This document shows, piece after piece, positions 1-64,000 of a stretch of DNA of 64,000 nt (position 1 is the stretch's first letter; the number at the start of each line of letters is the position of its first letter). The DNA comes from Planctomycetota bacterium. GTDB lineage: Bacteria > Planctomycetota > UBA1135. Both the position numbers and the translations under genes were made by a program. The notes under the pieces were generated by a model. The model did no database searches. It saw only the letters and a program-made list of their open reading frames with translations, and was not told the origin of the DNA. The DNA is taken from NCBI GenBank assembly GCA_004295085.1, contig SHNF01000009.1:248001-312000 (forward strand), written 5' to 3'.

Positions 1-688
1 CGGCCAGCCGGGCCGCGAACACGCCGCGGATGAAGGCCTCGCCCTCGCCTGTGGCGCTCACGGCGCAGCGCGCGTCGGCATAGGTGCCGGCGCCGCACAG
101 CGGCGCGTCGCCCACGCGGCCCGGGGTCTTGCCCATGGTTCCGCCCGTGCTCGTGGCTGCCGCCAAGCGCGCCTGCCGGTCGCGCGCGACCGCGCCCACC
201 GTGCCGCCGGCCCAGTTGCAGGCGCCGCCGCTGGCCAGGGCCCGCTCCAGGGCGCGGCGGGAGCCCTCCACCACCATGGACTCGTTGGGGAGGCGCCGGA
301 AGCCCTGGCTCTCGGCCCAGCGCGCCGCGTCCTCCGCGACCAGCAGCACTTCCGGCGCCGCCAGCAGGCGCTGCGCGATGCGCACCGGGTTCTTGAACGC
401 CGGCAGCGCCGCCACGGCGCCGATCTTGCGCGTGGCGCCGTCCATGACCGCCGCATCCAGGGCCGCGCGCCCGTCACGGTCCAGGGCGCAGCCGGTGCCG
501 GCGTTGTAGACCTCGTCGTCCTCCAGCGCCTCCACCGCGGCGCAGGCGGCCTCCACCGCCGAGCCACCCGCGGCCAGGACCGCGCCCCCGCGGCGCGCCG
601 CCAGCAGGCATCCTTCCCGGTGCCGCGGCCGCAGCGCCGCCGGGACATCGCCGGCGCCGCCGTGGACCAGAATGAGGGGCTCGGTCAT
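1..688 (-). CDS. iaaA: Isoaspartyl peptidase / L-asparaginase (Ntn-hydrolase), 3' end outside window
   Basis: The reading frame opens at an ATG (686-688) and stays open to the left edge, so about 229 residues of the N-terminal part are visible. It opens with the family motif ILVHGGAG. The self-processing site GGTVGAVA is present, with Thr163 as the expected N-terminal nucleophile of the beta subunit. Further on come TSTGG, GRVGDAPLCGAGTYAD and SATGEGE, all classic for plant-type asparaginases. Family members cleave beta-aspartyl dipeptides and asparagine after autoproteolysis. The gene diverges from the nagZ-like gene across 54 bases. A TAGAAT hexamer lies 9 bases before the ATG and no Shine-Dalgarno is visible. 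The family call is firm; substrate preference cannot be read from the sequence. Confidence 0.93.
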   Translation of the reverse strand, partial: MTEPLILVHGGAGDVPAALRPRHREGCLLAARRGGAVLAAGGSAVEAACAAVEALEDDEVYNAGTGCALDRDGRAALDAAVMDGATRKIGAVAALPAFKNPVRIAQRLLAAPEVLLVAEDAARWAESQGFRRLPNESMVVEGSRRALERALASGGACNWAGGTVGAVARDRQARLAAATSTGGTMGKTPGRVGDAPLCGAGTYADARCAVSATGEGEAFIRGVFAARLA

Positions 689-697
689 GGCGGCGGG

Positions 698-703
698 ATT
701 CTA
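698..703 (-). promoter_or_regulatory. Candidate -10 hexamer (TAGAAT) of iaaA
   Basis: TAGAAT on the minus strand ends 9 bases before the iaaA ATG, so transcription would begin almost at the start codon. No convincing -35 box was seen. It is one of a recurrent set of such hexamers in this window. Confidence 0.4.
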
Positions 704-742
704 GAAACGGCCGTGCAGCGCCCCTAGAGTGCTTGTTCCGCA

Positions 743-2122
743 ATGGCCGGCGCGCTCACCGACTGCCTCGTGGCTCCCGCGATCCGCCTGCACAAGGGCG
801 AAGGTCTGGCCGAAGGTCTGCGCTGCCTGCGTGAGTTCGATCCACGGGTCTTCCTGATCTTCGGCGGCGAAGCCGAGGACGTGCAGTGGCTGCACGAGAC
901 GCTGGAGGACCAGGCCGGCCACCCCATCCTGTTCTGCGCCGACCTCGAGCGCGGGGCCGGCGAGCAGTTCGAGGGCCTGACGCCCCTGCCCGACGCTTAC
1001 GCGCTCAATATCCTCGGGGCCGAGGCCTGCTACGACGCCGGCCACCGCACCGCCGCCGAGGCCGCCAAGGCCGGCGTGCGCTGGATCCTGGCGCCGGTCC
1101 TGGACCTGCACCGGAGCGGCAGGGACGCGGTCAACTCCCCCATCGTGGGCCACCGCGCCTTCCACGGCGATCCCAAGCACGTGGTGGAGCTGGCCGCGGC
1201 CTGGCTGAAGGGCTGCGCCGACGCCGGGGGCATCTCCTGCGGCAAGCACTTCCCGGGGCACGGCGCCTGCCCGCAGGACAGCCATACCGAGAAGGCGGTG
1301 GCGGCCGAGGACCTGGGCCCGCACCTGGAACCGTTCAAGGCCCTCCTGAAGCAGCTTCCGACCATCATGGCCGGCCATATCCACTGTCCCATGCTGGACG
1401 ACGACGACCTTCCCGCCAGCCGCTCGGCCAAGGTGCTGTCCATCCTGCGCAAGCAATGGGGCTACAAGGGGCTGGTGGTCAGCGACTCCCTGCGCATGAC
1501 CGGTTACGGCGACGGCCCGCATGAGCAGCTGGCGATGGAGTCCCTGCACGCCGGCGTGGACCTGCTGCTCGACCCCGAGGACCCGGTGGTGCTGGCCATC
1601 AGCCTGCGCGACGCGCTGCAGCGCGGCGACCTGGACGCGGGGCGCGTGGAGGAGGCGGCGGCGCGCGTGCACCAGTTGCAGCGCCGGGCCGGGGACCTCC
1701 CGGTGGCGCAGCCCAAGCCCCTCATGCTGGGTGCCGGCAGCAAGCGCCTCCTGAAGCCGCTGCCCGGCGGCTCGCCCGGCAAGCACCTGCCGCAGCCGGA
1801 ACTCGCGCTGTGGCTGAGCGGCACGCGCGACACGGCGCGTTTCCTGGAGGACTGGGGCGTCCAGGCCATGCTGTCCAGCGCGCCGCCGCCGGCCAAGCTG
1901 CCCGAAGCCGTGCTGGTGATCTGGGGCGCGTCCGCCGGGCGCGGGCTGCCACCCCTGCCCCACAACTGGGTCGAGGCCATCACCAAGCAGCACACCATCC
2001 TGTACGTGGCCGGCTCGCCCGAGGCGGCCGAGATGGTGCCCAAGAGCGCCAAGGGCGTGTACCTGCCGGGCATCTCGCCGGCGCTGCTGGCGCTTCTGTT
2101 CGCCGAGGAAGTCGAGAAGTAA
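743..2122 (+). CDS. nagZ: Glycoside hydrolase family 3, NagZ-type beta-N-acetylhexosaminidase
   Basis: A protein of 459 residues. KHFPGHG (168-174) followed by DSH (179-181) is the NagZ signature; the Asp-His pair supplies the general acid/base in NagZ enzymes. SDSLRM (247-252) carries the likely nucleophile Asp248. NagZ removes GlcNAc from anhydromuropeptides in cell-wall recycling. The protein is longer than single-domain NagZ (about 340 residues). Residues 330-459 look like a short GH3 C-terminal alpha/beta domain. No signal peptide is seen, so it is probably cytoplasmic. An AmpG-like permease starts 9 bases downstream, which supports a muropeptide role. GH3 is certain; NagZ specificity is inferred from the DSH motif and the neighbour. 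Confidence 0.87.
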   Translation: MAGALTDCLVAPAIRLHKGEGLAEGLRCLREFDPRVFLIFGGEAEDVQWLHETLEDQAGHPILFCADLERGAGEQFEGLTPLPDAYALNILGAEACYDAGHRTAAEAAKAGVRWILAPVLDLHRSGRDAVNSPIVGHRAFHGDPKHVVELAAAWLKGCADAGGISCGKHFPGHGACPQDSHTEKAVAAEDLGPHLEPFKALLKQLPTIMAGHIHCPMLDDDDLPASRSAKVLSILRKQWGYKGLVVSDSLRMTGYGDGPHEQLAMESLHAGVDLLLDPEDPVVLAISLRDALQRGDLDAGRVEEAAARVHQLQRRAGDLPVAQPKPLMLGAGSKRLLKPLPGGSPGKHLPQPELALWLSGTRDTARFLEDWGVQAMLSSAPPPAKLPEAVLVIWGASAGRGLPPLPHNWVEAITKQHTILYVAGSPEAAEMVPKSAKGVYLPGISPALLALLFAEEVEK

Positions 2123-2131
2123 GCCGCGCGT

Positions 2132-3616
2132 GTGAGCTTGCCGAGCCGCAGCCCGTGGGCGTTCCTGCCCACGCTGTATTTCGCGGAAGGGCTGCCGTAC
2201 GTCCTGGTCAACACCGTCTCGGTCGTCCTGTGCAAGCGCCTGGGCGTGCGCAACGAGGAGATCGGGCTCTACACCAGCCTCATCTCCTTCCCCTGGATCC
2301 TGAAGATGCTGTGGGGCCCGCTGGTGGACCTCACGCTCACCAAGCGGCGCTGGATCGTCGTGACCCAGCTCGGGATCGCGGCCATGCTCCTGCTGGCGCC
2401 GCTCACGCTGGGCGCGCAGCGCTTCCTCGCACCGTTCCTCCTCGTCTTCACCGCCGTCGCCTTCCTGTCGGCCACGCACGACGTCGCCTGCGACGGCTTC
2501 TACATGCAGGCGCTGAGCCAGAAACAGCAGGCAGGCTTCGTCGGCGTGCGCACCACCTGCTACCGCCTGGCGGTGATCTTCGGCTCCGGAGCACTGGTGG
2601 CGCTCGCGGGATCGTTCGAAACGGCACAGGGGAGCCGGCGCAGCCTCGCCTGGAGCTTCCTCTCCGAAAACCCGCTGGCGCGCGCCTGGGCCGCCGCGCT
2701 GGCCGCCGGTGCCATCGCGTACTCGGCCTGCGCCCTGATCAACGCGTTCGTGATGCCGCATCCGGCCGAACAGCGCCAAGCGGGCCGCCCCAGGGACTCC
2801 GCTCCTTTCTTCGCCGCGCTGGGCGCGTTCTTCCGCCAGAAGCGCCTGTGGGCGATCCTCGCCTTCATCCTGCTCTATCGCTGCGGCGAGTCCCTCATCG
2901 CGAAGATGTCGGTGCCGTTCCTGCTGGACACGCGCGCGCCCGCCTACGAAGGCAGCTTCACTCCGCCCGGAGGCGAGCCCGTGCACGCGCGCGGCACGCT
3001 TGTGGAGGACGCAGGCGGTGGAACGCTGCGCCTGGAGGTCATCGAGCCCCCGGAGCTGGCCGGCGCGCCGTGGTCGGCGCCAGCAGCCGCGCTGAAGAGG
3101 ATCTCCGACGGCGGCGGCCTGCAGATCAGCACGACGGCCAACGGGATCATCACCGGGACCGTCGGCATCATCGCGCTGGTTCTGGGCGGGCTGCTGGGCG
3201 GGGCCGCCATCGCCCGTTTCGGCCTGCGCCGCTGCTTCTGGCCCATGGTGCTGTGCCTGAACCTGCCCAACCTGCTGTACGTGTGGGCGGCGCACGCGCA
3301 GCCGGGCACGGCCGCCGTCGGCGCCCTGGTGGCGGTGGACCAGTTCGGCTACGGCTTCGGCTTCACGGCATACCTGGTCTACCTGATGCTCATCAGCCAG
3401 AGCACGCCGTACGCCGCCTCCACGTACGCCATCGCCACCGGGCTCATGGCGCTGGGCGTGCTCGGCGCGGGCATCCTGAGCGGCTACCTGCAGGCGTGGC
3501 TGGGCTACCCGGAGTTCTTCCTGGCGGTGTGCTTCCTGGGCCTGCCCGGAGTCCTTTCCTTGTTGTGGATCCCCCTGCCGGAGCCGAGCGGCGCCGGCGC
3601 GAAGCCCGCGCGCTGA
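2132..3616 (+). CDS. AmpG-like MFS permease (PAT family), probable muropeptide transporter
   Basis: A protein of 494 residues with about 12 hydrophobic segments. The N-terminal FAEGLPY (17-23) and ATHDVACDGFY (114-124) motifs are typical of the AmpG/PAT branch of the major facilitator superfamily. AmpG imports GlcNAc-anhydroMurNAc peptides into the cytoplasm, where NagZ acts. The start is GTG at 2132, 9 bases after the nagZ-like stop, so the two are probably cotranscribed. A roughly 60-residue hydrophilic insertion (about 268-330, Pro/Gly/Glu-rich) separates two membrane segments in the second half; I do not know this from standard AmpG. The transporter family is confident; the cargo is inferred from context. 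Confidence 0.82.
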   Translation: MSLPSRSPWAFLPTLYFAEGLPYVLVNTVSVVLCKRLGVRNEEIGLYTSLISFPWILKMLWGPLVDLTLTKRRWIVVTQLGIAAMLLLAPLTLGAQRFLAPFLLVFTAVAFLSATHDVACDGFYMQALSQKQQAGFVGVRTTCYRLAVIFGSGALVALAGSFETAQGSRRSLAWSFLSENPLARAWAAALAAGAIAYSACALINAFVMPHPAEQRQAGRPRDSAPFFAALGAFFRQKRLWAILAFILLYRCGESLIAKMSVPFLLDTRAPAYEGSFTPPGGEPVHARGTLVEDAGGGTLRLEVIEPPELAGAPWSAPAAALKRISDGGGLQISTTANGIITGTVGIIALVLGGLLGGAAIARFGLRRCFWPMVLCLNLPNLLYVWAAHAQPGTAAVGALVAVDQFGYGFGFTAYLVYLMLISQSTPYAASTYAIATGLMALGVLGAGILSGYLQAWLGYPEFFLAVCFLGLPGVLSLLWIPLPEPSGAGAKPAR

Positions 3617-3644
3617 CGCCGGAGAACGGAGGCGCAGGCTGGCC

Positions 3645-3650
3645 TATACT
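3645..3650 (+). promoter_or_regulatory. Candidate -10 hexamer (TATACT), leaderless start
   Basis: TATACT ends 6 bases before the ATG at 3657. A transcript begun about 7 bases downstream would start at the ATG itself. No good -35 element is visible. Confidence 0.5.
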
Positions 3651-3656
3651 GCCGGC

Positions 3657-4379
3657 ATGAACGTGCAGAATCAGAGCGTCGCCGGCCGCCCGTACCGCGG
3701 CATGCTGGCCATTGAGGTGGATACGCCGGAGCGCCTGGCGTTCCTGCGCAAGGTGTACAGCTTGTTCGGCGCCGCCATGGCGGTGTTCGCGGCGACCGCA
3801 TGGTGGGGCACCACCAGCGCGACCGCCCAGCGCCTCCTGGCGCCCATCTTCTCCATGGGCATCCTCGGGCCGATCCTGGTCATGATCGGCCTGTTCCTGA
3901 TGCTGCGGGCCACCGCCTCGCGCTATCCGCTGAACGTCGTGGCGCTGGTCGCCGTTGCCGGCCTGGAGGGCCTGCTCACCGCACCGCTGCTGCTCTACGT
4001 GCTGAGCGTGGATCCGGTAGCGGGCGGGGGCATCATCGCCAAGGCCTCGATCATGACGGTGGTGGTGTTCGGCGGACTGACGCTCTACACCTTGACCACG
4101 CGCGCCGACTTCTCGTGGATGCGCGCCGCGCTGTGGATCGGCTTCGCGATCCTGTTCGGTTTCAGCCTCCTCGGCCTTCTGTTCGGATGGGACACGACCG
4201 GCTTCGGCATCTCGCTGGCCTGGATCGTGCTCATGGCCGGGTTCACGGTGTACGACACCAATACCATCATGCACCGCTATCCGACCAGCATGGCCGCCGC
4301 CGCCGCGGCCACGCTCTTCATCGACTTCGTGCTCATGTTCCAGCGCATGCTGCTGCTGCTGACCAGCCGGCGCGACTAG
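3657..4379 (+). CDS. Bax inhibitor-1 / YccA family integral membrane protein
   Basis: A protein of 240 residues with about seven transmembrane segments and a short cytoplasmic N-terminus. The segment near the C-terminus, AGFTVYDTNTIMHRY, matches the conserved VYDTxxI region of the BI-1/YccA/YbhL family, whose acidic residues form a pH- or calcium-sensitive site in characterised members. In bacteria some family members modulate FtsH-type membrane proteolysis; the role here is unknown. The gene lies 40 bases after the AmpG-like gene and 15 bases before the aspartase-like gene, and probably has its own promoter (TATACT just upstream). The family call is good; the function is not established. Confidence 0.85.
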   Translation: MNVQNQSVAGRPYRGMLAIEVDTPERLAFLRKVYSLFGAAMAVFAATAWWGTTSATAQRLLAPIFSMGILGPILVMIGLFLMLRATASRYPLNVVALVAVAGLEGLLTAPLLLYVLSVDPVAGGGIIAKASIMTVVVFGGLTLYTLTTRADFSWMRAALWIGFAILFGFSLLGLLFGWDTTGFGISLAWIVLMAGFTVYDTNTIMHRYPTSMAAAAAATLFIDFVLMFQRMLLLLTSRRD

Positions 4380-4394
4380 CGTCCGGCGCCCGGC

Positions 4395-5843
4395 ATGGCC
4401 ACGAGCGTTCCCCCGGCCGCCTCCGCCGAGCACCGCATCGAACGGGATTCCCTGGGGGAGGTGCGTGTTCCCCGGCACGCGCTGTGGGGCGCCCAGACCC
4501 AGCGGGCGATCGAGAACTTCCCGATCAGCGGTCTGAAGCCCATGCCGGTGTACGTCCGGGCGCAGGCGACCATCAAGCGCGCCGCCGCGGAAGTGAACCG
4601 GGACCTCGGCCTGCTGGAGCCGAAGCTGGCGGCGGCCATCCTGCAGGCCGCGGACGAAGTGATCGCCGGCAAGTGGGACGACCAGTTCGTGGTGGATCCG
4701 TTCCAGGCGGGCGCCGGCACCTCGCACAACATGAACTGCAACGAGGTGATCGCCAACCGGGCCAACCAGATCCTCGGCTGCTCCATCGAGGATCCGAAGA
4801 AGCCGGTGGATCCCAACGACCACGTGAACATGGCGCAGTCGACGAATGACACCATTCCGACGGCCATCCGCCTGGGCTGCCTGCTGCGCCTGCACGAGCT
4901 GACCAGCGCCCTGGACAAGCTGGCGGAGGCGTTCCGCCGCAAGGGCGCGGCCTGGAAGGAGCACGTGAAGTCCGGGCGCACGCACCTGCAGGACGCGGTG
5001 CCGGTCACGCTGGGCCAGGAGTTCCACGGCTACGCCACCAGCATCGCCCGCAGCCGCGACAAGATCGTGCTGGCTGCCGACGGGCTGCGGCGTCTGGGCA
5101 TCGGCGGCACGGCCACCGGCTCGGGACTGAACGCGCACCCGGAGTACCACGCGCGCATGGTGCGCAAGCTCGGCGACCTGACCGGGCTCGAGCTGCGCGG
5201 GGCCGAGGACTTGTTCGAGTGCATGCAGTCCATGGGCGACGCCGTGTTCTTCTCCGCGGCCCTGCGCAACCTGGCGGTGGATCTGGGGCGCATCGCCAAC
5301 GACCTGCGCCTGCTCGCCAGCGGCCCGACCACGGGCTTCGACGAGATCCGTCTGCCGGCCACGCAGCCCGGCTCCTCGATCATGCCGGGCAAGGTGAACC
5401 CGGTGATGGCCGAGATGACCAACATGGTCTGCTACCACGTCATCGGCAACGATGCCTGCGTGCAGCAGGCCGGACAGGCCGGCCAGCTCGAGCTGAACGT
5501 GATGATGCCGGTCATCGCCTACAACTTGTTCCAGTCCATGCACCTGTTCATCCACTGCTGCGAGACCTTGCGCAGCCGCTGCATCGAGGGACTGGAACCG
5601 CAGCCGCAGAAGGCCTGGGGCTGGCTGGCCCGGAACCCGATCCTGGTGACCGCCCTCAACCCGGTGATCGGGTACCAGAAGGGCGCGGAAGTGGCCAAGA
5701 CCGCCCTCAAGGAGGGCAAGACCATCCGCGAGGTGGTCGTAGAGAAGGGCTACCTGACCGCGGCCGAGGCCGACAGGCTGCTGGACGCCCGCCAGATGGC
5801 CCGGGGCGGGATCGTGACCGGCGGCGGAGGCGGAGGCGGCTGA
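4395..5843 (+). CDS. aspA: Aspartase/fumarase superfamily lyase, probably aspartate ammonia-lyase
   Basis: A protein of 482 residues. The superfamily signature GSSIMPGKVNP lies at 326-336 with the catalytic serine loop. AGTSHNMN (107-114), HVNMAQSTND, GRTHLQDAVPVTLGQEF and AGQLELNVM resemble aspartases more than class II fumarases, which usually read SGTxSNMN and NFELNVFMPV. Aspartases interconvert aspartate and fumarate plus ammonia. The PGKVNP form also occurs in fumarases and Bacillus-type aspartases, so fumarate hydratase remains possible. An odd feature is the C-terminal tail ending in seven glycines. A strong intrinsic terminator follows about 110 bases after the stop. Confidence 0.85.
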   Translation: MATSVPPAASAEHRIERDSLGEVRVPRHALWGAQTQRAIENFPISGLKPMPVYVRAQATIKRAAAEVNRDLGLLEPKLAAAILQAADEVIAGKWDDQFVVDPFQAGAGTSHNMNCNEVIANRANQILGCSIEDPKKPVDPNDHVNMAQSTNDTIPTAIRLGCLLRLHELTSALDKLAEAFRRKGAAWKEHVKSGRTHLQDAVPVTLGQEFHGYATSIARSRDKIVLAADGLRRLGIGGTATGSGLNAHPEYHARMVRKLGDLTGLELRGAEDLFECMQSMGDAVFFSAALRNLAVDLGRIANDLRLLASGPTTGFDEIRLPATQPGSSIMPGKVNPVMAEMTNMVCYHVIGNDACVQQAGQAGQLELNVMMPVIAYNLFQSMHLFIHCCETLRSRCIEGLEPQPQKAWGWLARNPILVTALNPVIGYQKGAEVAKTALKEGKTIREVVVEKGYLTAAEADRLLDARQMARGGIVTGGGGGGG

Positions 5844-5952
5844 CCGCCTGCTGCCGGCCCGGCCCGGCCACGCCCGGAAAAATCAGTGTCGTGACGGAGG
5901 GGGTTTCCCAATTGAACATCGGAGGCCCTTTCCGCCTTGCAACATTTGCGGG

Positions 5953-5993
5953 CGCAGCCGGCAGGGGGCTACTAGCCGGCTGCGTCCGTTTTT
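5953..5993 (+). terminator. Intrinsic terminator after the aspartase-like gene
   Basis: A perfect 10-bp stem (CGCAGCCGGC at 5953-5962 with GCCGGCTGCG at 5975-5984), a 12-base loop, then TCCGTTTTT. The T-tract exists only on the plus strand, so it serves the plus-strand gene. It ends 5 bases before the priA stop codon on the other strand. Confidence 0.85.
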
Positions 5994-5997
5994 GCCT

Positions 5998-8211
5998 TCA
6001 CAGAGGGTCCACAGTCACGCCGGGCCGCTGGCACAGCTCGTAGAGGACTCCCTGTAGCGGGGCGAGGGCTGGTGGCGGGACGGCCTTGAGCAGGATCTGC
6101 CGCCGCCAGCGGCCGCGCAGCCTCTCCACGGGCGGGGGCGCCGGACCGAGCAGGCTGCAGCCGGGCGCCGGCAGCGCGCGCAAGGCCGCGGCGGCGCCGG
6201 CGGCGAGCTGGTCGGCCTTGGCGGTGACGCCGGCCTCGCACACGATGCGCACCACCCGGGCGAAGGGCGGATAGCCGAAGGCTCGCCGCTCCTCCAGCTC
6301 ATGCCCAGCGAACGCCGGGTAGTCGTGGTGCACCGCCGCCTGCAGGGCCGGATGCTCCGGCCGCCAGGTCTGCACCACCACCTGGCCGCCGCGCGCGCTG
6401 CGCCCGGCCCGCCCGCTCACCTGGGCCACCAGGTTGAAGCAGCGCTCGGCGGCGCGGAAGTCCGGATGGTGCAGGGCCGTGTCGGCGTTGAGCACCCCCA
6501 CCACGGTCACCTCGGGAAAGTCCAGGCCCTTGGCCACCATCTGCGTGCCCAGAAGGAAATCCACGCGCCCGGCGCCGAAGTCCTCCAGCACCTTCTCGTA
6601 GGACTCGCGCCGCAGCATGGTGTCCCGGTCCATGCGGGCGATGCGTGCCCGGGGAAACAGGCGCGCCAGCGCGTCCTCCGCCCGCTCCGTGCCCACTCCC
6701 ACCAACTGGACCGGCTGTCCGCATTCGGGACAACGCTCCGGCGGCGGGAACTCCTGCAGGCAGTAATGGCACAGGGCGCGCCGCCGCCAGCGGTGGTAGG
6801 TGAGCGCCACGTCGCAGCGGCGGCAGTGCACGCTGCCGCCGCAGGCGCGGCAGTGCCAGGCCGGGGCGAAGCCGCGCTGGTTGAGGAACAGGATGGCGCG
6901 CTCGCGGCGCTCCAGTGCCCGCTCCAGCGCCTGCCGCAGCGGCTCGCTCACCACCGTCCAGTGCCCCTGCTCGGGCTTCTGCACGCGCATGTCCACGAGC
7001 GCCACCTCCGGCATGCGGCCTCCGGCCACGCGCCGCGGCAGATCCAGCCGGCGCAGGCGGCCGTCCCGCGCCGCCTGCCAGGACTCCAGCGACGGCGTGG
7101 CCGAGCCGAGCACGCACACGGCGCCTTCCAGCCGCGCCCGCTCCAGCGCGACCTCGCGGGCGTGGTAGCGCGGAGTCTGCTCCTGCTTGAAGGAGCTCTC
7201 GTGCTCCTCGTCCACCACCACCAGCCCGAGCCGGGGCAGCGGAGCGAACAAGGCGCTGCGCGCGCCCACAACGACGTGCAGCCGTCCCTGCGCGATGGCG
7301 GTCCACTGGTCGTGGCGCTCGGCGTCGGTCAGGCCGCTGTGCAGGACCGCCACATCGCCCACGCGCGCGCGGAAGCGCGCCACGGTCTGCGGCGTCAGCG
7401 CGATCTCCGGCACCAGGATGATGGCGCCCCGGCCCAGGTCCAGGCAGCGGCGCAGGGCGCGCAGGTACACCTCGGTCTTGCCCGAGCCGGTGACGCCGAA
7501 CAGCAGGAATCCGGCGTGCCGCCCGGCCTCCAGGGCCGCCAGGATCTCGGCGACGGCGGCCACCTGCTCGCCGCTCAGCTCGGGCGGGCGATCGGGGCGC
7601 ACCGGCGCGTCGCGGAACGGGTCCGACAGCTCCTGGCGGCGCGCGAAGCGCACCACGCCGCGCCGCGCCAGCGATTGCAGCGGCGAGCGCGAAAGCCCGG
7701 TGCGCGCCTGGAACTGCGCCAGCTCCATGGGCCCGCCGGCCGCCTCCAGGTAGGCGGCGGCGCGCTCCTGCTTGGGAAAGCGCTGCGCCAGCTCGCTCTG
7801 CTCCTGCGGCGAGAGCGGGCGCGCCAGCGCCACCACCGGCACGCTGCGCCGCGGGCGCGCGCGCCGCAGCGCCGCCGGCAGCATGGCGCCGAGCGCGTTG
7901 CCCCAGGAGCAATAGGTGCTGTCGGCGATGTGCCGCGCCAGGCGGATCAGCGCCGGCGTCAGCAGCGGCCGCTCGTCCAGGAGTGCCCCCAGCGGCCGCA
8001 GCTTGTCCCTGGGGATCCCTGCCGGGGGGTGCGGGTCCAGGCCCACCACCACGCCCACCAGCCGGCGGCTGCCGAAGGGGACGCGCACGCGGCAGCCGGC
8101 CTCCACGGCCTGCATCTCCGGCGGGACGAGATACGAGAACTCGCGGCGCACGGGCGTATCCAGCGCGACGCGCGCATAACCCAGACCGTCGGCCTGCGGC
8201 GCCGGAGGCAT
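5998..8211 (-). CDS. priA: Primosomal protein N' (replication restart helicase PriA)
   Basis: A protein of 737 residues, the usual PriA length. It has an N-terminal 3'-DNA-binding region (about 1-110), then a superfamily 2 helicase core with Walker A GVTGSGKTE (239-247) and the DEEH box (334-337). Eight zinc-binding cysteines at 454, 457, 463, 466, 481, 484, 494 and 497 are embedded in the helicase, as in all PriA proteins. PriA recognises abandoned replication forks and reloads the replisome. It diverges from no close neighbour; the cysteine-rich lipoprotein gene ends 74 bases upstream on the same strand. Identification is secure. Confidence 0.96.
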   Translation of the reverse strand: MPPAPQADGLGYARVALDTPVRREFSYLVPPEMQAVEAGCRVRVPFGSRRLVGVVVGLDPHPPAGIPRDKLRPLGALLDERPLLTPALIRLARHIADSTYCSWGNALGAMLPAALRRARPRRSVPVVALARPLSPQEQSELAQRFPKQERAAAYLEAAGGPMELAQFQARTGLSRSPLQSLARRGVVRFARRQELSDPFRDAPVRPDRPPELSGEQVAAVAEILAALEAGRHAGFLLFGVTGSGKTEVYLRALRRCLDLGRGAIILVPEIALTPQTVARFRARVGDVAVLHSGLTDAERHDQWTAIAQGRLHVVVGARSALFAPLPRLGLVVVDEEHESSFKQEQTPRYHAREVALERARLEGAVCVLGSATPSLESWQAARDGRLRRLDLPRRVAGGRMPEVALVDMRVQKPEQGHWTVVSEPLRQALERALERRERAILFLNQRGFAPAWHCRACGGSVHCRRCDVALTYHRWRRRALCHYCLQEFPPPERCPECGQPVQLVGVGTERAEDALARLFPRARIARMDRDTMLRRESYEKVLEDFGAGRVDFLLGTQMVAKGLDFPEVTVVGVLNADTALHHPDFRAAERCFNLVAQVSGRAGRSARGGQVVVQTWRPEHPALQAAVHHDYPAFAGHELEERRAFGYPPFARVVRIVCEAGVTAKADQLAAGAAAALRALPAPGCSLLGPAPPPVERLRGRWRRQILLKAVPPPALAPLQGVLYELCQRPGVTVDPL

Positions 8212-8285
8212 GAGCGGGCGGACGTGTTCTTAACGACGATGGCCGGGGAGGACGTCCCCGGCCATGCCGTCACGACGCAGCTCGC

Positions 8286-8684
8286 TCAGCCCTGCACCTT
8301 GCCCGGGCAGCCGCCGCACTCCTTGGCCGCGGTGGCGCCGGCGGGGCAGGACTCCTTGCCTTCCACGGTACCGGCGGCGCAGCAGGATCCTCCCGCAGCG
8401 CAGTCCTCGGCGCTCATGCCCTCGCAGTGGGCCATGGAGGCGCAGTCGGCGGTGCCGCACTTGGCGTCCATGCACATCTTGCAGGCATGGTTCTCCTCCA
8501 TCGCTTGCTTGCAGCAGGCCTCGCTGCACTGCATGCCCTTGGCATGGGCGTGCTCGCAGCACTCGGCCATCGTGGCATGCTCCTGGTCGGAATGCTGGCG
8601 CGCGGCGTCGGCACAGCCGGTCAGAGAAAGGGCGGCCAGGCTCAGCGCGGCGGCGCCCAGGACGGAAAGGACGAGATTCCTCAT
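8286..8684 (-). CDS. Cysteine-, histidine- and methionine-rich lipoprotein, possible metal binder
   Basis: A protein of 132 residues. It begins with a signal peptide ending in the lipobox LTGC, so it is probably anchored in a membrane. The mature part has 16 further cysteines in clusters (ECCEHAHAKGMQC, ACC, CKMC, CCAAG, CGGC) plus many His and Met. This composition suggests soft-metal (for example copper) binding, or a disulfide-rich exported domain; I recognise no named family. Its ATG overlaps the RNase D stop (ATGA at 8684-8681), so translation is probably coupled. The existence of the gene is well supported by the signal peptide and residue bias. The function is inference only. Confidence 0.8.
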   Translation of the reverse strand: MRNLVLSVLGAAALSLAALSLTGCADAARQHSDQEHATMAECCEHAHAKGMQCSEACCKQAMEENHACKMCMDAKCGTADCASMAHCEGMSAEDCAAGGSCCAAGTVEGKESCPAGATAAKECGGCPGKVQG

Positions 8685-9862
8685 GTGGATTGCTCCGGAT
8701 CGGGGAGGCGAGCGAGCACATCCAGGAGCGAAGCTTCCAGATGCTCCCTCTGCCAATCGGTCATGGGTATTGTACGCAGGAGCTCCTCGCGCGTGCGGGG
8801 AAGGCGGCGGGCGACCTCCTCGAGGTGGCGCCGGTGCAAGAGGCGCTCGCTGGGCAGGCCCAGCGCGGCGGCCGCCTGTTTGCGCCAGCGGCGCAGGCTT
8901 TCCTGGTTGTCGCGGCGCAGGCGCTGGCGCCGGCGCTCCGCGGCGTCGGCGGCGGGCGCGGGCTCCGGCGGTCCCTCCTGGTCGCCGGCCTGCAGGGCTT
9001 CCAGGATGGGGGCGCCCAGCTTGCGCGCCTTGTTCCAGCCGACTCCGGCCCGCGTGCCCAGAGCACGGACATCGGCCGGCGGGCGCGCCGCCAGGTCCAG
9101 GAGGGCGTCGTTGCCCAGGACCCGGAACGGGGGCAGATCGCGCTCCCGGGCGGTTTCCTCGCGCCACCGCCACAGGCGGCGCAGGCGCGCCGCCATGGGC
9201 CCGTCGAAGGCGCGGGCGCCCTTCAGCCGCCGCCAGCCCTCCGGGTCCGGCTCGCGCGCCGGCAGCACCTCGCGCTCGAGGCGCCGGAACTCGCCGTCCG
9301 CCGCCGCCAGCAGCTGGCTGTCCACCAGCTCGCCGAGCAGGCGCCGGTGCAGGTCGGGAAGGAAGTGCGTATCCACGCGCGCGTACGCGATCTGCTCCGG
9401 CGTGAGCGGGCGGCGCCCCCAGTCCGAGCGCTGCTCCTTCTTGGACAGCTCCAGGCCGTAGATGCTCTCGATGAGCGCCGCCAGCCCGGTGCGCTGGTGG
9501 CGCAGCAAGGTCATCGCCACCTGGGTGTCGAACAGGCCGCGCACGCCGGCGCCCAGGTCCTTGCGCAGCAGCATCAGGTCGAACTCGGCGGAGTGGAACA
9601 CCTTCACGATGCCGGGATCCGCGAACAGCTCGTTGATGGCGCGCAGCTCCGGCCCCAGGCGCAGCGGGTCCACGATGAAGTCGTCCTCCGGGGTGCTGAG
9701 CTGCAGCAGGCACAGCCGGTCGTGGTAGGCGTAGAACGAGTTCGACTCGGTGTCCACGCCCAGCACCGGCGCGCGCCGCCAGGCCGGCAAGGCGTCGCGC
9801 AGCGCCTCCGGCGTGTCGACGGTGCGGACCGGCGGCCAGTCCGGAGGGATGCGCGTCGCCAT
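8681..9862 (-). CDS. rnd: Ribonuclease D (DEDD 3'-5' exoribonuclease with HRDC domains)
   Basis: A protein of 393 residues. VDTES (36-40) gives the first Asp-Glu metal ligands of the DEDD exonuclease. FHSAEFDLMLL and YARVDTHFLPDL supply the other acidic residues and the YxxxD motif. C-terminal helical HRDC-type segments follow from about 210. RNase D trims 3' ends of tRNA precursors and other structured RNAs. The gene is the first of a two-gene unit with the cysteine-rich lipoprotein (4-base overlap), and diverges from a histidine kinase across about 127 bases. Confidence 0.92.
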   Translation of the reverse strand: MATRIPPDWPPVRTVDTPEALRDALPAWRRAPVLGVDTESNSFYAYHDRLCLLQLSTPEDDFIVDPLRLGPELRAINELFADPGIVKVFHSAEFDLMLLRKDLGAGVRGLFDTQVAMTLLRHQRTGLAALIESIYGLELSKKEQRSDWGRRPLTPEQIAYARVDTHFLPDLHRRLLGELVDSQLLAAADGEFRRLEREVLPAREPDPEGWRRLKGARAFDGPMAARLRRLWRWREETARERDLPPFRVLGNDALLDLAARPPADVRALGTRAGVGWNKARKLGAPILEALQAGDQEGPPEPAPAADAAERRRQRLRRDNQESLRRWRKQAAAALGLPSERLLHRRHLEEVARRLPRTREELLRTIPMTDWQREHLEASLLDVLARLPDPEQST

Positions 9863-9973
9863 GCCAGGCTACCGCAGGCGCAGGAACACCGGGCTGGTGT
9901 ACGCGGACCCGGCCGCCGGTGCGGCGGCCAGCATCAGCAGGGCGAGAACGGAGCGCATGGCGTCGGCAGAGCT

Positions 9974-9979
9974 TATCCT
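9974..9979 (+). promoter_or_regulatory. Candidate -10 hexamer (TATCCT) of the two-component operon
   Basis: TATCCT lies 10 bases before the ATG at 9990. It supports that ATG over the upstream in-frame ATG at 9957, because transcription would start near 9987-9990. Confidence 0.35.
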
Positions 9980-9989
9980 GCCCCGAGCG

Positions 9990-11072
9990 ATGCAGCCGCG
10001 GCGTCTCGGCGTGTGGGTGGCCGTGCTGGCGGTCCTGTTCTGCCTGCAGCTGGCCTGGTGGGGCTTCGTGATCGTGAGACAGGCCCGGGCCATCCACGAC
10101 GCCCAGGTGGCCGTGCTGTGGGAGCGCAGCCGGCGCGCGCAGGACATCTGGGAGCAGCGCGCGCAGGCCTTGGGGGACCCGGCCGCGGCCTGGAGGGAGC
10201 TGGCCGCCTCCTTCCCCGGCGTGGTGCACGCGCCGCAGAACCGCGAGCAGCCGGTGCAACCCAGCGGCGCCGAGCTGGAGCGCCTGGGCTTGCAGCTCGA
10301 GCGGCGGCGCATCATGGTCATCGGCGAAGGTCTGCTGTTCGCGCTGCTCGTTCTCATGGGCCTGTGGCTGTTGCAGCGCACCGCCCAGCGCGAGGCCTTC
10401 CTCGCCCTGCAGCACCAGAACTTCCTGCACGCCGTGACGCATGAGTTCCGCTCGCCCCTGCAGTCCCTGCGCCTGGCCGTGGAGTCCCTGCTGCGCCGCC
10501 CGGACCGCGCCCGCAGCTACGGCGAGGGCATGCTGGAAGACGTCGGCCGCCTGGAAAGCCTGGTGGAGAACGTGCTGACCGTGGGCCGCCTGGACGCGGA
10601 GGCCTTCCGGGCCGCGCCCGCGCGCATGGACCTGAGTCGCGCCATCCAGGACCGCCTGCAGCGCATGCCCTTGGGAGACGGGGATCCCCCGTCCTGGTTA
10701 CGCACGGTAATCCGGCCGGAGGTGTTCGCCTCCGCCGACGAGGCCAGCCTGGAGCCGATCCTGCGCAACCTCCTGGACAACGCCCGCAAGTACGGCGAGG
10801 GCAAGCCGGTGACCGTGCAGCTCGCGCGCGAGGGCGAGCGGGCGGTGCTGCGGGTGCGCGACCAGGGCCGCGGCTTCACGCCGGAGGAGCGCCGCCACCT
10901 GTTCGAGCGCTTCTGGCGTGCCGGCGACGAGCGCGTGCGCACCGCTCCCGGCGTGGGCCTTGGCCTGTTCCTGGTGGCCGAGCTGGCGCGGGCCCAGGGC
11001 GCGCGCGTGGACGCCCGCAGCGACGGACCCGCCAGCGGGGCCGAGTTCAGCGTATCTTGGCCGGCCGCATGA
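9990..11072 (+). CDS. Membrane sensor histidine kinase
   Basis: A protein of 360 residues from the ATG at 9990. An alternative in-frame ATG at 9957 would add 11 residues. It has two transmembrane helices (about 7-29 and 108-128) enclosing an 80-residue extracytoplasmic sensor. The H-box HAVTHEFRSPL has phospho-acceptor His151. The catalytic ATPase domain shows the N-box (Asn264), G1 DQGRGF (291-296) and G2 GVGLGL (321-326). There is no HAMP domain. The stop overlaps the response regulator start by 4 bases (ATGA), so the two are a cognate pair. The stimulus is unknown. Confidence 0.93.
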   Translation: MQPRRLGVWVAVLAVLFCLQLAWWGFVIVRQARAIHDAQVAVLWERSRRAQDIWEQRAQALGDPAAAWRELAASFPGVVHAPQNREQPVQPSGAELERLGLQLERRRIMVIGEGLLFALLVLMGLWLLQRTAQREAFLALQHQNFLHAVTHEFRSPLQSLRLAVESLLRRPDRARSYGEGMLEDVGRLESLVENVLTVGRLDAEAFRAAPARMDLSRAIQDRLQRMPLGDGDPPSWLRTVIRPEVFASADEASLEPILRNLLDNARKYGEGKPVTVQLAREGERAVLRVRDQGRGFTPEERRHLFERFWRAGDERVRTAPGVGLGLFLVAELARAQGARVDARSDGPASGAEFSVSWPAA

Positions 11073-11779
11073 GTCCCCGCGAAGCCCGCGTCCTGGTCGT
11101 GGAAGACGAAGCCCGCATCGCGCGCCTGCTGTGCGACAACCTGGAGGCGGAAGGCTACCGCGTCATGCACGCCGCGGACGGCGAGGCCGGCCTGCGCGCC
11201 GCGCGCGACGGCGGCATCGACCTGATCCTCCTGGACGTCATGCTGCCCAGGCTGGACGGCTTCGAGGTGTGCCGGCGGCTGCGCGCCGAGGGCAACCGCG
11301 CGCCGGTGCTTTTCCTCACCGCGCGCGACCTGCCCCCGGACCGGGTGCGCGGGCTGCAGGCCGGGGGCGACGACTACCTGGTGAAGCCCTTCCACCTCGC
11401 CGAGCTGCTGGCGCGCGTCGCCGCCCTGCTGCGGCGCGCCGCCTGGTCGGCGGAGCCGGCCGGCGGACGCGTGCGCGTCGGCGCCGGCTGGGCGGATCTC
11501 GTGACGCGCGAGGCCGAGTCCGTGGACGGCGCCAAAGACACCCTCCCCGCCAAGGAGTTCGGCATCCTGCAACTCCTGATCGAGGCCCGCGGCGCGATCG
11601 TCAGCCGCAGCCGCATCCTGGACCGCGTCTGGGGCGGTGAGGCCGACCCGACGCCGCGCACGGTGGACAACTTCGTGGTGCGCCTGCGCCGCCGTTTCGA
11701 GCCCGACCCCGAGAACCCGCGGTACATCCTCACCATCCGCGGCACCGGCTACCGCCTCGTCCCCGCCGATCGCTCCTGA
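11069..11779 (+). CDS. OmpR/PhoB-family response regulator
   Basis: A protein of 236 residues. The N-terminal receiver domain has the acidic pair in VVEDE, phospho-acceptor Asp56 in LLDVMLP and the conserved lysine in LVKPF. The C-terminal winged-helix (about 130-232) ends with the family motif RGTGYRL. The start was set at the ATG that overlaps the kinase stop; a TTG at 11057 is also open. The last 31 bases overlap the tail of the convergent ORF6N gene on the other strand. Target genes are unknown. Confidence 0.93.
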   Translation: MSPREARVLVVEDEARIARLLCDNLEAEGYRVMHAADGEAGLRAARDGGIDLILLDVMLPRLDGFEVCRRLRAEGNRAPVLFLTARDLPPDRVRGLQAGGDDYLVKPFHLAELLARVAALLRRAAWSAEPAGGRVRVGAGWADLVTREAESVDGAKDTLPAKEFGILQLLIEARGAIVSRSRILDRVWGGEADPTPRTVDNFVVRLRRRFEPDPENPRYILTIRGTGYRLVPADRS

Positions 11780-12291
11780 GGCGACACGATGACGCCAGCC
11801 CAGCTCGGCCGTCCCGCCTCGTCCTGCACAAGGGAGCCGACGCACCATGCCACCAGCTCAAGCCGCTCCTTGCCGCGGTACTCAAGGCAGGATTGCAGGA
11901 CACCGGCGGTGGAGAACACCATGGGTGGGCGCCCGCCGCGCCGCTCGGCAATGCGGCATATCGGATAGTAGCGCCGGAACTCGTGGTCATGCAGCCGGAA
12001 GGCAAGCCGCTCGGGATACAGGTCGGGCCGTCGTTCCGTCAGGCGGTTCAGATTGCGCGTTGTCACTCCCAGCAGCGCGGCCACGTCGCAGTCGCGCACG
12101 ACCCACAGCCCGCGGATCTTGCGCCAGTCCAAGGCCACGTCGGGGTAGCAGACGTGGCAGGAACCCATGCTGCACATCGAAACCGTGGCGATTGGTGCCT
12201 TCTCGGCACTCAACAGCAGTCCCAGCAGCTTCCGCCGTCGCTCCAGGTCCGGCTTGACCCTTTCCCATCGCATGCGCGTAGCTCCGGGCAT
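11749..12291 (-). CDS. ORF6N-domain protein (phage/mobile-element type DNA-binding domain)
   Basis: Up to 180 residues from the ATG at 12291. Residues about 57-145 follow the ORF6N pattern: KIRGLWVVRDCDVAALLGV, then TTRNLNR and a GGRPPMVFSTAGVL segment. ORF6N domains are common in phage and mobile-element proteins and are thought to bind DNA. A CX4CX2C cluster (C40, C45, C48) precedes the domain. An alternative start is ATG 12177 (142 residues). It lies exactly at the edge of a 22-base sequence repeated at 37380-37401, and would leave all three local hairpins upstream of the gene. The 3' end overlaps the convergent response regulator gene by 31 bases. The domain call is fairly confident; the role and the start are open. 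Confidence 0.75.
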   Translation of the reverse strand: MPGATRMRWERVKPDLERRRKLLGLLLSAEKAPIATVSMCSMGSCHVCYPDVALDWRKIRGLWVVRDCDVAALLGVTTRNLNRLTERRPDLYPERLAFRLHDHEFRRYYPICRIAERRGGRPPMVFSTAGVLQSCLEYRGKERLELVAWCVGSLVQDEAGRPSWAGVIVSPQERSAGTRR

Positions 12292-12361
12292 CCGCAGGAA
12301 GACGGGAACGGCACGGCTTGGTTACGCACTTCGTCCAGGTGCCAAGACGGCACCAATCGCC
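12187..12361. repeat. 175-bp segment bounded by perfect 13-bp inverted repeats, each in a small hairpin
   Basis: GGCGATTGGTGCC at 12187-12199 is mirrored by GGCACCAATCGCC at 12349-12361. Each end also forms its own hairpin with a 5-base loop: GTGCC-TTCTC-GGCAC (12195-12209) and GGTGCC-AAGAC-GGCACC (12338-12354). The outer flanks are also partly inverted (CGAAACCGT on the left; ATCGTTCG on the right, whose complement is CGAACGAT). The layout could be a small terminal-inverted-repeat element or a REP-like cluster. It lies over the 5' part of the ORF6N reading frame. Confidence 0.7.
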
Positions 12362-12392
12362 ATCGTTCGCGCAATGCAACGCTGGACGCGGT

Positions 12393-12421
12393 GCGATGCG
12401 TGCCACGACGGCACCCATCGC
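12393..12421. repeat. Third, degenerate hairpin of the same family
   Basis: GCGATGCGTGCC (12393-12404), loop ACGAC, then GGCACCCATCGC (12410-12421) form a 12-bp stem with one mismatch. Core sequence, stem size and 5-base loop match the neighbouring hairpins. It sits 19 bases past the stop of the first subtilisin-like gene, without a T-tract, so it is not a standard intrinsic terminator. Confidence 0.65.
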
Positions 12422-12440
12422 GCCGCGCCGCGAACTTGGA

Positions 12441-14384
12441 TCAGTAGGTGACGACGAGGGCGTAGCCCTGGGGACCGACGACCACGTCCCGGCCCTCGAC
12501 CGCGATGGTCCAGGTGCCCGCGGCCGGTGCCGAGAGCAGGACGCCTTCCAGGCTGTTCCTGGGATCGCGCTTGCTCGGGTTGGCGGCGGACTGGCCGGTG
12601 GAAACGTTGAGGACGTTGCCGCGGTAGACCGTGCCGTTGGGCGCGGTGACGATGAGGTCCAGGTCGTTGACCACGGGCTGCGCGGAGAAGGCGCTGCCGG
12701 GCTCGTCCGCGAACGCGAGGTGGATCCTGAGGTTGGCGGGACTGGTCAGGGACACGGGATAGGTATGCGTCTGGCCGTCCGTGAGTCCCTGTGCGTGCGC
12801 GACGTCGGCCACCCACAGCCGGCGCGAGTCGCCGCTGAAGAAGCAGACGTTGTCCAGAAGGATCCGGCCCCAGCCCTCGCGGTAGCCGGGATAGCCGGCG
12901 AAGCCGTTCATGTCGTCGCCGGAGTTGGCCAGGCTGGCGCGCAGCAGCGAGCCGGAGGGCGTGAAGCCGTCCGGAGCGTTGGCGGCGCCGCCCGGGTAGT
13001 AGCCATCCTCGAAGTACTGCTTCAGGAGCGCCGCGGCGCCGGTGACCACCGGGCAGGCCATGGAGGTGCCGCACATGCTGCGGGTGCTGCAGCTTGCGCC
13101 CGACGATGCAGAGTAGGTCGAGCAGCCCGGTGCCCACACCTCCGGCTTGAGGCGTCCATCGGCGGTGGGTCCGCCGCCGCCGCTGCCCAGGTTCTCCTGG
13201 TTGGTGCGGTCGGTGGCACCCACGCCGACGCAGGACTTGGCGTTCTCCGGGTTCTTGATGACGTTCAGGTTGGAAACCGCGAACAGCACCAGGCCGTCCT
13301 CGTTGTCGTGGCAGTAGGCGTCGATGTCCCGGCACCAGTTGTTGTAGGAAGTGGTCGCGTCGCTGCCCCACGAGTTGGTATGGAGGCGGCCGCCGTGGCT
13401 GTGCGCCTCGCTCAGGTACGTGTCCATCGCGCTGCTCGAGGGGAAGTTGCTGTGGTGCACCAGGAACGCGTCGGGCGCGATGCCGTTGCGGAACGTGCCG
13501 CCGTTGACGGGCCGGCTGTCGCCGGCGGCGGAGCCGGCCGTGTGCGTGCTGTGCGAGTCGCTGCCGGAACCGCTGCTCCACCACTTGATCTTGCGGTGAT
13601 TGGGGCCGACGGCGGCGCCGGTCGGGTCGTCGAAGTAGCAGCTCGATTCGTAGATGCGCCCGCCGTCGATGTGGCCCACGCCCACGTTGCGGCCGGTGAC
13701 GCCCAGGTTCCAGAGCTTCATGTTGTTGCTCTGGTTGGTCTGGACCACCCACTCGGACTTGTCGTTGCGCGCCTGGGCCTGCGCGTCCTCCTCGATCCAC
13801 TTGACGCCGGCCAGCCGCGCCATGGCGACGATGTCCTGCGGATACGCGCGCACGTCGGCGCGCTGGTAGCGACCGCCGCTGAAGGATTCCACGACTTCCA
13901 CGCCGAGCGCGCGCAGGCGCTCCTCCTCCGCCAGGACGTCGCGGTCCGGCCAGAACTCGACGGACACCAGCAGGCGCCCCTGGGGATCCCCGGCGGTCGA
14001 GCCGTAGGCGCCGATCTCCGGCGACAGCTTGAAGAAGGGGTGCACCGCCAAGACCGCGGCGGAATCGAGGCGCGCCGCCGCGGGCAGCCAGGCCTCGTAG
14101 GCGTTGTTGGGCACGTAGTCGAACACGCGCCCGCCCAGCGCCTGGATGCGCCCGCGCAGCGCGTGCAGGTCCTGCGGCGCGGCCTGCACGAAGAAGTAGC
14201 CGGCCGCGGCCGCTTCCTCCACGCCGTAGCGGAGCTCGGGCCGCAGCTGCGCCGCGCCCCAGCCCGTGTCCCAGTCACCGGTCTTCAAGGACAGGCGCGT
14301 GGGCGCGTCGAAGCGCGTCATGGCGGGAGCGGCGAGGGGTTCCTGCGCGCAGCAGGCGAGAGACAGTAGCGGGACAAACAACAT
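12441..14384 (-). CDS. Secreted subtilisin-like serine protease (S8), first of a tandem pair
   Basis: A protein of 647 residues. A short hydrophobic N-terminus (possible signal peptide or lipobox, LACCAQ) is followed by a long prosegment to about 200. The catalytic triad is complete: Asp240 in GHIDGG, His281 in THTAGS and Ser441 in GTSMACPVV, with oxyanion Asn372 in SNLN. The region after about 520 (FADEPGSAF, VNDLDLIV, GTWTIAVEG) is a P-domain/PPC-like beta-sandwich, as in Kp43-type subtilases. Family members degrade extracellular protein. It is a paralogue of the next gene upstream (74-base gap). A hairpin repeat follows the stop. Confidence 0.92.
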   Translation of the reverse strand: MLFVPLLSLACCAQEPLAAPAMTRFDAPTRLSLKTGDWDTGWGAAQLRPELRYGVEEAAAAGYFFVQAAPQDLHALRGRIQALGGRVFDYVPNNAYEAWLPAAARLDSAAVLAVHPFFKLSPEIGAYGSTAGDPQGRLLVSVEFWPDRDVLAEEERLRALGVEVVESFSGGRYQRADVRAYPQDIVAMARLAGVKWIEEDAQAQARNDKSEWVVQTNQSNNMKLWNLGVTGRNVGVGHIDGGRIYESSCYFDDPTGAAVGPNHRKIKWWSSGSGSDSHSTHTAGSAAGDSRPVNGGTFRNGIAPDAFLVHHSNFPSSSAMDTYLSEAHSHGGRLHTNSWGSDATTSYNNWCRDIDAYCHDNEDGLVLFAVSNLNVIKNPENAKSCVGVGATDRTNQENLGSGGGGPTADGRLKPEVWAPGCSTYSASSGASCSTRSMCGTSMACPVVTGAAALLKQYFEDGYYPGGAANAPDGFTPSGSLLRASLANSGDDMNGFAGYPGYREGWGRILLDNVCFFSGDSRRLWVADVAHAQGLTDGQTHTYPVSLTSPANLRIHLAFADEPGSAFSAQPVVNDLDLIVTAPNGTVYRGNVLNVSTGQSAANPSKRDPRNSLEGVLLSAPAAGTWTIAVEGRDVVVGPQGYALVVTY

Positions 14385-14458
14385 GGAAGCCTCGGGGATT
14401 CGGAAGGAACGTCCGGGGAGGAGCGTTCGTGGTGCGGCTGCATCCTAGCGAGCGATGG

Positions 14459-16495
14459 TCAGTAGGTGGCGACGAGGGCGTACCCCTGCGGACCGACCGG
14501 GATGTCCTTGCCTTCCACGGTGACCGTCCAGGTGCCGGCGGCCGGTGCGGTGATGATGACCTGCTCCAGCGTGTTCTTCTGGTCCTGGCGCCGCGGGTCC
14601 GGGATCCACAGCCCGGTCGCGGTGTCCAGGATGTTGCCGTGATAGCGCACTCCGGCCGGATCCCGCACGATCAGGTTGAGATCGTTGACCACGGGATCGG
14701 CGGCGAAGGCGCTGCCCGGCTCGTCGGCAAAGGCCAGGGTGATGCGCAGCTCACCCGCGCCGGCCGGGATGTCGAGCGGGTAGTTGCGCCGCCCGCCGGT
14801 GACCATGCCGTGCGCGTGCATCCGGTCGAGCACGTGCAGGCGGCGCGCGTCGCCGGCGAAGTAGGCGACGCTGTCGACCAGGATGCGGCCCCAGCCCTCG
14901 TTGTCGGTCGGATACCCCGGGAAGGCGCTCACGTCGTCGCCGCAGTTGGCCAGGCAGGCGCGCAGCAGCGAACCGGAGGGTGTGAAGCCGTCCGCGGGGT
15001 TGGCGGCCCCTCCGGGATAATAACCGTCTTCGAAGTACTGCTTGAGCAGGGCCGCGGCGCCAGCGACCAGCGGCGCCGCCATGGAGGTGCCGCAGTCCGG
15101 CACGGTCTGGCAGCCGCTGCCCGCGGCCGCGGACCAGGCACCGCAGCCCGGCGCCATCACTTCGGGCTTGAGCCGCCCGTCGCGCGTGGGACCGCGCCCG
15201 CCGCTGCCGTGCGCCTCCGGATCGTCGCGCTGGGTGGCGGACACGGAGCATGAGGACTTGGCGTTCTCCGGGTTGCGGATGATGCCGCCGTTGCTCACCG
15301 CGAACACGACCAGCGCGTCCTCGTTGTCATGCGAGTACGCGTCGATGTCGCGGCACCAGTCGTCATAGTCGCGGACGTAGTCGTTGCCCCAGGAGTTGGT
15401 GTGGATGCGGGCGCCGTGGCCGTTGGCCTCGTTCAGCATGCCGAGCAGCCCGGTGCTGGTGGGCGTGTAGCCGTGGTGCACGAGGAAGGCGTCCGGCGCC
15501 ATGCCGTCGCGGAAGATGCTGCCGTTGATCGGACGGCTGTCGCCGGCCGCAGAGCCCGCGGTGTGGGTGGCGTGCGGGTCCGCGCCGGAGCCGCCGGACC
15601 ACCACTTGAGCTTGCGGTGCGCCGGCCCGGGCGCGGCGCCGCTCGGATCCTTGAAGTAGCAGCTCTGCTCCCACAGCAGCCCGACGTCGATGTGCCCGAT
15701 GGTCACGCCGGCGCCGCTGACGCCCAGGCGCCACAGCTTCACGTCGTCAGGGAGGTTGGTCTGGATGATCCAGCGCGCGCGGTCGTTGCGCGGCGCCGCC
15801 GTGGCGTTCTCCTCGATCCACTTGACCTGCGGCAGGCGGGCCAGCGCCGCCGCGTCGGCGCTCGAGGCGCGCACGAGCAGCCGCAGGTAGCGGCCCGAGT
15901 CCGCCGTTTCCTCCACGGAGAGCCCCAGCGCGGCCAGTGCGCGGGCGGTCGCGCCGAGGTCGCAGTCCGGCCACAGCTCCACGGCGAGCTGCAGGCGGCC
16001 CAGCGGATCGGTCGCGGAGCTGCGCAGCGCGCCCAGTCCGGGCGCCAGCTTGAAGCCCGGGTGCACGGGCACCACGGTGAGGCCGCCGGCGCGCAGCCGC
16101 GGCACCGCCGCCGCGGGCAGCCAGGCCTCGAATGCGTTGTTGGGCACGTAGTCGAAGGCGCGGCCGCCGGCGTCCAGGATCGCCGCACGCAAGGTGGACA
16201 TGCCTCCCGGGGCGCCCTGGACGAAGTAGTAGCCGGCGGCCTCGGCTTCAGGCGCGGCGTAGCGCAGCGCGGGCGCGGGCGCTGGGACCGTGGAGCGTGT
16301 GTCCCACACGCCGGTCCTCAGGACCATCTGCGTGGCTGCGGCGCCCCGGTCATTGCGGACCAGGGCCGGATCCGCGTCCTGCGCCCTGGGCCGGGCCTGG
16401 AGGGCGGCGGAGGGGGCGAGCAGCACCAGGATCCACGCCGGGACCACGCGACCGGGCGCGCTCCACGAGCTCCGTTCCGGTTCCGGGGCGTTCAT
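14459..16495 (-). CDS. Secreted subtilisin-like serine protease (S8), second of a tandem pair
   Basis: A protein of 678 residues with the same architecture as its neighbour. It has a signal sequence after a 16-residue n-region, a prosegment sharing the block DYVPNNAxEAWLPAAA, and a catalytic domain with Asp270 (GHIDVG), His311 (THTAGS), Asn402 and Ser471 (GTSMAAPLV). A C-terminal beta-sandwich ends in GPQGYALVATY; the neighbour ends in GPQGYALVVTY. The two genes are an obvious tandem duplication, strongly diverged in linker and prosegment. Both are probably exported degradative enzymes. The 379-base region upstream separates it from a divergent metalloprotease pair. Confidence 0.92.
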   Translation of the reverse strand: MNAPEPERSSWSAPGRVVPAWILVLLAPSAALQARPRAQDADPALVRNDRGAAATQMVLRTGVWDTRSTVPAPAPALRYAAPEAEAAGYYFVQGAPGGMSTLRAAILDAGGRAFDYVPNNAFEAWLPAAAVPRLRAGGLTVVPVHPGFKLAPGLGALRSSATDPLGRLQLAVELWPDCDLGATARALAALGLSVEETADSGRYLRLLVRASSADAAALARLPQVKWIEENATAAPRNDRARWIIQTNLPDDVKLWRLGVSGAGVTIGHIDVGLLWEQSCYFKDPSGAAPGPAHRKLKWWSGGSGADPHATHTAGSAAGDSRPINGSIFRDGMAPDAFLVHHGYTPTSTGLLGMLNEANGHGARIHTNSWGNDYVRDYDDWCRDIDAYSHDNEDALVVFAVSNGGIIRNPENAKSSCSVSATQRDDPEAHGSGGRGPTRDGRLKPEVMAPGCGAWSAAAGSGCQTVPDCGTSMAAPLVAGAAALLKQYFEDGYYPGGAANPADGFTPSGSLLRACLANCGDDVSAFPGYPTDNEGWGRILVDSVAYFAGDARRLHVLDRMHAHGMVTGGRRNYPLDIPAGAGELRITLAFADEPGSAFAADPVVNDLNLIVRDPAGVRYHGNILDTATGLWIPDPRRQDQKNTLEQVIITAPAAGTWTVTVEGKDIPVGPQGYALVATY

Positions 16496-16874
16496 CTAGG
16501 TGATTGATTCACAAGGACTTGCTTTCCACCTGGCGCACACCGCCGGGCGCGCATTGCGGCGCGACCGTGGGACGCGTCCCGAGCGCTTGCGGTTCCGCAA
16601 TCGCAGCGTCCGGGAGGCATTTGCAAATTCCTTGACCGCAAGATCTTAGGCGTGCCACCCCTGGCGCCGCGCGGGACACAAGTTATCCTTGCCTCCCGCC
16701 GTTGGGATCCCCCTGCACCGGGAAATGCTGGAACGCGGGACGGCTCCGCGCAGTCTTCCCAACCAAGGCTCGATTCGCCCCGTGGGGGTGAATCTTGCCT
16801 GTCGTGAACCTTAACAACCCGCTCCAATCCTCGATCCGACCGGATCCCGAGGAACCCCGAGGAACTGAATAACA
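16496..16874. other. 379-base divergent intergenic region
   Basis: No gene with coding character was found here. The region separates two divergently transcribed sets of exported-protein genes, so it should hold promoters for both. TTGCAA (16621) with TCTTAG 17 bases later is a weak promoter-like pair. CCCGAGGAA occurs twice just before the plus-strand start, and the second copy gives a good Shine-Dalgarno sequence (GAGGAA, 16859-16864) 10 bases before ATG 16875. Confidence 0.5.
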
Positions 16875-17423
16875 ATGAGCAAAGCCTTCTGGTTGGGCTC
16901 GGCGCTCGTGGGAGTGGTGCTCGCCGGCACCGCTTACGCCTGCATCGAGGCCCTCGACCTCAACAAGATGGTCGCCAAGACCGACGTCGCCGTCCGTGGA
17001 ACGATCACCGGCGTTCGCACCGTGAAGTACACGCCGCCCGGCGACGAGCGGATGATCTACACCCTGGTCACGGTCGAAGGTGAGGACTTGTACAACGGAC
17101 AGCCGCGTACGCTCGAGGCCGGCTTCGTCGGCGGCAGCTTCGGCGGCGATTCCATGATTGTCACCTCCATGCCGGCCCCGGCGGACTACCGCGTGGGCAG
17201 CAAGGTGGTGCTGTTCAGCGCACCCGTGGAGGGCTGGGGCCCCGAGGTGAGCCGCTGCGTCTACGCCAGCTACGGCGGCGTGTTCAAGGAAGTCAGCACC
17301 AAGAACGGCCCGGTCATCCTGGGCAAGGGTGAGGGCTTCGCCATCGACAAGAACACCAGCCTCGTCGACCTGCGGGCTGGCATCGCCACGGCGCTCGAGC
17401 TGAAGGCCAAGGAGGCGAAGTAG
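16875..17423 (+). CDS. Exported protein of unknown family, partner of the matrixin-type protease
   Basis: A protein of 182 residues with a clear signal peptide (cleavage expected after AYA, about residue 22). The mature part is about 160 residues and has cysteines near both ends that could pair. I recognise no family. The ATG has one of the few clear Shine-Dalgarno sequences in the window. The metalloprotease gene starts 2 bases after its stop, so the two are translationally linked. By position it could be an inhibitor, chaperone or accessory domain for that protease; this is inference from gene order only. Confidence 0.8.
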   Translation: MSKAFWLGSALVGVVLAGTAYACIEALDLNKMVAKTDVAVRGTITGVRTVKYTPPGDERMIYTLVTVEGEDLYNGQPRTLEAGFVGGSFGGDSMIVTSMPAPADYRVGSKVVLFSAPVEGWGPEVSRCVYASYGGVFKEVSTKNGPVILGKGEGFAIDKNTSLVDLRAGIATALELKAKEAK

Positions 17424-17425
17424 TC

Positions 17426-18718
17426 ATGCACAACACCTTCCGCTTCCTGCTCGGCGGCGCGCTCCTGAGCGGCGCCGCGGCCCTGGCCCTGCCCCAGTCG
17501 GCGGATGCCTGGAGCACCATCGGCGGCAGCCTCGGGCTGAGCCAGCGCGACCAGCGCATCTTCGACAATTTCACCGACTCCGCCGCGCACAACAACAACA
17601 CGGCGCACCCAAACTGGCCCGGCTACACCCAGATCGAGCTGGCCTGCTGGAAGGCCGGCGCCGAGTGGGGTTCCCGTCCCTTCGGTGACGGCACCGGCGA
17701 CAGCCAGCAGACCAACGTCGGCGACGGCAATGCCAACTTCAACTTCTTCTTCGAAGGCGAAGCGTTCGGCATCGGCAGCACCAACGACAACATCAACTCC
17801 GAGCTGGCGGGCTCCAGCGGCGGCGTGCTGGCGTTCACGGAGACCCCGATCTCCGACGGCTGGCGCATCCGCTACTACAGCTCCTGGAACTGGCAGGACG
17901 GCCCGGACGGCGTCGGCTCCGGCATCGACTTCCAGGGCGTCGCGACCCACGAGCTGGGCCACGCGCTCGGGCTGGGGCACAGCAACTTCTCCGCCGCCAC
18001 CATGTACTTCGCGATCTCGGGCACGGGCGTTCCCAACCGCTCCATCGAGAACGACGACCGCAACGGCATCCAGCTGGGCGTGTACGGCGCGCGCGACGAC
18101 GCCGCCGTTCCCAGCATCACCTCGGTGTCCGGCTCGACCCTGCCGGGCGGCACCGCCATCATCACGGGCACCAACTTCTCGGCCACCGGCAACGAGGTGT
18201 GGCTCAACAACACGACTGCGGGCGGCGTGCCCTACAAGGTCACGGGCCTGGCGTCGACCGCCGGCGGAACGCAGATCACGTTCAACATGCCGAACAGCGG
18301 CGTGGAATCCGGCGGTATGCACGTGAAGAACAGCCGTACGGACCACAAGGCCTTGTCGGAGGGGCATCCCTACGACTACGGCACGGTGCAGACCGACACG
18401 ATCCTGTTGAGCGGCCCGAACGTGGGCTTCACCAACCAGAACGTGATGTACGACTGGAGCAACGCCCCGGCCAGCTCGCCGTGGTGGTTCTACTACAGTC
18501 TGAACGACAACGGCACCACCATCAACGGCCATCAGTTCGACATCGGCGACCCGGTGAACACGGGCGGCACGGGAACGACCGACGCCCTGGGCAACGGCAC
18601 CATCACGGTCCACATCCCGGGCGGAGCCGCCGGCCTGGTGGTCTACTTGGAAGTGCGGGTGGACGACTCCTTCGGCACCACTTTCGACTCGAACATGCTC
18701 ACGCTGAACATCTTCTAG
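17426..18718 (+). CDS. Secreted matrixin-type zinc metalloprotease with IPT/TIG-like domain
   Basis: A protein of 430 residues. A signal peptide ends near ADA (28). The zinc site HELGHALGLGH supplies His175, His179 and His185 with catalytic Glu176; the following ATMYF gives the Met-turn (Met193), typical of matrixins (M10). From about 228, SITSVSGSTLPGGTAIITGTN is characteristic of an IPT/TIG immunoglobulin-like fold. The last 100 residues look like a further beta domain. It presumably acts outside the cytoplasmic membrane. A terminator follows 18 bases after the stop. The peptidase family is confident; the substrate is unknown. Confidence 0.9.
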   Translation: MHNTFRFLLGGALLSGAAALALPQSADAWSTIGGSLGLSQRDQRIFDNFTDSAAHNNNTAHPNWPGYTQIELACWKAGAEWGSRPFGDGTGDSQQTNVGDGNANFNFFFEGEAFGIGSTNDNINSELAGSSGGVLAFTETPISDGWRIRYYSSWNWQDGPDGVGSGIDFQGVATHELGHALGLGHSNFSAATMYFAISGTGVPNRSIENDDRNGIQLGVYGARDDAAVPSITSVSGSTLPGGTAIITGTNFSATGNEVWLNNTTAGGVPYKVTGLASTAGGTQITFNMPNSGVESGGMHVKNSRTDHKALSEGHPYDYGTVQTDTILLSGPNVGFTNQNVMYDWSNAPASSPWWFYYSLNDNGTTINGHQFDIGDPVNTGGTGTTDALGNGTITVHIPGGAAGLVVYLEVRVDDSFGTTFDSNMLTLNIF

Positions 18719-18736
18719 CCGGACGCACGTCCCTGC

Positions 18737-18774
18737 AGCGGGCTGGGCGGCGGCGCTCAGCCCGCTATTCTTTT
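18737..18774 (+). terminator. Intrinsic terminator after the metalloprotease gene
   Basis: A 9-bp perfect stem (AGCGGGCTG with CAGCCCGCT, 18737-18745 and 18758-18766), a 12-base loop, then ATTCTTTT. TATTCT (18766-18771) at its right foot could double as a -10 element for the next gene, whose GTG lies 9 bases further on. Confidence 0.75.
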
Positions 18775-18780
18775 CCCCGC

Positions 18781-19401
18781 GTGATCGAACCCACCCCGCC
18801 CCCGCCGGAGGAGGAAGGCAGCGGCGGCAGCCCGGACCAGGCCTCCACCGATCCCATCGCGCTCGAGGACCTGGCGGCGGTGGTGCGCGTGCCCGGGCTG
18901 TACCGGAAGATCGAGCGCGTGCTGCACTCCATGCGCGAGTCCTTCGAGCTGCCGGATGACTTTCCCATGCAGCTCGTCAGCGAGGAGCCCGGCGACCGCG
19001 TGCATGAGTACGGCCTGTACTGGCAGGACGCGCAACGGCTGCTGCGGCTGTTCGCCGGCATGACCTGGGGAGCCAGCGGCTATGACCCGCTGTGGGAGGT
19101 GCGAGTCGAGGCGCAGCCCCCATTCAAGCCGGAGTGGCTGCGCCAGAGCGGCCTGCACCGCCAGGCCGCGCGCCGCGCCGAGAGCCGCTTCAGCGAGTGG
19201 GACCACTTCTGGCACGAGGACAAGACCGAGGAGGCGTTCCTGGTGGGCGCCTCGGCGGCGTGCACCCGTTTCCTGGAGGAGCCGGATCCCGACGCCACCG
19301 CCGCCGAGTACCTGGCTGGCGCCTTGCACTCCCTGTGCGTCTCCGGCGCGCTGCACGCCCTCATCGAGGCGGCGGTGGAAGCCGCGCGCAAGCACCGCTG
19401 A
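18781..19401 (+). CDS. Conserved-looking cytoplasmic protein of unknown function
   Basis: A protein of 206 residues from a GTG start. It has an acidic, proline-rich N-terminus (PTPPPPEEEGSGG) followed by a mostly helical soluble domain rich in Trp, Arg and Glu. There is no signal peptide, transmembrane segment or motif I can name. It lies 8 bases before a NUDIX gene, with a zinc-ribbon gene next, suggesting a three-gene unit. The GTG was chosen because it directly follows the terminator and a possible -10 (TATTCT). The frame is open further upstream, but only through the metalloprotease gene. Confidence 0.75.
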   Translation: MIEPTPPPPEEEGSGGSPDQASTDPIALEDLAAVVRVPGLYRKIERVLHSMRESFELPDDFPMQLVSEEPGDRVHEYGLYWQDAQRLLRLFAGMTWGASGYDPLWEVRVEAQPPFKPEWLRQSGLHRQAARRAESRFSEWDHFWHEDKTEEAFLVGASAACTRFLEEPDPDATAAEYLAGALHSLCVSGALHALIEAAVEAARKHR

Positions 19402-19409
19402 GCCGCGCC

Positions 19410-19964
19410 ATGGCCGACCGCTGGCGCCGCCTGCGCACCGAACCCCGCGGTGACTTCCGCGTGTTCCGCGTGCACGAGGATTTCTACGACCACCCGGACC
19501 TGCACGGCGAGCGCTCCTTCTTCGTGGTACGCTGCCCTGACTGGGTCAACGTGCTGGCGCTCACTTCCGAGCGCGAGATCGTGTTCATCCGCCAGTTCCG
19601 TCCCGGCGTCGGCGCCGTCCGGCTCGAGATCCCGGGCGGCATCGTGGAGCCGGGCGAGGAGCCCGCCGCCACGGCCGCGCGCGAGCTGCTGGAGGAGACC
19701 GGGTACCGCGGCGGCCCGCCGCAGTGGCTGTGCACCGTGGAGCCGAACCCGGCGCTCCAGGACAACCGCTGCCACTCCTTTCTGGTGCGCGACGCGGTGG
19801 CGGTGCAGGAAGCCGCCGGAGACGGCGACGAAGTGATCCAGGTGCAGCTCGAGCCGAGGTCGCGCCTGTCCGCCCTGCTGCGCGAGGGCCGCATCGAGCA
19901 CGCGCTCATCCGTGTCGCCCTGCTGGAATTCCTTATGCTGGACGCGGATCGCCCGCGCCGTTGA
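19410..19964 (+). CDS. NUDIX hydrolase, ADP-ribose pyrophosphatase-like
   Basis: A protein of 184 residues. The Nudix box GIVEPGEEPAATAARELLEETGY (starting about residue 79) fits Gx5Ex7REUxEExGU exactly. The preceding RQFRPGVGAVRLEIPGG is typical of the ADP-ribose/NDP-sugar pyrophosphatase branch, where Arg contacts the substrate. These enzymes hydrolyse nucleoside diphosphate derivatives using Mg. It sits between the unknown gene at 18781 and a small zinc-ribbon gene, with short gaps on both sides. Confidence 0.9.
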   Translation: MADRWRRLRTEPRGDFRVFRVHEDFYDHPDLHGERSFFVVRCPDWVNVLALTSEREIVFIRQFRPGVGAVRLEIPGGIVEPGEEPAATAARELLEETGYRGGPPQWLCTVEPNPALQDNRCHSFLVRDAVAVQEAAGDGDEVIQVQLEPRSRLSALLREGRIEHALIRVALLEFLMLDADRPRR

Positions 19965-19971
19965 ACCCGCC

Positions 19972-20250
19972 ATGGCCACGCCCTCCGTGGAATGTCCCCA
20001 CTGCGGTTACGAGATCGCCACCTACCGCGAAACCGTGGAAGCCGTCGAAAGCGGCGGACGCTGCCTTCTGTGCGGCGGCGTCCTGGACATGGAGCGCCTG
20101 GAGGACAGCCTGGAGGACTGGGGCGACAACGCGGTCCTGGAAGAAGGCCTGGAGAAGGCCGAGGCCGAGGTGGACGTCCAGGAGGAGGATGACCTGTTCG
20201 AGGGCGTGCCGGATTTCGGCGACGACGGCGAGGACGAGCCTGTGTTCTAG
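19972..20250 (+). CDS. Small zinc-ribbon protein with acidic tail
   Basis: A protein of 92 residues starting at the ATG 7 bases after the NUDIX stop. Two CxxC pairs (Cys8/Cys11 in CPHC and Cys31/Cys34 in CLLC) form a zinc ribbon of about 30 residues. The remainder is very acidic (many Asp and Glu from residue 45 on) and probably helical then disordered. Such proteins often contact nucleic acid or another protein; no specific function can be read. It is probably cotranscribed with the NUDIX gene. Confidence 0.8.
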   Translation: MATPSVECPHCGYEIATYRETVEAVESGGRCLLCGGVLDMERLEDSLEDWGDNAVLEEGLEKAEAEVDVQEEDDLFEGVPDFGDDGEDEPVF

Positions 20251-20414
20251 GCGCCGGTCCCGGCTGCCGTTCTGACAGCCGCGGGCGCCGGACGGTACAA
20301 GAGGGCACCGGATGGCACTCGTAAGCCGTTTTTTTGACGATACTTATGTCTCACACCCGGCGGCGGCGCAGGATGGCACAGGTGTTGCTGAACATGGTTG
20401 CCCGCCCGACAGCC

Positions 20415-20834
20415 ATGGCCTACCGCATCCTGGTCGCCGACGATAGTGAGCCGAACCTGCAGGCGTTGCTCGCTCTGCTGCAGGGCCCCGGCTTCGAAAT
20501 CGAGGCCGCACGCGACGGTTCCCTGGCCTTGCGCCTGCTGCTGGACGGCAACTTCGACCTGTCGCTGCTGGACGTGCACATGCCCCAGCTCACCGGCATC
20601 CAGGTGGTCTGCGCGCTGCGGCAGGTCGGCCGTCCGGTGCCCAGCATCCTCATGACCGGGCACCCTTCCGGTGCGCTGGAGATGGCCGCCATGGAAGCCG
20701 GAGCCATCGCCATGCTGCGCAAGCCCATCCCGGCAGAATTGCTGCGCATCACGATCCAGCGCGTCCTCACTCCCAGCCCGGGCCCGCCCGCGAGCCGCCC
20801 GGGTCCGTCCGGGGGGCCGCCTCCAGGCTTCTAG
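20415..20834 (+). CDS. Stand-alone receiver-domain (CheY-like) protein
   Basis: From ATG 20415 the protein has 139 residues beginning right at the receiver fold ([12 protein letters not shown]). Upstream in-frame ATGs at 20394, 20373 and 20346 would add up to 23 residues of Arg-rich sequence; none has a convincing ribosome site. The phospho-acceptor lies in SLLDVHMPQ, the switch threonine in LMTGHP and the lysine in LRKPIP. There is no output domain; the last 25 residues are Pro/Gly-rich. The cognate kinase is not in the neighbourhood. It precedes groES by about 100 bases. Confidence 0.82.
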
Positions 20835-20912
20835 AGCGCGCTTGCGCCGGCCGGCGGCCGCCGCACACCATCCCGCTCCACCCGCCCCACCCGCCACACT
20901 CCGAACCGTCCC

Positions 20913-20924
20913 GAAACGCGTTTC
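20913..20924. promoter_or_regulatory. Perfect 12-bp palindrome in the groES leader
   Basis: GAAACGCGTTTC is a perfect palindrome ending 9 bases before the groES ATG. No CIRCE element (TTAGCACTC-N9-GAGTGCTAA) was found upstream of groES. The palindrome is therefore the only obvious candidate operator; it could also be chance. Confidence 0.3.
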
Positions 20925-20933
20925 AAGAAACCC

Positions 20934-21242
20934 ATGCCCAAGACCGCGAAGCAAGTGAACATCCGCCCCCTGGGCGACAAGATTCTGGTGAAGCGCATCG
21001 AGGCCGCCGAGGTGACCGCCGGCGGCATCGTGCTGCCCGACACGGCCAAGGAGAAGCCGCGCGAAGGCACCGTCATCGCCGTGGGCGAAGGCCGGCTGCT
21101 CGAGAACGGCAAGCGCGCCCCCTTCGCGGTGAAGGCCGGCGACCGTGTCCTCTTCACTTCCTACGCCGGCACCGAGATCAAGTGGGAAGGCGAGGAGTAC
21201 CTCATCGTCTCCGAGGAAGACATCCTCGGCCTCGTGGGCTGA
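20934..21242 (+). CDS. groES: Co-chaperonin GroES
   Basis: A protein of 102 residues with the family blocks [36 protein letters not shown] and the C-terminal [15 protein letters not shown]. It forms the heptameric lid of the chaperonin. Lys and Glu content is higher than in neighbouring genes, as usual for GroES. groEL starts 26 bases downstream in the same transcript. The mobile loop is intact. Confidence 0.97.
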
Positions 21243-21268
21243 TCCAGGAACAAACACAGGAAATCACC

Positions 21269-22912
<1,644 letters not shown>

Positions 22913-22933
22913 GGTCGTACCCACCGTTTTCGT

Positions 22934-22970
22934 GCGGGCGGCCGGCGCGTGCCGGCCGCCCGCCTGTTTT
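22934..22970 (+). terminator. Strong intrinsic terminator after groEL
   Basis: A perfect 13-bp stem, GCGGGCGGCCGGC (22934-22946) with GCCGGCCGCCCGC (22951-22963), a 4-base loop GCGT, then CTGTTTT. There is no T-tract in the minus direction, so it serves the groESL transcript. It abuts the 3' end of the convergent methyltransferase gene. Confidence 0.9.
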
Positions 22971-23683
22971 CACCGCCCGCGGCGCGCCGGCCTGCGGAAG
23001 ATCAGCAGGTGGTTGAAGCCGCGCAGGTAGAAATTCTCCTGCTCGGCGGCCTTGTGGTAGTTGCCCTTGTGCAGGTCCTTGCTGCCGCGCACGACCGCGA
23101 CGTGGTCCACGGGCGTGAAGCGCTTCTCCAGCATCACGGCGAAGCGCGCGCCGATGGGCACGAAGCCGCGCTTGCTCCAGGAGTCGCACACGTACACTGC
23201 CAGATGGCGGTCCGGCCGCAGGATGCGCGCGAATTCCGCGAACACCTGCTCCATGGCCTCGAAGTACGCCGGCGCGTGCGCGTCCAGCTCGCCGATGCAC
23301 TCCGGCAGGCCGGAGTAGCGGATGTGCGTGCCGTACGGCGGGTCGCAGAACACGAAGTCGGCCTTCTCATCCTCCAGCGGCAGCCTGCGCGCGTCGGCGC
23401 GGAAGATGTCCTTGCGCGCGGGCGCGACGTCATAGCCGAGCGCCCGGCGGCCCAGCTCGCGCGCGACGTCGAGGGTGGTGCCGCTGCCGGCCATCGCGTC
23501 CACCACCAGGTCGCGCTCCTTGGTGTAGCGCTGCAGGAGGTTCCACAGGATGTAGGACGGCGTGGCCCCCGCGAAGCGCGGGTCGCCCTGCACGCCCGGC
23601 CCGTAGTGCTGCGACGGGTAGTGCCAGAGCGTGGTGGTCTGCAGCCGCAGCGGCGGCTTGCGGGGGGCGGCGGGCCGGTCCAT
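22970..23683 (-). CDS. DPPY-motif methyltransferase (DNA or RNA)
   Basis: A protein of 237 residues from ATG 23683; starts further upstream would run through the tRNA gene. The S-adenosylmethionine site DAMAGSGTT (62-70) precedes the catalytic motif CDPPYGTHIRYS (113-124). This order fits N6-adenine/N4-cytosine methyltransferases and also guanine-N2 tRNA/rRNA methyltransferases (Trm-G10 type). No restriction gene or target-recognition domain is visible. It lies 48 bases downstream of tRNA-Leu on the same strand, so it may be an RNA enzyme; this is weak inference. Confidence 0.8.
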   Translation of the reverse strand: MDRPAAPRKPPLRLQTTTLWHYPSQHYGPGVQGDPRFAGATPSYILWNLLQRYTKERDLVVDAMAGSGTTLDVARELGRRALGYDVAPARKDIFRADARRLPLEDEKADFVFCDPPYGTHIRYSGLPECIGELDAHAPAYFEAMEQVFAEFARILRPDRHLAVYVCDSWSKRGFVPIGARFAVMLEKRFTPVDHVAVVRGSKDLHKGNYHKAAEQENFYLRGFNHLLIFRRPARRGR

Positions 23684-23731
23684 GGAGCGGACGAGAACGG
23701 CGGAGCGCCCGCAGGAGCCCCGCCGTGTGGC

Positions 23732-23820
23732 TGGTGCCGGGAACAGGGATCGAACCTGCACGGGATTTAACTCCCACAAGGCCCTCAACCTTGCGCGTCT
23801 GCCAGTTCCGCCACCCCGGC
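23732..23820 (-). tRNA. tRNA-Leu (anticodon GAG)
   Basis: An 89-base gene with encoded CCA. The 7-bp acceptor stem pairs GCCGGGG with TCCCGGC (last pair G-T). The anticodon stem CAAGG/CCTTG encloses the loop TTGAGGG, giving anticodon GAG. A long variable arm (class II tRNA) and a T-arm with GGTTCGATCCC confirm leucine. It lies between the large membrane-anchored protein gene and the methyltransferase gene, all on the minus strand. Confidence 0.95.
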
Positions 23821-23857
23821 GTTGCGGCGCCGGATTCTAGCCCGGACCGCCGGACCG

Positions 23858-25930
23858 TCAATCGAACTGCAAGCGGCCGCCGAGCAGCAGCGCCGCGTCC
23901 TTGCGGTTGGCCTGGAAGCCGACGCTGACCCAGTCGAACAGCTGCAGCGGCAGCAGGCGGCGCTCGATCTGGGCGCGCAGCTCGGGGACACGGGACTTGG
24001 CCAGCTCGTCCTTGCGCGCCAGCAAGGCCTGGTCCACCGCGTCGCGCAGGCGGTTCTGATCGCCCTGGCTCGGCTCCCCGCCGCCGGGGAAGAGGAGCTC
24101 GCGCTGGCGCCGCTCCTCGGCCGCGCGCTCGCCGCCTTCGTTCCATGCCCGCTCCTGCTCGAGCTGGAACAACTGCGGCGCCACGCCCGCCGCCAGGCGG
24201 TCGAGCCAGTGCCGGGCCTCGCCGGGATCGAAGTACACGAAGGCCTTGGCGCTGGAATGCGTGCGTTCCAGCGGCTCGAGCGCCTGCTGGAAGCGCTCCA
24301 CCCGGTGCAGCGGCGGCACGGTCTCGCGGCCGGCGGCGGACTCGGTGGTCAGCGCCGCGCGGATGACGTGCTCGAGATAGCGGTAGGAGTTGCTGATCAC
24401 GACGGCGTTGCGCGCCGGGAACTCCATGACCACGATCTCGCCGGTGCCGCGGATGGCGGCCGACGCGAACGAGGTGACCTTGTAGCCGCCGGTCACCGTG
24501 ACCGACTGCAGGTGCGACTGCGCGGCCTCTGCGCCCAGGCGCCCGGCCTGGAACTGGGTCTCGAAGTAGCTCTGCAGGCGCTGGTACGCGTCCCGGCTGC
24601 GCAGGTTGGCGATCACCACGATCACGGGATACGGCGCGTCGTCGTGGGGAGTGTCGCTCTCCGAGGGCGGATAGTCGAAGCGGCGCATGCCGACGAACAC
24701 GCCGGGAGACAAGGCGTTGCTGAAGTCGTCCACCAGCTCCTTGACGGTCTTGTACTTGCCGGCGTTGACGATGGTGTCGTCCAGCAGCCGCTGCAGGTCG
24801 CTGTCCAGGCACGCGTACAGCTGCCACAGCCAGCGCCCCACGTCCCCGGCCAGCGCGGCGTACAGGAACGAGTCGCCGGGGATCATTTCGGCGAAATCCT
24901 GGATCTTGGCCGGAGCCAGCGACTGGCTGTCGTACCAGGCCCGCTGGAACTCGCTGGCCTTGGACGTGTCGATCTCGCCGGCGAAGCGGCCCTCGAAGCG
25001 CTCGCCAGGCAGCCAGAACCCGGCGGCGTAGCGCGGCAGGTCCGAGCTGAAGAGCGCCGCCGGCAGCCGGGACCAGAAGCTGGAGGCGGTCTCCGCGCTC
25101 GGATCCTTTTCCAGCATCGGGCGCACCGCGTCCCAGCGCAGGAACACCTCCACCGGCCGGCTGCCGGGCGCGAGCAGTCCGGTCACGTTGTCATGGAAGC
25201 GCGAGGCGTGGGCCAGCGATTCCTCGCCGCCGCGGATCTGCAGCTCGCGCGCCCGGTCCAGCCACTCCGGGGAGGTGGCCAGCAGCAGCACGTCGCGCAT
25301 GCGGGTCAGGTACGCGCTGCGGAAGCCGAACGGCTCGAACTCCTTGATCTCGTAGCGCCCGCCGCCGAGCGAGGCCAGCTGCAGCTCGGCCGGCAGCTTG
25401 CTGCGCACGAAGCCAAAGTTCAGCATGGCCACGCCGGCCTTGACCTTGAAGGACACGCGCAGCATCAGCAGGCCGTCGAAGCGGCCGTCCAGCGACGGCA
25501 CGCCGTTGCCCGCCAGGGCGACCTCGCGCAGCAGGTCCTGCTGCAGGCTCAGGCCGGCCGGCAGCTCGGCCGCGGCCTGCTCCAGGTCGGCGACCAGCTT
25601 CTCGACGCCGTGCTCCTCCCCCCAGCGCCGGAGCTCGCCGGACGGCTCCAGGGCCTGGTAGATCGGGGTCTCGGTGAAGTCGCTCCACACCCTGGGCACC
25701 GGGAAACGGTCGAAGCTGGCGCCGGCGTCCTGCCAGCGCAGGAAGTAGTCCACCTCCTGGGGCACGATGGCGGCGGTGTCCTCCAGGTCGTCCTCGAAGG
25801 GATTGAAGAAGAAGGTGACGAAGAGGAAATAGAGGACCACCACCACTCCGAGGAGGATGGTGAGGGTCCAGACGAAGCGACGGCTGCCGATGAACTCGCG
25901 CAGCCGCTCCAGAAAGCCGGTTTCACGCAT
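23858..25930 (-). CDS. Large membrane-anchored protein of unknown function (DUF3352-like)
   Basis: A protein of 690 residues. A single transmembrane helix (about 20-42) follows a basic N-terminus, placing the remaining 645 residues outside the cytoplasm. The exported part has several repeated-looking alpha/beta modules beginning with phrases such as VPQEVDYFLRWQDAG. The style recalls DUF3352-type proteins and the plus-strand gene at 61025; this is my impression, not a search result. No catalytic motif was found. It diverges from the aminotransferase gene and is followed 37 bases later by tRNA-Leu. Confidence 0.8.
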   Translation of the reverse strand: MRETGFLERLREFIGSRRFVWTLTILLGVVVVLYFLFVTFFFNPFEDDLEDTAAIVPQEVDYFLRWQDAGASFDRFPVPRVWSDFTETPIYQALEPSGELRRWGEEHGVEKLVADLEQAAAELPAGLSLQQDLLREVALAGNGVPSLDGRFDGLLMLRVSFKVKAGVAMLNFGFVRSKLPAELQLASLGGGRYEIKEFEPFGFRSAYLTRMRDVLLLATSPEWLDRARELQIRGGEESLAHASRFHDNVTGLLAPGSRPVEVFLRWDAVRPMLEKDPSAETASSFWSRLPAALFSSDLPRYAAGFWLPGERFEGRFAGEIDTSKASEFQRAWYDSQSLAPAKIQDFAEMIPGDSFLYAALAGDVGRWLWQLYACLDSDLQRLLDDTIVNAGKYKTVKELVDDFSNALSPGVFVGMRRFDYPPSESDTPHDDAPYPVIVVIANLRSRDAYQRLQSYFETQFQAGRLGAEAAQSHLQSVTVTGGYKVTSFASAAIRGTGEIVVMEFPARNAVVISNSYRYLEHVIRAALTTESAAGRETVPPLHRVERFQQALEPLERTHSSAKAFVYFDPGEARHWLDRLAAGVAPQLFQLEQERAWNEGGERAAEERRQRELLFPGGGEPSQGDQNRLRDAVDQALLARKDELAKSRVPELRAQIERRLLPLQLFDWVSVGFQANRKDAALLLGGRLQFD

Positions 25931-26010
25931 GCCGGGCTCCGTTTATGACGGCCTGGACACTACAATTTCCTCCCTTCATTCGCGTCAAGCCTCGCCGAGA
26001 CGCCCCTTTC

Positions 26011-27234
26011 ATGCCGATCGTGCCCACTCACGCCCCCTCCTTGCGCCTCGCCCGGCGCGCCGCAGCCCTCCAGCCCTCCGCCACCCTGGCCATGGTCGGC
26101 CGGGTGCGCAAGCTCCAGGCCCAGGGAGTCGAGATCCTCAATCTGACCGCCGGGGAGCCGGATTTCACCCCCCCGCCGGTGGTCGAGGAATCCGGCATTC
26201 AGGCGATCCGCCAGGGCAAGGGACGGTATACGGCGGCTGCAGGCACCCCGGAGCTGCGGGCCGCCGCCGCGCAGTGGATCCAGGCCGAGGTGGGCCTCCC
26301 CTATAGCCCGGACGAGGTGGTGGTCACTCCCGGCGCCAAGCTTGCCATTTCGCAGGCGCTGCTGGCACTTGTGGACCCGGGCGAGCGGGTCGTCATCCCC
26401 ATCCCGTCCTGGAACTCCTACGTGGAGATGGTGCGCTTGTGCGAGGGCGAGCCGGTCCTGGTGCCTTGCGGCCCCGACGGCTATCCGCAGGTGGAGGCCC
26501 TCGAGGCGGCATCCCAGGACGGTGCTGTGGCGCTGCTGTTGAACACCCCGTGCAATCCCACGGGGGCGGTCTATCCGGAGAGCCTGCTGCGCGAGATCGG
26601 CGCCTGGGCCCTGGAACGCGAGATCTGGGTCATCTCCGACGAGATCTACGCGGCCCTGACCTACGACGGCACGCGCCACGTGTCGCCGCTGCGCGCGGCC
26701 CCGGGGCTGCGCGAGCAAGGCGTCTGGATCGGCGGGGTCAGCAAGGCTTACTCCATGACCGGCTGGCGCATCGGATTCCTGGCGGCCCCCAGGCCGCTGG
26801 CCACTGCGGTGGCCGACATCCAGAGCCAGCTCGTGAGCTCGCCCAACGGCATCTCCCAGGTGGCGGCGCTCGAGGCCATCCGCCAGGGCGGGGCCGACCG
26901 GGAGCGCATGCGCCAGTCCTTCGAGCGGCGCGCACGCCTGGTGGTGGCCGCGCTGAAGGCCATCCCCGGACTGGAATGCCCGGTCCCGCGCGGGGCCTTC
27001 TACGCCTTCCCGCGGCTGCGCAACTTCCTGGGCAAGACCGATCCCGCGACGGGCCGCACCATCCGCAGCGGGGATGACTTCGTGGAGGTGCTGCTGGAGG
27101 CGGACCGGGTTGCGACCGTGGGCGGATCCGCTTTCGGCGACCCCCAGGCCTTCCGGCTGTCCTTCGCGGCCTCGGAAGACACTTTGCATGAGGCGCTGCG
27201 CCGTCTCGCTGCGCGCCTGCAGGCGCTGCGCTAG
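26011..27234 (+). CDS. aspC: Class I pyridoxal-phosphate aminotransferase (aspartate aminotransferase type)
   Basis: A protein of 407 residues. NLTAGEPDF, GRYTAAAGTPELRAA, NTPCNPTGAVY, SDEIYAALTY and SKAYSMTGWRIGF are the conserved blocks of the 1-beta aspartate aminotransferase group; Lys245 is the expected PLP lysine. The enzyme moves amino groups between aspartate or a related amino acid and 2-oxoglutarate. The start was set at ATG 26011, because the family begins near LRLARRAAALQPSATLAM. A TACAAT hexamer about 45 bases upstream may be its -10. The stop lies 11 bases from the convergent gene. Exact substrate is uncertain. Confidence 0.92.
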   Translation: MPIVPTHAPSLRLARRAAALQPSATLAMVGRVRKLQAQGVEILNLTAGEPDFTPPPVVEESGIQAIRQGKGRYTAAAGTPELRAAAAQWIQAEVGLPYSPDEVVVTPGAKLAISQALLALVDPGERVVIPIPSWNSYVEMVRLCEGEPVLVPCGPDGYPQVEALEAASQDGAVALLLNTPCNPTGAVYPESLLREIGAWALEREIWVISDEIYAALTYDGTRHVSPLRAAPGLREQGVWIGGVSKAYSMTGWRIGFLAAPRPLATAVADIQSQLVSSPNGISQVAALEAIRQGGADRERMRQSFERRARLVVAALKAIPGLECPVPRGAFYAFPRLRNFLGKTDPATGRTIRSGDDFVEVLLEADRVATVGGSAFGDPQAFRLSFAASEDTLHEALRRLAARLQALR

Positions 27235-27245
27235 AGCGATGCCGC

Positions 27246-28091
27246 CTAGTTCATCACGAACGGGTAACCCCGATTCTCCAGGGTGACCACCCAGCTCAGC
27301 TTCCCGGCGGGCACGTCCTGCAGGAAGGTGAGCACGTCCGGGCAGGCCATGGTCTTCTTGCCGCGGTCGAGAGCCAGGAAGGCGTCCACGTCGCGCAAGT
27401 AGACGTCCAGCACGAGGAAGCGACCGCGGTTGCTGGCCCGAGCCAGGTCCAGCTTCCCGGTGGCCTGCTGGGCCAGGGCCTGGACGTCCGCGTCCTCCTT
27501 GGCCTGCAGCTCCAGCTCCTGGTGGTAGAAGCCGACCTTGAGCTTGCGGTCGCGGACCTCGTCCACGAGCTTCTCGGCAGCCAGCTTGGGCTCGTGGAAC
27601 ACCCACAGCAGGCTCTCCTTCCCGTCCTGGTAGAACGCCCAGACCCTCCTCTCGCTGCGGTCCAGGTCGCGCATACCGCGCAGCACGTCCGAGTCCGACT
27701 GGCCGCCGAGCACGGAGAGCGCCGTAGCCCGCAAGGGCTGTGCCGCGTAACCCTTTTCCTTGAAAGGTTTTACCAGGCGCTTTCCGAGGTTGACCGGGTC
27801 ATCCGTGCGCACGGCCCAGACCAGCCGGCTCTTGTCGGAGGAGCTGCGGATCGGCGACCCGACCAGGACCAGGCCGAGCTCGTCGCCGGCCAGGGCCCGG
27901 AATCGGACCTCGGCGTCGCCGGCGAAGTCGCCGCTGAAGCCGAGGAAGACCAGGGACTCGGTAGCCACCAGGGGCAACGTGTCACGGTCGCCGAGGGGCA
28001 CAACCGCGGCAGGACCTGACACGCCGGAACCGTAGACGGCCCCTGCGAGGACGAGGGTGAGGAGCAGCACCTTGGGACCTTGGAGCGTCAT
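27246..28091 (-). CDS. Exported protein of unknown function
   Basis: A protein of 281 residues with a signal peptide (hydrophobic 8-20, cleavage likely near GSG). The mature protein is a mixed alpha/beta domain without cysteine clusters or recognisable catalytic motifs. It repeatedly alternates charged helices with short strands such as SRLVWAVRTDDP. It converges on the aminotransferase with an 11-base gap and lies 117 bases downstream of the HD-domain gene on the same strand. No family is recognised. Confidence 0.72.
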   Translation of the reverse strand: MTLQGPKVLLLTLVLAGAVYGSGVSGPAAVVPLGDRDTLPLVATESLVFLGFSGDFAGDAEVRFRALAGDELGLVLVGSPIRSSSDKSRLVWAVRTDDPVNLGKRLVKPFKEKGYAAQPLRATALSVLGGQSDSDVLRGMRDLDRSERRVWAFYQDGKESLLWVFHEPKLAAEKLVDEVRDRKLKVGFYHQELELQAKEDADVQALAQQATGKLDLARASNRGRFLVLDVYLRDVDAFLALDRGKKTMACPDVLTFLQDVPAGKLSWVVTLENRGYPFVMN

Positions 28092-28208
28092 GAGCCGAGC
28101 GCGCGACCCTATCTTGGATGCCGAGCCGCGAGTGGGGGATCACCCAGCTCTGGACAAAGCGTCTCTATCACACCGGTCACAAGACGTTTCCAGAAAACTT
28201 GGCCAGGT

Positions 28209-29597
28209 CTAGACCAACGGGTCGCCTTCCGCGGCTGCCAGGACGTTCTCCGCTCCTGGGAACTCCTCCAAGCACAGCCGGCGGAGCGCAGCGAGCGCCC
28301 TGGGATCCTCGCTCAGGGCAAATACGTAGAATTTCCACAGCCTCTGGTAGGCCTGCTCCAGGTCCCCGAGCCGGGGCACTGCGTCCCGGAAGCAGCTGAG
28401 CGGGGCCAGGTCGGCAGCACCCGGCCAGCGGACCAACAGGCTGGCCTGCTTGAGCTGCATGTGCCCGGCGGGGCAGTACACCAGTACCGGCACGTCCTGG
28501 CCCGCGGCGAAGCGCACGGCTTCGCCTAGGCGCTCCTCCACCTTGCGCCGCTCCTGCGCGCTGCCCGCCCCGAAGAAGCGGCGGATCAACTCCGGCTGCA
28601 GCGCGGCGTTGGCGTACTGGGGATAGACCGCCACGCGCTTGGGCAGGCGCCGCGCGCGGAACGCGTCCACGTACAGGCGCAGGCGGCGGCGCAGCGCCGG
28701 ATCCGGGATGCGCGCCCGGTCCAGGAGGTCCACCAGGCCGGCGTCGGTGGCCCGCTGCAGGCCGTCCAGGTCCACCGCCCCGGCCAGCAGCGCGATCTCC
28801 ACGGCCTTGGCCATCAGCGCGCCTGCGGCGATCTTGGCGTGGTGGTAGTAGACGCGCTCGCTGAAGTAATAACGCGCCTCCAGGCAGCGCACGACCTCGC
28901 TGAGCGCCGCCTCGCGCAGGTAGCCGCGGCTGGTGAGGTCCACGTACAGACGCTGCGTGCGCCGCTCCACGCGGAACATGCTGAAGATGCGCGGGTCCAC
29001 CGGGATGTGCAGTCCGGTGAACAACGCGTCGCGCTGCAGATAGTCCAGCAGGTCGGCGTCGATGGTGCCCGACACCAGCTCCTTCCAGCTCGCCGGCGGC
29101 TGCGGGCCGGACTTCGCGGACTCGGGCGCGAGCACCGCCAGCACTTCGCCGGCGACTCCGGTGGCCGCGAGCGCCTTGCCCAGGGCGGTCCGGCCCGAGA
29201 ACAGGCGCTCGTAGCGCGCCGCCGTGTCGTGGCGCGGCAGCAGTCCGGTCTGGTCCTCGATGTTGTGCCCGAAGGGCAGGTGCGTGGCGTCGTGCACCAG
29301 CGCCGCCAGGCGCAGGATCCGTACCTCGTGGTCGTCGTAGCCGCCGAGCGCGCCGCCGCCTTCGCGGTCGCGCGCCGCGTTGATCTCGGAGGTGAGCCGG
29401 CCCACCAGGTGCGCCGTGCCCACGGAATGCTCGAAGCGCGTGTGCTGAGCGCCTGGATACACGAGGTACGCCGCGCCGAGCTGGCGCACGTTGCGCAGGC
29501 GCTGCATCTCCGGCGTGTCCAGCACGCGCAGCTCCTCGCCGGTGACGGGGATGTCCCCGTGCACGGGGTCGCGCACGAGGTGCTCGTAGCGCAGCAT
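28209..29597 (-). CDS. HD-domain phosphohydrolase (dNTPase/SAMHD1-like)
   Basis: A protein of 462 residues. The N-terminal half has the HD-superfamily metal site: His57 in HTRFEHSVGT, His102-Asp103 in VHDATHLPFGH and a downstream Asp near 185 in DADLLDYLQRD. This arrangement, with the opening RDPVHGDIPVT, matches the SAMHD1/YdhJ-like group that cleaves nucleoside triphosphates. The C-terminal half is helical. Its ATG overlaps the rluB stop (TGATG), so it is the third gene of a manA-rluB-HD unit. Substrate is unproven. Confidence 0.87.
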   Translation of the reverse strand: MLRYEHLVRDPVHGDIPVTGEELRVLDTPEMQRLRNVRQLGAAYLVYPGAQHTRFEHSVGTAHLVGRLTSEINAARDREGGGALGGYDDHEVRILRLAALVHDATHLPFGHNIEDQTGLLPRHDTAARYERLFSGRTALGKALAATGVAGEVLAVLAPESAKSGPQPPASWKELVSGTIDADLLDYLQRDALFTGLHIPVDPRIFSMFRVERRTQRLYVDLTSRGYLREAALSEVVRCLEARYYFSERVYYHHAKIAAGALMAKAVEIALLAGAVDLDGLQRATDAGLVDLLDRARIPDPALRRRLRLYVDAFRARRLPKRVAVYPQYANAALQPELIRRFFGAGSAQERRKVEERLGEAVRFAAGQDVPVLVYCPAGHMQLKQASLLVRWPGAADLAPLSCFRDAVPRLGDLEQAYQRLWKFYVFALSEDPRALAALRRLCLEEFPGAENVLAAAEGDPLV

Positions 29598-30370
29598 CAG
29601 GATCTGCGGCGCGGGCGCGCCCGGGAACGCTCTTCCGCGCCGCCCTGCGCCAGGGCGACCAGGGCCTCGCGCTCTTCCTCGCGCAACGGGCGCAGCGTGC
29701 CGCGGCGCACGCCGGTGAGGCCCACGGGTCCGATGCGCACGCGCTTCAGGTTGCGCACCTTGTGGCCGAGCTTGGCGAAGATGCGCCGGATCTCGCGGTT
29801 GATGCCCTCGCGCACCATGACTTCCAGCGTGGTGTTGTCGTGGCTCTTGTGCAGCACGCGCACCCGGTTGGGCACGATCCTGCCCTCGGCCAGCCGCACG
29901 CCTTCGCGCAGCCCCGCCAGATCCTCCGTGGTCACCTGGCCGGCCACCTTCACCACGTAGGTGCGCGGCACGCGGTAGCGCGGGTGCGCGATGAGGTTGG
30001 CGAAGTCGCCGTCATTGGTCAACAGCAGCAGCCCCTCGGAGTCCTCGTCCAGCCGGCCGATCGAATACACGCGCGTGCGCACGAGCGGCTCCACCAGGTC
30101 GCGCACCCGCGTCCGGTTCTCGCGCGGGTCGTCGGTGCACAGCACGCCCTTGGGCTTGTTGAAGGCGAAGTACAGCTTGCGCACGTCGCGCACGGCCTCG
30201 CCGTTGACCGTGACCTTGTCGCCCGGCTGCACGCGCACGCCCAGCTCGGTCACGGGGGCGCCGTTGATGGCCACGGCGCCGCTCTCGATCAGTGCGTCGG
30301 CCTTGCGCCGCGATGCGACGCCCCGCTCCGCCAACCAACGGTTCAGGCGGACGCCTGCGGCCGCGCCCAT
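29597..30370 (-). CDS. Pseudouridine synthase of the RluB/RsuA family
   Basis: A protein of 257 residues from ATG 30370. An S4 RNA-binding domain (about 8-60: RLNRWLAERGVASRRKAD) precedes the synthase domain. GRLDEDSEGLLLLTND (105-120) holds catalytic Asp108. EGINREIRRIF and VRNLKRVRIGPV are further RsuA-family blocks. The length and S4 domain favour RluB (23S rRNA 2605) over RsuA. Its start overlaps the manA stop and its stop overlaps the start of the HD gene. The C-terminus is basic. Confidence 0.92.
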   Translation of the reverse strand: MGAAAGVRLNRWLAERGVASRRKADALIESGAVAINGAPVTELGVRVQPGDKVTVNGEAVRDVRKLYFAFNKPKGVLCTDDPRENRTRVRDLVEPLVRTRVYSIGRLDEDSEGLLLLTNDGDFANLIAHPRYRVPRTYVVKVAGQVTTEDLAGLREGVRLAEGRIVPNRVRVLHKSHDNTTLEVMVREGINREIRRIFAKLGHKVRNLKRVRIGPVGLTGVRRGTLRPLREEEREALVALAQGGAEERSRARPRRRS

Positions 30371-31365
30371 CAGGCGGCGATCCCTTCCAGCAGCTCGAGG
30401 CCGGCCGGTCCGGACCGGATCTCGACAACGTCGAGGGTCCCCGGCAGCAGGCACGTGTCTCCGAACGCGACCGCGCGCCCGGCGATGGCGCCGCTGCCCT
30501 GCACGACCGTGAGCACGCGCGCCAGGCCCTGCGGGCGGTGCACCGCCGTCCCGCCCACCTGGAGCAGCCGCAGCCGGAAGTAGCCGGAATCCACGAGGTC
30601 CGCGGCCGCGGAGCCGTTGCGCGCCGTGTCCGGCTCCGCCGGAAAGCGCGCGCGCACCACCTTGCCGGGGCCCAGGCCATAATCCACGACGCGCAGCGAA
30701 TCCGCCAAGTGCAGATCGCGCAGCGGCTCGCCGTTGTCCTTCTTCCGATCCCAGTCATACATGCGGAAGGTGACGTCGGAGGTCTGCTGCACCTCGGCCA
30801 GCGTGATCCCGGCGCCGATGGCGTGGGTCATTCCGGCGGGCACGAGCACGCAGTCGCCCGGTCGCACCTGCAGGCGCTGCAAGTGTCGCTCCACGCGGGC
30901 GTCGCCGGCCTCCGGCTCGAACGCCGCGCGCGTGGTCCCGGGCTTCAGCCCGCAGATCAGCTCCGCGCCCTCCTCCACGTCCAGGACGTACCAGGCCTCG
31001 GTCTTGCCGACGCCGGTCGGAGACGATGGCCCGTCCGGAGGGTGGACCTGCACGCTCAGGCTCTCCTCGGCCTCGATGAGTTTCACCAGGAGCGGGAAGC
31101 GGCCGCCGGCACCGGGGCGCGAGTCGCCGAGAATCTCGTGACCGCGTTCCTCCATCAGCGTACGCAGAGGGACGCGGTCGAAGCGCCCGCCGCGCACCCG
31201 GGTCACCTGGCCGGGGTAGTCGCTCAGCTCCCAGGATTCGCCGAGTTTCCCCTTCAGGGACTGCCGCGCGTTCAGGCGCTCGGCCAGCGCGGTGCCGCCC
31301 CACACCTTCTCCATGAGGATGCGTTCGAAGAACAGCGGCTCGAGGGGACCGGAGGACGGCGGCAC
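30370..31365 (-). CDS. manA: Mannose-6-phosphate isomerase, type I
   Basis: A protein of 331 residues from a GTG at 31365. This start was preferred to the TTG at 31383 because a TAAACT hexamer ends 8 bases before it. The N-terminal PLFFERILMEKVWGG and the zinc site VQVHPP (Gln106, His108), TEAWYVL (Glu123) and MTHAIGAG (His181) identify type I phosphomannose isomerase, which interconverts mannose-6-P and fructose-6-P. It is the first gene of an overlapping manA-rluB-HD unit and diverges from a large lipoprotein gene. Confidence 0.9.
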   Translation of the reverse strand: MPPSSGPLEPLFFERILMEKVWGGTALAERLNARQSLKGKLGESWELSDYPGQVTRVRGGRFDRVPLRTLMEERGHEILGDSRPGAGGRFPLLVKLIEAEESLSVQVHPPDGPSSPTGVGKTEAWYVLDVEEGAELICGLKPGTTRAAFEPEAGDARVERHLQRLQVRPGDCVLVPAGMTHAIGAGITLAEVQQTSDVTFRMYDWDRKKDNGEPLRDLHLADSLRVVDYGLGPGKVVRARFPAEPDTARNGSAAADLVDSGYFRLRLLQVGGTAVHRPQGLARVLTVVQGSGAIAGRAVAFGDTCLLPGTLDVVEIRSGPAGLELLEGIAA

Positions 31366-31373
31366 GAAGGGCC

Positions 31374-31379
31374 AGTTTA
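31374..31379 (-). promoter_or_regulatory. Candidate -10 hexamer (TAAACT) of manA
   Basis: TAAACT on the minus strand lies 8 bases before the GTG at 31365. If used, the transcript would be leaderless and the TTG at 31383 could not be the start. Confidence 0.4.
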
Positions 31380-31420
31380 ACAACGCCCCGGCGCTCCACG
31401 GTCAGCCCGTACCATGGGCT

Positions 31421-34400
31421 ATGCTCATGCGTGCGGTGCGAGTCCCGGTGCGGGTGCTGCGGGCGCTCGGCGTCGCCCCGGCCGCGCTGGCGGCCGCCTG
31501 CGGCGGCGGGAGCGAGGACACGGGGCAGTCGGGGCCCCGGACCGAGGAGCTGTTCGTCATCGAGAACGACAGGCAGCGCTGCACGGTCACACGCGAATCC
31601 ATATCGGTGGTCGTGGACGGCACGATCCACCACTTCCAGGCGCTGCGGCTGCAGAGCCTGGAGGACCTGACCACGGGCAACAGCATCGACTGCAGCAACG
31701 CGCCGCTGTGGCGCCTGGACCTGCGCTCGCTGGTGGACGTGGATCCCGTGCATTCCCCCGTGCCGTGGGCGCAGTGGAAGCTGGTGCCCGTGCTGAATCC
31801 CGAGCAGAACCTGCCCGACGGCCGCGGCTCGGGCGCCGCCTGGGTGGACCTGACGGCGGCGCCGCCCGCCGCGGTCGAGCTGGAGCAGGACGGCCCGCGC
31901 TCGCTACGTCTCCGGTGGTCCCGCGTGCCGGTGGGCCAGTGGCACCCGGGCAACCGCGGCACCTTCACCGTCCACGTGCGCCTGCGGTATGCCGACGACA
32001 CGGGGCCCTTGCGCTGCAGCATCGACGTGGAGCTGTTCCGCGACGACGTGGGTGCGCTGGACCTGGCCTTGTTCTCCGTGGCCTTTCCCGACCTGCTGCT
32101 CGACGGACTGCCCTTCGGCGCCGAACCCGCCGATTTCCGCGACGACGTGCTGGCGCTCCCCTACAAGCACGGCTTCCTGGTGCCGGACCCGATCTACTGC
32201 CTTGAGGAGGTGGAGATCACCGGCGTGGTGCTCGACAGCTACGCCTTCGACCAGAGCCAGGGCGGCGCGTACTCGGCCCAGTACCCCGGCGAAATGGCGG
32301 CGCCGTTCCTGTTCTACTACGACATGGACGCGTCCGGCGACGCGGAGGAGCCCTGGTTCCACCTGCAGAACGACCGTATCCAGGGTTTCGGAACGCGTCC
32401 CAGCGCGCGCGGCGGCGGCCAGGGACTGTACCTCGCCGCCGAGGATCCGGACCTCAACATGAAGCGCGTGGTCTTCGAGCCGGTCGACGGCCCCGACGGC
32501 ACGCTGCTGCGACTGGGCCTGCGCAGCTTCGTCAACTTCACGCCGGCGCGCCTGGTCGAGCTGAAGCGGAACGGCAACCCGGGTGATCGCTGGCAGGCCT
32601 ACTACCAGGGCCCCGACTCGCTGCACGCGGATCCCAACCCGACTTCCGGCACCGACCTGCACTTCGCCTGGCCGGTGGTCCTGGAAGCGCTGTCCGGCGA
32701 CTGGGTGGACGCAACGCTGCGCCAGCGCGCGTTCCAGGTGGCCGCCAGCCAGGCGTTGTTCCGCCGCAACGACGAGGCCGTGCCGCTGCGCGACCTGCCG
32801 GCCGACGTCCTGCCACCGGTGTACCGCGAGGTGCTCGGCGTCGTCGGCCTGTCCGAGGTCACTGCCGCGGTTCCCGGCGGCGCGCCCGTGCCCCTGGCCC
32901 AGGAAGCCAACGTGCGCGCCTACCTGGACTGGCTGCGCGAGGACTGGACGCGCTATCAGGACATGACGCGCTACCCCGACGCGCCGTGGTACGGCGTGGC
33001 CTTCGGCGAAGGCATCGCGGGGCCGGACGGAGAAGCGGTGCTGGCGATCGGCAGCGACACCGGCAACCTGGATCCCAGGCCCGACCTGCTGCAGTTCCTC
33101 GCGAACCTGCGCGCTCCCGACCCGGGAGCGGGCTGGACGGGGAACGTGCTCGCCATCCAGAACCGCGACTCGGGCACCGTCTTCGAATCCGCGCCCGGTT
33201 CCGCTGACGAGGTGGCGCGGCGCGAAACCGGGCGGCCCGCAATACGCCGCGACCCGCCGGATCCGCTGCCGGAAGACCTGCTGAGCAGCATGGCGCGCCC
33301 GGAACAGCTGCGCAAGCAGCTCGCGCAGGTCGATGACTCGCTGGCGCGCCTGGCCCTGGACGGCTTCGGAGGGCCGGTGCAAGTCGATTGGTACTTCATC
33401 AACGGCCAGTGGGGCCAGGCCAAGCCCGACTACTCGCAGTGGCACCCGCAGTACCTGTCGAACCCGGCGCCCATGCACGGCGTCGGCGGCGGCAACGCCT
33501 GGTTCCAGGGCGTGCGCGACAACCTGGAGGCCATGCTGGGCGCAGGCCTGAGCACGCCGAACCGGAGCCCGCACTTCCTGGTGAGCACGGAGCGCTGCAA
33601 CGACATGCTGCTGTATCGCAACACGCCGCACGGGCATCGCCAGACGCATCCCGTCGCCGTCCTGGAGGACAACGGCGACCTGAACTCCGGCATGATCGCG
33701 CTGGCCGAGCCGGTGCCGATCACCAGCTTCCTCTATCACGACTATGCGGGCATGCGCGGAGTGCCATACAGCTTCAGCCTGTTCTACGGCCTGCCGTACC
33801 GGACCACCCCCCTCGGCCTGGACGATCCACGCTACTTCCGCCAGGACCGGCCGGAGGACCGGGCGCTCGCCACCCAGTTGTCGCTGCACAAGCTGTGCCG
33901 GGAAGCCCTCGGCGCCGGCGTCGTCCCGATCGTGGGCGTGGAGCTGAGCGGCCAGCTCGCCTTCGAGCTGGAGGCCGGCGAGCTCGGCGTGCTCGACAGT
34001 CTCGACGACCGCCTGTCCACCTCGCTGGCCAACCAGGCCACCGCCGGCGCCGATGACCTGGCCAGGGGCGGCTGGGCCGAGGATACGCCTCAGGGCATGG
34101 TGCGCCGGATCATGCGGGCCAGATCCCAGATGCGCCAGTTCCTCCTCTGGGGCCGGCGCGTGCGCGATCCCCGGCCGGAGCGGCCGGAGAACGAGCCGAA
34201 CTGGTGGGCCGAAGACCTGCAGGTGATCCGCCGCGACACGCTGCGCGGCTTCACCTACCGGCGCTACAACAGCCGGCCGTACACCGCCTCCAATCCCGGC
34301 GGCATGCCGCTCGAAGCCCTGGCGATCGGCGCCTGGGCCGACGACGACGCGCGCACCGGCGGGCCGCGCGTCCTGGTGGCCGTGGCCAACCCGGGCCCTC

Positions 34401-34612
34401 ACACCCTCCACTACCAGTTGCGCTTCAGCCCATCCCTTTGGGATCTCCCCGCAGGCGAAACCTACCTACTGGAAGCGCGCAACCTGGATCTCAGCCTCGT
34501 CGCCGGTTCCGACTCCACCTTCGTCTCCTCCTCCAGCGGCGAGAGCCTGCTGCCCGGAACGCCGGAGATCGCGCCCGGCCAGATCCTTTTTTGGCTGTTC
34601 CAGATCCAGTAG
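31421..34612 (+). CDS. Very large lipoprotein of unknown family, possibly carbohydrate-active
   Basis: About 1063 residues from ATG 31421 (ATG 31427 is equally possible). The N-terminus is a basic signal peptide ending LAAAC-GGGSEDTG, typical of lipoproteins with a Gly/Ser linker. The first roughly 400 mature residues look beta-rich. The middle has alternating helix/strand stretches rich in aromatic residues and acids (DWYFINGQWGQ, FLVSTERCND), as in TIM-barrel glycosidases. The last 120 residues look like a small beta-sandwich. I cannot name a family or assign catalytic residues. It stands alone between manA (divergent) and a membrane coiled-coil gene. Confidence 0.75.
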   Translation: MLMRAVRVPVRVLRALGVAPAALAAACGGGSEDTGQSGPRTEELFVIENDRQRCTVTRESISVVVDGTIHHFQALRLQSLEDLTTGNSIDCSNAPLWRLDLRSLVDVDPVHSPVPWAQWKLVPVLNPEQNLPDGRGSGAAWVDLTAAPPAAVELEQDGPRSLRLRWSRVPVGQWHPGNRGTFTVHVRLRYADDTGPLRCSIDVELFRDDVGALDLALFSVAFPDLLLDGLPFGAEPADFRDDVLALPYKHGFLVPDPIYCLEEVEITGVVLDSYAFDQSQGGAYSAQYPGEMAAPFLFYYDMDASGDAEEPWFHLQNDRIQGFGTRPSARGGGQGLYLAAEDPDLNMKRVVFEPVDGPDGTLLRLGLRSFVNFTPARLVELKRNGNPGDRWQAYYQGPDSLHADPNPTSGTDLHFAWPVVLEALSGDWVDATLRQRAFQVAASQALFRRNDEAVPLRDLPADVLPPVYREVLGVVGLSEVTAAVPGGAPVPLAQEANVRAYLDWLREDWTRYQDMTRYPDAPWYGVAFGEGIAGPDGEAVLAIGSDTGNLDPRPDLLQFLANLRAPDPGAGWTGNVLAIQNRDSGTVFESAPGSADEVARRETGRPAIRRDPPDPLPEDLLSSMARPEQLRKQLAQVDDSLARLALDGFGGPVQVDWYFINGQWGQAKPDYSQWHPQYLSNPAPMHGVGGGNAWFQGVRDNLEAMLGAGLSTPNRSPHFLVSTERCNDMLLYRNTPHGHRQTHPVAVLEDNGDLNSGMIALAEPVPITSFLYHDYAGMRGVPYSFSLFYGLPYRTTPLGLDDPRYFRQDRPEDRALATQLSLHKLCREALGAGVVPIVGVELSGQLAFELEAGELGVLDSLDDRLSTSLANQATAGADDLARGGWAEDTPQGMVRRIMRARSQMRQFLLWGRRVRDPRPERPENEPNWWAEDLQVIRRDTLRGFTYRRYNSRPYTASNPGGMPLEALAIGAWADDDARTGGPRVLVAVANPGPHTLHYQLRFSPSLWDLPAGETYLLEARNLDLSLVAGSDSTFVSSSSGESLLPGTPEIAPGQILFWLFQIQ

Positions 34613-34615
34613 CAT
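34610..34615 (+). promoter_or_regulatory. Candidate -10 hexamer (TAGCAT) overlapping the upstream stop codon
   Basis: TAGCAT begins with the stop codon of the lipoprotein gene and lies 9 bases before ATG 34625. It fits the recurrent spacing seen at other starts, but is the kind of match most open to chance. Confidence 0.3.
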
Positions 34616-34624
34616 CGCCCCGGC

Positions 34625-35353
34625 ATGGCCCAGACCCGGCTGCGCGATTGGACGTTGCTGTTGCGCACGCTCGTCCTGGGCGTCTTCGTGGTCCTGCTGG
34701 GCGGCTGGTCGCTGTGGTTCCGCGGCCGCCTCAAGGAGCACGAGCGCCAGCTGGCGGACAAGCAGGAGGAGATCGAGACCCTGCACGGCGAGGTGGCCGA
34801 GCGCGACCGCCGCATCGAGCAGCTCGAGGCCGCCCTGCGCCTGCTCAAGGTGGATCATCGCCTGGCGCGCATCATCGTGCTCGAGCAGACTCCCGACGCC
34901 ACCACTCTCGAGTTCCAGGAGATCGGCGCGGACAACCTCCCGCTGGGCGCCCCCAAGGTCTTCACGCTGCGCGGCGACATCGCCTACGTGGACGCGCTCG
35001 TCATCAAGTTCGATGATTCCCTGGTGGAGGCCGGCGACGCCTTGCGCGGAACCTCCGTGTGCCTGTTCCGCCGCCTCTTCGGCGAGTACCAGCAGCCGAG
35101 CGACGGCTTCCCGCTCGATCCCGTGGGCATGCGCCCCCTGCCCTACTCGGTGGAAGGCGAAGCCAGCCCCCTCGAGAGCGACCTCTGGCGCCGCTTCTGG
35201 GACTACGCCAACGACCCCAGCCTGGCCGAGCAGCACGGCGTGCGCGCGGTGCACGGCGAAGCCCCATACATGGAGCTGCGCCCTGACGCCCGCTACATCG
35301 TCGAGCTGCGCGCCTCCGGCGGCCTGAGCATCCGCCCGGAGCCTAGCCCTTGA
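34625..35353 (+). CDS. Single-pass membrane protein with coiled coil, unknown function
   Basis: A protein of 242 residues. One transmembrane helix (about 11-31) is followed by a heptad-rich, Glu/Arg/Lys-rich coiled coil (about 33-75). A 160-residue soluble beta-rich domain follows with no recognisable motif. The topology suggests an inner-membrane anchored extracytoplasmic protein, like a cell-envelope scaffold. It overlaps the convergent rtcB gene by 11 bases at the 3' ends. No family is recognised. Confidence 0.72.
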   Translation: MAQTRLRDWTLLLRTLVLGVFVVLLGGWSLWFRGRLKEHERQLADKQEEIETLHGEVAERDRRIEQLEAALRLLKVDHRLARIIVLEQTPDATTLEFQEIGADNLPLGAPKVFTLRGDIAYVDALVIKFDDSLVEAGDALRGTSVCLFRRLFGEYQQPSDGFPLDPVGMRPLPYSVEGEASPLESDLWRRFWDYANDPSLAEQHGVRAVHGEAPYMELRPDARYIVELRASGGLSIRPEPSP

Positions 35354-36779
35354 CCACGGCGAACGGCCGAAGGCGCGCCACGGGCCGCGCCAGGCCGGCG
35401 CGCACCACGACGTCCACCACGTCGGCCACGTCCTTGTAGGCGTCGCTGATCTCCTCTTCGGCGCCGCGGAGGCTGGCCGCCTGCAAGGAGACGCCGCGCG
35501 CGGCCATCTCCTTCTTGATGTTGCGGCCCCTGGCCGCCGCGCGCGCCTTGTTGCGGCTGAGTCGCCGCCCGGCGCCGTGGCAGCACGAGCCGAAGGTCTC
35601 CGCGCCGGCCCGGGCAGTGCCCAGCAGCACGTACGAGTAGCGTCCCATGTCGCCGGGCACCAGCACCGGCTGGCCCAGCGCGCGGTAGGCCTCCGGCACC
35701 ATCGGATGTCCGGGGCCGAAGGCGCGCGTCGCGCCCTTGCGGTGCACCACCAGCTCGCGCTCGCGGCCGCCCACGGCGTGCGTCTCGCGCTTGGCGATGT
35801 TGTGGCACACGTCGTACACCACGCGCGCCTCGGCGCGCTCGCCGAACATGCGCGCCAGCACCTCGCGCACGCGGTGGGTGACGAGCTGGCGGTTGGCGAA
35901 GGCGAAGTTCATGGCCGCGCCCATGGCGCCGAAGTACGCCTGGCCCTCCGGCGAGAGGAACGGCGCCGCGCACAACTGCCGGTCCGCCAGCTCGATGCCA
36001 TACGCCTTTGACGCCTTCTGCATCGTCTCCAGGAAGTCGTCGCAGACCTGGTGGCCGAAACCGCGCGATCCGGTATGGATCAGGACGGTGATCGCGTCGA
36101 TGCCAAGCCGGGCTGCGGCCTCGGCGTCGTAGAGCTCCTCGACCGCCTGCACCTCCAGGAAATGATTGCCGCTGCCCAGCGTCCCGAGCTGGTCGTAGCC
36201 GCGGATGCGGGCGTCGGCGGACACCGGCTCCGGATCGGCCCAGGCCGCGCAGCCGCCTTCCTCGCAATGCAGCAGGTCTTCGGGCCCGCCGAAGCCGCGC
36301 TCCACGGCCCAGCGCGCGCCGCCGCGGCCCACCTGGTCCAGCTCGTGCGCCTTGAGCTTCAGCGGGCCGCCGCGGCCGGTGCCGGCCGGCACGGCCTCCA
36401 GCAGGGCCCGTCCCAGCTCGCCGCGGTGCTCCCGGACCTTCTTTTCCTTTACGCCGGTGACCGCCAGCAGGCGCACCCCGCAGTTGATGTCGAAGCCGAC
36501 GCCGCCCGGGCTGATCACTCCGCCATCTTCCGGATCGAAGGCCGCCACTCCGCCGATAGGGAATCCGTAACCCCAGTGGATGTCGGGCATTGCCAGCGAG
36601 TAGCCGACGATGCCCGGCAGCGTGGCCACGTTCCGCACCTGGTCCAGGCTGGGGTCGTCGCGCAGCTCGGCCATCAGCTCCTCGGAGGCGTAGACCCGCC
36701 CCGGCACGCGCATGGCGCCCTGCCGCGGCAGCTCCCACAGCGTGTCCGACACCCGCTTGAGGTTTCGGGAAGGACTCAT
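35343..36779 (-). CDS. rtcB: RNA-splicing ligase RtcB
   Basis: A protein of 478 residues, normal for RtcB. The metal and GMP site is intact: GGVGFDINCGVR with Asp97 and Cys100, GSGNHFLEV (202-210), His235, His326 and GSCCHGAGRRLSR with His401 as the guanylated histidine. RtcB joins 3'-phosphate (or 2',3'-cyclic phosphate) and 5'-OH RNA ends using GTP and Mn. GGAGG 4 bases before the ATG is a clear ribosome site. Its activator archease is encoded 136 bases upstream on the same strand, so this is an RNA-repair pair. Confidence 0.96.
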   Translation of the reverse strand: MSPSRNLKRVSDTLWELPRQGAMRVPGRVYASEELMAELRDDPSLDQVRNVATLPGIVGYSLAMPDIHWGYGFPIGGVAAFDPEDGGVISPGGVGFDINCGVRLLAVTGVKEKKVREHRGELGRALLEAVPAGTGRGGPLKLKAHELDQVGRGGARWAVERGFGGPEDLLHCEEGGCAAWADPEPVSADARIRGYDQLGTLGSGNHFLEVQAVEELYDAEAAARLGIDAITVLIHTGSRGFGHQVCDDFLETMQKASKAYGIELADRQLCAAPFLSPEGQAYFGAMGAAMNFAFANRQLVTHRVREVLARMFGERAEARVVYDVCHNIAKRETHAVGGRERELVVHRKGATRAFGPGHPMVPEAYRALGQPVLVPGDMGRYSYVLLGTARAGAETFGSCCHGAGRRLSRNKARAAARGRNIKKEMAARGVSLQAASLRGAEEEISDAYKDVADVVDVVVRAGLARPVARLRPFAVVKG

Positions 36780-36802
36780 AGGCCTCCGGCGTCCACAGTA
36801 GC

Positions 36803-36913
36803 GTGGAGAAGCGCCGCCGTGTCTGGACCATCGTCGCGCTGGCCTTCGTGGTCATGCTGGGAGCCTTCCTGATCTTCCTCCAGGTCAGCAGCGCCCCGAA
36901 CGCATCGATCTAG
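36803..36913 (+). CDS. Possible 36-residue single-helix membrane peptide
   Basis: A GTG-started frame of 36 codons sits in the gap between rtcB and archease, on the opposite strand. It has a basic start (VEKRRRVW), one strong hydrophobic helix of about 20 residues and a short polar end (SSAPNASI). Membrane peptides of this shape are often real but missed. It ends 2 bases from the archease stop. No family is recognised and there is no clear ribosome site, so it may be chance. Confidence 0.35.
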   Translation: MEKRRRVWTIVALAFVVMLGAFLIFLQVSSAPNASI

Positions 36914-36915
36914 CG

Positions 36916-37335
36916 CTATACATCGAGCACGATCGTGCCGCGCCAGCATCCAGGCGCCGCCTGCTCGACGCTGGCGGCGTGCCAGGTCACGGCCTTGATG
37001 TCTTCGCAGCGGGACAGATCCAGCGCCGCGGCCGGAACGGCAAGAACCCTGGGGTCAGACCCGAGCATTTCGGCACGCACCGGCAGCACTCGCTCCACGG
37101 TCCACAGCCGCAGCAGCGTTCGCCACCAGCGCACCCAGACCTCCACCGGGTCACTTCCGGACAGCGTCACCGGGCGCGCCTCCGTCCGGCCCGTCTGACC
37201 CCCGCCGACGAAGCCGCCGAACGCGGCGGCGGCCTCTTCCAGCAATCCCGGCCAGCTTGCCGCCTCCACCTCGAGGCGGACGTCAGCCGTGTGGTCCAGA
37301 AGCTGCCAGGGCATCGCCGGATCCGCGCTGGCCAT
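36916..37335 (-). CDS. Archease, activator of RtcB
   Basis: A protein of 139 residues. The opening LLDHTADVRLEVEA (Asp14 to Asp18) and the end RGTIVLDV are the conserved metal-binding ends of archease. Archease accelerates RtcB guanylation and turnover. A second start at ATG 37314 (MPWQLLDHTADV) would shorten it by 7 residues. The linked rtcB gene supports the call. The upstream gap contains a perfect 14-bp hairpin repeat. Confidence 0.88.
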   Translation of the reverse strand: MASADPAMPWQLLDHTADVRLEVEAASWPGLLEEAAAAFGGFVGGGQTGRTEARPVTLSGSDPVEVWVRWWRTLLRLWTVERVLPVRAEMLGSDPRVLAVPAAALDLSRCEDIKAVTWHAASVEQAAPGCWRGTIVLDV

Positions 37336-37360
37336 TGTGGCCCGGTGCTGCGGTGATTCC

Positions 37361-37401
37361 TGGCGATTGGTGCCATTCCGGCACCAATCGCCACGGTTTC
37401 G
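37361..37401. repeat. Perfect hairpin, distant copy of the ORF6N-locus repeat
   Basis: TGGCGATTGGTGCC (37361-37374), loop ATTCC and GGCACCAATCGCCA (37380-37393) form a perfect 14-bp stem. Bases 37380-37401 are the exact reverse complement of 12178-12199 (22 bases), so this is a related repeat and not a chance palindrome. It lies in the 83-base gap between archease and the OPT transporter gene. No T-tract follows on either strand. Confidence 0.8.
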
Positions 37402-37418
37402 CAGGCGCCTGCCGGCGG

Positions 37419-39284
37419 TCAGGAGCGCTTCCGGCGGGTGAGCCACAGGAAGGCGCACAGGAAGGCCAGCGCCAGGATGGTCGCACCGTCGCCGGCGATT
37501 CCGGGCAGGAGGGGTGTCGCGGACTTCGGAATGATGCTGCCGGCCACGAGTCCCGCCACCAGGACTCCGGCCAGTCCTTCTCCTGCGACCAGGCCCGACG
37601 CCGCGAGGATCCCGGGATCGCTGCCGGAATGCGCCGCGGAAGCGCCTTGTGCGCGGTCGCGCCAGGCGCGCATGCAACCGCCCAGGAAGATCGGGGCCAT
37701 GGTGGAGAGCGGCAGGTACACGCCGATCGCGAAGGCCAGCGGCGACAGGCCGCACAGCAGCGCCCCGATGCTGAGGCCCGCGCCGCTCAGCACCAGGTCC
37801 CAGGGGAGCTGGCCGGCGAGCACGCCGTCGATGATGGTCTTCATGAGCGTCGCCTGGGGCGCCGACAGCTCGTCGCCGCCGAAGCCGAAGGTGTTGCCCA
37901 GCAGGAGCACCGTGCCTGCGACCACCCAGCAGGCGCAGGCGGCACCGATGAGCTGGCCGAACTGCTGGCGCGCGGGCGTTGCACCCACCAGGTACCCGGT
38001 CTTGAGGTCCTGGGAGATGTCGCCGGCCTTGCTGGCGGCGACCGCCACGATGGTGCCGACGGTCAGCACCGCCGCGCGCGCGCCCTCGCCGGTCCAGCCG
38101 GCGGCGGCGAACACGGAGGCGACCGCGAGCAGCGTGACCAGCGTGATGCCGGACGTGGGCTGCGAGGACACGCCGACGATGCCGACGATGCGAGCCGCGA
38201 CGGTGACGAACAGCAGGCCGAAGATGGCCACGCCGCCGGCGCACACCAGGCGCGGGCCGAGCGCCATGTCGCCGGCGAAGACGCCGGGAATGAGACCGGC
38301 GGCCAGCACGACCACGGCGATGCCGCCGAGCACGAACGCGCCCGGCAGGTCGCGGTCCGTGCGCTCTCCGGTGGCGGCGGAGCCGCCGCGCAGGCCGCGC
38401 AGCACACCGGCCACGGCGTCCACCATGCTGGGCAGCGTGCGCAGCACGGTCAGGATCCCGGCCGTGGCCACGGCGCCGGCGCCGATGTAGCGCACGTAGC
38501 GCTTGAAGATCTCTCCGGCGGGCAGGTCGCGGATCAGGTCGGTGGTCTCCGGCGGCAGCGGCCGGTCGAGCGTCGCGCCGAAGAAGGCCACCATCGGGGT
38601 GAGCACGATGGCGGAGAGCAGCGCGCCGGCCACCAGGATCCCGGTCTGGCGATAGCCGAGGATGAAGCCGACGCCGAGCAGCGCCGGAGCCAGCTCCAGC
38701 TCCACGCGCGCCTTCGGCAGCACGGGCAGGTCCGCGCCCAGCTTGGCCGGAAGCAGGAACAGCAGCGAGACCAGCAGCTTGACCGCCGCGCCGATAACCA
38801 TCCCGCGGAACACCCAGACGCCGGCGGAGGCGCCGCCGGTCGTGGCGCGCAGCACTTCGGCGCAGGCCGTACCCTCGGGATACGGCAGGCTCGCGTGCTC
38901 GCGCACGATCAGGAGGCGGCGCAGCGGGATCATGGCGCACAGGCCCAGCAGGCCGCCCAGGAAGCACAGGACCACGACCTGCAGGTACGGCGGCGCGACG
39001 CCCCACAGGAACAGCGCGGGGATGGTGAAGATCGTGCCGCTGGCCAGCGAGGTGCTGGCCGAGCCGATGGTTTGCGCCAGGTTGGCTTCCAGGATGGTGC
39101 CGGGCGTGCGCAGGAGCCGGAACACCGCCACCGCCATCACCGCGGCCGGGATGGAGGCCGAGACGGTGAAGCCGACGCGCAGGCCGAGGTAGGCGTTGGA
39201 AGCGCCGAAGACCAGCCCGAGGACCACGCCGGTGACGACCGCCTTGAAGGTGAACTCGGCCAGCTCCTCGCGCGGCGTGCTCAC
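37419..39284 (-). CDS. OPT-family oligopeptide/metal-chelate transporter
   Basis: A protein of 621 residues from a GTG start with about 14-16 hydrophobic segments. The family blocks EFTFKAVVTGVVLGLVFGASNAY, SIPAAVMAVAVFR and the C-terminal NILAS-like SDPGILAASGLVAGEGLAGV are recognisable as bacterial OPT (OPT_sfam). Members import peptides or metal complexes by proton coupling. It diverges from the ThuA-fusion gene. A hairpin repeat lies upstream of the next gene in the same direction (archease). Cargo cannot be predicted. Confidence 0.9.
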   Translation of the reverse strand: MSTPREELAEFTFKAVVTGVVLGLVFGASNAYLGLRVGFTVSASIPAAVMAVAVFRLLRTPGTILEANLAQTIGSASTSLASGTIFTIPALFLWGVAPPYLQVVVLCFLGGLLGLCAMIPLRRLLIVREHASLPYPEGTACAEVLRATTGGASAGVWVFRGMVIGAAVKLLVSLLFLLPAKLGADLPVLPKARVELELAPALLGVGFILGYRQTGILVAGALLSAIVLTPMVAFFGATLDRPLPPETTDLIRDLPAGEIFKRYVRYIGAGAVATAGILTVLRTLPSMVDAVAGVLRGLRGGSAATGERTDRDLPGAFVLGGIAVVVLAAGLIPGVFAGDMALGPRLVCAGGVAIFGLLFVTVAARIVGIVGVSSQPTSGITLVTLLAVASVFAAAGWTGEGARAAVLTVGTIVAVAASKAGDISQDLKTGYLVGATPARQQFGQLIGAACACWVVAGTVLLLGNTFGFGGDELSAPQATLMKTIIDGVLAGQLPWDLVLSGAGLSIGALLCGLSPLAFAIGVYLPLSTMAPIFLGGCMRAWRDRAQGASAAHSGSDPGILAASGLVAGEGLAGVLVAGLVAGSIIPKSATPLLPGIAGDGATILALAFLCAFLWLTRRKRS

Positions 39285-39374
39285 GAGGGCAGAAGGCGCG
39301 CGCCGCCGGCCCGCGCCGCGGTGTCAGGGCTCCGGTGAATGAGGTGCTCGCGCATGCCTCCGCGCGGCGGAGAC

Positions 39375-39380
39375 TACCAT
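39375..39380 (+). promoter_or_regulatory. Candidate -10 hexamer (TACCAT), leaderless start
   Basis: TACCAT ends 6 bases before the GTG at 39387, the codon immediately preceding a signal-peptide-like sequence. This supports GTG 39387 over the in-frame ATGs at 39339 and 39354. Confidence 0.45.
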
Positions 39381-39386
39381 TGCGCC

Positions 39387-42300
39387 GTGGTCACGGCCCA
39401 CTGGCGCCGTTCCTTGCTGCTCGCGCCGGCGCTGGCTGCGGCCTGGAGCGCGCCCGCGCCGATCGCGGCAACGGCGTCGCCGCCGCAGGCGCAAGAAGCG
39501 GCGCTGCGGATCTTCCTGAGCGGGGGGCCGAAGACGCACGGTCCCGGCGCGCACGACGCGCCGCGCTTCGTGGACGAATGGACGGCCCTGCTGCGCGCGC
39601 GCGGCGCTCAGGTGGAGGGCGCGCTGCGCCTGCCGAGCGCGGCGGAATACGGCAGGACCGACGTGCTCGTGCTGTACAAGGCCGACGGCGGCTCCATCCA
39701 CGGCCAGGATCGGGTCGACCTGGAGCGTTTCCTGGCGCGCGGCGGCGGCATCGTGGTGTTGCACGACGCGCTGTGCGGCGACGATCCGCAGTGGTGGAAG
39801 ACGATCATCGGCGGTGCCTGGGACTACGGCCGCGCCAAGTACGAGGAAGGGGCCACGCACCTGTACCTCACCCCGGTCGAGCACCCGATCACCCGCGGCG
39901 TCTCCAACTTTGAGTTCGAGGACGAGATCTATTACGACCTGGAGATGATGCCCGGCGTCCAGGTGCTCGCCAGCGGATTTCATTCCATCTTCGCGATCAC
40001 CCCGCAGATGTGGACGTACGAACCGGGACCGTACCGGGCCTTCGTGAGCGTCCAGGGGCACGAGTGGCGCTCGTTCGCGCACCCCGCGTGGCGCACGCTC
40101 GTGCTGCGCGGTATCGCCTGGGCCGGCGGGCGCGACGCGGACCTGCTCACGGCGGCGGGGGAGCGCGCGCAACTGCGGTATCCGCCGGGCGGCCCGACGG
40201 CGCCGGACGAGGCCCACGAGTCCTTCGTGCTGCACCCGGACTTCGAGATCGCGCTGGTGGCCGCCGAGCCGCTCATCGAGAAACCGATCAGCCTGGACTG
40301 GGACGCCGCCGGGCGTATGTGGGTGGCGGAAACTCCGGGATACCCGGAGAAGGAGCGCTTCTCCGGCGTGGCGGCACACGACCGCGTCTCCATCCTGGCG
40401 GACACAGACGGCAACGGCCGCATGGACCGCAAGCAGGTGTTCTGCGACGGCCTCGATCTGGTCACCAGCATCGTCCTGCACCGCGACGGCGTGATCGCCA
40501 GCGCCTCGCCCGACATCTGGTGGCTGCGTGACACGGATGGCGACGGCGCCTGCGACCGGCGCGAGCGCCTCTACAGCGGCTTTGGCTACGGCGACACGCA
40601 CGCCGTGGTCAGCAACCTGCGCTGGGGCCAGGACGGCTGGATCTACGCCACGCAGGGCTACAGCGGCTCCGCCTCGCGCGACATCGCCGGCGCGCAGGAC
40701 CAGCGCTTCGGAGCCATCGGCAACGGCGTGATCCGTTTCCGTCCGGACGGCGGCGCCATCGAGGTGGTGTCCAGCTACGGCTCGAACACCTGGGGCCTGG
40801 ACTTCTCCGCCGACGGCGAGCTGTTCTTCACCATGGCCAACGGCGCGCACCTGCGCCACGTCGTCCTTCCGGAAGCCGCGCTCGCACGCGGGCGCATGGA
40901 CGTGAAGAGCTGGGCCGACGTGCCGGACCACGAGCGCGCCTTCCCTCTGGTGACGCGCACGCGCCCGCCGTACGCTCAGATCGACTTCGTGGGCGGTTTC
41001 ACGGCCGCGTCCGGCTGCTGCATCTACACGGGTGGCGCCTGGCCGGACGAGTACGACGGCAACCACTTCGTGTGCGAGCCGACGCTCAACCTGGTGCACC
41101 GCGATCTGCTGAGTCCGGACGGCGTCACGTATGCTGCGAGCAAGGAGCGTGAGGCCGAGTTCCTGGCGTCGCCGGACCTGTGGTTCCGTCCGGTGCACCT
41201 GCGCGTGGGGCCGGACGGCGCCTTGTACGTGCTCGATTTCTATAACCAGGCGGTCGTGCACAACGATCCGCGCGGCCCGGAGCACGGGCCGACCAACGCG
41301 GCCCGGCGGCCGGACCGCGATCATGAGAACGGGCGCATCTGGCGCGTGCAGCACCGCCGGGCGCGGGCGCTGGAGCGGATGGATCTCGCGCGCGCCGACG
41401 CCGCCGTCCTGTACGGCGCCTTGTCGCATCCGAACGGCTGGGCGCGCGCGACCGCCCAGCGGCTGATCGTCGAGCAGGACGTGGCGGCGCCGGAAGGCTG
41501 GAGGCCGCCGGATCCAGTCGCGGAGGCGTTGTACCGCTGGGTCGTGTTCCAGCAGGACGGACTTGCCTTGCCGGCGCCATCCACAGGCGCTCCGGCCGTG
41601 GTGCAGCGCGCTGCCGCCCGCATTGCCCGCCAGGTGGAGGACCCGAATGCCGCAACCGCGCTGCTGGCCTCCTGGCGCGATGCGGACGCGCGCACGCGCC
41701 TCGAGATCCTGGCGGCACAGCGCGCATGGCCGCGTGAGCGCGACCTCGCGTCCAGCTTCCTCAAGTGCTATGGCTCCGCCCAGGAGGATTGGACGCGCTC
41801 CGTCGTCTTCGGCCTCGCCGCCACGGATCCGGTCGCCTTCTTCGCGGGGCTGCCGGACGTCCAGGCCCTGGACGGGTGCGCCAACCTCGTCCTAGCGGTC
41901 GGCCGGCGCGCCGGCCAGCTCACGGACACGTCCGCGGTCGCGGACTGCCTCTCGGCTCTGGCGGACCGCGTCACTTCGACCAGGATCCCGCCCGAGGAAG
42001 TCGAGCTGGTCGAACTCGCGGTCAGCGGCATCGCCGACACCGCGCAGTCGAGCCGGTGGAATTCCGGCGACGCGACCCTGCTGGATGCGCTCCAGCGCCT
42101 GTTGAGCACGGAGGCGGGCTGGGCGGTACTGCCAGTGGCGGCACGCCTCCAGCATCCGCCGCTGGCCGGCGCGATCGCGCAGGCCACGCATCGGGTGGCG
42201 GCCGAGCTCGAACGTGAGGACCTGGATTGGCGGAGGCGCGTGGCCGCCCTGGACACCTTGCTGGCGCTCCCGGACCCGCCTGAGGAAGTCTTCGAGGCCG

Positions 42301-43682
42301 CCGCCGCGCTGCTGGGCCCCGCGCAGTGGCCGGACTGCCGGCGTCAAGTGCTGGGCATCCTCGGCGAGGCCCCGGACGACGCCCCGGCCCTTTTCGGGCT
42401 GGTGGACGTCGTCGCCGGCGCCTTCAGCTCGCTCCCGGAAACCGAGCGCGAGCTTGGCTTCCAGCACCTGCTGCAACGCCCGCAGTGGTCGCGGCGCTTC
42501 CTGGAAGGCGTGCGCGCGCAACGTCCGCCGGCGGCGGTGCTCGGCCCGGCGCGCGCGTACCGGCTGCTGCACCATCCGGATCCCGGCGTGGCCGAGCTGG
42601 CGCAGCAGGTGCTCGCGCCGCCCGAGAGCGATCGCTCGATCGAGGATCTCGTTGCGCAGTTGTTGCCCGTGATCACGCAGCCCGGGGACCTCCAGCGCGG
42701 CCGCGCGCTGTTCATGACCAACTGCGGCACCTGCCACCGCCTGCGCGGCGAGGGCGGAGAGGTGGGCCCGGACCTCACCGGCATGGGTGCGCACGAGCTG
42801 CGCGACCTGCTGCCGATCGTGCTGGATCCCAACCGCGCCGTGGAGGCTGCTTATCTCGAGTACGTGGCCGAAACGACCGGCGGCCGCCTGATCTCCGGAG
42901 TCCTGGTACGCGACACGACCGATGGAATCGTCCTGCGCAGCAGCGGCGGCGACCAGGAGATCGCGCGCGCGCAGCTGCGCAGCCTGAGCTCCACCGGCCG
43001 CTCCCCCATGCCCACCGGCTTCGAGAGCCTGGGGGCCGAGGGCCTGCGCGACCTGTTCGCGTACTTGCGCAGCGGCTACGAGCGCTTCCGCGTCCTGGAC
43101 CTGGCGCCGCTGTGCAGCGCCAGCACCGCGCTCGGGCTGTACGACACGCGCTACGACGCCAAGCCCATGGATTTCGTGCGCTACGGCACGCTGGAGGTCG
43201 CCGGCGTGCCCTTCGAGCTGCTCGACCCGGCGCGCAACCCCGGCGGGCGCAACGCGCTGGTGCTGCGCGGCGGCCTGCATAAGCAGTGGCAGTGCAACAC
43301 CGACATGCCGCAGCGCGTGGAGATCCCGGTGGGCGCGGCGCTGGAGCGCGTGCACGTGCTCGGCGGCATCGCCGGCTGGGGCTTCCCGTACGTGTCCGAC
43401 ACCATCCCGGCGCTGCGCTGGACCTGGGTCTACGCCGGCGGCGCCACGGAAGAGCACATCCTGCGCAACGGCGTCGAGTTCGCCGACTGGATCCGGCACG
43501 TGGACGTGCCCGGCTCGGAGTTCGCGCCTGGGCTGCTGAAGGCGCGCAGCTGGGGCCAGGTACGTCAGTTCCACGTGCAGCCGGAGCGCCCGGAAGTCGT
43601 GGACCGAATCATCCTCGAGAGCTTCGGCAACGACCTCGCGCCGACCGTGCTCGCGCTCACCGCCGAGCTGGCCGAGTCGTAG
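39387..43682 (+). CDS. ThuA / PVC-type dehydrogenase / HEAT / cytochrome c fusion protein
   Basis: A protein of 1431 residues with an N-terminal signal peptide. Order of domains: ThuA-like glutamine-amidotransferase fold (about 35-260; FEFEDEIYYDLEMMPG), beta-propeller membrane-bound-dehydrogenase domain (about 280-690; DTDGNGRMDRKQVFCDGLD, RVGPDGALYVLDFYN), helical HEAT-like region (about 700-1085), one c-type heme site CGTCH (Cys1113, Cys1116, His1117) and a 190-residue C-terminal beta domain. Such proteins are a hallmark of Planctomycetota and are thought to oxidise sugars or polyols in the periplasm. Upstream ATGs (39339, 39354) are open but precede the signal peptide by 11-16 residues. 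Confidence 0.88.
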   Translation: MVTAHWRRSLLLAPALAAAWSAPAPIAATASPPQAQEAALRIFLSGGPKTHGPGAHDAPRFVDEWTALLRARGAQVEGALRLPSAAEYGRTDVLVLYKADGGSIHGQDRVDLERFLARGGGIVVLHDALCGDDPQWWKTIIGGAWDYGRAKYEEGATHLYLTPVEHPITRGVSNFEFEDEIYYDLEMMPGVQVLASGFHSIFAITPQMWTYEPGPYRAFVSVQGHEWRSFAHPAWRTLVLRGIAWAGGRDADLLTAAGERAQLRYPPGGPTAPDEAHESFVLHPDFEIALVAAEPLIEKPISLDWDAAGRMWVAETPGYPEKERFSGVAAHDRVSILADTDGNGRMDRKQVFCDGLDLVTSIVLHRDGVIASASPDIWWLRDTDGDGACDRRERLYSGFGYGDTHAVVSNLRWGQDGWIYATQGYSGSASRDIAGAQDQRFGAIGNGVIRFRPDGGAIEVVSSYGSNTWGLDFSADGELFFTMANGAHLRHVVLPEAALARGRMDVKSWADVPDHERAFPLVTRTRPPYAQIDFVGGFTAASGCCIYTGGAWPDEYDGNHFVCEPTLNLVHRDLLSPDGVTYAASKEREAEFLASPDLWFRPVHLRVGPDGALYVLDFYNQAVVHNDPRGPEHGPTNAARRPDRDHENGRIWRVQHRRARALERMDLARADAAVLYGALSHPNGWARATAQRLIVEQDVAAPEGWRPPDPVAEALYRWVVFQQDGLALPAPSTGAPAVVQRAAARIARQVEDPNAATALLASWRDADARTRLEILAAQRAWPRERDLASSFLKCYGSAQEDWTRSVVFGLAATDPVAFFAGLPDVQALDGCANLVLAVGRRAGQLTDTSAVADCLSALADRVTSTRIPPEEVELVELAVSGIADTAQSSRWNSGDATLLDALQRLLSTEAGWAVLPVAARLQHPPLAGAIAQATHRVAAELEREDLDWRRRVAALDTLLALPDPPEEVFEAAAALLGPAQWPDCRRQVLGILGEAPDDAPALFGLVDVVAGAFSSLPETERELGFQHLLQRPQWSRRFLEGVRAQRPPAAVLGPARAYRLLHHPDPGVAELAQQVLAPPESDRSIEDLVAQLLPVITQPGDLQRGRALFMTNCGTCHRLRGEGGEVGPDLTGMGAHELRDLLPIVLDPNRAVEAAYLEYVAETTGGRLISGVLVRDTTDGIVLRSSGGDQEIARAQLRSLSSTGRSPMPTGFESLGAEGLRDLFAYLRSGYERFRVLDLAPLCSASTALGLYDTRYDAKPMDFVRYGTLEVAGVPFELLDPARNPGGRNALVLRGGLHKQWQCNTDMPQRVEIPVGAALERVHVLGGIAGWGFPYVSDTIPALRWTWVYAGGATEEHILRNGVEFADWIRHVDVPGSEFAPGLLKARSWGQVRQFHVQPERPEVVDRIILESFGNDLAPTVLALTAELAES

Positions 43683-43727
43683 CCGCGCGGCTCGCCGATC
43701 ACCGCGATCCGGCCGCCACGTCTGCGC

Positions 43728-44960
43728 TCAGCGTCCGGCCTGGATCTGACCGGGCCAGCCCGGCAGCACTTTGGCCGCTCCGGGCGCATGAGACACAGCG
43801 GGCAGCGGCGCCGGCCGCAGCGCGCGCCCGCCGGTCCAGATGGCCTCGATCTCGCCGAGCGCGTCCAGCACCAGGACGTCGGCGCGCGCTTCCGGCTCCA
43901 GGCGCCCGCAGTCGCCGAACAGGCTGCCCGGTACCTCGCAGCCGCCGCGGACCGCCTGCTCCCAGGTGAGCGCGCCTTCGCGCACGCGCTGCGCCAGGAG
44001 CTGCGGCAGCGGATCCAGCGTGCCGCCGAGTCCGCCCTGCTCGTCGCGGGCCGCGGGGCCGTCGCGGTGCAGGCGCTTGCCTCCGGCCTCGAAGTCGAGC
44101 GCCGGGAGGCCCGCGTGCGACAGGTTGTCGCTCTGGAACATGAGCCGGCCACGCAGCTCCGGTGTGTCGGCGAGCAGCGCCAGCGTCACGTTGCTGACGT
44201 GCACGCCGTCGGGAATGACGCCGGTCCAGCGCGCGCGCCCGCGCAGCGCGAAGCCGATCGGGCCGGGCTCCCGCGCCTGCAGCGGCGGCATGCGGTTGCC
44301 GAGGTGGGTGATCGCGACGTCGCCGCCCTCCGCCAGCCGTCCGCAGTCCTCGTATCCGGCGGCGCAGTGGCCGATGGACAGGACCACGCCGGCGCGGCGC
44401 AGCACGCGCGCCGCAGCTTCGGCGCCCTGGACCTCGGGCGCAAACGTGCACATGCGCAGCCAGGCGCCGCAGGCGCCCGCCACCTGCTCGGCACGCTCTG
44501 CCGTGGGCTCGGAGATACCCACCGGAGGCAGCGCGCCGCGCATGTGCGGCGCGACGAACGGCCCTTCGATGTGCCAGCCCGCCAGCCGGCAGCCGGCGGG
44601 CGGCGCCTGCGCGGCGAAGCGCTCGTAGGCGCGGCGCAGCCGGCGCAGGTCCGGCACCGGCAGCGGATACAGGCCGCACAGCGCCGTGGTCACGCCCGTA
44701 CGCGCCAGGGCTTCCGCCATCGCGCGCAACTCTGCTGGCGTCGCCACGCTCGTGTCCACGCCGCCGTAACCGTGCAGGAGCGTGTCCACGAAGCCCGGCA
44801 CCACGCGCAGGCCGCGGCAGTCGGCCAGCTCCGCCGCCAGGCGCCGCGGCGGCGCGCCCGCGCGGACCTCGGCGATGCGGCCGCGCTCCCAGCGCAGCCA
44901 GCCGTCGCGGAAGCGCCCGCGCAGCCACAACCGGCCGGCGACGCCCTTTGGCCGACTCAT
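43728..44960 (-). CDS. nagA: N-acetylglucosamine-6-phosphate deacetylase
   Basis: A protein of 410 residues. Motifs: WHIEGPF (129-135, Glu132 metal ligand), SIGHCAAG (His198), [10 protein letters not shown] (His219), IPDGVHV (His254) and SDNLSHAG (Asp278, catalytic). In place of the usual HxH metal pair the sequence reads [12 protein letters not shown], similar in spirit to the single-metal E. coli enzyme (VQLNG). NagA deacetylates GlcNAc-6-P in amino-sugar and cell-wall recycling. Its ATG overlaps the rsmD stop (ATGA). NagB and kinase genes are not in the window. Confidence 0.87.
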
Positions 44961-45523
44961 TCTTCTCCCTTGTGCCACCAATAGAGACTACTGCTGCCGT
45001 AGACGCGCTCCTCGAGCCCCGACAGCTGCGCGCGCTCGTGCGGCGCGAGCAGACCCTTGGGGGCGTGCACCACCGCGCAGCCGCCGGGGGCGAGCCGTGC
45101 CGCCAGCGCGCAGAACAGCTCCCAGGTCTCCGGCCGTCCGGAGCCGCGGAACGCCGCGTACGGCGGGTCGTAGAACAGCAGGTTCGGGGGCTGTCTTGGC
45201 GCCTGGTCCAGGAAGGAGCGTACGTCCACCTGCGCCACTTCGTGCCGGTCGGCGTAGCCGAGTTCGGCAGCGCTGGCGCGCAACTGCGCCGCCGCCGCCC
45301 GGTGCCGCTCCACGGCCACCACCCTCGCGGCCCCCCGCGACAGCGCCTCGAAGCCGAGGATGCCGCTGCCGGCGTAGACGTCCCAGATGACGGCTTCCGG
45401 AATGAGCGCCCGCAGGTGGTTCATCAGCCCTTGCCGCGCCCGCTCGGGCAGGGGCCGGGTGGACGCCACTGCCGGCACGCGCAGCTTGCGGCCCCGATGC
45501 TCGCCGGCCGTGATCCGGAGCAT
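44957..45523 (-). CDS. rsmD: 16S rRNA (guanine-966-N2)-methyltransferase RsmD
   Basis: A protein of 188 residues starting [14 protein letters not shown], the standard RsmD opening. The cofactor site [18 protein letters not shown] (48-65) and catalytic DPPY (119-122) follow. RsmD methylates G966 of 16S rRNA in the assembled small subunit. The ATG was chosen because the family begins exactly there. The frame is open much further upstream, but only opposite pdxJ. It overlaps nagA by 4 bases and diverges from pdxJ across 48 bases. Confidence 0.93.
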
Positions 45524-45571
45524 CGGCCCAGGGTAGCGTGGATCCGGCCGGAACGGGACAATCGTGGCCCG

Positions 45572-46303
45572 ATGCCCCGCTTGCACGTCAACATCGACCA
45601 CGTGGCCACGGTGCGCCAGGCCCGGCGCGAGCGCGTTCCCGATCCCGTCGCGGCAGCGGTGATCTGCGAGCTGGCGGGAGCTCAGGGAATCACCGTTCAC
45701 CTGCGCGAGGACCGGCGCCACATCCAGGATCGCGACCTGCGCCTGCTGCGCGAGACGGTGACGACCCTGCTGAACCAGGAGATGGCGCTGGCCGAGGAGA
45801 TGGTGCGGATCGCGCTGGAAGTGCGCCCGGACGAGGTGTGCGTCGTGCCCGAGGACCGCCAGGAGCTGACCACCGAAGGCGGGCTGGACGCGGCGGCGGC
45901 CCTGCCCCGGCTGCACAAGGAGGTGCCGAAGCTGCAGCAGGCCGGAATCGCGGTCAGCCTGTTCGTGGATCCCGATCCCAAGGCGCTGGAAGCCGCGGCC
46001 CAGTGCGGCGCCGACTTCGTGGAGCTGCACACCGGCCGGTACGCGCGCGCACGCGCCGCGGAACGGCACAACGAGCTGAAGCGTCTCGAGACCGCGGCGC
46101 GCTATGCCCACGAGCTGGGGCTGCGCGTCAACGCCGGGCACGGGCTGGACTACGACAACGTGGGCGAGGTGGCCCGCCTGCCGCACGTGGAAGAGCTGAA
46201 CATCGGCTTCGCCATCGTCGCCAGGTCGGTCCTCGTGGGCCTGGACCAGGCGGTGCGCGAGATGCTGGACCGCCTGCTCGCCTCCGGCGCGGCCGAAGCG
46301 TGA
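45572..46303 (+). CDS. pdxJ: Pyridoxine 5'-phosphate synthase
   Basis: A protein of 243 residues. [14 protein letters not shown] (6-19), [14 protein letters not shown] (42-55), [15 protein letters not shown] and [12 protein letters not shown] are the conserved PdxJ blocks with His, Glu and Arg active-site residues. PdxJ condenses 1-deoxyxylulose-5-P with 3-amino-1-hydroxyacetone phosphate to form pyridoxine phosphate. A GACAAT hexamer lies 9 bases before the ATG. The stop overlaps the next gene's GTG. Confidence 0.96.
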
Positions 46304-46527
46304 GCGAGTCCGGGCTCAACCCGCGCGAGAAGACGGGCCGGAGGATGCGGCTCGTCGCCTGCACGGTCGTGGGCGCGCCCCTGGCCTTGGCCCTCCTGCC
46401 GTTATACCTGGTGCAGGTCCGCAGCGGCCACGGCGATCGCTGGGCCCCGTACTCCTATGCCGCAGCGGGCTTCGGCATGCTGGTCCTGCCGTTCTGGCTG
46501 GTGGCCTTGTTGAATCTCCTGCGATGA
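46300..46527 (+). CDS. Small two-helix membrane protein
   Basis: A protein of 75 residues. GTG at 46300 overlaps the pdxJ stop (GTGA), and its own stop overlaps the GT4 ATG (ATGA). It has a basic N-terminus followed by two hydrophobic helices (about 17-39 and 51-73) separated by a short polar loop ([12 protein letters not shown]). No family is recognised. The double overlap argues that it is truly translated and coupled to its neighbours. Function is unknown. Confidence 0.75.
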
Positions 46528-47615
46528 GCGGCCGCAGGACGGTCTTCGTCAATGCGCGCTTCCTTTCGGAGCCGATCACCGGCGTGCAGCGCTGCGGCCG
46601 CGAGCTCCTGCGCGAGTTCGACGCCATGCTGGAGGAAGGCGAAGTGGACCGCGGACGCTTCGGCTTCACCCTGCTCACGCCGGAGCCGCCGCTCGGCTTC
46701 TCCTGCCGGCACCTGCAGCTGCACGTGGCCGGCCCGTGGCGATCGCACCTGTGGGAACAAATGGCGCTGCCGCGCCGCGCGCCGGGATTCCTGCTCAGTC
46801 TCAAGAACACCGCGCCTGCGTTCCGGCGCGGCGGCGGACTGCTGATCCACGATCTGCAGGTGTACGGCTGTCCGGACACGCATGGCCGCACCTTCCAGCG
46901 CCTGTACCGGTTCATCACGCCGCGCGCCGCGCGCCGGGCCGCCGCGCTGTTCGCGCCGTCGCAGTTCACCGCCGGCGAGATCGAGCGCTTTCTCGCCATC
47001 CCGGCCGCCGCGGTGACCGTCACCTCGGAGGGCCACGAGCACGCGCTGCGGGAGGGCGCGGATCCAGCCATCCTGGCACGCCACCGCATCCCGGCCGGCG
47101 CCTACCTGCTGGCGGTCAGCAGCCTCAATCCCAACAAGAACTTCGCCGCCGTGCTGCGCGCCCTGCGCCTGCTGGACACGCGCGACGTCGCCTTCGTGAT
47201 CGCCGGCGGCGCCAACCCGCAAGTGTTCGCACGTTCCGACCCCACAGCCCTGCCTGCGGGGGCCATCCACGTGGGCCGGGTGAGCGACGCCGAGCTGCGG
47301 GCTCTCTACGAAAACGCCCTGGCCTTCGTGTTCCCCTCCTTCTACGAAGGCTTCGGCCTCCCCCCGCTCGAGGCCATGGCGCTCGGCTGCCCCGTCGTGT
47401 GCAGCAACAGCTCCTCGCTTCCGGAGGTCGGCGGCGACGCGGTGCTCTACTGCGATCCCGCTGACGACGCCGACATCGCCCGCCAGGTGCGCCGTCTCAT
47501 CGACGAGCCGCGCCTGCGCGGCGAGCTGGCCGAGCGCGGCCGCCGCCGCGCCGCCGGGTTCCGCTGGCGCGACGCGGCGCGCCGCATCTGGCAGCGCATC
47601 GAGCCGCTGCTGTGA
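46524..47615 (+). CDS. Glycosyltransferase family 4
   Basis: A protein of 363 residues with a GT-B fold. The C-terminal donor-binding domain has SLNPNKNFAAVLRAL, then FPSFYEGFGLPPLEAMALGCPVV with the GT4 E-x7-E motif, and SSSLPEVGGDAVLY. The N-terminal domain carries SEPITGVQRC, common in mannosyl- or rhamnosyltransferases of surface polysaccharides. It probably transfers a sugar from a nucleotide donor at the cytoplasmic face. It overlaps the preceding small membrane protein gene by 4 bases and converges on the next gene with a 12-base gap. Confidence 0.9.
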   Translation: MSGRRTVFVNARFLSEPITGVQRCGRELLREFDAMLEEGEVDRGRFGFTLLTPEPPLGFSCRHLQLHVAGPWRSHLWEQMALPRRAPGFLLSLKNTAPAFRRGGGLLIHDLQVYGCPDTHGRTFQRLYRFITPRAARRAAALFAPSQFTAGEIERFLAIPAAAVTVTSEGHEHALREGADPAILARHRIPAGAYLLAVSSLNPNKNFAAVLRALRLLDTRDVAFVIAGGANPQVFARSDPTALPAGAIHVGRVSDAELRALYENALAFVFPSFYEGFGLPPLEAMALGCPVVCSNSSSLPEVGGDAVLYCDPADDADIARQVRRLIDEPRLRGELAERGRRRAAGFRWRDAARRIWQRIEPLL

Positions 47616-47627
47616 GCCGCCAGCCCG

Positions 47628-48431
47628 CTACTGCGGGCCGGGCTTGGGTGCCGGCTTCTGCCCTTGCTGCGGCGCCGCCTGGCCGTAATCCACCACGTTC
47701 GCGTCCGCCGGGGGTTGATATTGGAACTGGGTGTGGTCCATGTCCTCGCGCTTGGGATGGCGTACGTTGGTATAGCGGAGGGACATGATGAGGCCGGTGT
47801 CACCCCGTAGCTCGCGGTGCACAGGGAAGCCGGTCTTCTCGTCCAGGGTCAGCAGCATCGTCTTGGGCGGGTCATCGAACATGGCGCCGAGCTTCTCCTT
47901 GGCGTCCGCCTTGACCGTCCCGTGCAAAATGATCACGCCCTTGCCCGACTTGACTTCCTTGAAATCCACCAGCGCGGCAAAGTCCTGGACCAGGCGCACA
48001 GGATCCGGATCCATGCCGCCCATCCCCATGCCGAGCGCCAGGTCCTGGGCGCCCTGCAGTTGCGCCAGCGGGATCTTCTCCACCTGCGGTTTCTTGTAGT
48101 AGATCCAGTTGGTCTCGCTCCACAGCGTAGTGCCGTCGCAGACCAGAAGGTTGGAGGCGGTGACCGGCTCCGGACGGCCCTGCTGGTGCTGCTGCATCTT
48201 CTGCTCCAGGCGATAGTGCGTGGAGTCGGCGTAAACCAGGCGCCCGGTCCCGTCCATGGGGATCAGCATCTGCTGCCCCTTCATCTCCAGGTCCGCCTCC
48301 ACGGGCCGGCCGGCCAGCGTGGCCATCTTCTTGAGCCAGTACTCCGGCTTGTCGGTGTCTGCACCTTGCGGGTGGGCGGCGGCCGGCAGGGCGGCGCCGA
48401 GCAGGAATGCGGCGGTGAGCGGGAACTTCAT
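47628..48431 (-). CDS. Exported protein, possibly LolA/LppX-like fold
   Basis: A protein of 267 residues with a signal peptide (cleavage near AAA-HPQG). The mature protein has alternating amphipathic strands with phrases like GRLVYADSTHYRLEQKM, VCDGTTLWSETNWIYYKK and TLDEKTGFPVHREL. These resemble the unclosed beta-barrel of LolA/LolB-like lipoprotein carriers. The C-terminal 20 residues are Gln/Pro/Lys-rich. It shares style and orientation with the next upstream gene. The fold suggestion is from pattern only and should be treated as weak. Confidence 0.7.
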   Translation of the reverse strand: MKFPLTAAFLLGAALPAAAHPQGADTDKPEYWLKKMATLAGRPVEADLEMKGQQMLIPMDGTGRLVYADSTHYRLEQKMQQHQQGRPEPVTASNLLVCDGTTLWSETNWIYYKKPQVEKIPLAQLQGAQDLALGMGMGGMDPDPVRLVQDFAALVDFKEVKSGKGVIILHGTVKADAKEKLGAMFDDPPKTMLLTLDEKTGFPVHRELRGDTGLIMSLRYTNVRHPKREDMDHTQFQYQPPADANVVDYGQAAPQQGQKPAPKPGPQ

Positions 48432-48514
48432 GGCAGAGACCTTGTTACGGACAATGACAAGCGCCGGGACGGGAGATTCCCGCCCCGGCGCGTGTGCCCG
48501 GCGGGCCGGGGGGA

Positions 48515-49303
48515 TCAGAACTCTTCCTCGCCCTCGCCGCCGCCCACGCCCAGGAACATGCTGAGGTCAATGACCGGGACGCCTTGCGGAGCGGTGTACT
48601 GGAAGCGCTCGGCCGGGATGGACTCGGGGAATTGCACCCCGCTGGTGATCAGCTCGACGTTCACTTCCTCTTCCCCGCCGCCCACCATCTTCAGCGACCT
48701 GGGGAACCAGGTCTTTTCATCCAGGGCCAGGGCCACGTTGACCTTCTCGTCCCCATCGCCGCCCAGGTCGGACTCCGACACGGTGGCGGTCAGATTGCGC
48801 ACGCCGTCCTTCACCTCTTCCTTGAACTGGATCTTGTTGACGCCCTCCAGGACGGCCGAAAAGTCCATGCCTTGCGCCAACTGGCCCACGGCGTCCTTGT
48901 TCTTCAGCAGCGCCAGGGACAGCTTCATGACCTGGGTGCCCTGAGGCGTCGGAAACTCGGCGTACAAGTCCTTCCCGTCGGCCACCAGCTTCATGGTCAG
49001 GTCCTCGCCCTCCATGACGCCCTTCAAGGTGAGGTTCACCGCGAGCTTGCCGGCGCCGCCCCACGCGACGTGCCCGCTGCCGCTGGTCTCGTCCTCGGCC
49101 TGAGCACTCAGGTTGACGTCGCATTCGAAGGGCTTCTGGAGGATCGCCTCCAGGCGAGTCAGGAGCTCGGGCTTGGCGGGCGCGCCCGCCTGAGGCTGAG
49201 TCGCCTGCGGCTGGCTGGCCGGCGGCTTGGCGGCCGGATCCTGAGCAAGTGCCGGCGCGGCGAAGGCCAACAGACCGGCGACAAGAAGTGAAGGTGTCGG
49301 CAT
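48515..49303 (-). CDS. Exported protein, possibly LolA/LppX-like fold
   Basis: A protein of 262 residues. A signal peptide ends near ALA-QDPA. A low-complexity Ala/Pro/Gln linker (about 23-45) precedes a beta-rich domain with one Cys. Like its downstream neighbour it has the phrase ALDEKTWFPRSLKM (compare TLDEKTGFPVHREL), suggesting related folds. The last residues are Gly/Glu-rich. A TACAAT hexamer occurs about 36 bases before the ATG. It diverges from clpB across 216 bases. No family is certain. Confidence 0.72.
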   Translation of the reverse strand: MPTPSLLVAGLLAFAAPALAQDPAAKPPASQPQATQPQAGAPAKPELLTRLEAILQKPFECDVNLSAQAEDETSGSGHVAWGGAGKLAVNLTLKGVMEGEDLTMKLVADGKDLYAEFPTPQGTQVMKLSLALLKNKDAVGQLAQGMDFSAVLEGVNKIQFKEEVKDGVRNLTATVSESDLGGDGDEKVNVALALDEKTWFPRSLKMVGGGEEEVNVELITSGVQFPESIPAERFQYTAPQGVPVIDLSMFLGVGGGEGEEEF

Positions 49304-49519
49304 GAATTGTGGCGTGCTGGACGGGATGCGGGTCGAAGATTGTACGGCCTACGGAGTCCGCTGTCTCCTTCATTCCCATCTGCCTGGAAACAACCCGTTG
49401 CGCTTGAGTGACCTCTGAGCGGCCGCCGGCTTTGACATGCCATTCCGGCAGCAGAGCCGGATCTTCGTGCGGAATCGGGCCCGCCTTTGCGGCATACCGC
49501 TTGCTAGTCCCAACCCGCC

Positions 49520-52135
49520 ATGATCCAACCGGAGCGCTGGACCCAGAAGACACGAGAAGCCTTTCAGGAAGCGGAGCGCGAGGCGCGCGAGCGCGGACAT
49601 CGTGGCGTACAGCCGGCTCACCTCCTGGAGGTCCTGCTGAAACAAACGGAGGGGCTTGTTCCGGCCCTGTTGAACAAGGCCGGTGTCACCCCAGTACTGG
49701 CCCGGCGCTACGCCGAGGAGGAACTGGCCAAACTCCCCAAAGTCGAAGGAGGCCAGACCGGATTGGACCGTGCCACGGCCAATCTGCTGGAGGCCGCCGA
49801 CGTCGTGCGCCAGGAGCACGGTGACGACTACCTGAGCACCGAGCACCTGATCCTGGCTCTTGCAGCCAGCGATACGCCGCTGGGGCGCAACCTGCGCAGC
49901 TCGGGCTGCACTCCCGAAAACCTGCGGCAGGCGCTCCAGGACCTGCGCGGCGCGCGGCGGGTCACCGACGACAACCCGGAGGGCAAGGACAACGCGCTGC
50001 AGAAGTTCGCCAATGACCTCACGGCACGCGCCCGTGACGGCAAGCTCGATCCCGTGATCGGCCGGGAGGACGAGATCCGCCGCGTCATGCAGATCCTCTC
50101 GCGGCGCACCAAGAACAACCCGGTGTTGATCGGCGATCCGGGGGTCGGCAAGACCGCGGTGGTCGAGGGGCTGGCCCAGCGCATCGTCGCCGGTGACGTC
50201 CCCACCGGCCTCAAGAACAAGCGCGTGCTGGCGCTCGACATGGGCGCGCTCCTGGCCGGCGCCAAGTATCGCGGCGAGTTCGAGGAGCGCCTGAAAGCCG
50301 TCCTCAACGAGGTCCAGCAGGCCGCCGGCCAGATCATCCTCTTCATCGATGAGCTGCACACGGTGGTCGGCGCCGGCGCCGCGGAGGGCGCGGTGGACGC
50401 CGCCAACCTGCTCAAGCCGGCCCTGGCGCGCGGCGAGCTGCGTTGCATCGGCGCCACCACCATCGACGAGTACCGCAAGCACATCGAGAAGGATGCGGCG
50501 CTGGAACGGCGCTTCCAGCCGGTGCGCGTGGAGGAGCCAAGCGAAGCGGAGACCGTGGCCATCCTGCGCGGCCTGGCGGAGCGCTACCAGGTGCACCACG
50601 GCGTGCGCATCACCGACGCGGCGCTGGTGACCGCCGCGCGCCTCACCAAGCGCTACATCCCAGACCGGCGCCTGCCCGACAAGGCCATCGACGCCGTGGA
50701 CGAGGCCGCCAGCCGCCTGCGCCTGGAGCTCGATTCCATGCCGGCCGAGCTGGACCTGCTGGAGCGCCGCATCCGCCAGCACCGCATCGAGCGCGCCGGG
50801 CTGGAGGCGGAAGGCGGCCCGGACGCCAAAGCCAAGATCCAGCGCCTGGACGAAACCCTCTCCTCCCTGGATGAGGAGGCCAAGGCCTTGCGTGCCCGCT
50901 GGCAGAACGAGAAGAAGATCATCGACGAGATCAAGGCGCTGCGCGAGGAGGTCGAGGGCCTGCGCAACCGCAGCCAGGCGCTGGAGCGCGAAGGCAAGTA
51001 CGAGGAGGTCGGCCGCATCCGCTACGGCGACATCCCCGAGCGCGAGCGCCGCATCACCGAGGCGGAGAAGCAGCTGGCGCAGATGCAGCAGGACCGGCCC
51101 CTGCTGCGCGAGGAGGTGGGCCCCGAGGAGATTGCGAAGGTGGTGGCGGCCTGGACCGGCATTCCGGTGGACCGCCTGGTTGAAACGGAGCGGATCAAGC
51201 TGCTCAACCTCGAGGAGCGCCTGCGCCGGCACGTCGTGGGCCAGGACCACGCCCTCAAGGCCGTGGCCGAAACCGTGCGCCGCGCCCGCGCCGGCCTGCA
51301 GGACGAGCGCCGCCCGCTCGGCTCCTTCGTGTTCCTGGGCCCGACCGGCGTGGGCAAGACCGAGCTGAGCCGCGCCCTGGCCACCGATCTGTTCGGCGAC
51401 CAGAACGCCATGATCCGTCTGGACATGTCCGAGTACCAGGAAAAGCACACCGTCTCGCGCCTGATCGGCGCCCCGCCGGGCTACATCGGCCATGACGAGG
51501 GCGGCCAGCTCACGGAAGCGGTGCGCCGCCACCCCTACGCCGTGGTCCTGCTGGACGAGATCGAGAAGGCGCACCCGGACGTGTTCAACACCTTGCTCCA
51601 GGTCCTCGATGACGGCCGGCTCACCGACAGCAAGGGACACACGGTGGATTTCCGCAACACCTTGCTGATCATGACCAGCAATCTGGGCGGGGCGCTCGGC
51701 GTCATGCACGACGCCATGGAGGAGCCGACGCGCTACGAGCAGCGCTACCGCGAGGCGCTCAAGGCGCATTTCCGGCCCGAGTTCCTCAACCGCCTGGACG
51801 ACATCGTCGTCTTCCACCCGCTGACCAAGAAGGTGTTGCGCGCGATCGTGGACCTGCAGCTCCAGCGCGTCGCCGCGCGCCTGCTCGAGACCGCCCAGCT
51901 CGCCCTGGACATGGACGATTCCGCCCGCGACTGGCTGGCCGACCACGGATACGACCCGGACTTCGGCGCGCGCCCGCTGCGCCGTGTGATCGAGCACGAG
52001 ATCCTGAACCCGCTCAGCACCCGCATCCTGGCCGGCGAGCTGGCCGGCGCCACCGGCATCCGCGTGACCGCGGGCGCGGACGGGCTGGAGATCCAGCCCG
52101 TCCACCCGCGCACGCCGGCCGCGTCCGCCCGGTAG
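49520..52135 (+). CDS. clpB: ATP-dependent disaggregase ClpB
   Basis: A protein of 871 residues. It has an N-terminal double-repeat Clp-N domain (1-145), first AAA+ domain with Walker A GDPGVGKT (205-212), a full coiled-coil middle domain (about 400-525) and second AAA+ domain with GPTGVGKT (607-614). The loop after TSNLGG lacks the IGF/VGF tripeptide, so it should not dock ClpP. ClpB rescues aggregated protein with DnaK. No obvious heat-shock operator was seen in the 216-base upstream region, which it shares with the divergent exported-protein gene. Confidence 0.97.
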
Positions 52136-52175
52136 CATCCTCGCCGCTGGACCGGAGGCGCCCTCCGCAAGGCCG

Positions 52176-52181
52176 CACAAT
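52176..52181 (+). promoter_or_regulatory. Candidate -10 hexamer (CACAAT)
   Basis: CACAAT ends 7 bases before ATG 52189 and overlaps the upstream ATG at 52180. It suggests that the DUF1080 lipoprotein starts at 52189. Confidence 0.35.
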
Positions 52182-52188
52182 GGCCGGC

Positions 52189-52905
52189 ATGCGCCGCTCG
52201 CGCACCCTGGTCCTCGCTCTCGCGCTGTGTGCCGCCGGCGCGTGCGCCGGGACGGAGCGCGACCCGGACCTGCCGCGGAGGAGCAACGCGCCCAACGGAC
52301 ATCCGTGGATCGAGATCCCGGAATCGGACTGGGAGACCTTGTTCGACGGCGTGAGCCTGGACGGCTGGAAGGAAACCGGCGACGCCGCCTGGGCCGTCGC
52401 GGACGGCACCTTGTGCGGGGCAACGGGCGGCGGCCAGCACAGCTTCCTGGTCACCGCACGCAGCTTCGGCGACTTCGTGCTGGAGCTGGAGGTGCTGGCC
52501 GAGCGCTCCGGGAACTCCGGGATCCAGATCCGCAGCCGGCTCGACGGCGGCGTCATGCGCGGCTACCAGATCGAGGTGGATCCGTCCCCGCGCGCCTGGT
52601 CGGGCGGCTTGTACGAGGAAGGCGGCCGCGGCTGGCTGCAGGACCTGTCGGACAACCCCGCCGCGCGCGCGGCGTTCCGACCCGACGGCTGGAACCGCTA
52701 CCGCATCGAGTGCCGCGGCCCGCGCATCCGCTCCTGGGTCAACGGCGTCGCCGCCGCGGACTACGCCGAGGCCGCCGTGCGGGAAGGCGTGATCGGCCTG
52801 CAAGTGCACGGCGGGGCCGACGTGCGCGTCCTCTGGCGCAACATCCGGATCCGCCGCCTGGGCCCGGAGCAGCCGGACTTCGTGCTTCCGGATCCAGGCG
52901 ACTGA
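52189..52905 (+). CDS. DUF1080 (3-keto-disaccharide hydrolase domain) lipoprotein
   Basis: A protein of 238 residues from ATG 52189 (ATG 52180 adds 3). The signal peptide MRRSRTLVLALALCAAGAC ends in a lipobox. The DUF1080 domain is recognisable by ETLFDGVSLDGWKE, a central NSGIQIRSR and GYQIEVD, and the late NRYRIECRGPRIRSWVNG and IGLQVHGG motifs. These lectin-like jelly-roll domains occur in sugar-degradation loci of Planctomycetota and Verrucomicrobiota; some act on 3-keto-glycosides. It converges with the cupin-dehydrogenase pair, with a 27-base gap. Confidence 0.9.
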   Translation: MRRSRTLVLALALCAAGACAGTERDPDLPRRSNAPNGHPWIEIPESDWETLFDGVSLDGWKETGDAAWAVADGTLCGATGGGQHSFLVTARSFGDFVLELEVLAERSGNSGIQIRSRLDGGVMRGYQIEVDPSPRAWSGGLYEEGGRGWLQDLSDNPAARAAFRPDGWNRYRIECRGPRIRSWVNGVAAADYAEAAVREGVIGLQVHGGADVRVLWRNIRIRRLGPEQPDFVLPDPGD

Positions 52906-52932
52906 GCGAACCGGCTGCTCGCACCACGCAGT

Positions 52933-53400
52933 TCACGGTTTGGGCCGGCGCATGCGCGCCTTCAGCTCCTCGTTCCTCCGCTTCACCTCCGGATTGCCGG
53001 CGTACCAGGGCGGGATGTCGTCGTAGTCGGGGATGCCGTCGTCGATGAGGAAGCGCGCGTTCGGGTCCTTGGGGTAGCCGGCAGCCACGGCGCCGGCGCA
53101 CAGCACCAGCAGCGGCTCGTGGTCGGCCGCGCGCAGGGCGCGCCGGGCCTCCGGGGCCGTGCGCACCACGTCGCCGCGCTGCAGCGGGATGAGTGCGCCG
53201 TCGATCAGGATCACGCCGCTTCCGCCCATCACCACGTACACCTCCTCCTGCTCCTTGTGGCTGTGGGTGAAGGTGTAGCCCTGGCCCGCGGGCAGGCGGA
53301 TGATGCCGATGCCGACCGCGGCGAGATCGAGCTGCTGGCGCGGGCTCACCAGCCCGGCGATCTGGTCGAAGTCGAAATGCATCTTGGTGTATGCCGTCAT
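52933..53400 (-). CDS. Cupin-domain protein
   Basis: A protein of 155 residues. The first cupin motif is present: GYTFTHSHKEQEEVYVVM with ligands His46, His48 and Glu53. The second motif reads RTAPEARRALRA, where the usual third histidine is replaced. The C-terminal 45 residues are charged (IPDYDDIPPWYAGN). Its ATG overlaps the stop of the large dehydrogenase/cytochrome gene (ATGA), so it is the second gene of that unit. It could be an isomerase, sensor or small-molecule binding protein. Confidence 0.85.
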   Translation of the reverse strand: MTAYTKMHFDFDQIAGLVSPRQQLDLAAVGIGIIRLPAGQGYTFTHSHKEQEEVYVVMGGSGVILIDGALIPLQRGDVVRTAPEARRALRAADHEPLLVLCAGAVAAGYPKDPNARFLIDDGIPDYDDIPPWYAGNPEVKRRNEELKARMRRPKP

Positions 53401-55886
53401 GGGACCCGTTCCAGCTCCTCGATGGTCCACTGCCGGTCGCGCCCGGCGGTGGCGGCGCGGATGACCTTGACTTCTTCCGGGCTCACGGCCGCCGCACCGT
53501 GGCCCCACTCGCGCCGGATGTAGGTGAGCACCGCGGCGATCCGCTCGTCGTCCGCGGCATAGGAAGGCATCTCCAGGCTCCAGCTCGTGCCGTTCACCTG
53601 CAGCGGACCGGTCAACCCGTGCAGCAGGATGCGCACCAGGCGATCCTTGGAGCCGAGCGTCCAGTCGGTGTAGCGCAGCGGCGGCGCCTTGCCCGGCTCG
53701 CCCAGGCCGGAAGCCTGGTGGCAGGTCGCGCAGTCCATGGCGTAGATATGGCGGCCGCTCTCGAAGCGTGCCTGCTCGTCGGCGCTGAGCGGGACCACGC
53801 GGATCTGGACGACGTCGGCGCGCCCGGGCCACAACAGGCACACGCGCACGTCCTCGGGCATGGAATCGAAGGCCTCGGGCTTGCGTGCCAGCGGGATGTA
53901 GCCCGGCTTGCCGTCCGGGCCCTTCGGGCGGCCTGCGAGCGTTCCTTCCCGCAACGCCTGGCGCCGCCACGCCACCGGCTCCTCCGCCAGGCCGGCCAGC
54001 AGTGCGTCCACGCGGTCGGAGCGGCCTTCCTGCACGACGCAGCGGGCCAGGTCGCGGAGCAGCTCAGGGCGGCCGGGCTGTGGATCGCGCCAGGCGTCGG
54101 CGGCGAGCAGCACGCGCAGGAAGTCCAGCTCGCGCTGCCCCAGCCCGCTAAGGGCCGCGCTGCGGATGCGGGAGCTGGACGCGTCGGCTTGCAGCAGGGA
54201 CGCCAGGGACGCGAGGCCGGCGGGTGTCTGCGACTCGCCCAGGGACAGGGCCGCCTGCCGGCGCAGCGGCTGGCTGGCTCCGGCAGCCTCGAGGATGGCT
54301 TCCAGCACCGAATCGTCCCGCTGGCGCAGCAGGGCCTCGGAGCAGCGGACCGACGCCAGGCGCACGCGGTCGTCGGCGTCGCCAAGCGCGGCCATGACGG
54401 TGTCCGCGTCGATCGCGTCCAGTCCCTCCAGGGCCCACAGAGCGTGCACGCGGCCCAGTGGCGCCTTCCCTTGCCGCGCCAGCTTGCGCAAGGGTTCGGC
54501 GTCGCCGGCGTGGAGCCCGCGCTCCACCAGTTCGCGCTGCGCCGCGTCGCGCCACCAGCCGTCCGCGTGGGAGAGCAGCGCCACCAGGTCGCTCCACGCC
54601 GCCGAGGAGAGACGGGGAGAGCCCGGGTTGCGCGCTGCCGTCGCGGAGGTCACGCGCCAGATGCGGCCGAGGCCGGTCGGCTGGTCCAGCGAGCGCGCGA
54701 CCACCTGCCGGCGCAGAAAGGTGGTGACGAAGTTGCGGTGCTGGATCAGGCCGCGGTACATATCCACCACGTACATCGCGCCGTCAGGCCCGGCGCACAG
54801 GTTCACCGGGCGGAAGCGCTCGTCGGTGGAGGCCAGGAACTCGGTTCCTTCGCGGGCGTTGGAGGCGCGCGCGCCGTCGGGCCCGGCCTCCAGGCGGAAA
54901 TGCTTGATCAGGTTGGCCGCCGGCTCGCACACGAAGGCGTCGCCGTGGTATTCCGCCGGCAGCGCGTGCTCGCGATAGACGAGCGGAGCGCAGGCGGCGG
55001 TGAACTCCTTCAGCTTCCAGTCCACCAGGAATCCGGGTTGGTAACCGCGGTTCACCCCCGGCGTGATGCGCACCGGCCAGACCCGGAAATCGGGAGTGAG
55101 CTGCTCGTTGGCGCCCTCCGCCACGCCCAGGTTCAGGTTGCGGGCGGCCGCGTACGGGTCGATGCGGGCGCCGCGCAGGGGATCGCTGTTGGTGTTGAAA
55201 TAGAGCCGGCCCAGGTCGTCCTGCGCGATGCCCCACTGCCCGCCGCCGGCGCTGCGGCGGCGTTCCCAGACGCCGTTGCGCCAGCGATAGCGGGCGTCGT
55301 GGTTGGCGCACACGATCCAGTTGTCGAGGGCGGGGAGCAGCCCGTTGGCGGCGTGCTCGGGGTTGTGCAGGCCGGCCTCGAAGCCGCGCTCCACCACGCT
55401 GCGCTCGTCGGCGCGCCCGTCGCCGTCCTCGTCGCGGCAGAAGAGCAGCTCCGGCGGCGCCAGGACCAGCGCGCCGCCGCGCGTGGGAAGGACCGCGCGC
55501 GGAAGGACCAGCCCGTCCAGGAAGACGCTGCGGCGGTCCATGCGCCCGTCGCCGTCCTCGTCCTCCAGCACGGCGATGGCACCGCTCGGCTCCAGCTCGT
55601 CCTTGCCGTCGACGTCCGGCATGAAACCGCTCATCTCCACCACCCACAGGCGGCCGTCGCCGTCGAAGACCGCGGCCACGGGATCGCGGACCAGGGGCTC
55701 GCAGGCCACCAGCTCGGCGCACACACCCGGCGCAAGCACGAACGCAGCCAGCTCCTCCGGTGCGCTGCGCGCCGGGGCCGCGGGGACCGCCAGCTCGGCG
55801 GGCAGCGGCGGCTGCTGCTCTCCGGCGCGATCCCCCGCCTGCGGCGCGAGGCACAGGAGCAAGACCGGGGGCGCAAGGGGCAGCAC
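53397..55886 (-). CDS. PVC-type dehydrogenase / HEAT / cytochrome c protein
   Basis: A protein of 829 residues from GTG 55886; the frame is open to 55940. A signal peptide (LPLAPPVLLLCLA) is followed by a beta-propeller dehydrogenase domain with acidic DEDGDGRMD and DEDGDGRAD calcium-loop-like motifs. A helical HEAT-like region (about 460-690) and one heme site CATCH (Cys719, Cys722, His723) complete it. It resembles the second half of the 39387 fusion but lacks the ThuA domain. It is probably periplasmic. GTG was preferred because CAGAAT lies 8 bases before it and the signal peptide follows directly. Confidence 0.87.
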   Translation of the reverse strand: MLPLAPPVLLLCLAPQAGDRAGEQQPPLPAELAVPAAPARSAPEELAAFVLAPGVCAELVACEPLVRDPVAAVFDGDGRLWVVEMSGFMPDVDGKDELEPSGAIAVLEDEDGDGRMDRRSVFLDGLVLPRAVLPTRGGALVLAPPELLFCRDEDGDGRADERSVVERGFEAGLHNPEHAANGLLPALDNWIVCANHDARYRWRNGVWERRRSAGGGQWGIAQDDLGRLYFNTNSDPLRGARIDPYAAARNLNLGVAEGANEQLTPDFRVWPVRITPGVNRGYQPGFLVDWKLKEFTAACAPLVYREHALPAEYHGDAFVCEPAANLIKHFRLEAGPDGARASNAREGTEFLASTDERFRPVNLCAGPDGAMYVVDMYRGLIQHRNFVTTFLRRQVVARSLDQPTGLGRIWRVTSATAARNPGSPRLSSAAWSDLVALLSHADGWWRDAAQRELVERGLHAGDAEPLRKLARQGKAPLGRVHALWALEGLDAIDADTVMAALGDADDRVRLASVRCSEALLRQRDDSVLEAILEAAGASQPLRRQAALSLGESQTPAGLASLASLLQADASSSRIRSAALSGLGQRELDFLRVLLAADAWRDPQPGRPELLRDLARCVVQEGRSDRVDALLAGLAEEPVAWRRQALREGTLAGRPKGPDGKPGYIPLARKPEAFDSMPEDVRVCLLWPGRADVVQIRVVPLSADEQARFESGRHIYAMDCATCHQASGLGEPGKAPPLRYTDWTLGSKDRLVRILLHGLTGPLQVNGTSWSLEMPSYAADDERIAAVLTYIRREWGHGAAAVSPEEVKVIRAATAGRDRQWTIEELERVP

Positions 55887-55941
55887 GCGCGGACATTCTG
55901 CCGCGGCCTTCCTGCAGCGCGGTCGCGGAGCCGGCCGCACC

Positions 55942-55947
55942 TACAAT
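55942..55947 (+). promoter_or_regulatory. Candidate -10 hexamer (TACAAT) of the ABC operon, leaderless start
   Basis: TACAAT ends 7 bases before the GTG at 55955, exactly where a transcript would begin at the start codon. It matches the consensus at 5 of 6 positions. On the opposite strand CAGAAT (55895-55900) stands 8 bases before the divergent gene's GTG. Confidence 0.5.
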
Positions 55948-55954
55948 CCGGACG

Positions 55955-56842
55955 GTGATCCGCACGGAAGGGTTGACGAAGTCGTACCGCGACAAGCAGG
56001 TGCTGCGGGGCGTGAGCCTGCAAGTGCAGGCCGGCGAGGTGTTCGGCTTCGTGGGGCCCAACGGAGCCGGGAAGAGCACCTTCCTCAAGTGCCTGGTGGG
56101 CGTGGTGCACCCCGACGGCGGCAGCATCGAGGTGGCCGGCGCCGATGCCCGCCGCGATGCGCTGGCCGCCCGCCGGCGCGTCGGCTACGCGCCGGGCGAG
56201 ACCACGCTGTACGCGCGCATGCGCGCCGAGGAGCTGCTGAACTTCGCCATCGCCCATCACCCGCACGCCGATGCCCGGCGTGGACGCGAGCTGCTGGACC
56301 GCTTCAGCGTGCCGCGCAGCCAGCGCGTGGGCAAGCTCAGCCACGGCATGAAGCGCAAGGTCTTGCTGGCGCAGGCCATCGCCTCGGGCGCGCCAGTATT
56401 GCTGCTGGACGAGCCCATGGAAGGCCTGGACCCGGAGGCACGGCGCAGCGTGGAGGAGCTGCTGCGCGGCGAAGCGGCCGGGGGGCGGACGGTGTTCTTC
56501 TCCTCGCACGACCTCGCCAGCGTCCAGCGCGTGTGCGACCGCGTGGCCTTCCTGCGCCACGGACGGCTGCTCGAGATCGGGACTGTGAACGGCTTCCTCG
56601 AGCGCGCGGGACGCGTGCTGTGGATCTCCCTGCGCGAGCCCGTGGAGCGCTCGCTCCTGCCCGACGGCGCCGATTTCACCTGGAACGGCGCGGGCACGCG
56701 CTGGATCCTCGAGTTCCGCGGCCCGCTGGAGGAGGCCCTGCCGCGCCTGCGCGCGCTGCCGCTCGCGGGCGTCCGCAATGCCGCCGGGAGCCTGGAGGAG
56801 GTGTTCGACGCCTTGTACGGGCCGGAGCGCCAGGACGACTGA
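55955..56842 (+). CDS. ABC transporter ATP-binding protein
   Basis: A protein of 295 residues from GTG 55955. Walker A GPNGAGKS (34-41), signature LSHGMKRK (128-135), Walker B VLLLDEP (148-154) and the H-loop in FFSSHDL are all intact. The C-terminal 70 residues form the extra domain typical of exporters of the ABC-2 class. The stop overlaps the permease start (TGATG). Together they form a complete two-gene exporter; the substrate is unknown. A leaderless start is likely. Confidence 0.94.
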   Translation: MIRTEGLTKSYRDKQVLRGVSLQVQAGEVFGFVGPNGAGKSTFLKCLVGVVHPDGGSIEVAGADARRDALAARRRVGYAPGETTLYARMRAEELLNFAIAHHPHADARRGRELLDRFSVPRSQRVGKLSHGMKRKVLLAQAIASGAPVLLLDEPMEGLDPEARRSVEELLRGEAAGGRTVFFSSHDLASVQRVCDRVAFLRHGRLLEIGTVNGFLERAGRVLWISLREPVERSLLPDGADFTWNGAGTRWILEFRGPLEEALPRLRALPLAGVRNAAGSLEEVFDALYGPERQDD

Positions 56843-57606
56843 TGCTGGCGCGCCAGTTCTTCCGCGAGAACGCGCTGCTCGCGCTCGGATACTTCCTGCT
56901 GCTGCAGCTCGCGCTGGTCCCCGCCATCCTGTTCTGGCCCGATTTCCGGGAGAATATTCCGACGCTGACCAAGCTGGTGCCCTTCGTGACGCTGCAGCGG
57001 GTCATGGAGGCGATCGAGAAGGGTGCCTTCTGGCCCTATTTCTGCATGCAGCACTTCTTCAAGGGCTGCAGCCTGTTCGGGCTGGCGGCCGCCGCCATCA
57101 TCGGCAGCGGCCTGATCGCGCGCGAGCCGGACCAGGGCACGGCCGAGTTCCTCCTGTCGCGGCCGGTGACGCGCCGGCGCATCCTGCTCACGCGCTGGGC
57201 GGTCGGCGGCGCCTTCGTCACCGTCCCCATCTTCCTGAGCTCGCTCGGCGGGCTGCTGATCAGCCCGCTCGTGGACGAAAGCCTGCCGCTCGGCCCGATC
57301 CTGATCGGCTCCGCCTACATGTCGCTGTTCATCCTGATGCTGTTCACCTTCACGGTGTGGATGTCCGCCGGCTTCGACCACCAGATGCGCGCCGGCACGA
57401 TCCTGATCGGCTTCATGCTGCTGCAGTTCTCCTTCTACATCATGAAGGTGCTGAACCGTTACTCCCTGTTCTATCCGGTGGACGTGGATCACCTGCTGCC
57501 CATCGAGAGCGGCGCCTTCCCATGGTTCTGGAGCGGCATCTTCCTGGGCGTCACGGCCGTTTTCCTGGGCCTCGCGGTGCGCCGTTTCGAGAAGCGCGAC
57601 TTCTAG
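56842..57606 (+). CDS. ABC-2 type transporter permease
   Basis: A protein of 254 residues with about six transmembrane helices. The amphipathic segment AREPDQGTAEFLLSRPVTRRRILLTRW, between helices two and three, is the coupling region typical of ABC-2 permeases of the NosY/EcsB style. The last residues (RRFEKRDF) match the usual FxRRDL-like end. It starts inside the ATPase stop codon. It converges on the clp gene with a 25-base gap. Probably exports a lipid, peptide or ion; nothing more specific is visible. Confidence 0.9.
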   Translation: MLARQFFRENALLALGYFLLLQLALVPAILFWPDFRENIPTLTKLVPFVTLQRVMEAIEKGAFWPYFCMQHFFKGCSLFGLAAAAIIGSGLIAREPDQGTAEFLLSRPVTRRRILLTRWAVGGAFVTVPIFLSSLGGLLISPLVDESLPLGPILIGSAYMSLFILMLFTFTVWMSAGFDHQMRAGTILIGFMLLQFSFYIMKVLNRYSLFYPVDVDHLLPIESGAFPWFWSGIFLGVTAVFLGLAVRRFEKRDF

Positions 57607-57631
57607 CCCGTCCGCCGTCCCGCCGGCGCGG

Positions 57632-59899
57632 TCAGGCCGGCATCTCCCGGCCCTTGGCGCTCTCGAACGCGAGCGCGCCGTCGCGCAGGCTCACGCGGAT
57701 GACGCCGATGTCCTCGCCCAGGCGCAGCACTTCGCGCGCGAGCGGCTGGCGCAGCTGGTGGTCCACGACCCGGCGCAGCTCGCGCGCGCCGAACTCCCGG
57801 CTGTTCGCCAGCTCCAGCAGGTGGCTGTACACGCTTTCGTCGAGCTTCAGCCTGAGCTTGCGCGCCTCCAGGAGCTGCTCGATGCCGTGCACGTACTGAT
57901 CCACGATGCGGCGCAGTCCGGCCTGGTCCAGGGAATTGAAGACCACCACCTCGTCGATGCGGTTGACCAGCTCGGGCCGCAGGTGCTGGAGCAGGACGTG
58001 GCGCGGGTCGGGCGGCGGCGCCTCGGACTGGCCAGTGTCGAACCCGACCGGGCCTCCGGCGGCCTCAGGCGCGTGCGGCAGGTTGGAGGTGAGGATGACG
58101 ATGGCCTGGGTGAAGTCGGCGGTCTTGCCGTGGGTGCCGGTGAGCCGGCCCTCGTCGAAGATCTGCAGGAACAGGTCGAAGACCTTCGGGTGCGCCTTCT
58201 CGACCTCGTCGAACAGGACCACGCAGTGCGGGTGCGTGCGCAGCGCCGCGATCAGGATCCCCTCGCGTTCGTGGCCGATGTATCCCGGCGGCGCGCCGAT
58301 CAGGTTGCTGATCGCGTGCGGCTCCATGTACTCGGACATGTCGATGCGCACCATGCGCTTCTGGTCGCCGAACACCACCTGCGCCAGGGTTCGCGCCAGG
58401 AAGGTCTTGCCGACGCCCGTCGGCCCCAGGAAGAAGAACACGCCCAGCGGCCGGTTGGGATCGGCCAGGCCGGCCTTGGCCGTGAGGATGGTGCGGGCCA
58501 CCGCGCGCACCGCTTGGTCTTGGCCGACCACGCGGGCGCGCAGGGCCTCCTCGATGTTCAGCAGGCTCTTGGCGGCCTCGCCGTCCATGCGTTCCAGCGG
58601 GATCCCGGTCCACTGCGACACGGTAGTGGCGATGTCCTCGGCCAGCACCTGGATGGGGCCGCCGCGCGCCGCCGCGCTGCGCGCCGGCTCCAGGTAGCGC
58701 TGCAGGCGCTTGCGCGCGCACGACTGGTCCACCGCGTCCAGGGCCTTGTCCGGCAGGCGCCGGTCGTGCACGTGCTGGACGGTGAGGTCCACGGCCGCGC
58801 GCAGGGCCTCGGGCACGATGGTGACGCCGTGGTGCGCCTCCAGGGAGGGGCGCAGGCGCGCCAGGATCTCCACGGTCTCGCCGGGACTGGGCTCCTCCAC
58901 CAGGATCTTCTCGAAACGCCGCTCCAGCGCCTGGTCGCGCTCGATGTAGCGCCGGTACTCCTCGATGGTGGTGGCGCCGATGCAGCGCAGTTCGGCGCGC
59001 GCCAGCGCCGGCTTGAAGATGTTGGCGGCGTCCAGGGCGTCGCCGGAGCCGGTGGCGCCCGCCCCGACCAGCGTGTGGATCTCGTCCAGGAACAGGATGA
59101 CGTCGTCGTGGTCGCGGACTTCCTTGATGATGTCCAGGAGGCGCTCCTCGAACTCGCCGCGATACTTGGTTCCGGCCACCAGCGAGCCCAGCGACAGCTC
59201 GATGATGCGCTTGCCGCGGAGGATCTCGGGGCACTGCGGCGACGCGATCTGCTGGGCGCAGCCCTCCACCACCGCGGTCTTGCCGACGCCCGGCTCCCCC
59301 ACCAGCACCGGGTTGTTCTTGTTCTTACGCAGCAGCACCTGTGCCACCAGCTCGATCTCGCGTTGCCGCCCGATCACCGGCGCGAGCTGCCCGCGCCGCG
59401 CCAGGGCCGTCAGGTCCCTGCCGAACTTCTCCAGCAGGGAGGTCTTCTGCTCCGGCGCGGCCTCCGGCTCGGCCGGACGCAGGGCCTCGTGCATCTCGGC
59501 CACGTCCAGGCCGAGCGCGCGCAGCAGGCGCAGCGGCACGCTGCGGCCTTCGCTGAAGATGGCCTCGATCAGGTGCGCCGGCTCCACGTGCGCCTGGCCG
59601 GTTCGCCCGGCGATGCGCGCGGCCAGCTGGAAGATCTCGCGGCCGCGCGGCGTCAGCACGATCTCCTGGTCCGGGGCCATGCCGCCCGCGCCGCGCACGC
59701 GCGCGCGCAATGTCTCCACGAAGTGCGTCAGCTCCGGCAGGCCGCCCGCGAAAGCCGGCGCCAGCTCGCCGCTGCGCTCGCGCGCCAGGCCCAGGAACAG
59801 GTGTTCCACGCCCAGGAAGCGGTTGTTGAGCTTCACGCTCTCCTCCATCGCCGTGGAGAGCACGCGCTCGGCCTCGGGGGACAGGCGCGGCAGGTTCAT
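57632..59899 (-). CDS. ClpA/ClpC-type AAA+ unfoldase without middle domain
   Basis: A protein of 755 residues. It has a Clp-N repeat domain (about 1-140), first AAA+ domain with Walker A GEPGVGKT (201-208) and Walker B LFLDEIH (269-275), and second AAA+ domain with GPTGVGKT (492-499) and VLFDEVE (561-567). The long ClpB-type middle coiled coil is absent, as in ClpA. The loop after TSNLPHA contains VGF (618-620), like the ClpP-docking loop of ClpC/ClpA. It starts 1 base after an FHA-domain gene. ClpV of type VI secretion was considered, but no other T6SS gene is present. Confidence 0.9.
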   Translation of the reverse strand: MNLPRLSPEAERVLSTAMEESVKLNNRFLGVEHLFLGLARERSGELAPAFAGGLPELTHFVETLRARVRGAGGMAPDQEIVLTPRGREIFQLAARIAGRTGQAHVEPAHLIEAIFSEGRSVPLRLLRALGLDVAEMHEALRPAEPEAAPEQKTSLLEKFGRDLTALARRGQLAPVIGRQREIELVAQVLLRKNKNNPVLVGEPGVGKTAVVEGCAQQIASPQCPEILRGKRIIELSLGSLVAGTKYRGEFEERLLDIIKEVRDHDDVILFLDEIHTLVGAGATGSGDALDAANIFKPALARAELRCIGATTIEEYRRYIERDQALERRFEKILVEEPSPGETVEILARLRPSLEAHHGVTIVPEALRAAVDLTVQHVHDRRLPDKALDAVDQSCARKRLQRYLEPARSAAARGGPIQVLAEDIATTVSQWTGIPLERMDGEAAKSLLNIEEALRARVVGQDQAVRAVARTILTAKAGLADPNRPLGVFFFLGPTGVGKTFLARTLAQVVFGDQKRMVRIDMSEYMEPHAISNLIGAPPGYIGHEREGILIAALRTHPHCVVLFDEVEKAHPKVFDLFLQIFDEGRLTGTHGKTADFTQAIVILTSNLPHAPEAAGGPVGFDTGQSEAPPPDPRHVLLQHLRPELVNRIDEVVVFNSLDQAGLRRIVDQYVHGIEQLLEARKLRLKLDESVYSHLLELANSREFGARELRRVVDHQLRQPLAREVLRLGEDIGVIRVSLRDGALAFESAKGREMPA

Positions 59900-59900
59900 C

Positions 59901-60311
59901 TCAGCGCGGCGGGAACTCGATCTGCGTGCGGCCCACGGTGAACGTCGTGCCGGGACCGATGAGGGTGCGCTGGCGCAGCGGATGGTCGCCGAGCCAGGTG
60001 CCGTTGCGGCTTCCCAAATCCTCGAGCCAGTAGTGCCGGCCCTCCTGCTGGATGCGGCAGTGCCGGCCGGAGACCATCGGGTCCAGGGCCAGGGTCAGCG
60101 CGCTGTCGCTGGCGCGGCCGATGACCAAGCTGTCCGCGTTGCTGGCGCCGCTGAGGCCGTCCATGGGCCCGCCCACGACCTCCACCTGGATCTGGCCCAG
60201 GTCATCAGGCACCAGGGCGGCCTGCGTGGCCGCGGTAGACGGAATGACCACGGTCGCGGTGGGATCGAAGCCGCCGCGGTCCGGCCGGAGCTTGTTCTCG
60301 GTCGCGCTCAT
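59901..60311 (-). CDS. FHA-domain protein paired with a Clp ATPase
   Basis: A protein of 136 residues. The forkhead-associated domain has LVIGRASDS (Gly-Arg 65-66), VSGRHCRI (Ser81, His84) and LGSRNGTWL (Ser101, Asn103), the full phosphothreonine-binding set. The N-terminal 35 residues are Thr/Ala/Pro-rich (DPTATVVIPSTAATQ) and could hold a phosphothreonine bound by its own FHA domain, as in GarA/OdhI. The Clp ATPase gene follows after a single base, so both are made together. This suggests kinase-controlled unfolding or proteolysis. Confidence 0.9.
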   Translation of the reverse strand: MSATENKLRPDRGGFDPTATVVIPSTAATQAALVPDDLGQIQVEVVGGPMDGLSGASNADSLVIGRASDSALTLALDPMVSGRHCRIQQEGRHYWLEDLGSRNGTWLGDHPLRQRTLIGPGTTFTVGRTQIEFPPR

Positions 60312-60473
60312 AGGTATCGATCCGGCGGGAGGCGCCGCCGGCGAAGCAGTTTAGCTCCGGCCGCCTCCGGGCCTGGGTCCGGTTCGGTGCGCAGCTGCGT
60401 TGCTGCCGTGCCGGACTCGTGGATTCGCGCCAAGACTCCGCCTCAACTTGTCGTTCCTCCATCCGCACGTCCC

Positions 60474-60950
60474 ATGAAGTCGCTCCATTGCATGGTGCTG
60501 GCGCTCCTGGCGCTGGCGACTCTTGCGCTTCCTGTCTGCCAGTCGGCCGGCGAGGCCGTGCCCGCGCAGCCGCCCGCGATCGAAGGGCGCGTGGTCGATC
60601 CCCGCGGCCGGCCGCTCGCGGGCGTGCCCGTGCGCATGTATGCGGGAATGGCCACGCGCTGGAAGACGGGTGAGACCGTGACCGACAAGGACGGCCGCTT
60701 CGCGTTCATGGAAGCGCTCGGCTCGCAGATCGGCAACGAGCGCGCCGGCACCTGGGACGCCTACGTGGGCCTGAGCGCGGGCCGCGAGCGCGGCGGCAAC
60801 CCGGCCGAGTATCTGCCGTGGCGGGACGTGCGCGTCCCACCCGGCGAGTGCGTGTACGTCGAGCTGGTGTACGACCAGGCTGCCGTGGATGCCTGGGTTG
60901 CCGCGCGGGAAGCCGGGTGGGACAAGGCCCTCGCTCAGCCGGCGGAATAG
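60474..60950 (+). CDS. Exported protein with carboxypeptidase-regulatory-like domain
   Basis: A protein of 158 residues. A signal peptide (hydrophobic 6-20, possibly lipobox-like LPVC) is followed by a CarboxypepD_reg-like beta-sandwich: IEGRVVDPRGRPLAGVPVRMY and VTDKDGRFAF. The C-terminal half ends in a helical segment (DAWVAAREAGWDKAL). Such domains mediate protein or polysaccharide contacts outside the cell. It lies 162 bases from the divergent FHA gene and 74 bases before the next exported-protein gene. Confidence 0.82.
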   Translation: MKSLHCMVLALLALATLALPVCQSAGEAVPAQPPAIEGRVVDPRGRPLAGVPVRMYAGMATRWKTGETVTDKDGRFAFMEALGSQIGNERAGTWDAYVGLSAGRERGGNPAEYLPWRDVRVPPGECVYVELVYDQAAVDAWVAAREAGWDKALAQPAE

Positions 60951-61024
60951 GACGGAACCCGGCCCGCAAGTCGGGTATCTTAGGACGGTCCCCCCGGTCG
61001 GGTGTCGCCAGTGAGGGTCTCGTG

Positions 61025-62680
61025 ATGCCGCTCCGACCGCTGCTGCTTGTTGCCTGCCTGCTGGCGGGCGCCTCTCCCGCCGTTCCGGCCCAAGGCCAGC
61101 CGCTGACCGAGCTGGTGCCTGCCGACGCGGTCCTCGTGGCGGAGATCCCCGATCCCGCCGGCAGCTTCGAGCGCCTGCGCGCCGGAGAGTCCTGGCGGCG
61201 CTTCCACGTCGGCCCGCTGGCTGCGGAGCTGAAGAAGCGGCCCGAATTCCTGATGGCCCTGGGGGCGCTGGGCATGGTGGCCAACAGCGCCGGCACCACG
61301 CCGGAACGACTGCTGGCGGATGCGGCCGGCGGCGGCGCGGCGTTCGCCGTGCTGCCCACGGAGCCGCCGCAGACCCTGCTGTTGCTGCGCGCGCTGGATC
61401 CCGACGTCGCCCAGGACGCGCTGGAGGCGGTGGCCAGCTTCGCCGTCTCCGGCATGAGCTTCCCCGATGGCGACCGCTGGCGCCTGCCCATGCCACAGGG
61501 CGTACTCGAGCGCCGCGGAGACCTGTTCCTGGCGGCCTCGGTGGAGGCGGCGCTGGACCGTCTCGCGGAGTCCGCGGCGGGCTCCATCGCCGCCGACACG
61601 CGCTACCGGGAAGGACGGAAGGCGGTGCGCGGCTCCGACGCTTTCGTCTGGCTGGCAGGTGACGCGCTGCGCACCAATCCGATCCCGGAGAAGCCGGAGG
61701 ACGAGGGCGGCTCCTTCCTGGCGGCGCCGCTGAACGAGGCGCTGCGGCACGCGGAGTGGGGCGCCGCGGCGCTGGAGCTGCGCGCGGGAGGTCTCGCGCT
61801 GCGGGCGGCGCTGCCGGCGCCGGAACAGGTCGCGGAGACGCACGCGCCGTTCTTTCCGGAGGCCCGCCGGGTGCGCCTGCCGCGCCTCAAGGACCGGCTC
61901 GGCGTCCTGGTATTCGCGCGGGATCTCGGATCCTGGTGGACTGCGCGGCATCTGTACATGAGCGAGAAGGCCGTTGCCAATTCGGTGGAGGGAGACAGCG
62001 GCGCGAGCACACTGTTCGGGCGCGACTACGGGACCGAAGTGCTGAAATGGCTGGAGCCGGAGCTGCGCTTCGTGTTCGCGCGCAACCCGGACCCGGTGAA
62101 GGTCAGCCTCGAGTACCCGGCGGGCGCCGTCGGCGTGCGCCTGAAGAAGGGCCATCCGGAGGACCTGCCGGCCGCGTTCACGAACGCCTGGATCGGGCTG
62201 CTGACCATCCTGAACTTCGAAGGCGGCAGCATGAGCGGGGACATGCTGCTGCAGGACCTGGAGGCGCTGCCGAACGGCACGAAACTGTATTTCGCGCGCT
62301 ACCGCGCAAAGGAGGGGATCGCGCCGCCCAAGCACCAGCTCAGCCCGGCACTGTCCTTGAGCCCGGAGGGCGAGATCTGGATCTCGTCGTCGACACCGCT
62401 GCTGCGCGCGATCCTCGCGGCGCCGGTGGAGGAGGTGGATCTGCGCGGCGACTTCCTCGAGCTGGAGCTGGAGGGCGGCCGGCCGATCGCCGCCGCGGAC
62501 CGCGAGACCATCGTGGCGCAGCGCGCGCTGCAGGAGGGAGGCGACGTCGCGGCCGCCGCAGCCTGGTTCGACCGGATCATGGCTGGACTGGAGCTGTACG
62601 ACGGGGTGCGGCTCGACCAGCGCCTCGACGGCGGCCTGTTGCGCTACGAGCTGGAGGTGACCGCGCGTGGTCCGCAGTAG
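61025..62680 (+). CDS. Exported protein of unknown function (DUF3352-like)
   Basis: A protein of 551 residues with a signal peptide (cleavage near VPA-QGQP). The opening of the mature protein, LVPADAVLVAEIPDPAGSF, recalls the start of DUF3352-type proteins. The rest has two or three similar alpha/beta modules (for example RLPRLKDRLGVLVFARDLG). The 690-residue gene at 23858 has the same style. Nothing catalytic is visible. Its last 14 bases overlap the DUF1800 gene start. A TATCTT hexamer lies about 46 bases upstream of the ATG. Confidence 0.8.
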   Translation: MPLRPLLLVACLLAGASPAVPAQGQPLTELVPADAVLVAEIPDPAGSFERLRAGESWRRFHVGPLAAELKKRPEFLMALGALGMVANSAGTTPERLLADAAGGGAAFAVLPTEPPQTLLLLRALDPDVAQDALEAVASFAVSGMSFPDGDRWRLPMPQGVLERRGDLFLAASVEAALDRLAESAAGSIAADTRYREGRKAVRGSDAFVWLAGDALRTNPIPEKPEDEGGSFLAAPLNEALRHAEWGAAALELRAGGLALRAALPAPEQVAETHAPFFPEARRVRLPRLKDRLGVLVFARDLGSWWTARHLYMSEKAVANSVEGDSGASTLFGRDYGTEVLKWLEPELRFVFARNPDPVKVSLEYPAGAVGVRLKKGHPEDLPAAFTNAWIGLLTILNFEGGSMSGDMLLQDLEALPNGTKLYFARYRAKEGIAPPKHQLSPALSLSPEGEIWISSSTPLLRAILAAPVEEVDLRGDFLELELEGGRPIAAADRETIVAQRALQEGGDVAAAAAWFDRIMAGLELYDGVRLDQRLDGGLLRYELEVTARGPQ

Positions 62681-64000
62681 TCGAGACGGCAGGCAGGAGC
62701 TGGCGCCGCTGCCCCCCGATCCCGCGGCGGCGCTGGAGCCCTACGACCCGGCGCGCGGGCACGGGCCCTGGGACTCGCGCACCGCCGGCCACCTGCTGCG
62801 GCGCGCGCTTGGCGGCGGGCGCAGCGGCCAGGTGAGGCGACTGGCGGCCATGCCGGCGCAGGAGGCCGTCGCGCACGTGTTCGGGCCGCGGGACGGCAAG
62901 CGCGAGGAGCAGTGGCAGAGCATGGGCGCGGCGCTGCGCTCCGGCGGCCGGGGCGAGCTGGCCGGCTGGTGGCTGATGAAGCTGGCGCAGGAGGAGCGCG
63001 CGCCGGGCACGCGGCTCACCTTGTTCTGGCACGACCACTTCGCCTGCGCGCACAGCAAGGTGCTGGACCTGGCGCTGCTGCTGCAGCAGCACCAGAGCTT
63101 CGTGGAGCTGGGTGAAGGCCCGTTCGCGGCGCTGCTGCTGGCGATGGCGCGCGATCCGGCCCTGTTGCGCTTCCTGGACGGCGACGGCAACCGCCGCGGC
63201 ATCCCCAACGAGAACCTGGCCCGCGAGATCTTCGAGTTGTTCAGCCTGGGCGTGGGCCACTACAGCGAAACCGACATCCGCGAGGCGGCGCGGGCGCTGA
63301 CCGGCCGCAGCGTCCGGCAGGGTCTCTATGTCTTCGTGCCGGAGCACCATGATCCGGAGCGCAAGACCGTGCTCGGCGGCGAGGCGCGGGACGGCGACGA
63401 CGTGTGCCGCCTGGCGGTGGCGCAGCCGGCCTGCCCGCGCTTCCTGGCGCGCAAGCTGTGGCGCTTCTACCTGTCCCCGGAGCCGCCGGAGGAGGTGCTC
63501 GAGCTGCTGGTCGAGCGCTGGCGCGAGCACGATCTCGAGACGGCGTGGCTGGTGCGGACGATGCTGTCCTCGCGTGCCTGCTTCAGCGCGGAGGCGTACC
63601 GTTCGCTGGTGAAGTCGCCGGTGGACTACGTGATCGGCATCACCCGTACGCTGGACAGCAAGCCCAATTTTCAGCGCCTTGCCGAGTCCTGCGAGCGCAT
63701 GGGGCAGTCTCTGTTCGAGCCGCCGGGTGTGCAGGGCTGGAAGGAGGGCGAAGCCTGGATCCACGCCGCCGCCTGGATCGAGCGCGCCAACTTCGCCGCC
63801 GCCGTGGCCGAAGGCCGCGACAAACTGACCCGCGACGCCGATCCGGCAACGCGTCTCGACGGGAACTCCGCGCCGGAGCTCCTGGATCCGCTGATCGGCC
63901 TGTTCCTGGACGGGGAGCTGTCCGGCGAGCGTCGAGAGGTCCTGATCCACTCTCTTTCCACAGCTCCAGCGAACGCCGCCACGCAGGCGGTCCTGTGCCT
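62667..64000 (+). CDS. DUF1800 domain protein, 3' end outside window
   Basis: 444 codons are visible from GTG 62667, and the frame is still open at the right edge. DPWDxRxAxHLLRRAG-like sequence (PWDSRTAGHLLRRALGG), LTLFWHDHFAC, NENLAREIFELFSLGVGHYSETDI and GVQGWKEGEAW are the signature blocks of DUF1800, an alpha-helical family abundant in Planctomycetota and usually followed by a DUF1501 gene. No signal peptide is seen at this start. It overlaps the preceding gene by 14 bases, suggesting one transcript. Confidence 0.9.
   Translation, partial: MVRSSRDGRQELAPLPPDPAAALEPYDPARGHGPWDSRTAGHLLRRALGGGRSGQVRRLAAMPAQEAVAHVFGPRDGKREEQWQSMGAALRSGGRGELAGWWLMKLAQEERAPGTRLTLFWHDHFACAHSKVLDLALLLQQHQSFVELGEGPFAALLLAMARDPALLRFLDGDGNRRGIPNENLAREIFELFSLGVGHYSETDIREAARALTGRSVRQGLYVFVPEHHDPERKTVLGGEARDGDDVCRLAVAQPACPRFLARKLWRFYLSPEPPEEVLELLVERWREHDLETAWLVRTMLSSRACFSAEAYRSLVKSPVDYVIGITRTLDSKPNFQRLAESCERMGQSLFEPPGVQGWKEGEAWIHAAAWIERANFAAAVAEGRDKLTRDADPATRLDGNSAPELLDPLIGLFLDGELSGERREVLIHSLSTAPANAATQAVLC

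What the first reader, a model, noticed from the sequence alone, without database searches (positions are those of the whole stretch)
12178..12421. Cluster of three related hairpins forming a terminal-inverted-repeat layout at the ORF6N locus
GGCGATTGGTGCC (12187) and its exact inverse (12349-12361) bound 175 bases. Each end is also a small hairpin with a 5-base loop, and a third degenerate hairpin lies at 12393-12421. This could be a minimal transposable element, a REP-type cluster, or structured RNA upstream of the ORF6N gene. Tandem structured RNA before a small gene also recalls RNA-antitoxin layouts; this is speculation.
Basis: partly seen in the sequence, partly recalled or inferred. Interest (0 to 1): 0.6.

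Follow-up and report, generated by a model that had tools for sequence, protein, structure and literature searches.

The report
Dispersed palindromes tied to ORF6N genes
The three hairpins are copies of a short DNA palindrome repeated about 30-38 times in this genome, mostly just after the ends of genes, and they sit beside a small regulator-like gene (ORF6N) whose relatives across bacteria usually carry a palindrome in or beside their own gene, so that gene's protein may be what recognises them.

Summary
GGCGATTGGTGCC and its exact inverse bound 12187-12361, each with a 5-base-loop hairpin. The third hairpin (12381-12433) is not degenerate: it is the most stable and highest-scoring of the three. 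All belong to a genome-specific repeat family, GGAAACCGTGGCGwTTGGTGCC-N5-GGCACCAAwCGCCACGGTTTCC, with 29 copies at E<=0.01 and about 38 in all. The loop is almost always 5 bases but its sequence is free. Copies favour gene 3' ends and avoid divergent gaps, have no U-tract, and the genome has no detectable RAYT transposase. Thirty relatives lack the family. By anatomy it is REP-like.

The ORF6N neighbour looks more than accidental. All five members of its subfamily (three genomes) have inverted repeats near their start, and in each genome these belong to a dispersed repeat, with a different sequence per genome. Canonical ORF6N genes elsewhere (39 of 45; then 11 of 12 in named plasmids) carry a 27-bp covarying palindrome inside the coding sequence, some with a second one upstream. 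It is not forced by the peptide. The inference is that ORF6N proteins bind cognate palindromes and that this genome holds a dispersed set. Binding is untested. The RNA-antitoxin idea is unsupported.

The parts
12176..12228 (+). Copy B of the repeat (half copy): intact outer arm CGAAACCGTGGCGATTGGTGCC 12178-12199, loop 12200-12204, GGCAC 12205-12209; inner arm decayed
   Evidence: family model 39.2 bits, E 6.2e-7; arm identities 21 and 10 of 22
12322..12372 (.). Copy A of the repeat (half copy), inverted to copy B: stem GGTGCC 12338-12343 / loop 12344-12348 / GGCACCAATCGCC 12349-12361; outer arm intact, inner arm decayed
   Evidence: family model 40.1 bits, E 3.7e-7; arm identities 9 and 18 of 22; pairs with copy B as a 29-nt, 86% inverted repeat
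12381..12433 (.). Copy C, a full palindrome with a stem of about 20 bp, 7 bp after the subtilase stop codon
   Evidence: 53.4 bits, E 1.5e-10; fold z -5.3 and -5.9; gene distances
37351..37403 (.). Fourth copy of the repeat in the window, a full palindrome in an 83-bp gap between two minus-strand genes
   Evidence: 59.4 bits, E 4.5e-12; gap
11749..12177 (-). ORF6N-domain gene next to the repeats (an in-frame longer reading starts at 12291)
   Evidence: Pfam PF10543 E 1.9e-7; stop overlaps the response-regulator stop by 31 bp
12441..14384 (-). Subtilase gene whose stop codon precedes copy C
   Evidence: Pfam Peptidase_S8 E 1.4e-22
11057..11779 (+). Response-regulator gene, convergent with ORF6N
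   Evidence: Pfam Response_reg and Trans_reg_C

Best explanation
Shown: the three hairpins are members of a genome-specific, dispersed REP-like palindrome family of about 30-38 copies. Copies are mostly extragenic, often just after stop codons, have a fixed 5-base spacer of free sequence, and exist as full palindromes, half copies and inverted pairs. Shown: the ORF6N gene beside them belongs to a small subfamily whose five known members all have inverted repeats beside their start, and canonical ORF6N genes carry palindromes, in most cases inside the gene at a fixed position and in some also upstream. Inferred: the ORF6N protein is a sequence-specific DNA-binding protein that recognises the dyad (GGTGCC-N5-GGCACC in this genome). 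Bound next to its own start it would regulate its own gene; at the dispersed copies at gene 3' ends it would act as a roadblock or local organiser, or simply be titrated by selfish repeats. How the copies spread is unknown; no RAYT-type transposase was found.
For: Dispersed family with controls; 2 of 25 intergenic copies in divergent gaps against 34% of intergenic sequence, 9 of 25 in convergent gaps against 17%; constant 5-base spacer with free sequence, as expected of a dyad read by a protein. Association: all three G000 paralogs have an arm matching the repeat consensus (shuffle p<=0.005); the ORF6N-linked repeat is dispersed in G013 (20 sites, control 0) and G017 (6 sites, control 0) but absent from the ORF6N-less congener G005; inverted repeats at all five loci exceed the 95th percentile of random windows; ORF6N absent from the same LeuRS-UbiD gap in a congener. 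General link: in-gene palindrome in 39 of 45 canonical genes with changes on both sides of most pairs, not forced by the peptide (mean 11.7 pairs against 5.7 in synonymous recoding), and in 11 of 12 ORF6N genes of named plasmids. A strict search for the canonical form finds it in G501 (286 kb) only at its ORF6N gene, in none of 956 kb of four relatives, and in G000 in four copies of the repeat and at its canonical ORF6N gene.
Against: No binding data and no usable structure model. The window subfamily lacks the in-gene palindrome. Only part of the G000 copies fit the strict canonical form, and a shared core could be chance; in G013 the linked repeat is a MITE of a different shape. The association was noticed after looking, and ORF6N genes and repeats share the same niche (gene 3' ends). 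Most copies of the repeat have no ORF6N gene nearby. Shuffle tests show little true covariation within the G000 family itself.
Confidence: 0.5

Rival explanations
1. Ordinary REP-like (untagged) palindromic repeats, mobile or formerly mobile, with no functional tie to ORF6N; the ORF6N gene merely occupies the same kind of gap.
For: Anatomy, placement and genome specificity fit REPs (PMC3733652); half-decayed copies look like neutral decay; most copies are far from any ORF6N gene.
Against: The chance that two of three ORF6N paralogs carry a copy in their own 5' gap is about 2e-4 before allowing for niche, and the layout recurs in two other genomes with different repeats. Does not explain the palindromes of canonical ORF6N genes.
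Confidence: 0.35
2. Bidirectional transcription terminators or 3'-UTR stability hairpins that have become alike by copying.
For: Many copies lie 1-25 bp after stop codons and nearly fill convergent gaps; strong stems.
Against: No U-tract at 11700-12900 nor after the other copies; 12 of 37 copies have lost one arm; other genes of the genome have unrelated strong hairpins, some with T-rich tails; two copies lie in divergent gaps and four inside called genes.
Confidence: 0.1
3. Structured RNA specific to ORF6N, such as a leader or RNA antitoxin.
For: The minus-strand RNA of 12170-12430 folds better than shuffles (z -5.4), because the inverted arms and copy C pair.
Against: No Rfam match; the same element occurs at about 35 other places without ORF6N; mismatches in the in-gene palindromes of canonical ORF6N show no sense-strand G-U preference (3 sense, 8 antisense, 8 other), which does not favour an RNA stem.
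Confidence: 0.04

Closest known systems
REP elements, GTAG super-family with RAYT / TnpA-REP (REPINs, BIMEs)
   Same: Short extragenic palindromes, singly and in inverted pairs, mainly after genes and in convergent gaps, genome-specific; an associated gene beside some copies.
   Different: No unpaired GTAG tag; no Y1 transposase found in the genome; the gene beside the repeats is ORF6N, not a tyrosine transposase; stems of up to about 20 bp.
CGTC-tagged REPs and untagged REP-like palindromes (PMC3733652)
   Same: 5-base loops, no dedicated transposase known, 20-100 copies in many families.
   Different: Published CGTC stems are 8-9 bp with an unpaired CGTC tag and a short tail; here CCGTGGC or CCGTCGC lies within the arm and is paired in full copies.
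Bacterial MITEs
   Same: The ORF6N-linked repeat of relative G013 is MITE-like: 170 bp, 29-bp inverted ends, dispersed, with an empty site in a congener.
   Different: The window's element is about 50 bp with no interior, and no target duplication or empty site was shown for it.
Autoregulatory operators lying inside and upstream of a gene (gal/lac-type operator pairs, from general knowledge)
   Same: Canonical ORF6N genes have a palindrome inside the gene and in some a matching one upstream.
   Different: Binding not tested; in the window the sites are only upstream and dispersed.

Membership tests
REP (general) | Short dispersed palindromes, many copies per genome | tested here: met
   29 places at E<=0.01, about 38 up to E 1; full form about 50 bp, slightly longer than the usual 20-40 bp
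REP (general) | Extragenic, mainly downstream of coding regions and in convergent or same-strand gaps | tested here: met
   25 of 29 intergenic; 2 of 25 divergent, 9 of 25 convergent
GTAG REP with RAYT | Unpaired GTAG-type tag at one end | tested here: not met
   arms carry GTGGC or GTCGC, paired in full copies
GTAG REP with RAYT | RAYT (Y1 transposase) in the genome, flanked by the repeats | tested here: not met
   no PF01797 match in G000 while 5 of 14 control genomes match; assembly 90% complete
CGTC REP | Unpaired CGTC tag, 8-9 bp stem, 4-5 base loop, short tail | tested here: not met
   loop of 5 fits; tag pairing and stem length do not (PMC3733652)
Intrinsic terminator | G+C-rich hairpin followed by a U-tract | tested here: not met
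   0 terminator-like sites at 11700-12900; no T-runs after other copies
MITE | Terminal inverted repeats with interior, target-site duplication, empty sites | tested here: inconclusive
   no interior and no syntenic empty site found for this family
Known structured RNA | Match to a described family | tested here: not met
   no Rfam match at E<=1 in 11500-13000
ORF6N domain protein | Pfam PF10543 above cut-off | tested here: met
   31.7 bits against cut-off 27.8
ORF6N cognate operator (proposed here) | Specific binding by the ORF6N protein | not testable with these tools
   needs a binding assay

The most novel reading that the evidence does not exclude
ORF6N genes across bacteria and their viruses carry their own cognate DNA palindrome, usually embedded in the coding sequence at a fixed position and kept palindromic by compensatory changes, sometimes with a matched copy upstream. 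In the window's lineage the palindrome has left the gene and spread through the genome as a REP-like repeat, making ORF6N the partner of a palindrome family in place of a RAYT.
Probability: 0.35. Interest if true: 0.8.

Novelty: new variant of a known kind. Interest (0 to 1): 0.6.

Why it matters
ORF6N is a common bacterial and viral domain with little described function: only two papers in the searched library use the phrase 'ORF6N domain' and none holds both ORF6N and 'palindrome'. A conserved, covarying palindrome inside the gene gives a direct, testable candidate for what the protein recognises. In this genome a related kind of site is dispersed at gene ends, which would make ORF6N a candidate partner for REP-like repeats that lack a known transposase, an open question stated for CGTC REPs (PMC3733652).

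Tried and rejected
RAYT search: none found. Rfam: none. Genome-contig scan for the palindrome: one hit, Desertimonas flava, a lone hairpin after a stop codon, judged chance. Profile scan of genome contigs with A2 could not run for lack of a conserved stretch. The second inverted repeat at the G013 ORF6N locus (CCCTCCGGCTTTTCTGCC) is not dispersed. De novo search for other repeated palindromes in samples of four relatives: nothing comparable. Orthologous gaps that might show empty sites for the window's family: none found. DNA-uptake-sequence idea: rejected, since apparent single-arm copies are about as rare as the control. ORF6N relatives in phage records or viral contigs by the window protein: none. 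Structure prediction: mean pLDDT 33 and 48, so no fold search was made. A Pfam scan of a whole locus strand failed for stops.

Full report
1. Observation. The third hairpin is the strongest of the three, not a degenerate one: the element at 12381-12433 has a stem of about 20 bp and folds far better than shuffles (z -5.3 and -5.9 on the two strands), while the other two are half copies that keep one outer arm each.

2. The repeat. Searching the whole genome (4.1 Mb, 18 contigs; window 71% GC) gave 39 sites for the 13-mer with one mismatch against 4 for the reversed control and 34 sites for the gapped core against 3. A covariance model built from 16 copies finds 29 distinct places at E<=0.01 and about 38 up to E 1; only the best 150 of 3282 first-look candidates were scored, so some weak copies may be missed. 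The consensus is GGAAACCGTGGCGwTTGGTGCC-N5-GGCACCAAwCGCCACGGTTTCC. The loop is 5 bases in nearly all copies though its sequence is free; the core GGTGCC/GGCACC hardly varies. Of 37 copies, 16 have both arms at 15 or more of 22 bases, 12 have one such arm and 9 neither. Pairing on the seed alignment is 79% against 31-40% when slid by 1-3 columns, but shuffle controls show little true covariation: within this family it is the sequence that is conserved.

3. Placement. With a hexamer-based gene caller that I trained on the fetched regions, 25 of the 29 strong copies are intergenic: 9 in convergent gaps (17% of intergenic sequence), 14 between same-strand genes, 2 in divergent gaps (34%); p = 0.018 and 0.003. 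Most lie within 25 bp of a stop codon. No U-tract follows, and other genes of this genome have unrelated strong hairpins, some with T-rich tails. No Y1 transposase (RAYT) is found. Thirty relatives, 18 of them of the same family, lack this repeat. This is REP-like anatomy (PMC3733652) without the GTAG or CGTC tag.

4. The ORF6N neighbour. The gene next to the hairpins (11749-12177 or longer, minus strand) is ORF6N by Pfam. A profile of its subfamily scores above 200 bits in only three genomes: three paralogs here, one gene in G013, one in G017. All five are tail-to-tail with a neighbour, stop codons overlapping or within 4 bp. All five have an inverted repeat upstream that exceeds the 95th percentile of random windows of the sampled genomes. 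In G000 the left arm at all three paralogs matches the repeat consensus (shuffle p<=0.005). In G013 the linked repeat is a 170-bp MITE-like element with 20 sites (control 0), often abutting stop codons, with an empty site in congener G122. In G017 the linked arm occurs at 6 places (control 0) and nowhere in congener G005, which lacks the gene. The LeuRS-UbiD gap that holds ORF6N in G000 and G013 is about 80 bp and has no ORF6N in G122. So the layout recurs, with a different repeat in each genome.

5. ORF6N genes and palindromes in general. Upstream of several canonical ORF6N genes from other families of the phylum lie palindromes of the form CTTGAGRT..CA-N3-TG..AYCTCAAG. A scan of viral contigs for that form led to the finding that such a palindrome is commonly inside the ORF6N coding sequence. 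At a fixed place, about 165 nt from the start of the domain profile, 39 of 45 canonical genes have a near-perfect palindrome of up to 27 bp, against 11% of random windows (a few genes, such as L268 and L280, are near-identical). Its pairs change in step; pair 4 is A-T in 16, C-G in 14, G-C in 7 and T-A in 1, with 38 of 39 paired. In L114 and L121 the palindrome is kept while the encoded peptide differs. Synonymous recoding of the same peptides gives 5.7 of 13 pairs against 11.7 observed, and in 33 of 39 genes none of 500 recodings reaches the observed number. A separate set of named plasmids (Bacteroidota, Campylobacterota, Legionella, Fusobacteriota, Butyrivibrio, Treponema) shows it in 11 of 12 at 9 or more of 13 pairs (background 13%), with nearly the same palindrome inside and upstream in Butyrivibrio pCY186. 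Mismatches do not favour sense-strand G-U, so a double-stranded DNA site is more likely than an RNA stem, though the numbers are small.

6. Synthesis. Shown: the dispersed family, its placement, the recurrent ORF6N layout, and the in-gene palindromes. Inferred: ORF6N proteins recognise these dyads, and in this genome the cognate dyad has left the gene, lies upstream and has multiplied REP-like. One canonical gene (L117) has the same GGTGCC-N5-GGCACC core as the window repeat. A strict search for the canonical form finds, in 347 kb of G000 chosen around the copies, four copies of the repeat plus one site at the canonical ORF6N gene; none in 956 kb of four relatives; and in 286 kb of G501 only the two sites at its ORF6N gene. 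But only some copies of the repeat fit that strict form, the window subfamily has no in-gene palindrome, and the link was noticed after looking. What happens at the dispersed sites (roadblock, organisation, or selfish spread) remains open.

7. Limits. The tools did not name the organism; the assembly is 90% complete; gene calls are my own; relatives beyond family rank were sampled; there are no binding, expression or mobility data for the window's repeat.

Noticed in passing
Canonical ORF6N loci L107-L134, L061-L099, L264-L281, L304-L315: A palindrome of up to 27 bp inside the ORF6N coding sequence at a fixed position, with both arms changing in step; in some genes a matching palindrome lies upstream.
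   Followed up: partly
L281 (viral contig), ORF 5658-6221: The palindrome-encoded segment appears twice in tandem in one ORF6N gene (LRSQIMTAERG... then LRSQFVTSRWGG), the first copy degenerate, the second perfect, as if the palindrome had been duplicated or inserted in frame.
   Followed up: no
L254-L258, L265, L267, L277, L282 and similar viral contigs: An intergenic palindrome CTTGAGGTCTCAAATTGAGACCTCAAG in AT-rich viral contigs, with no ORF6N gene in the fetched flanks.
   Followed up: no
L069-L088 (genome G013): A 170-bp MITE-like element with ends GGACACTGACACAATCGGCTGGGTCAC; several copies directly abut stop codons, and one has an empty site in a congener.
   Followed up: partly
L164:1390-1545 (genome G017, contig C62): The ORF6N-type arm forms part of a long, nearly perfect inverted repeat that flanks a terminator-like hairpin.
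   Followed up: no
window 22912-22926 and L136, L147, L151, L161: A second short motif, GGGTGGGTACGACCC and variants, recurs near gene ends and near some copies of the palindrome.
   Followed up: no
window 12441-14384 and 14459-16495: Two related subtilase-like genes in tandem on the minus strand.
   Followed up: no
G000:C7:91197-104217 (L152) and C1:837624-838078 (L140): Local clusters of the repeat: five copies in 13 kb, and up to four within about 460 bp.
   Followed up: no
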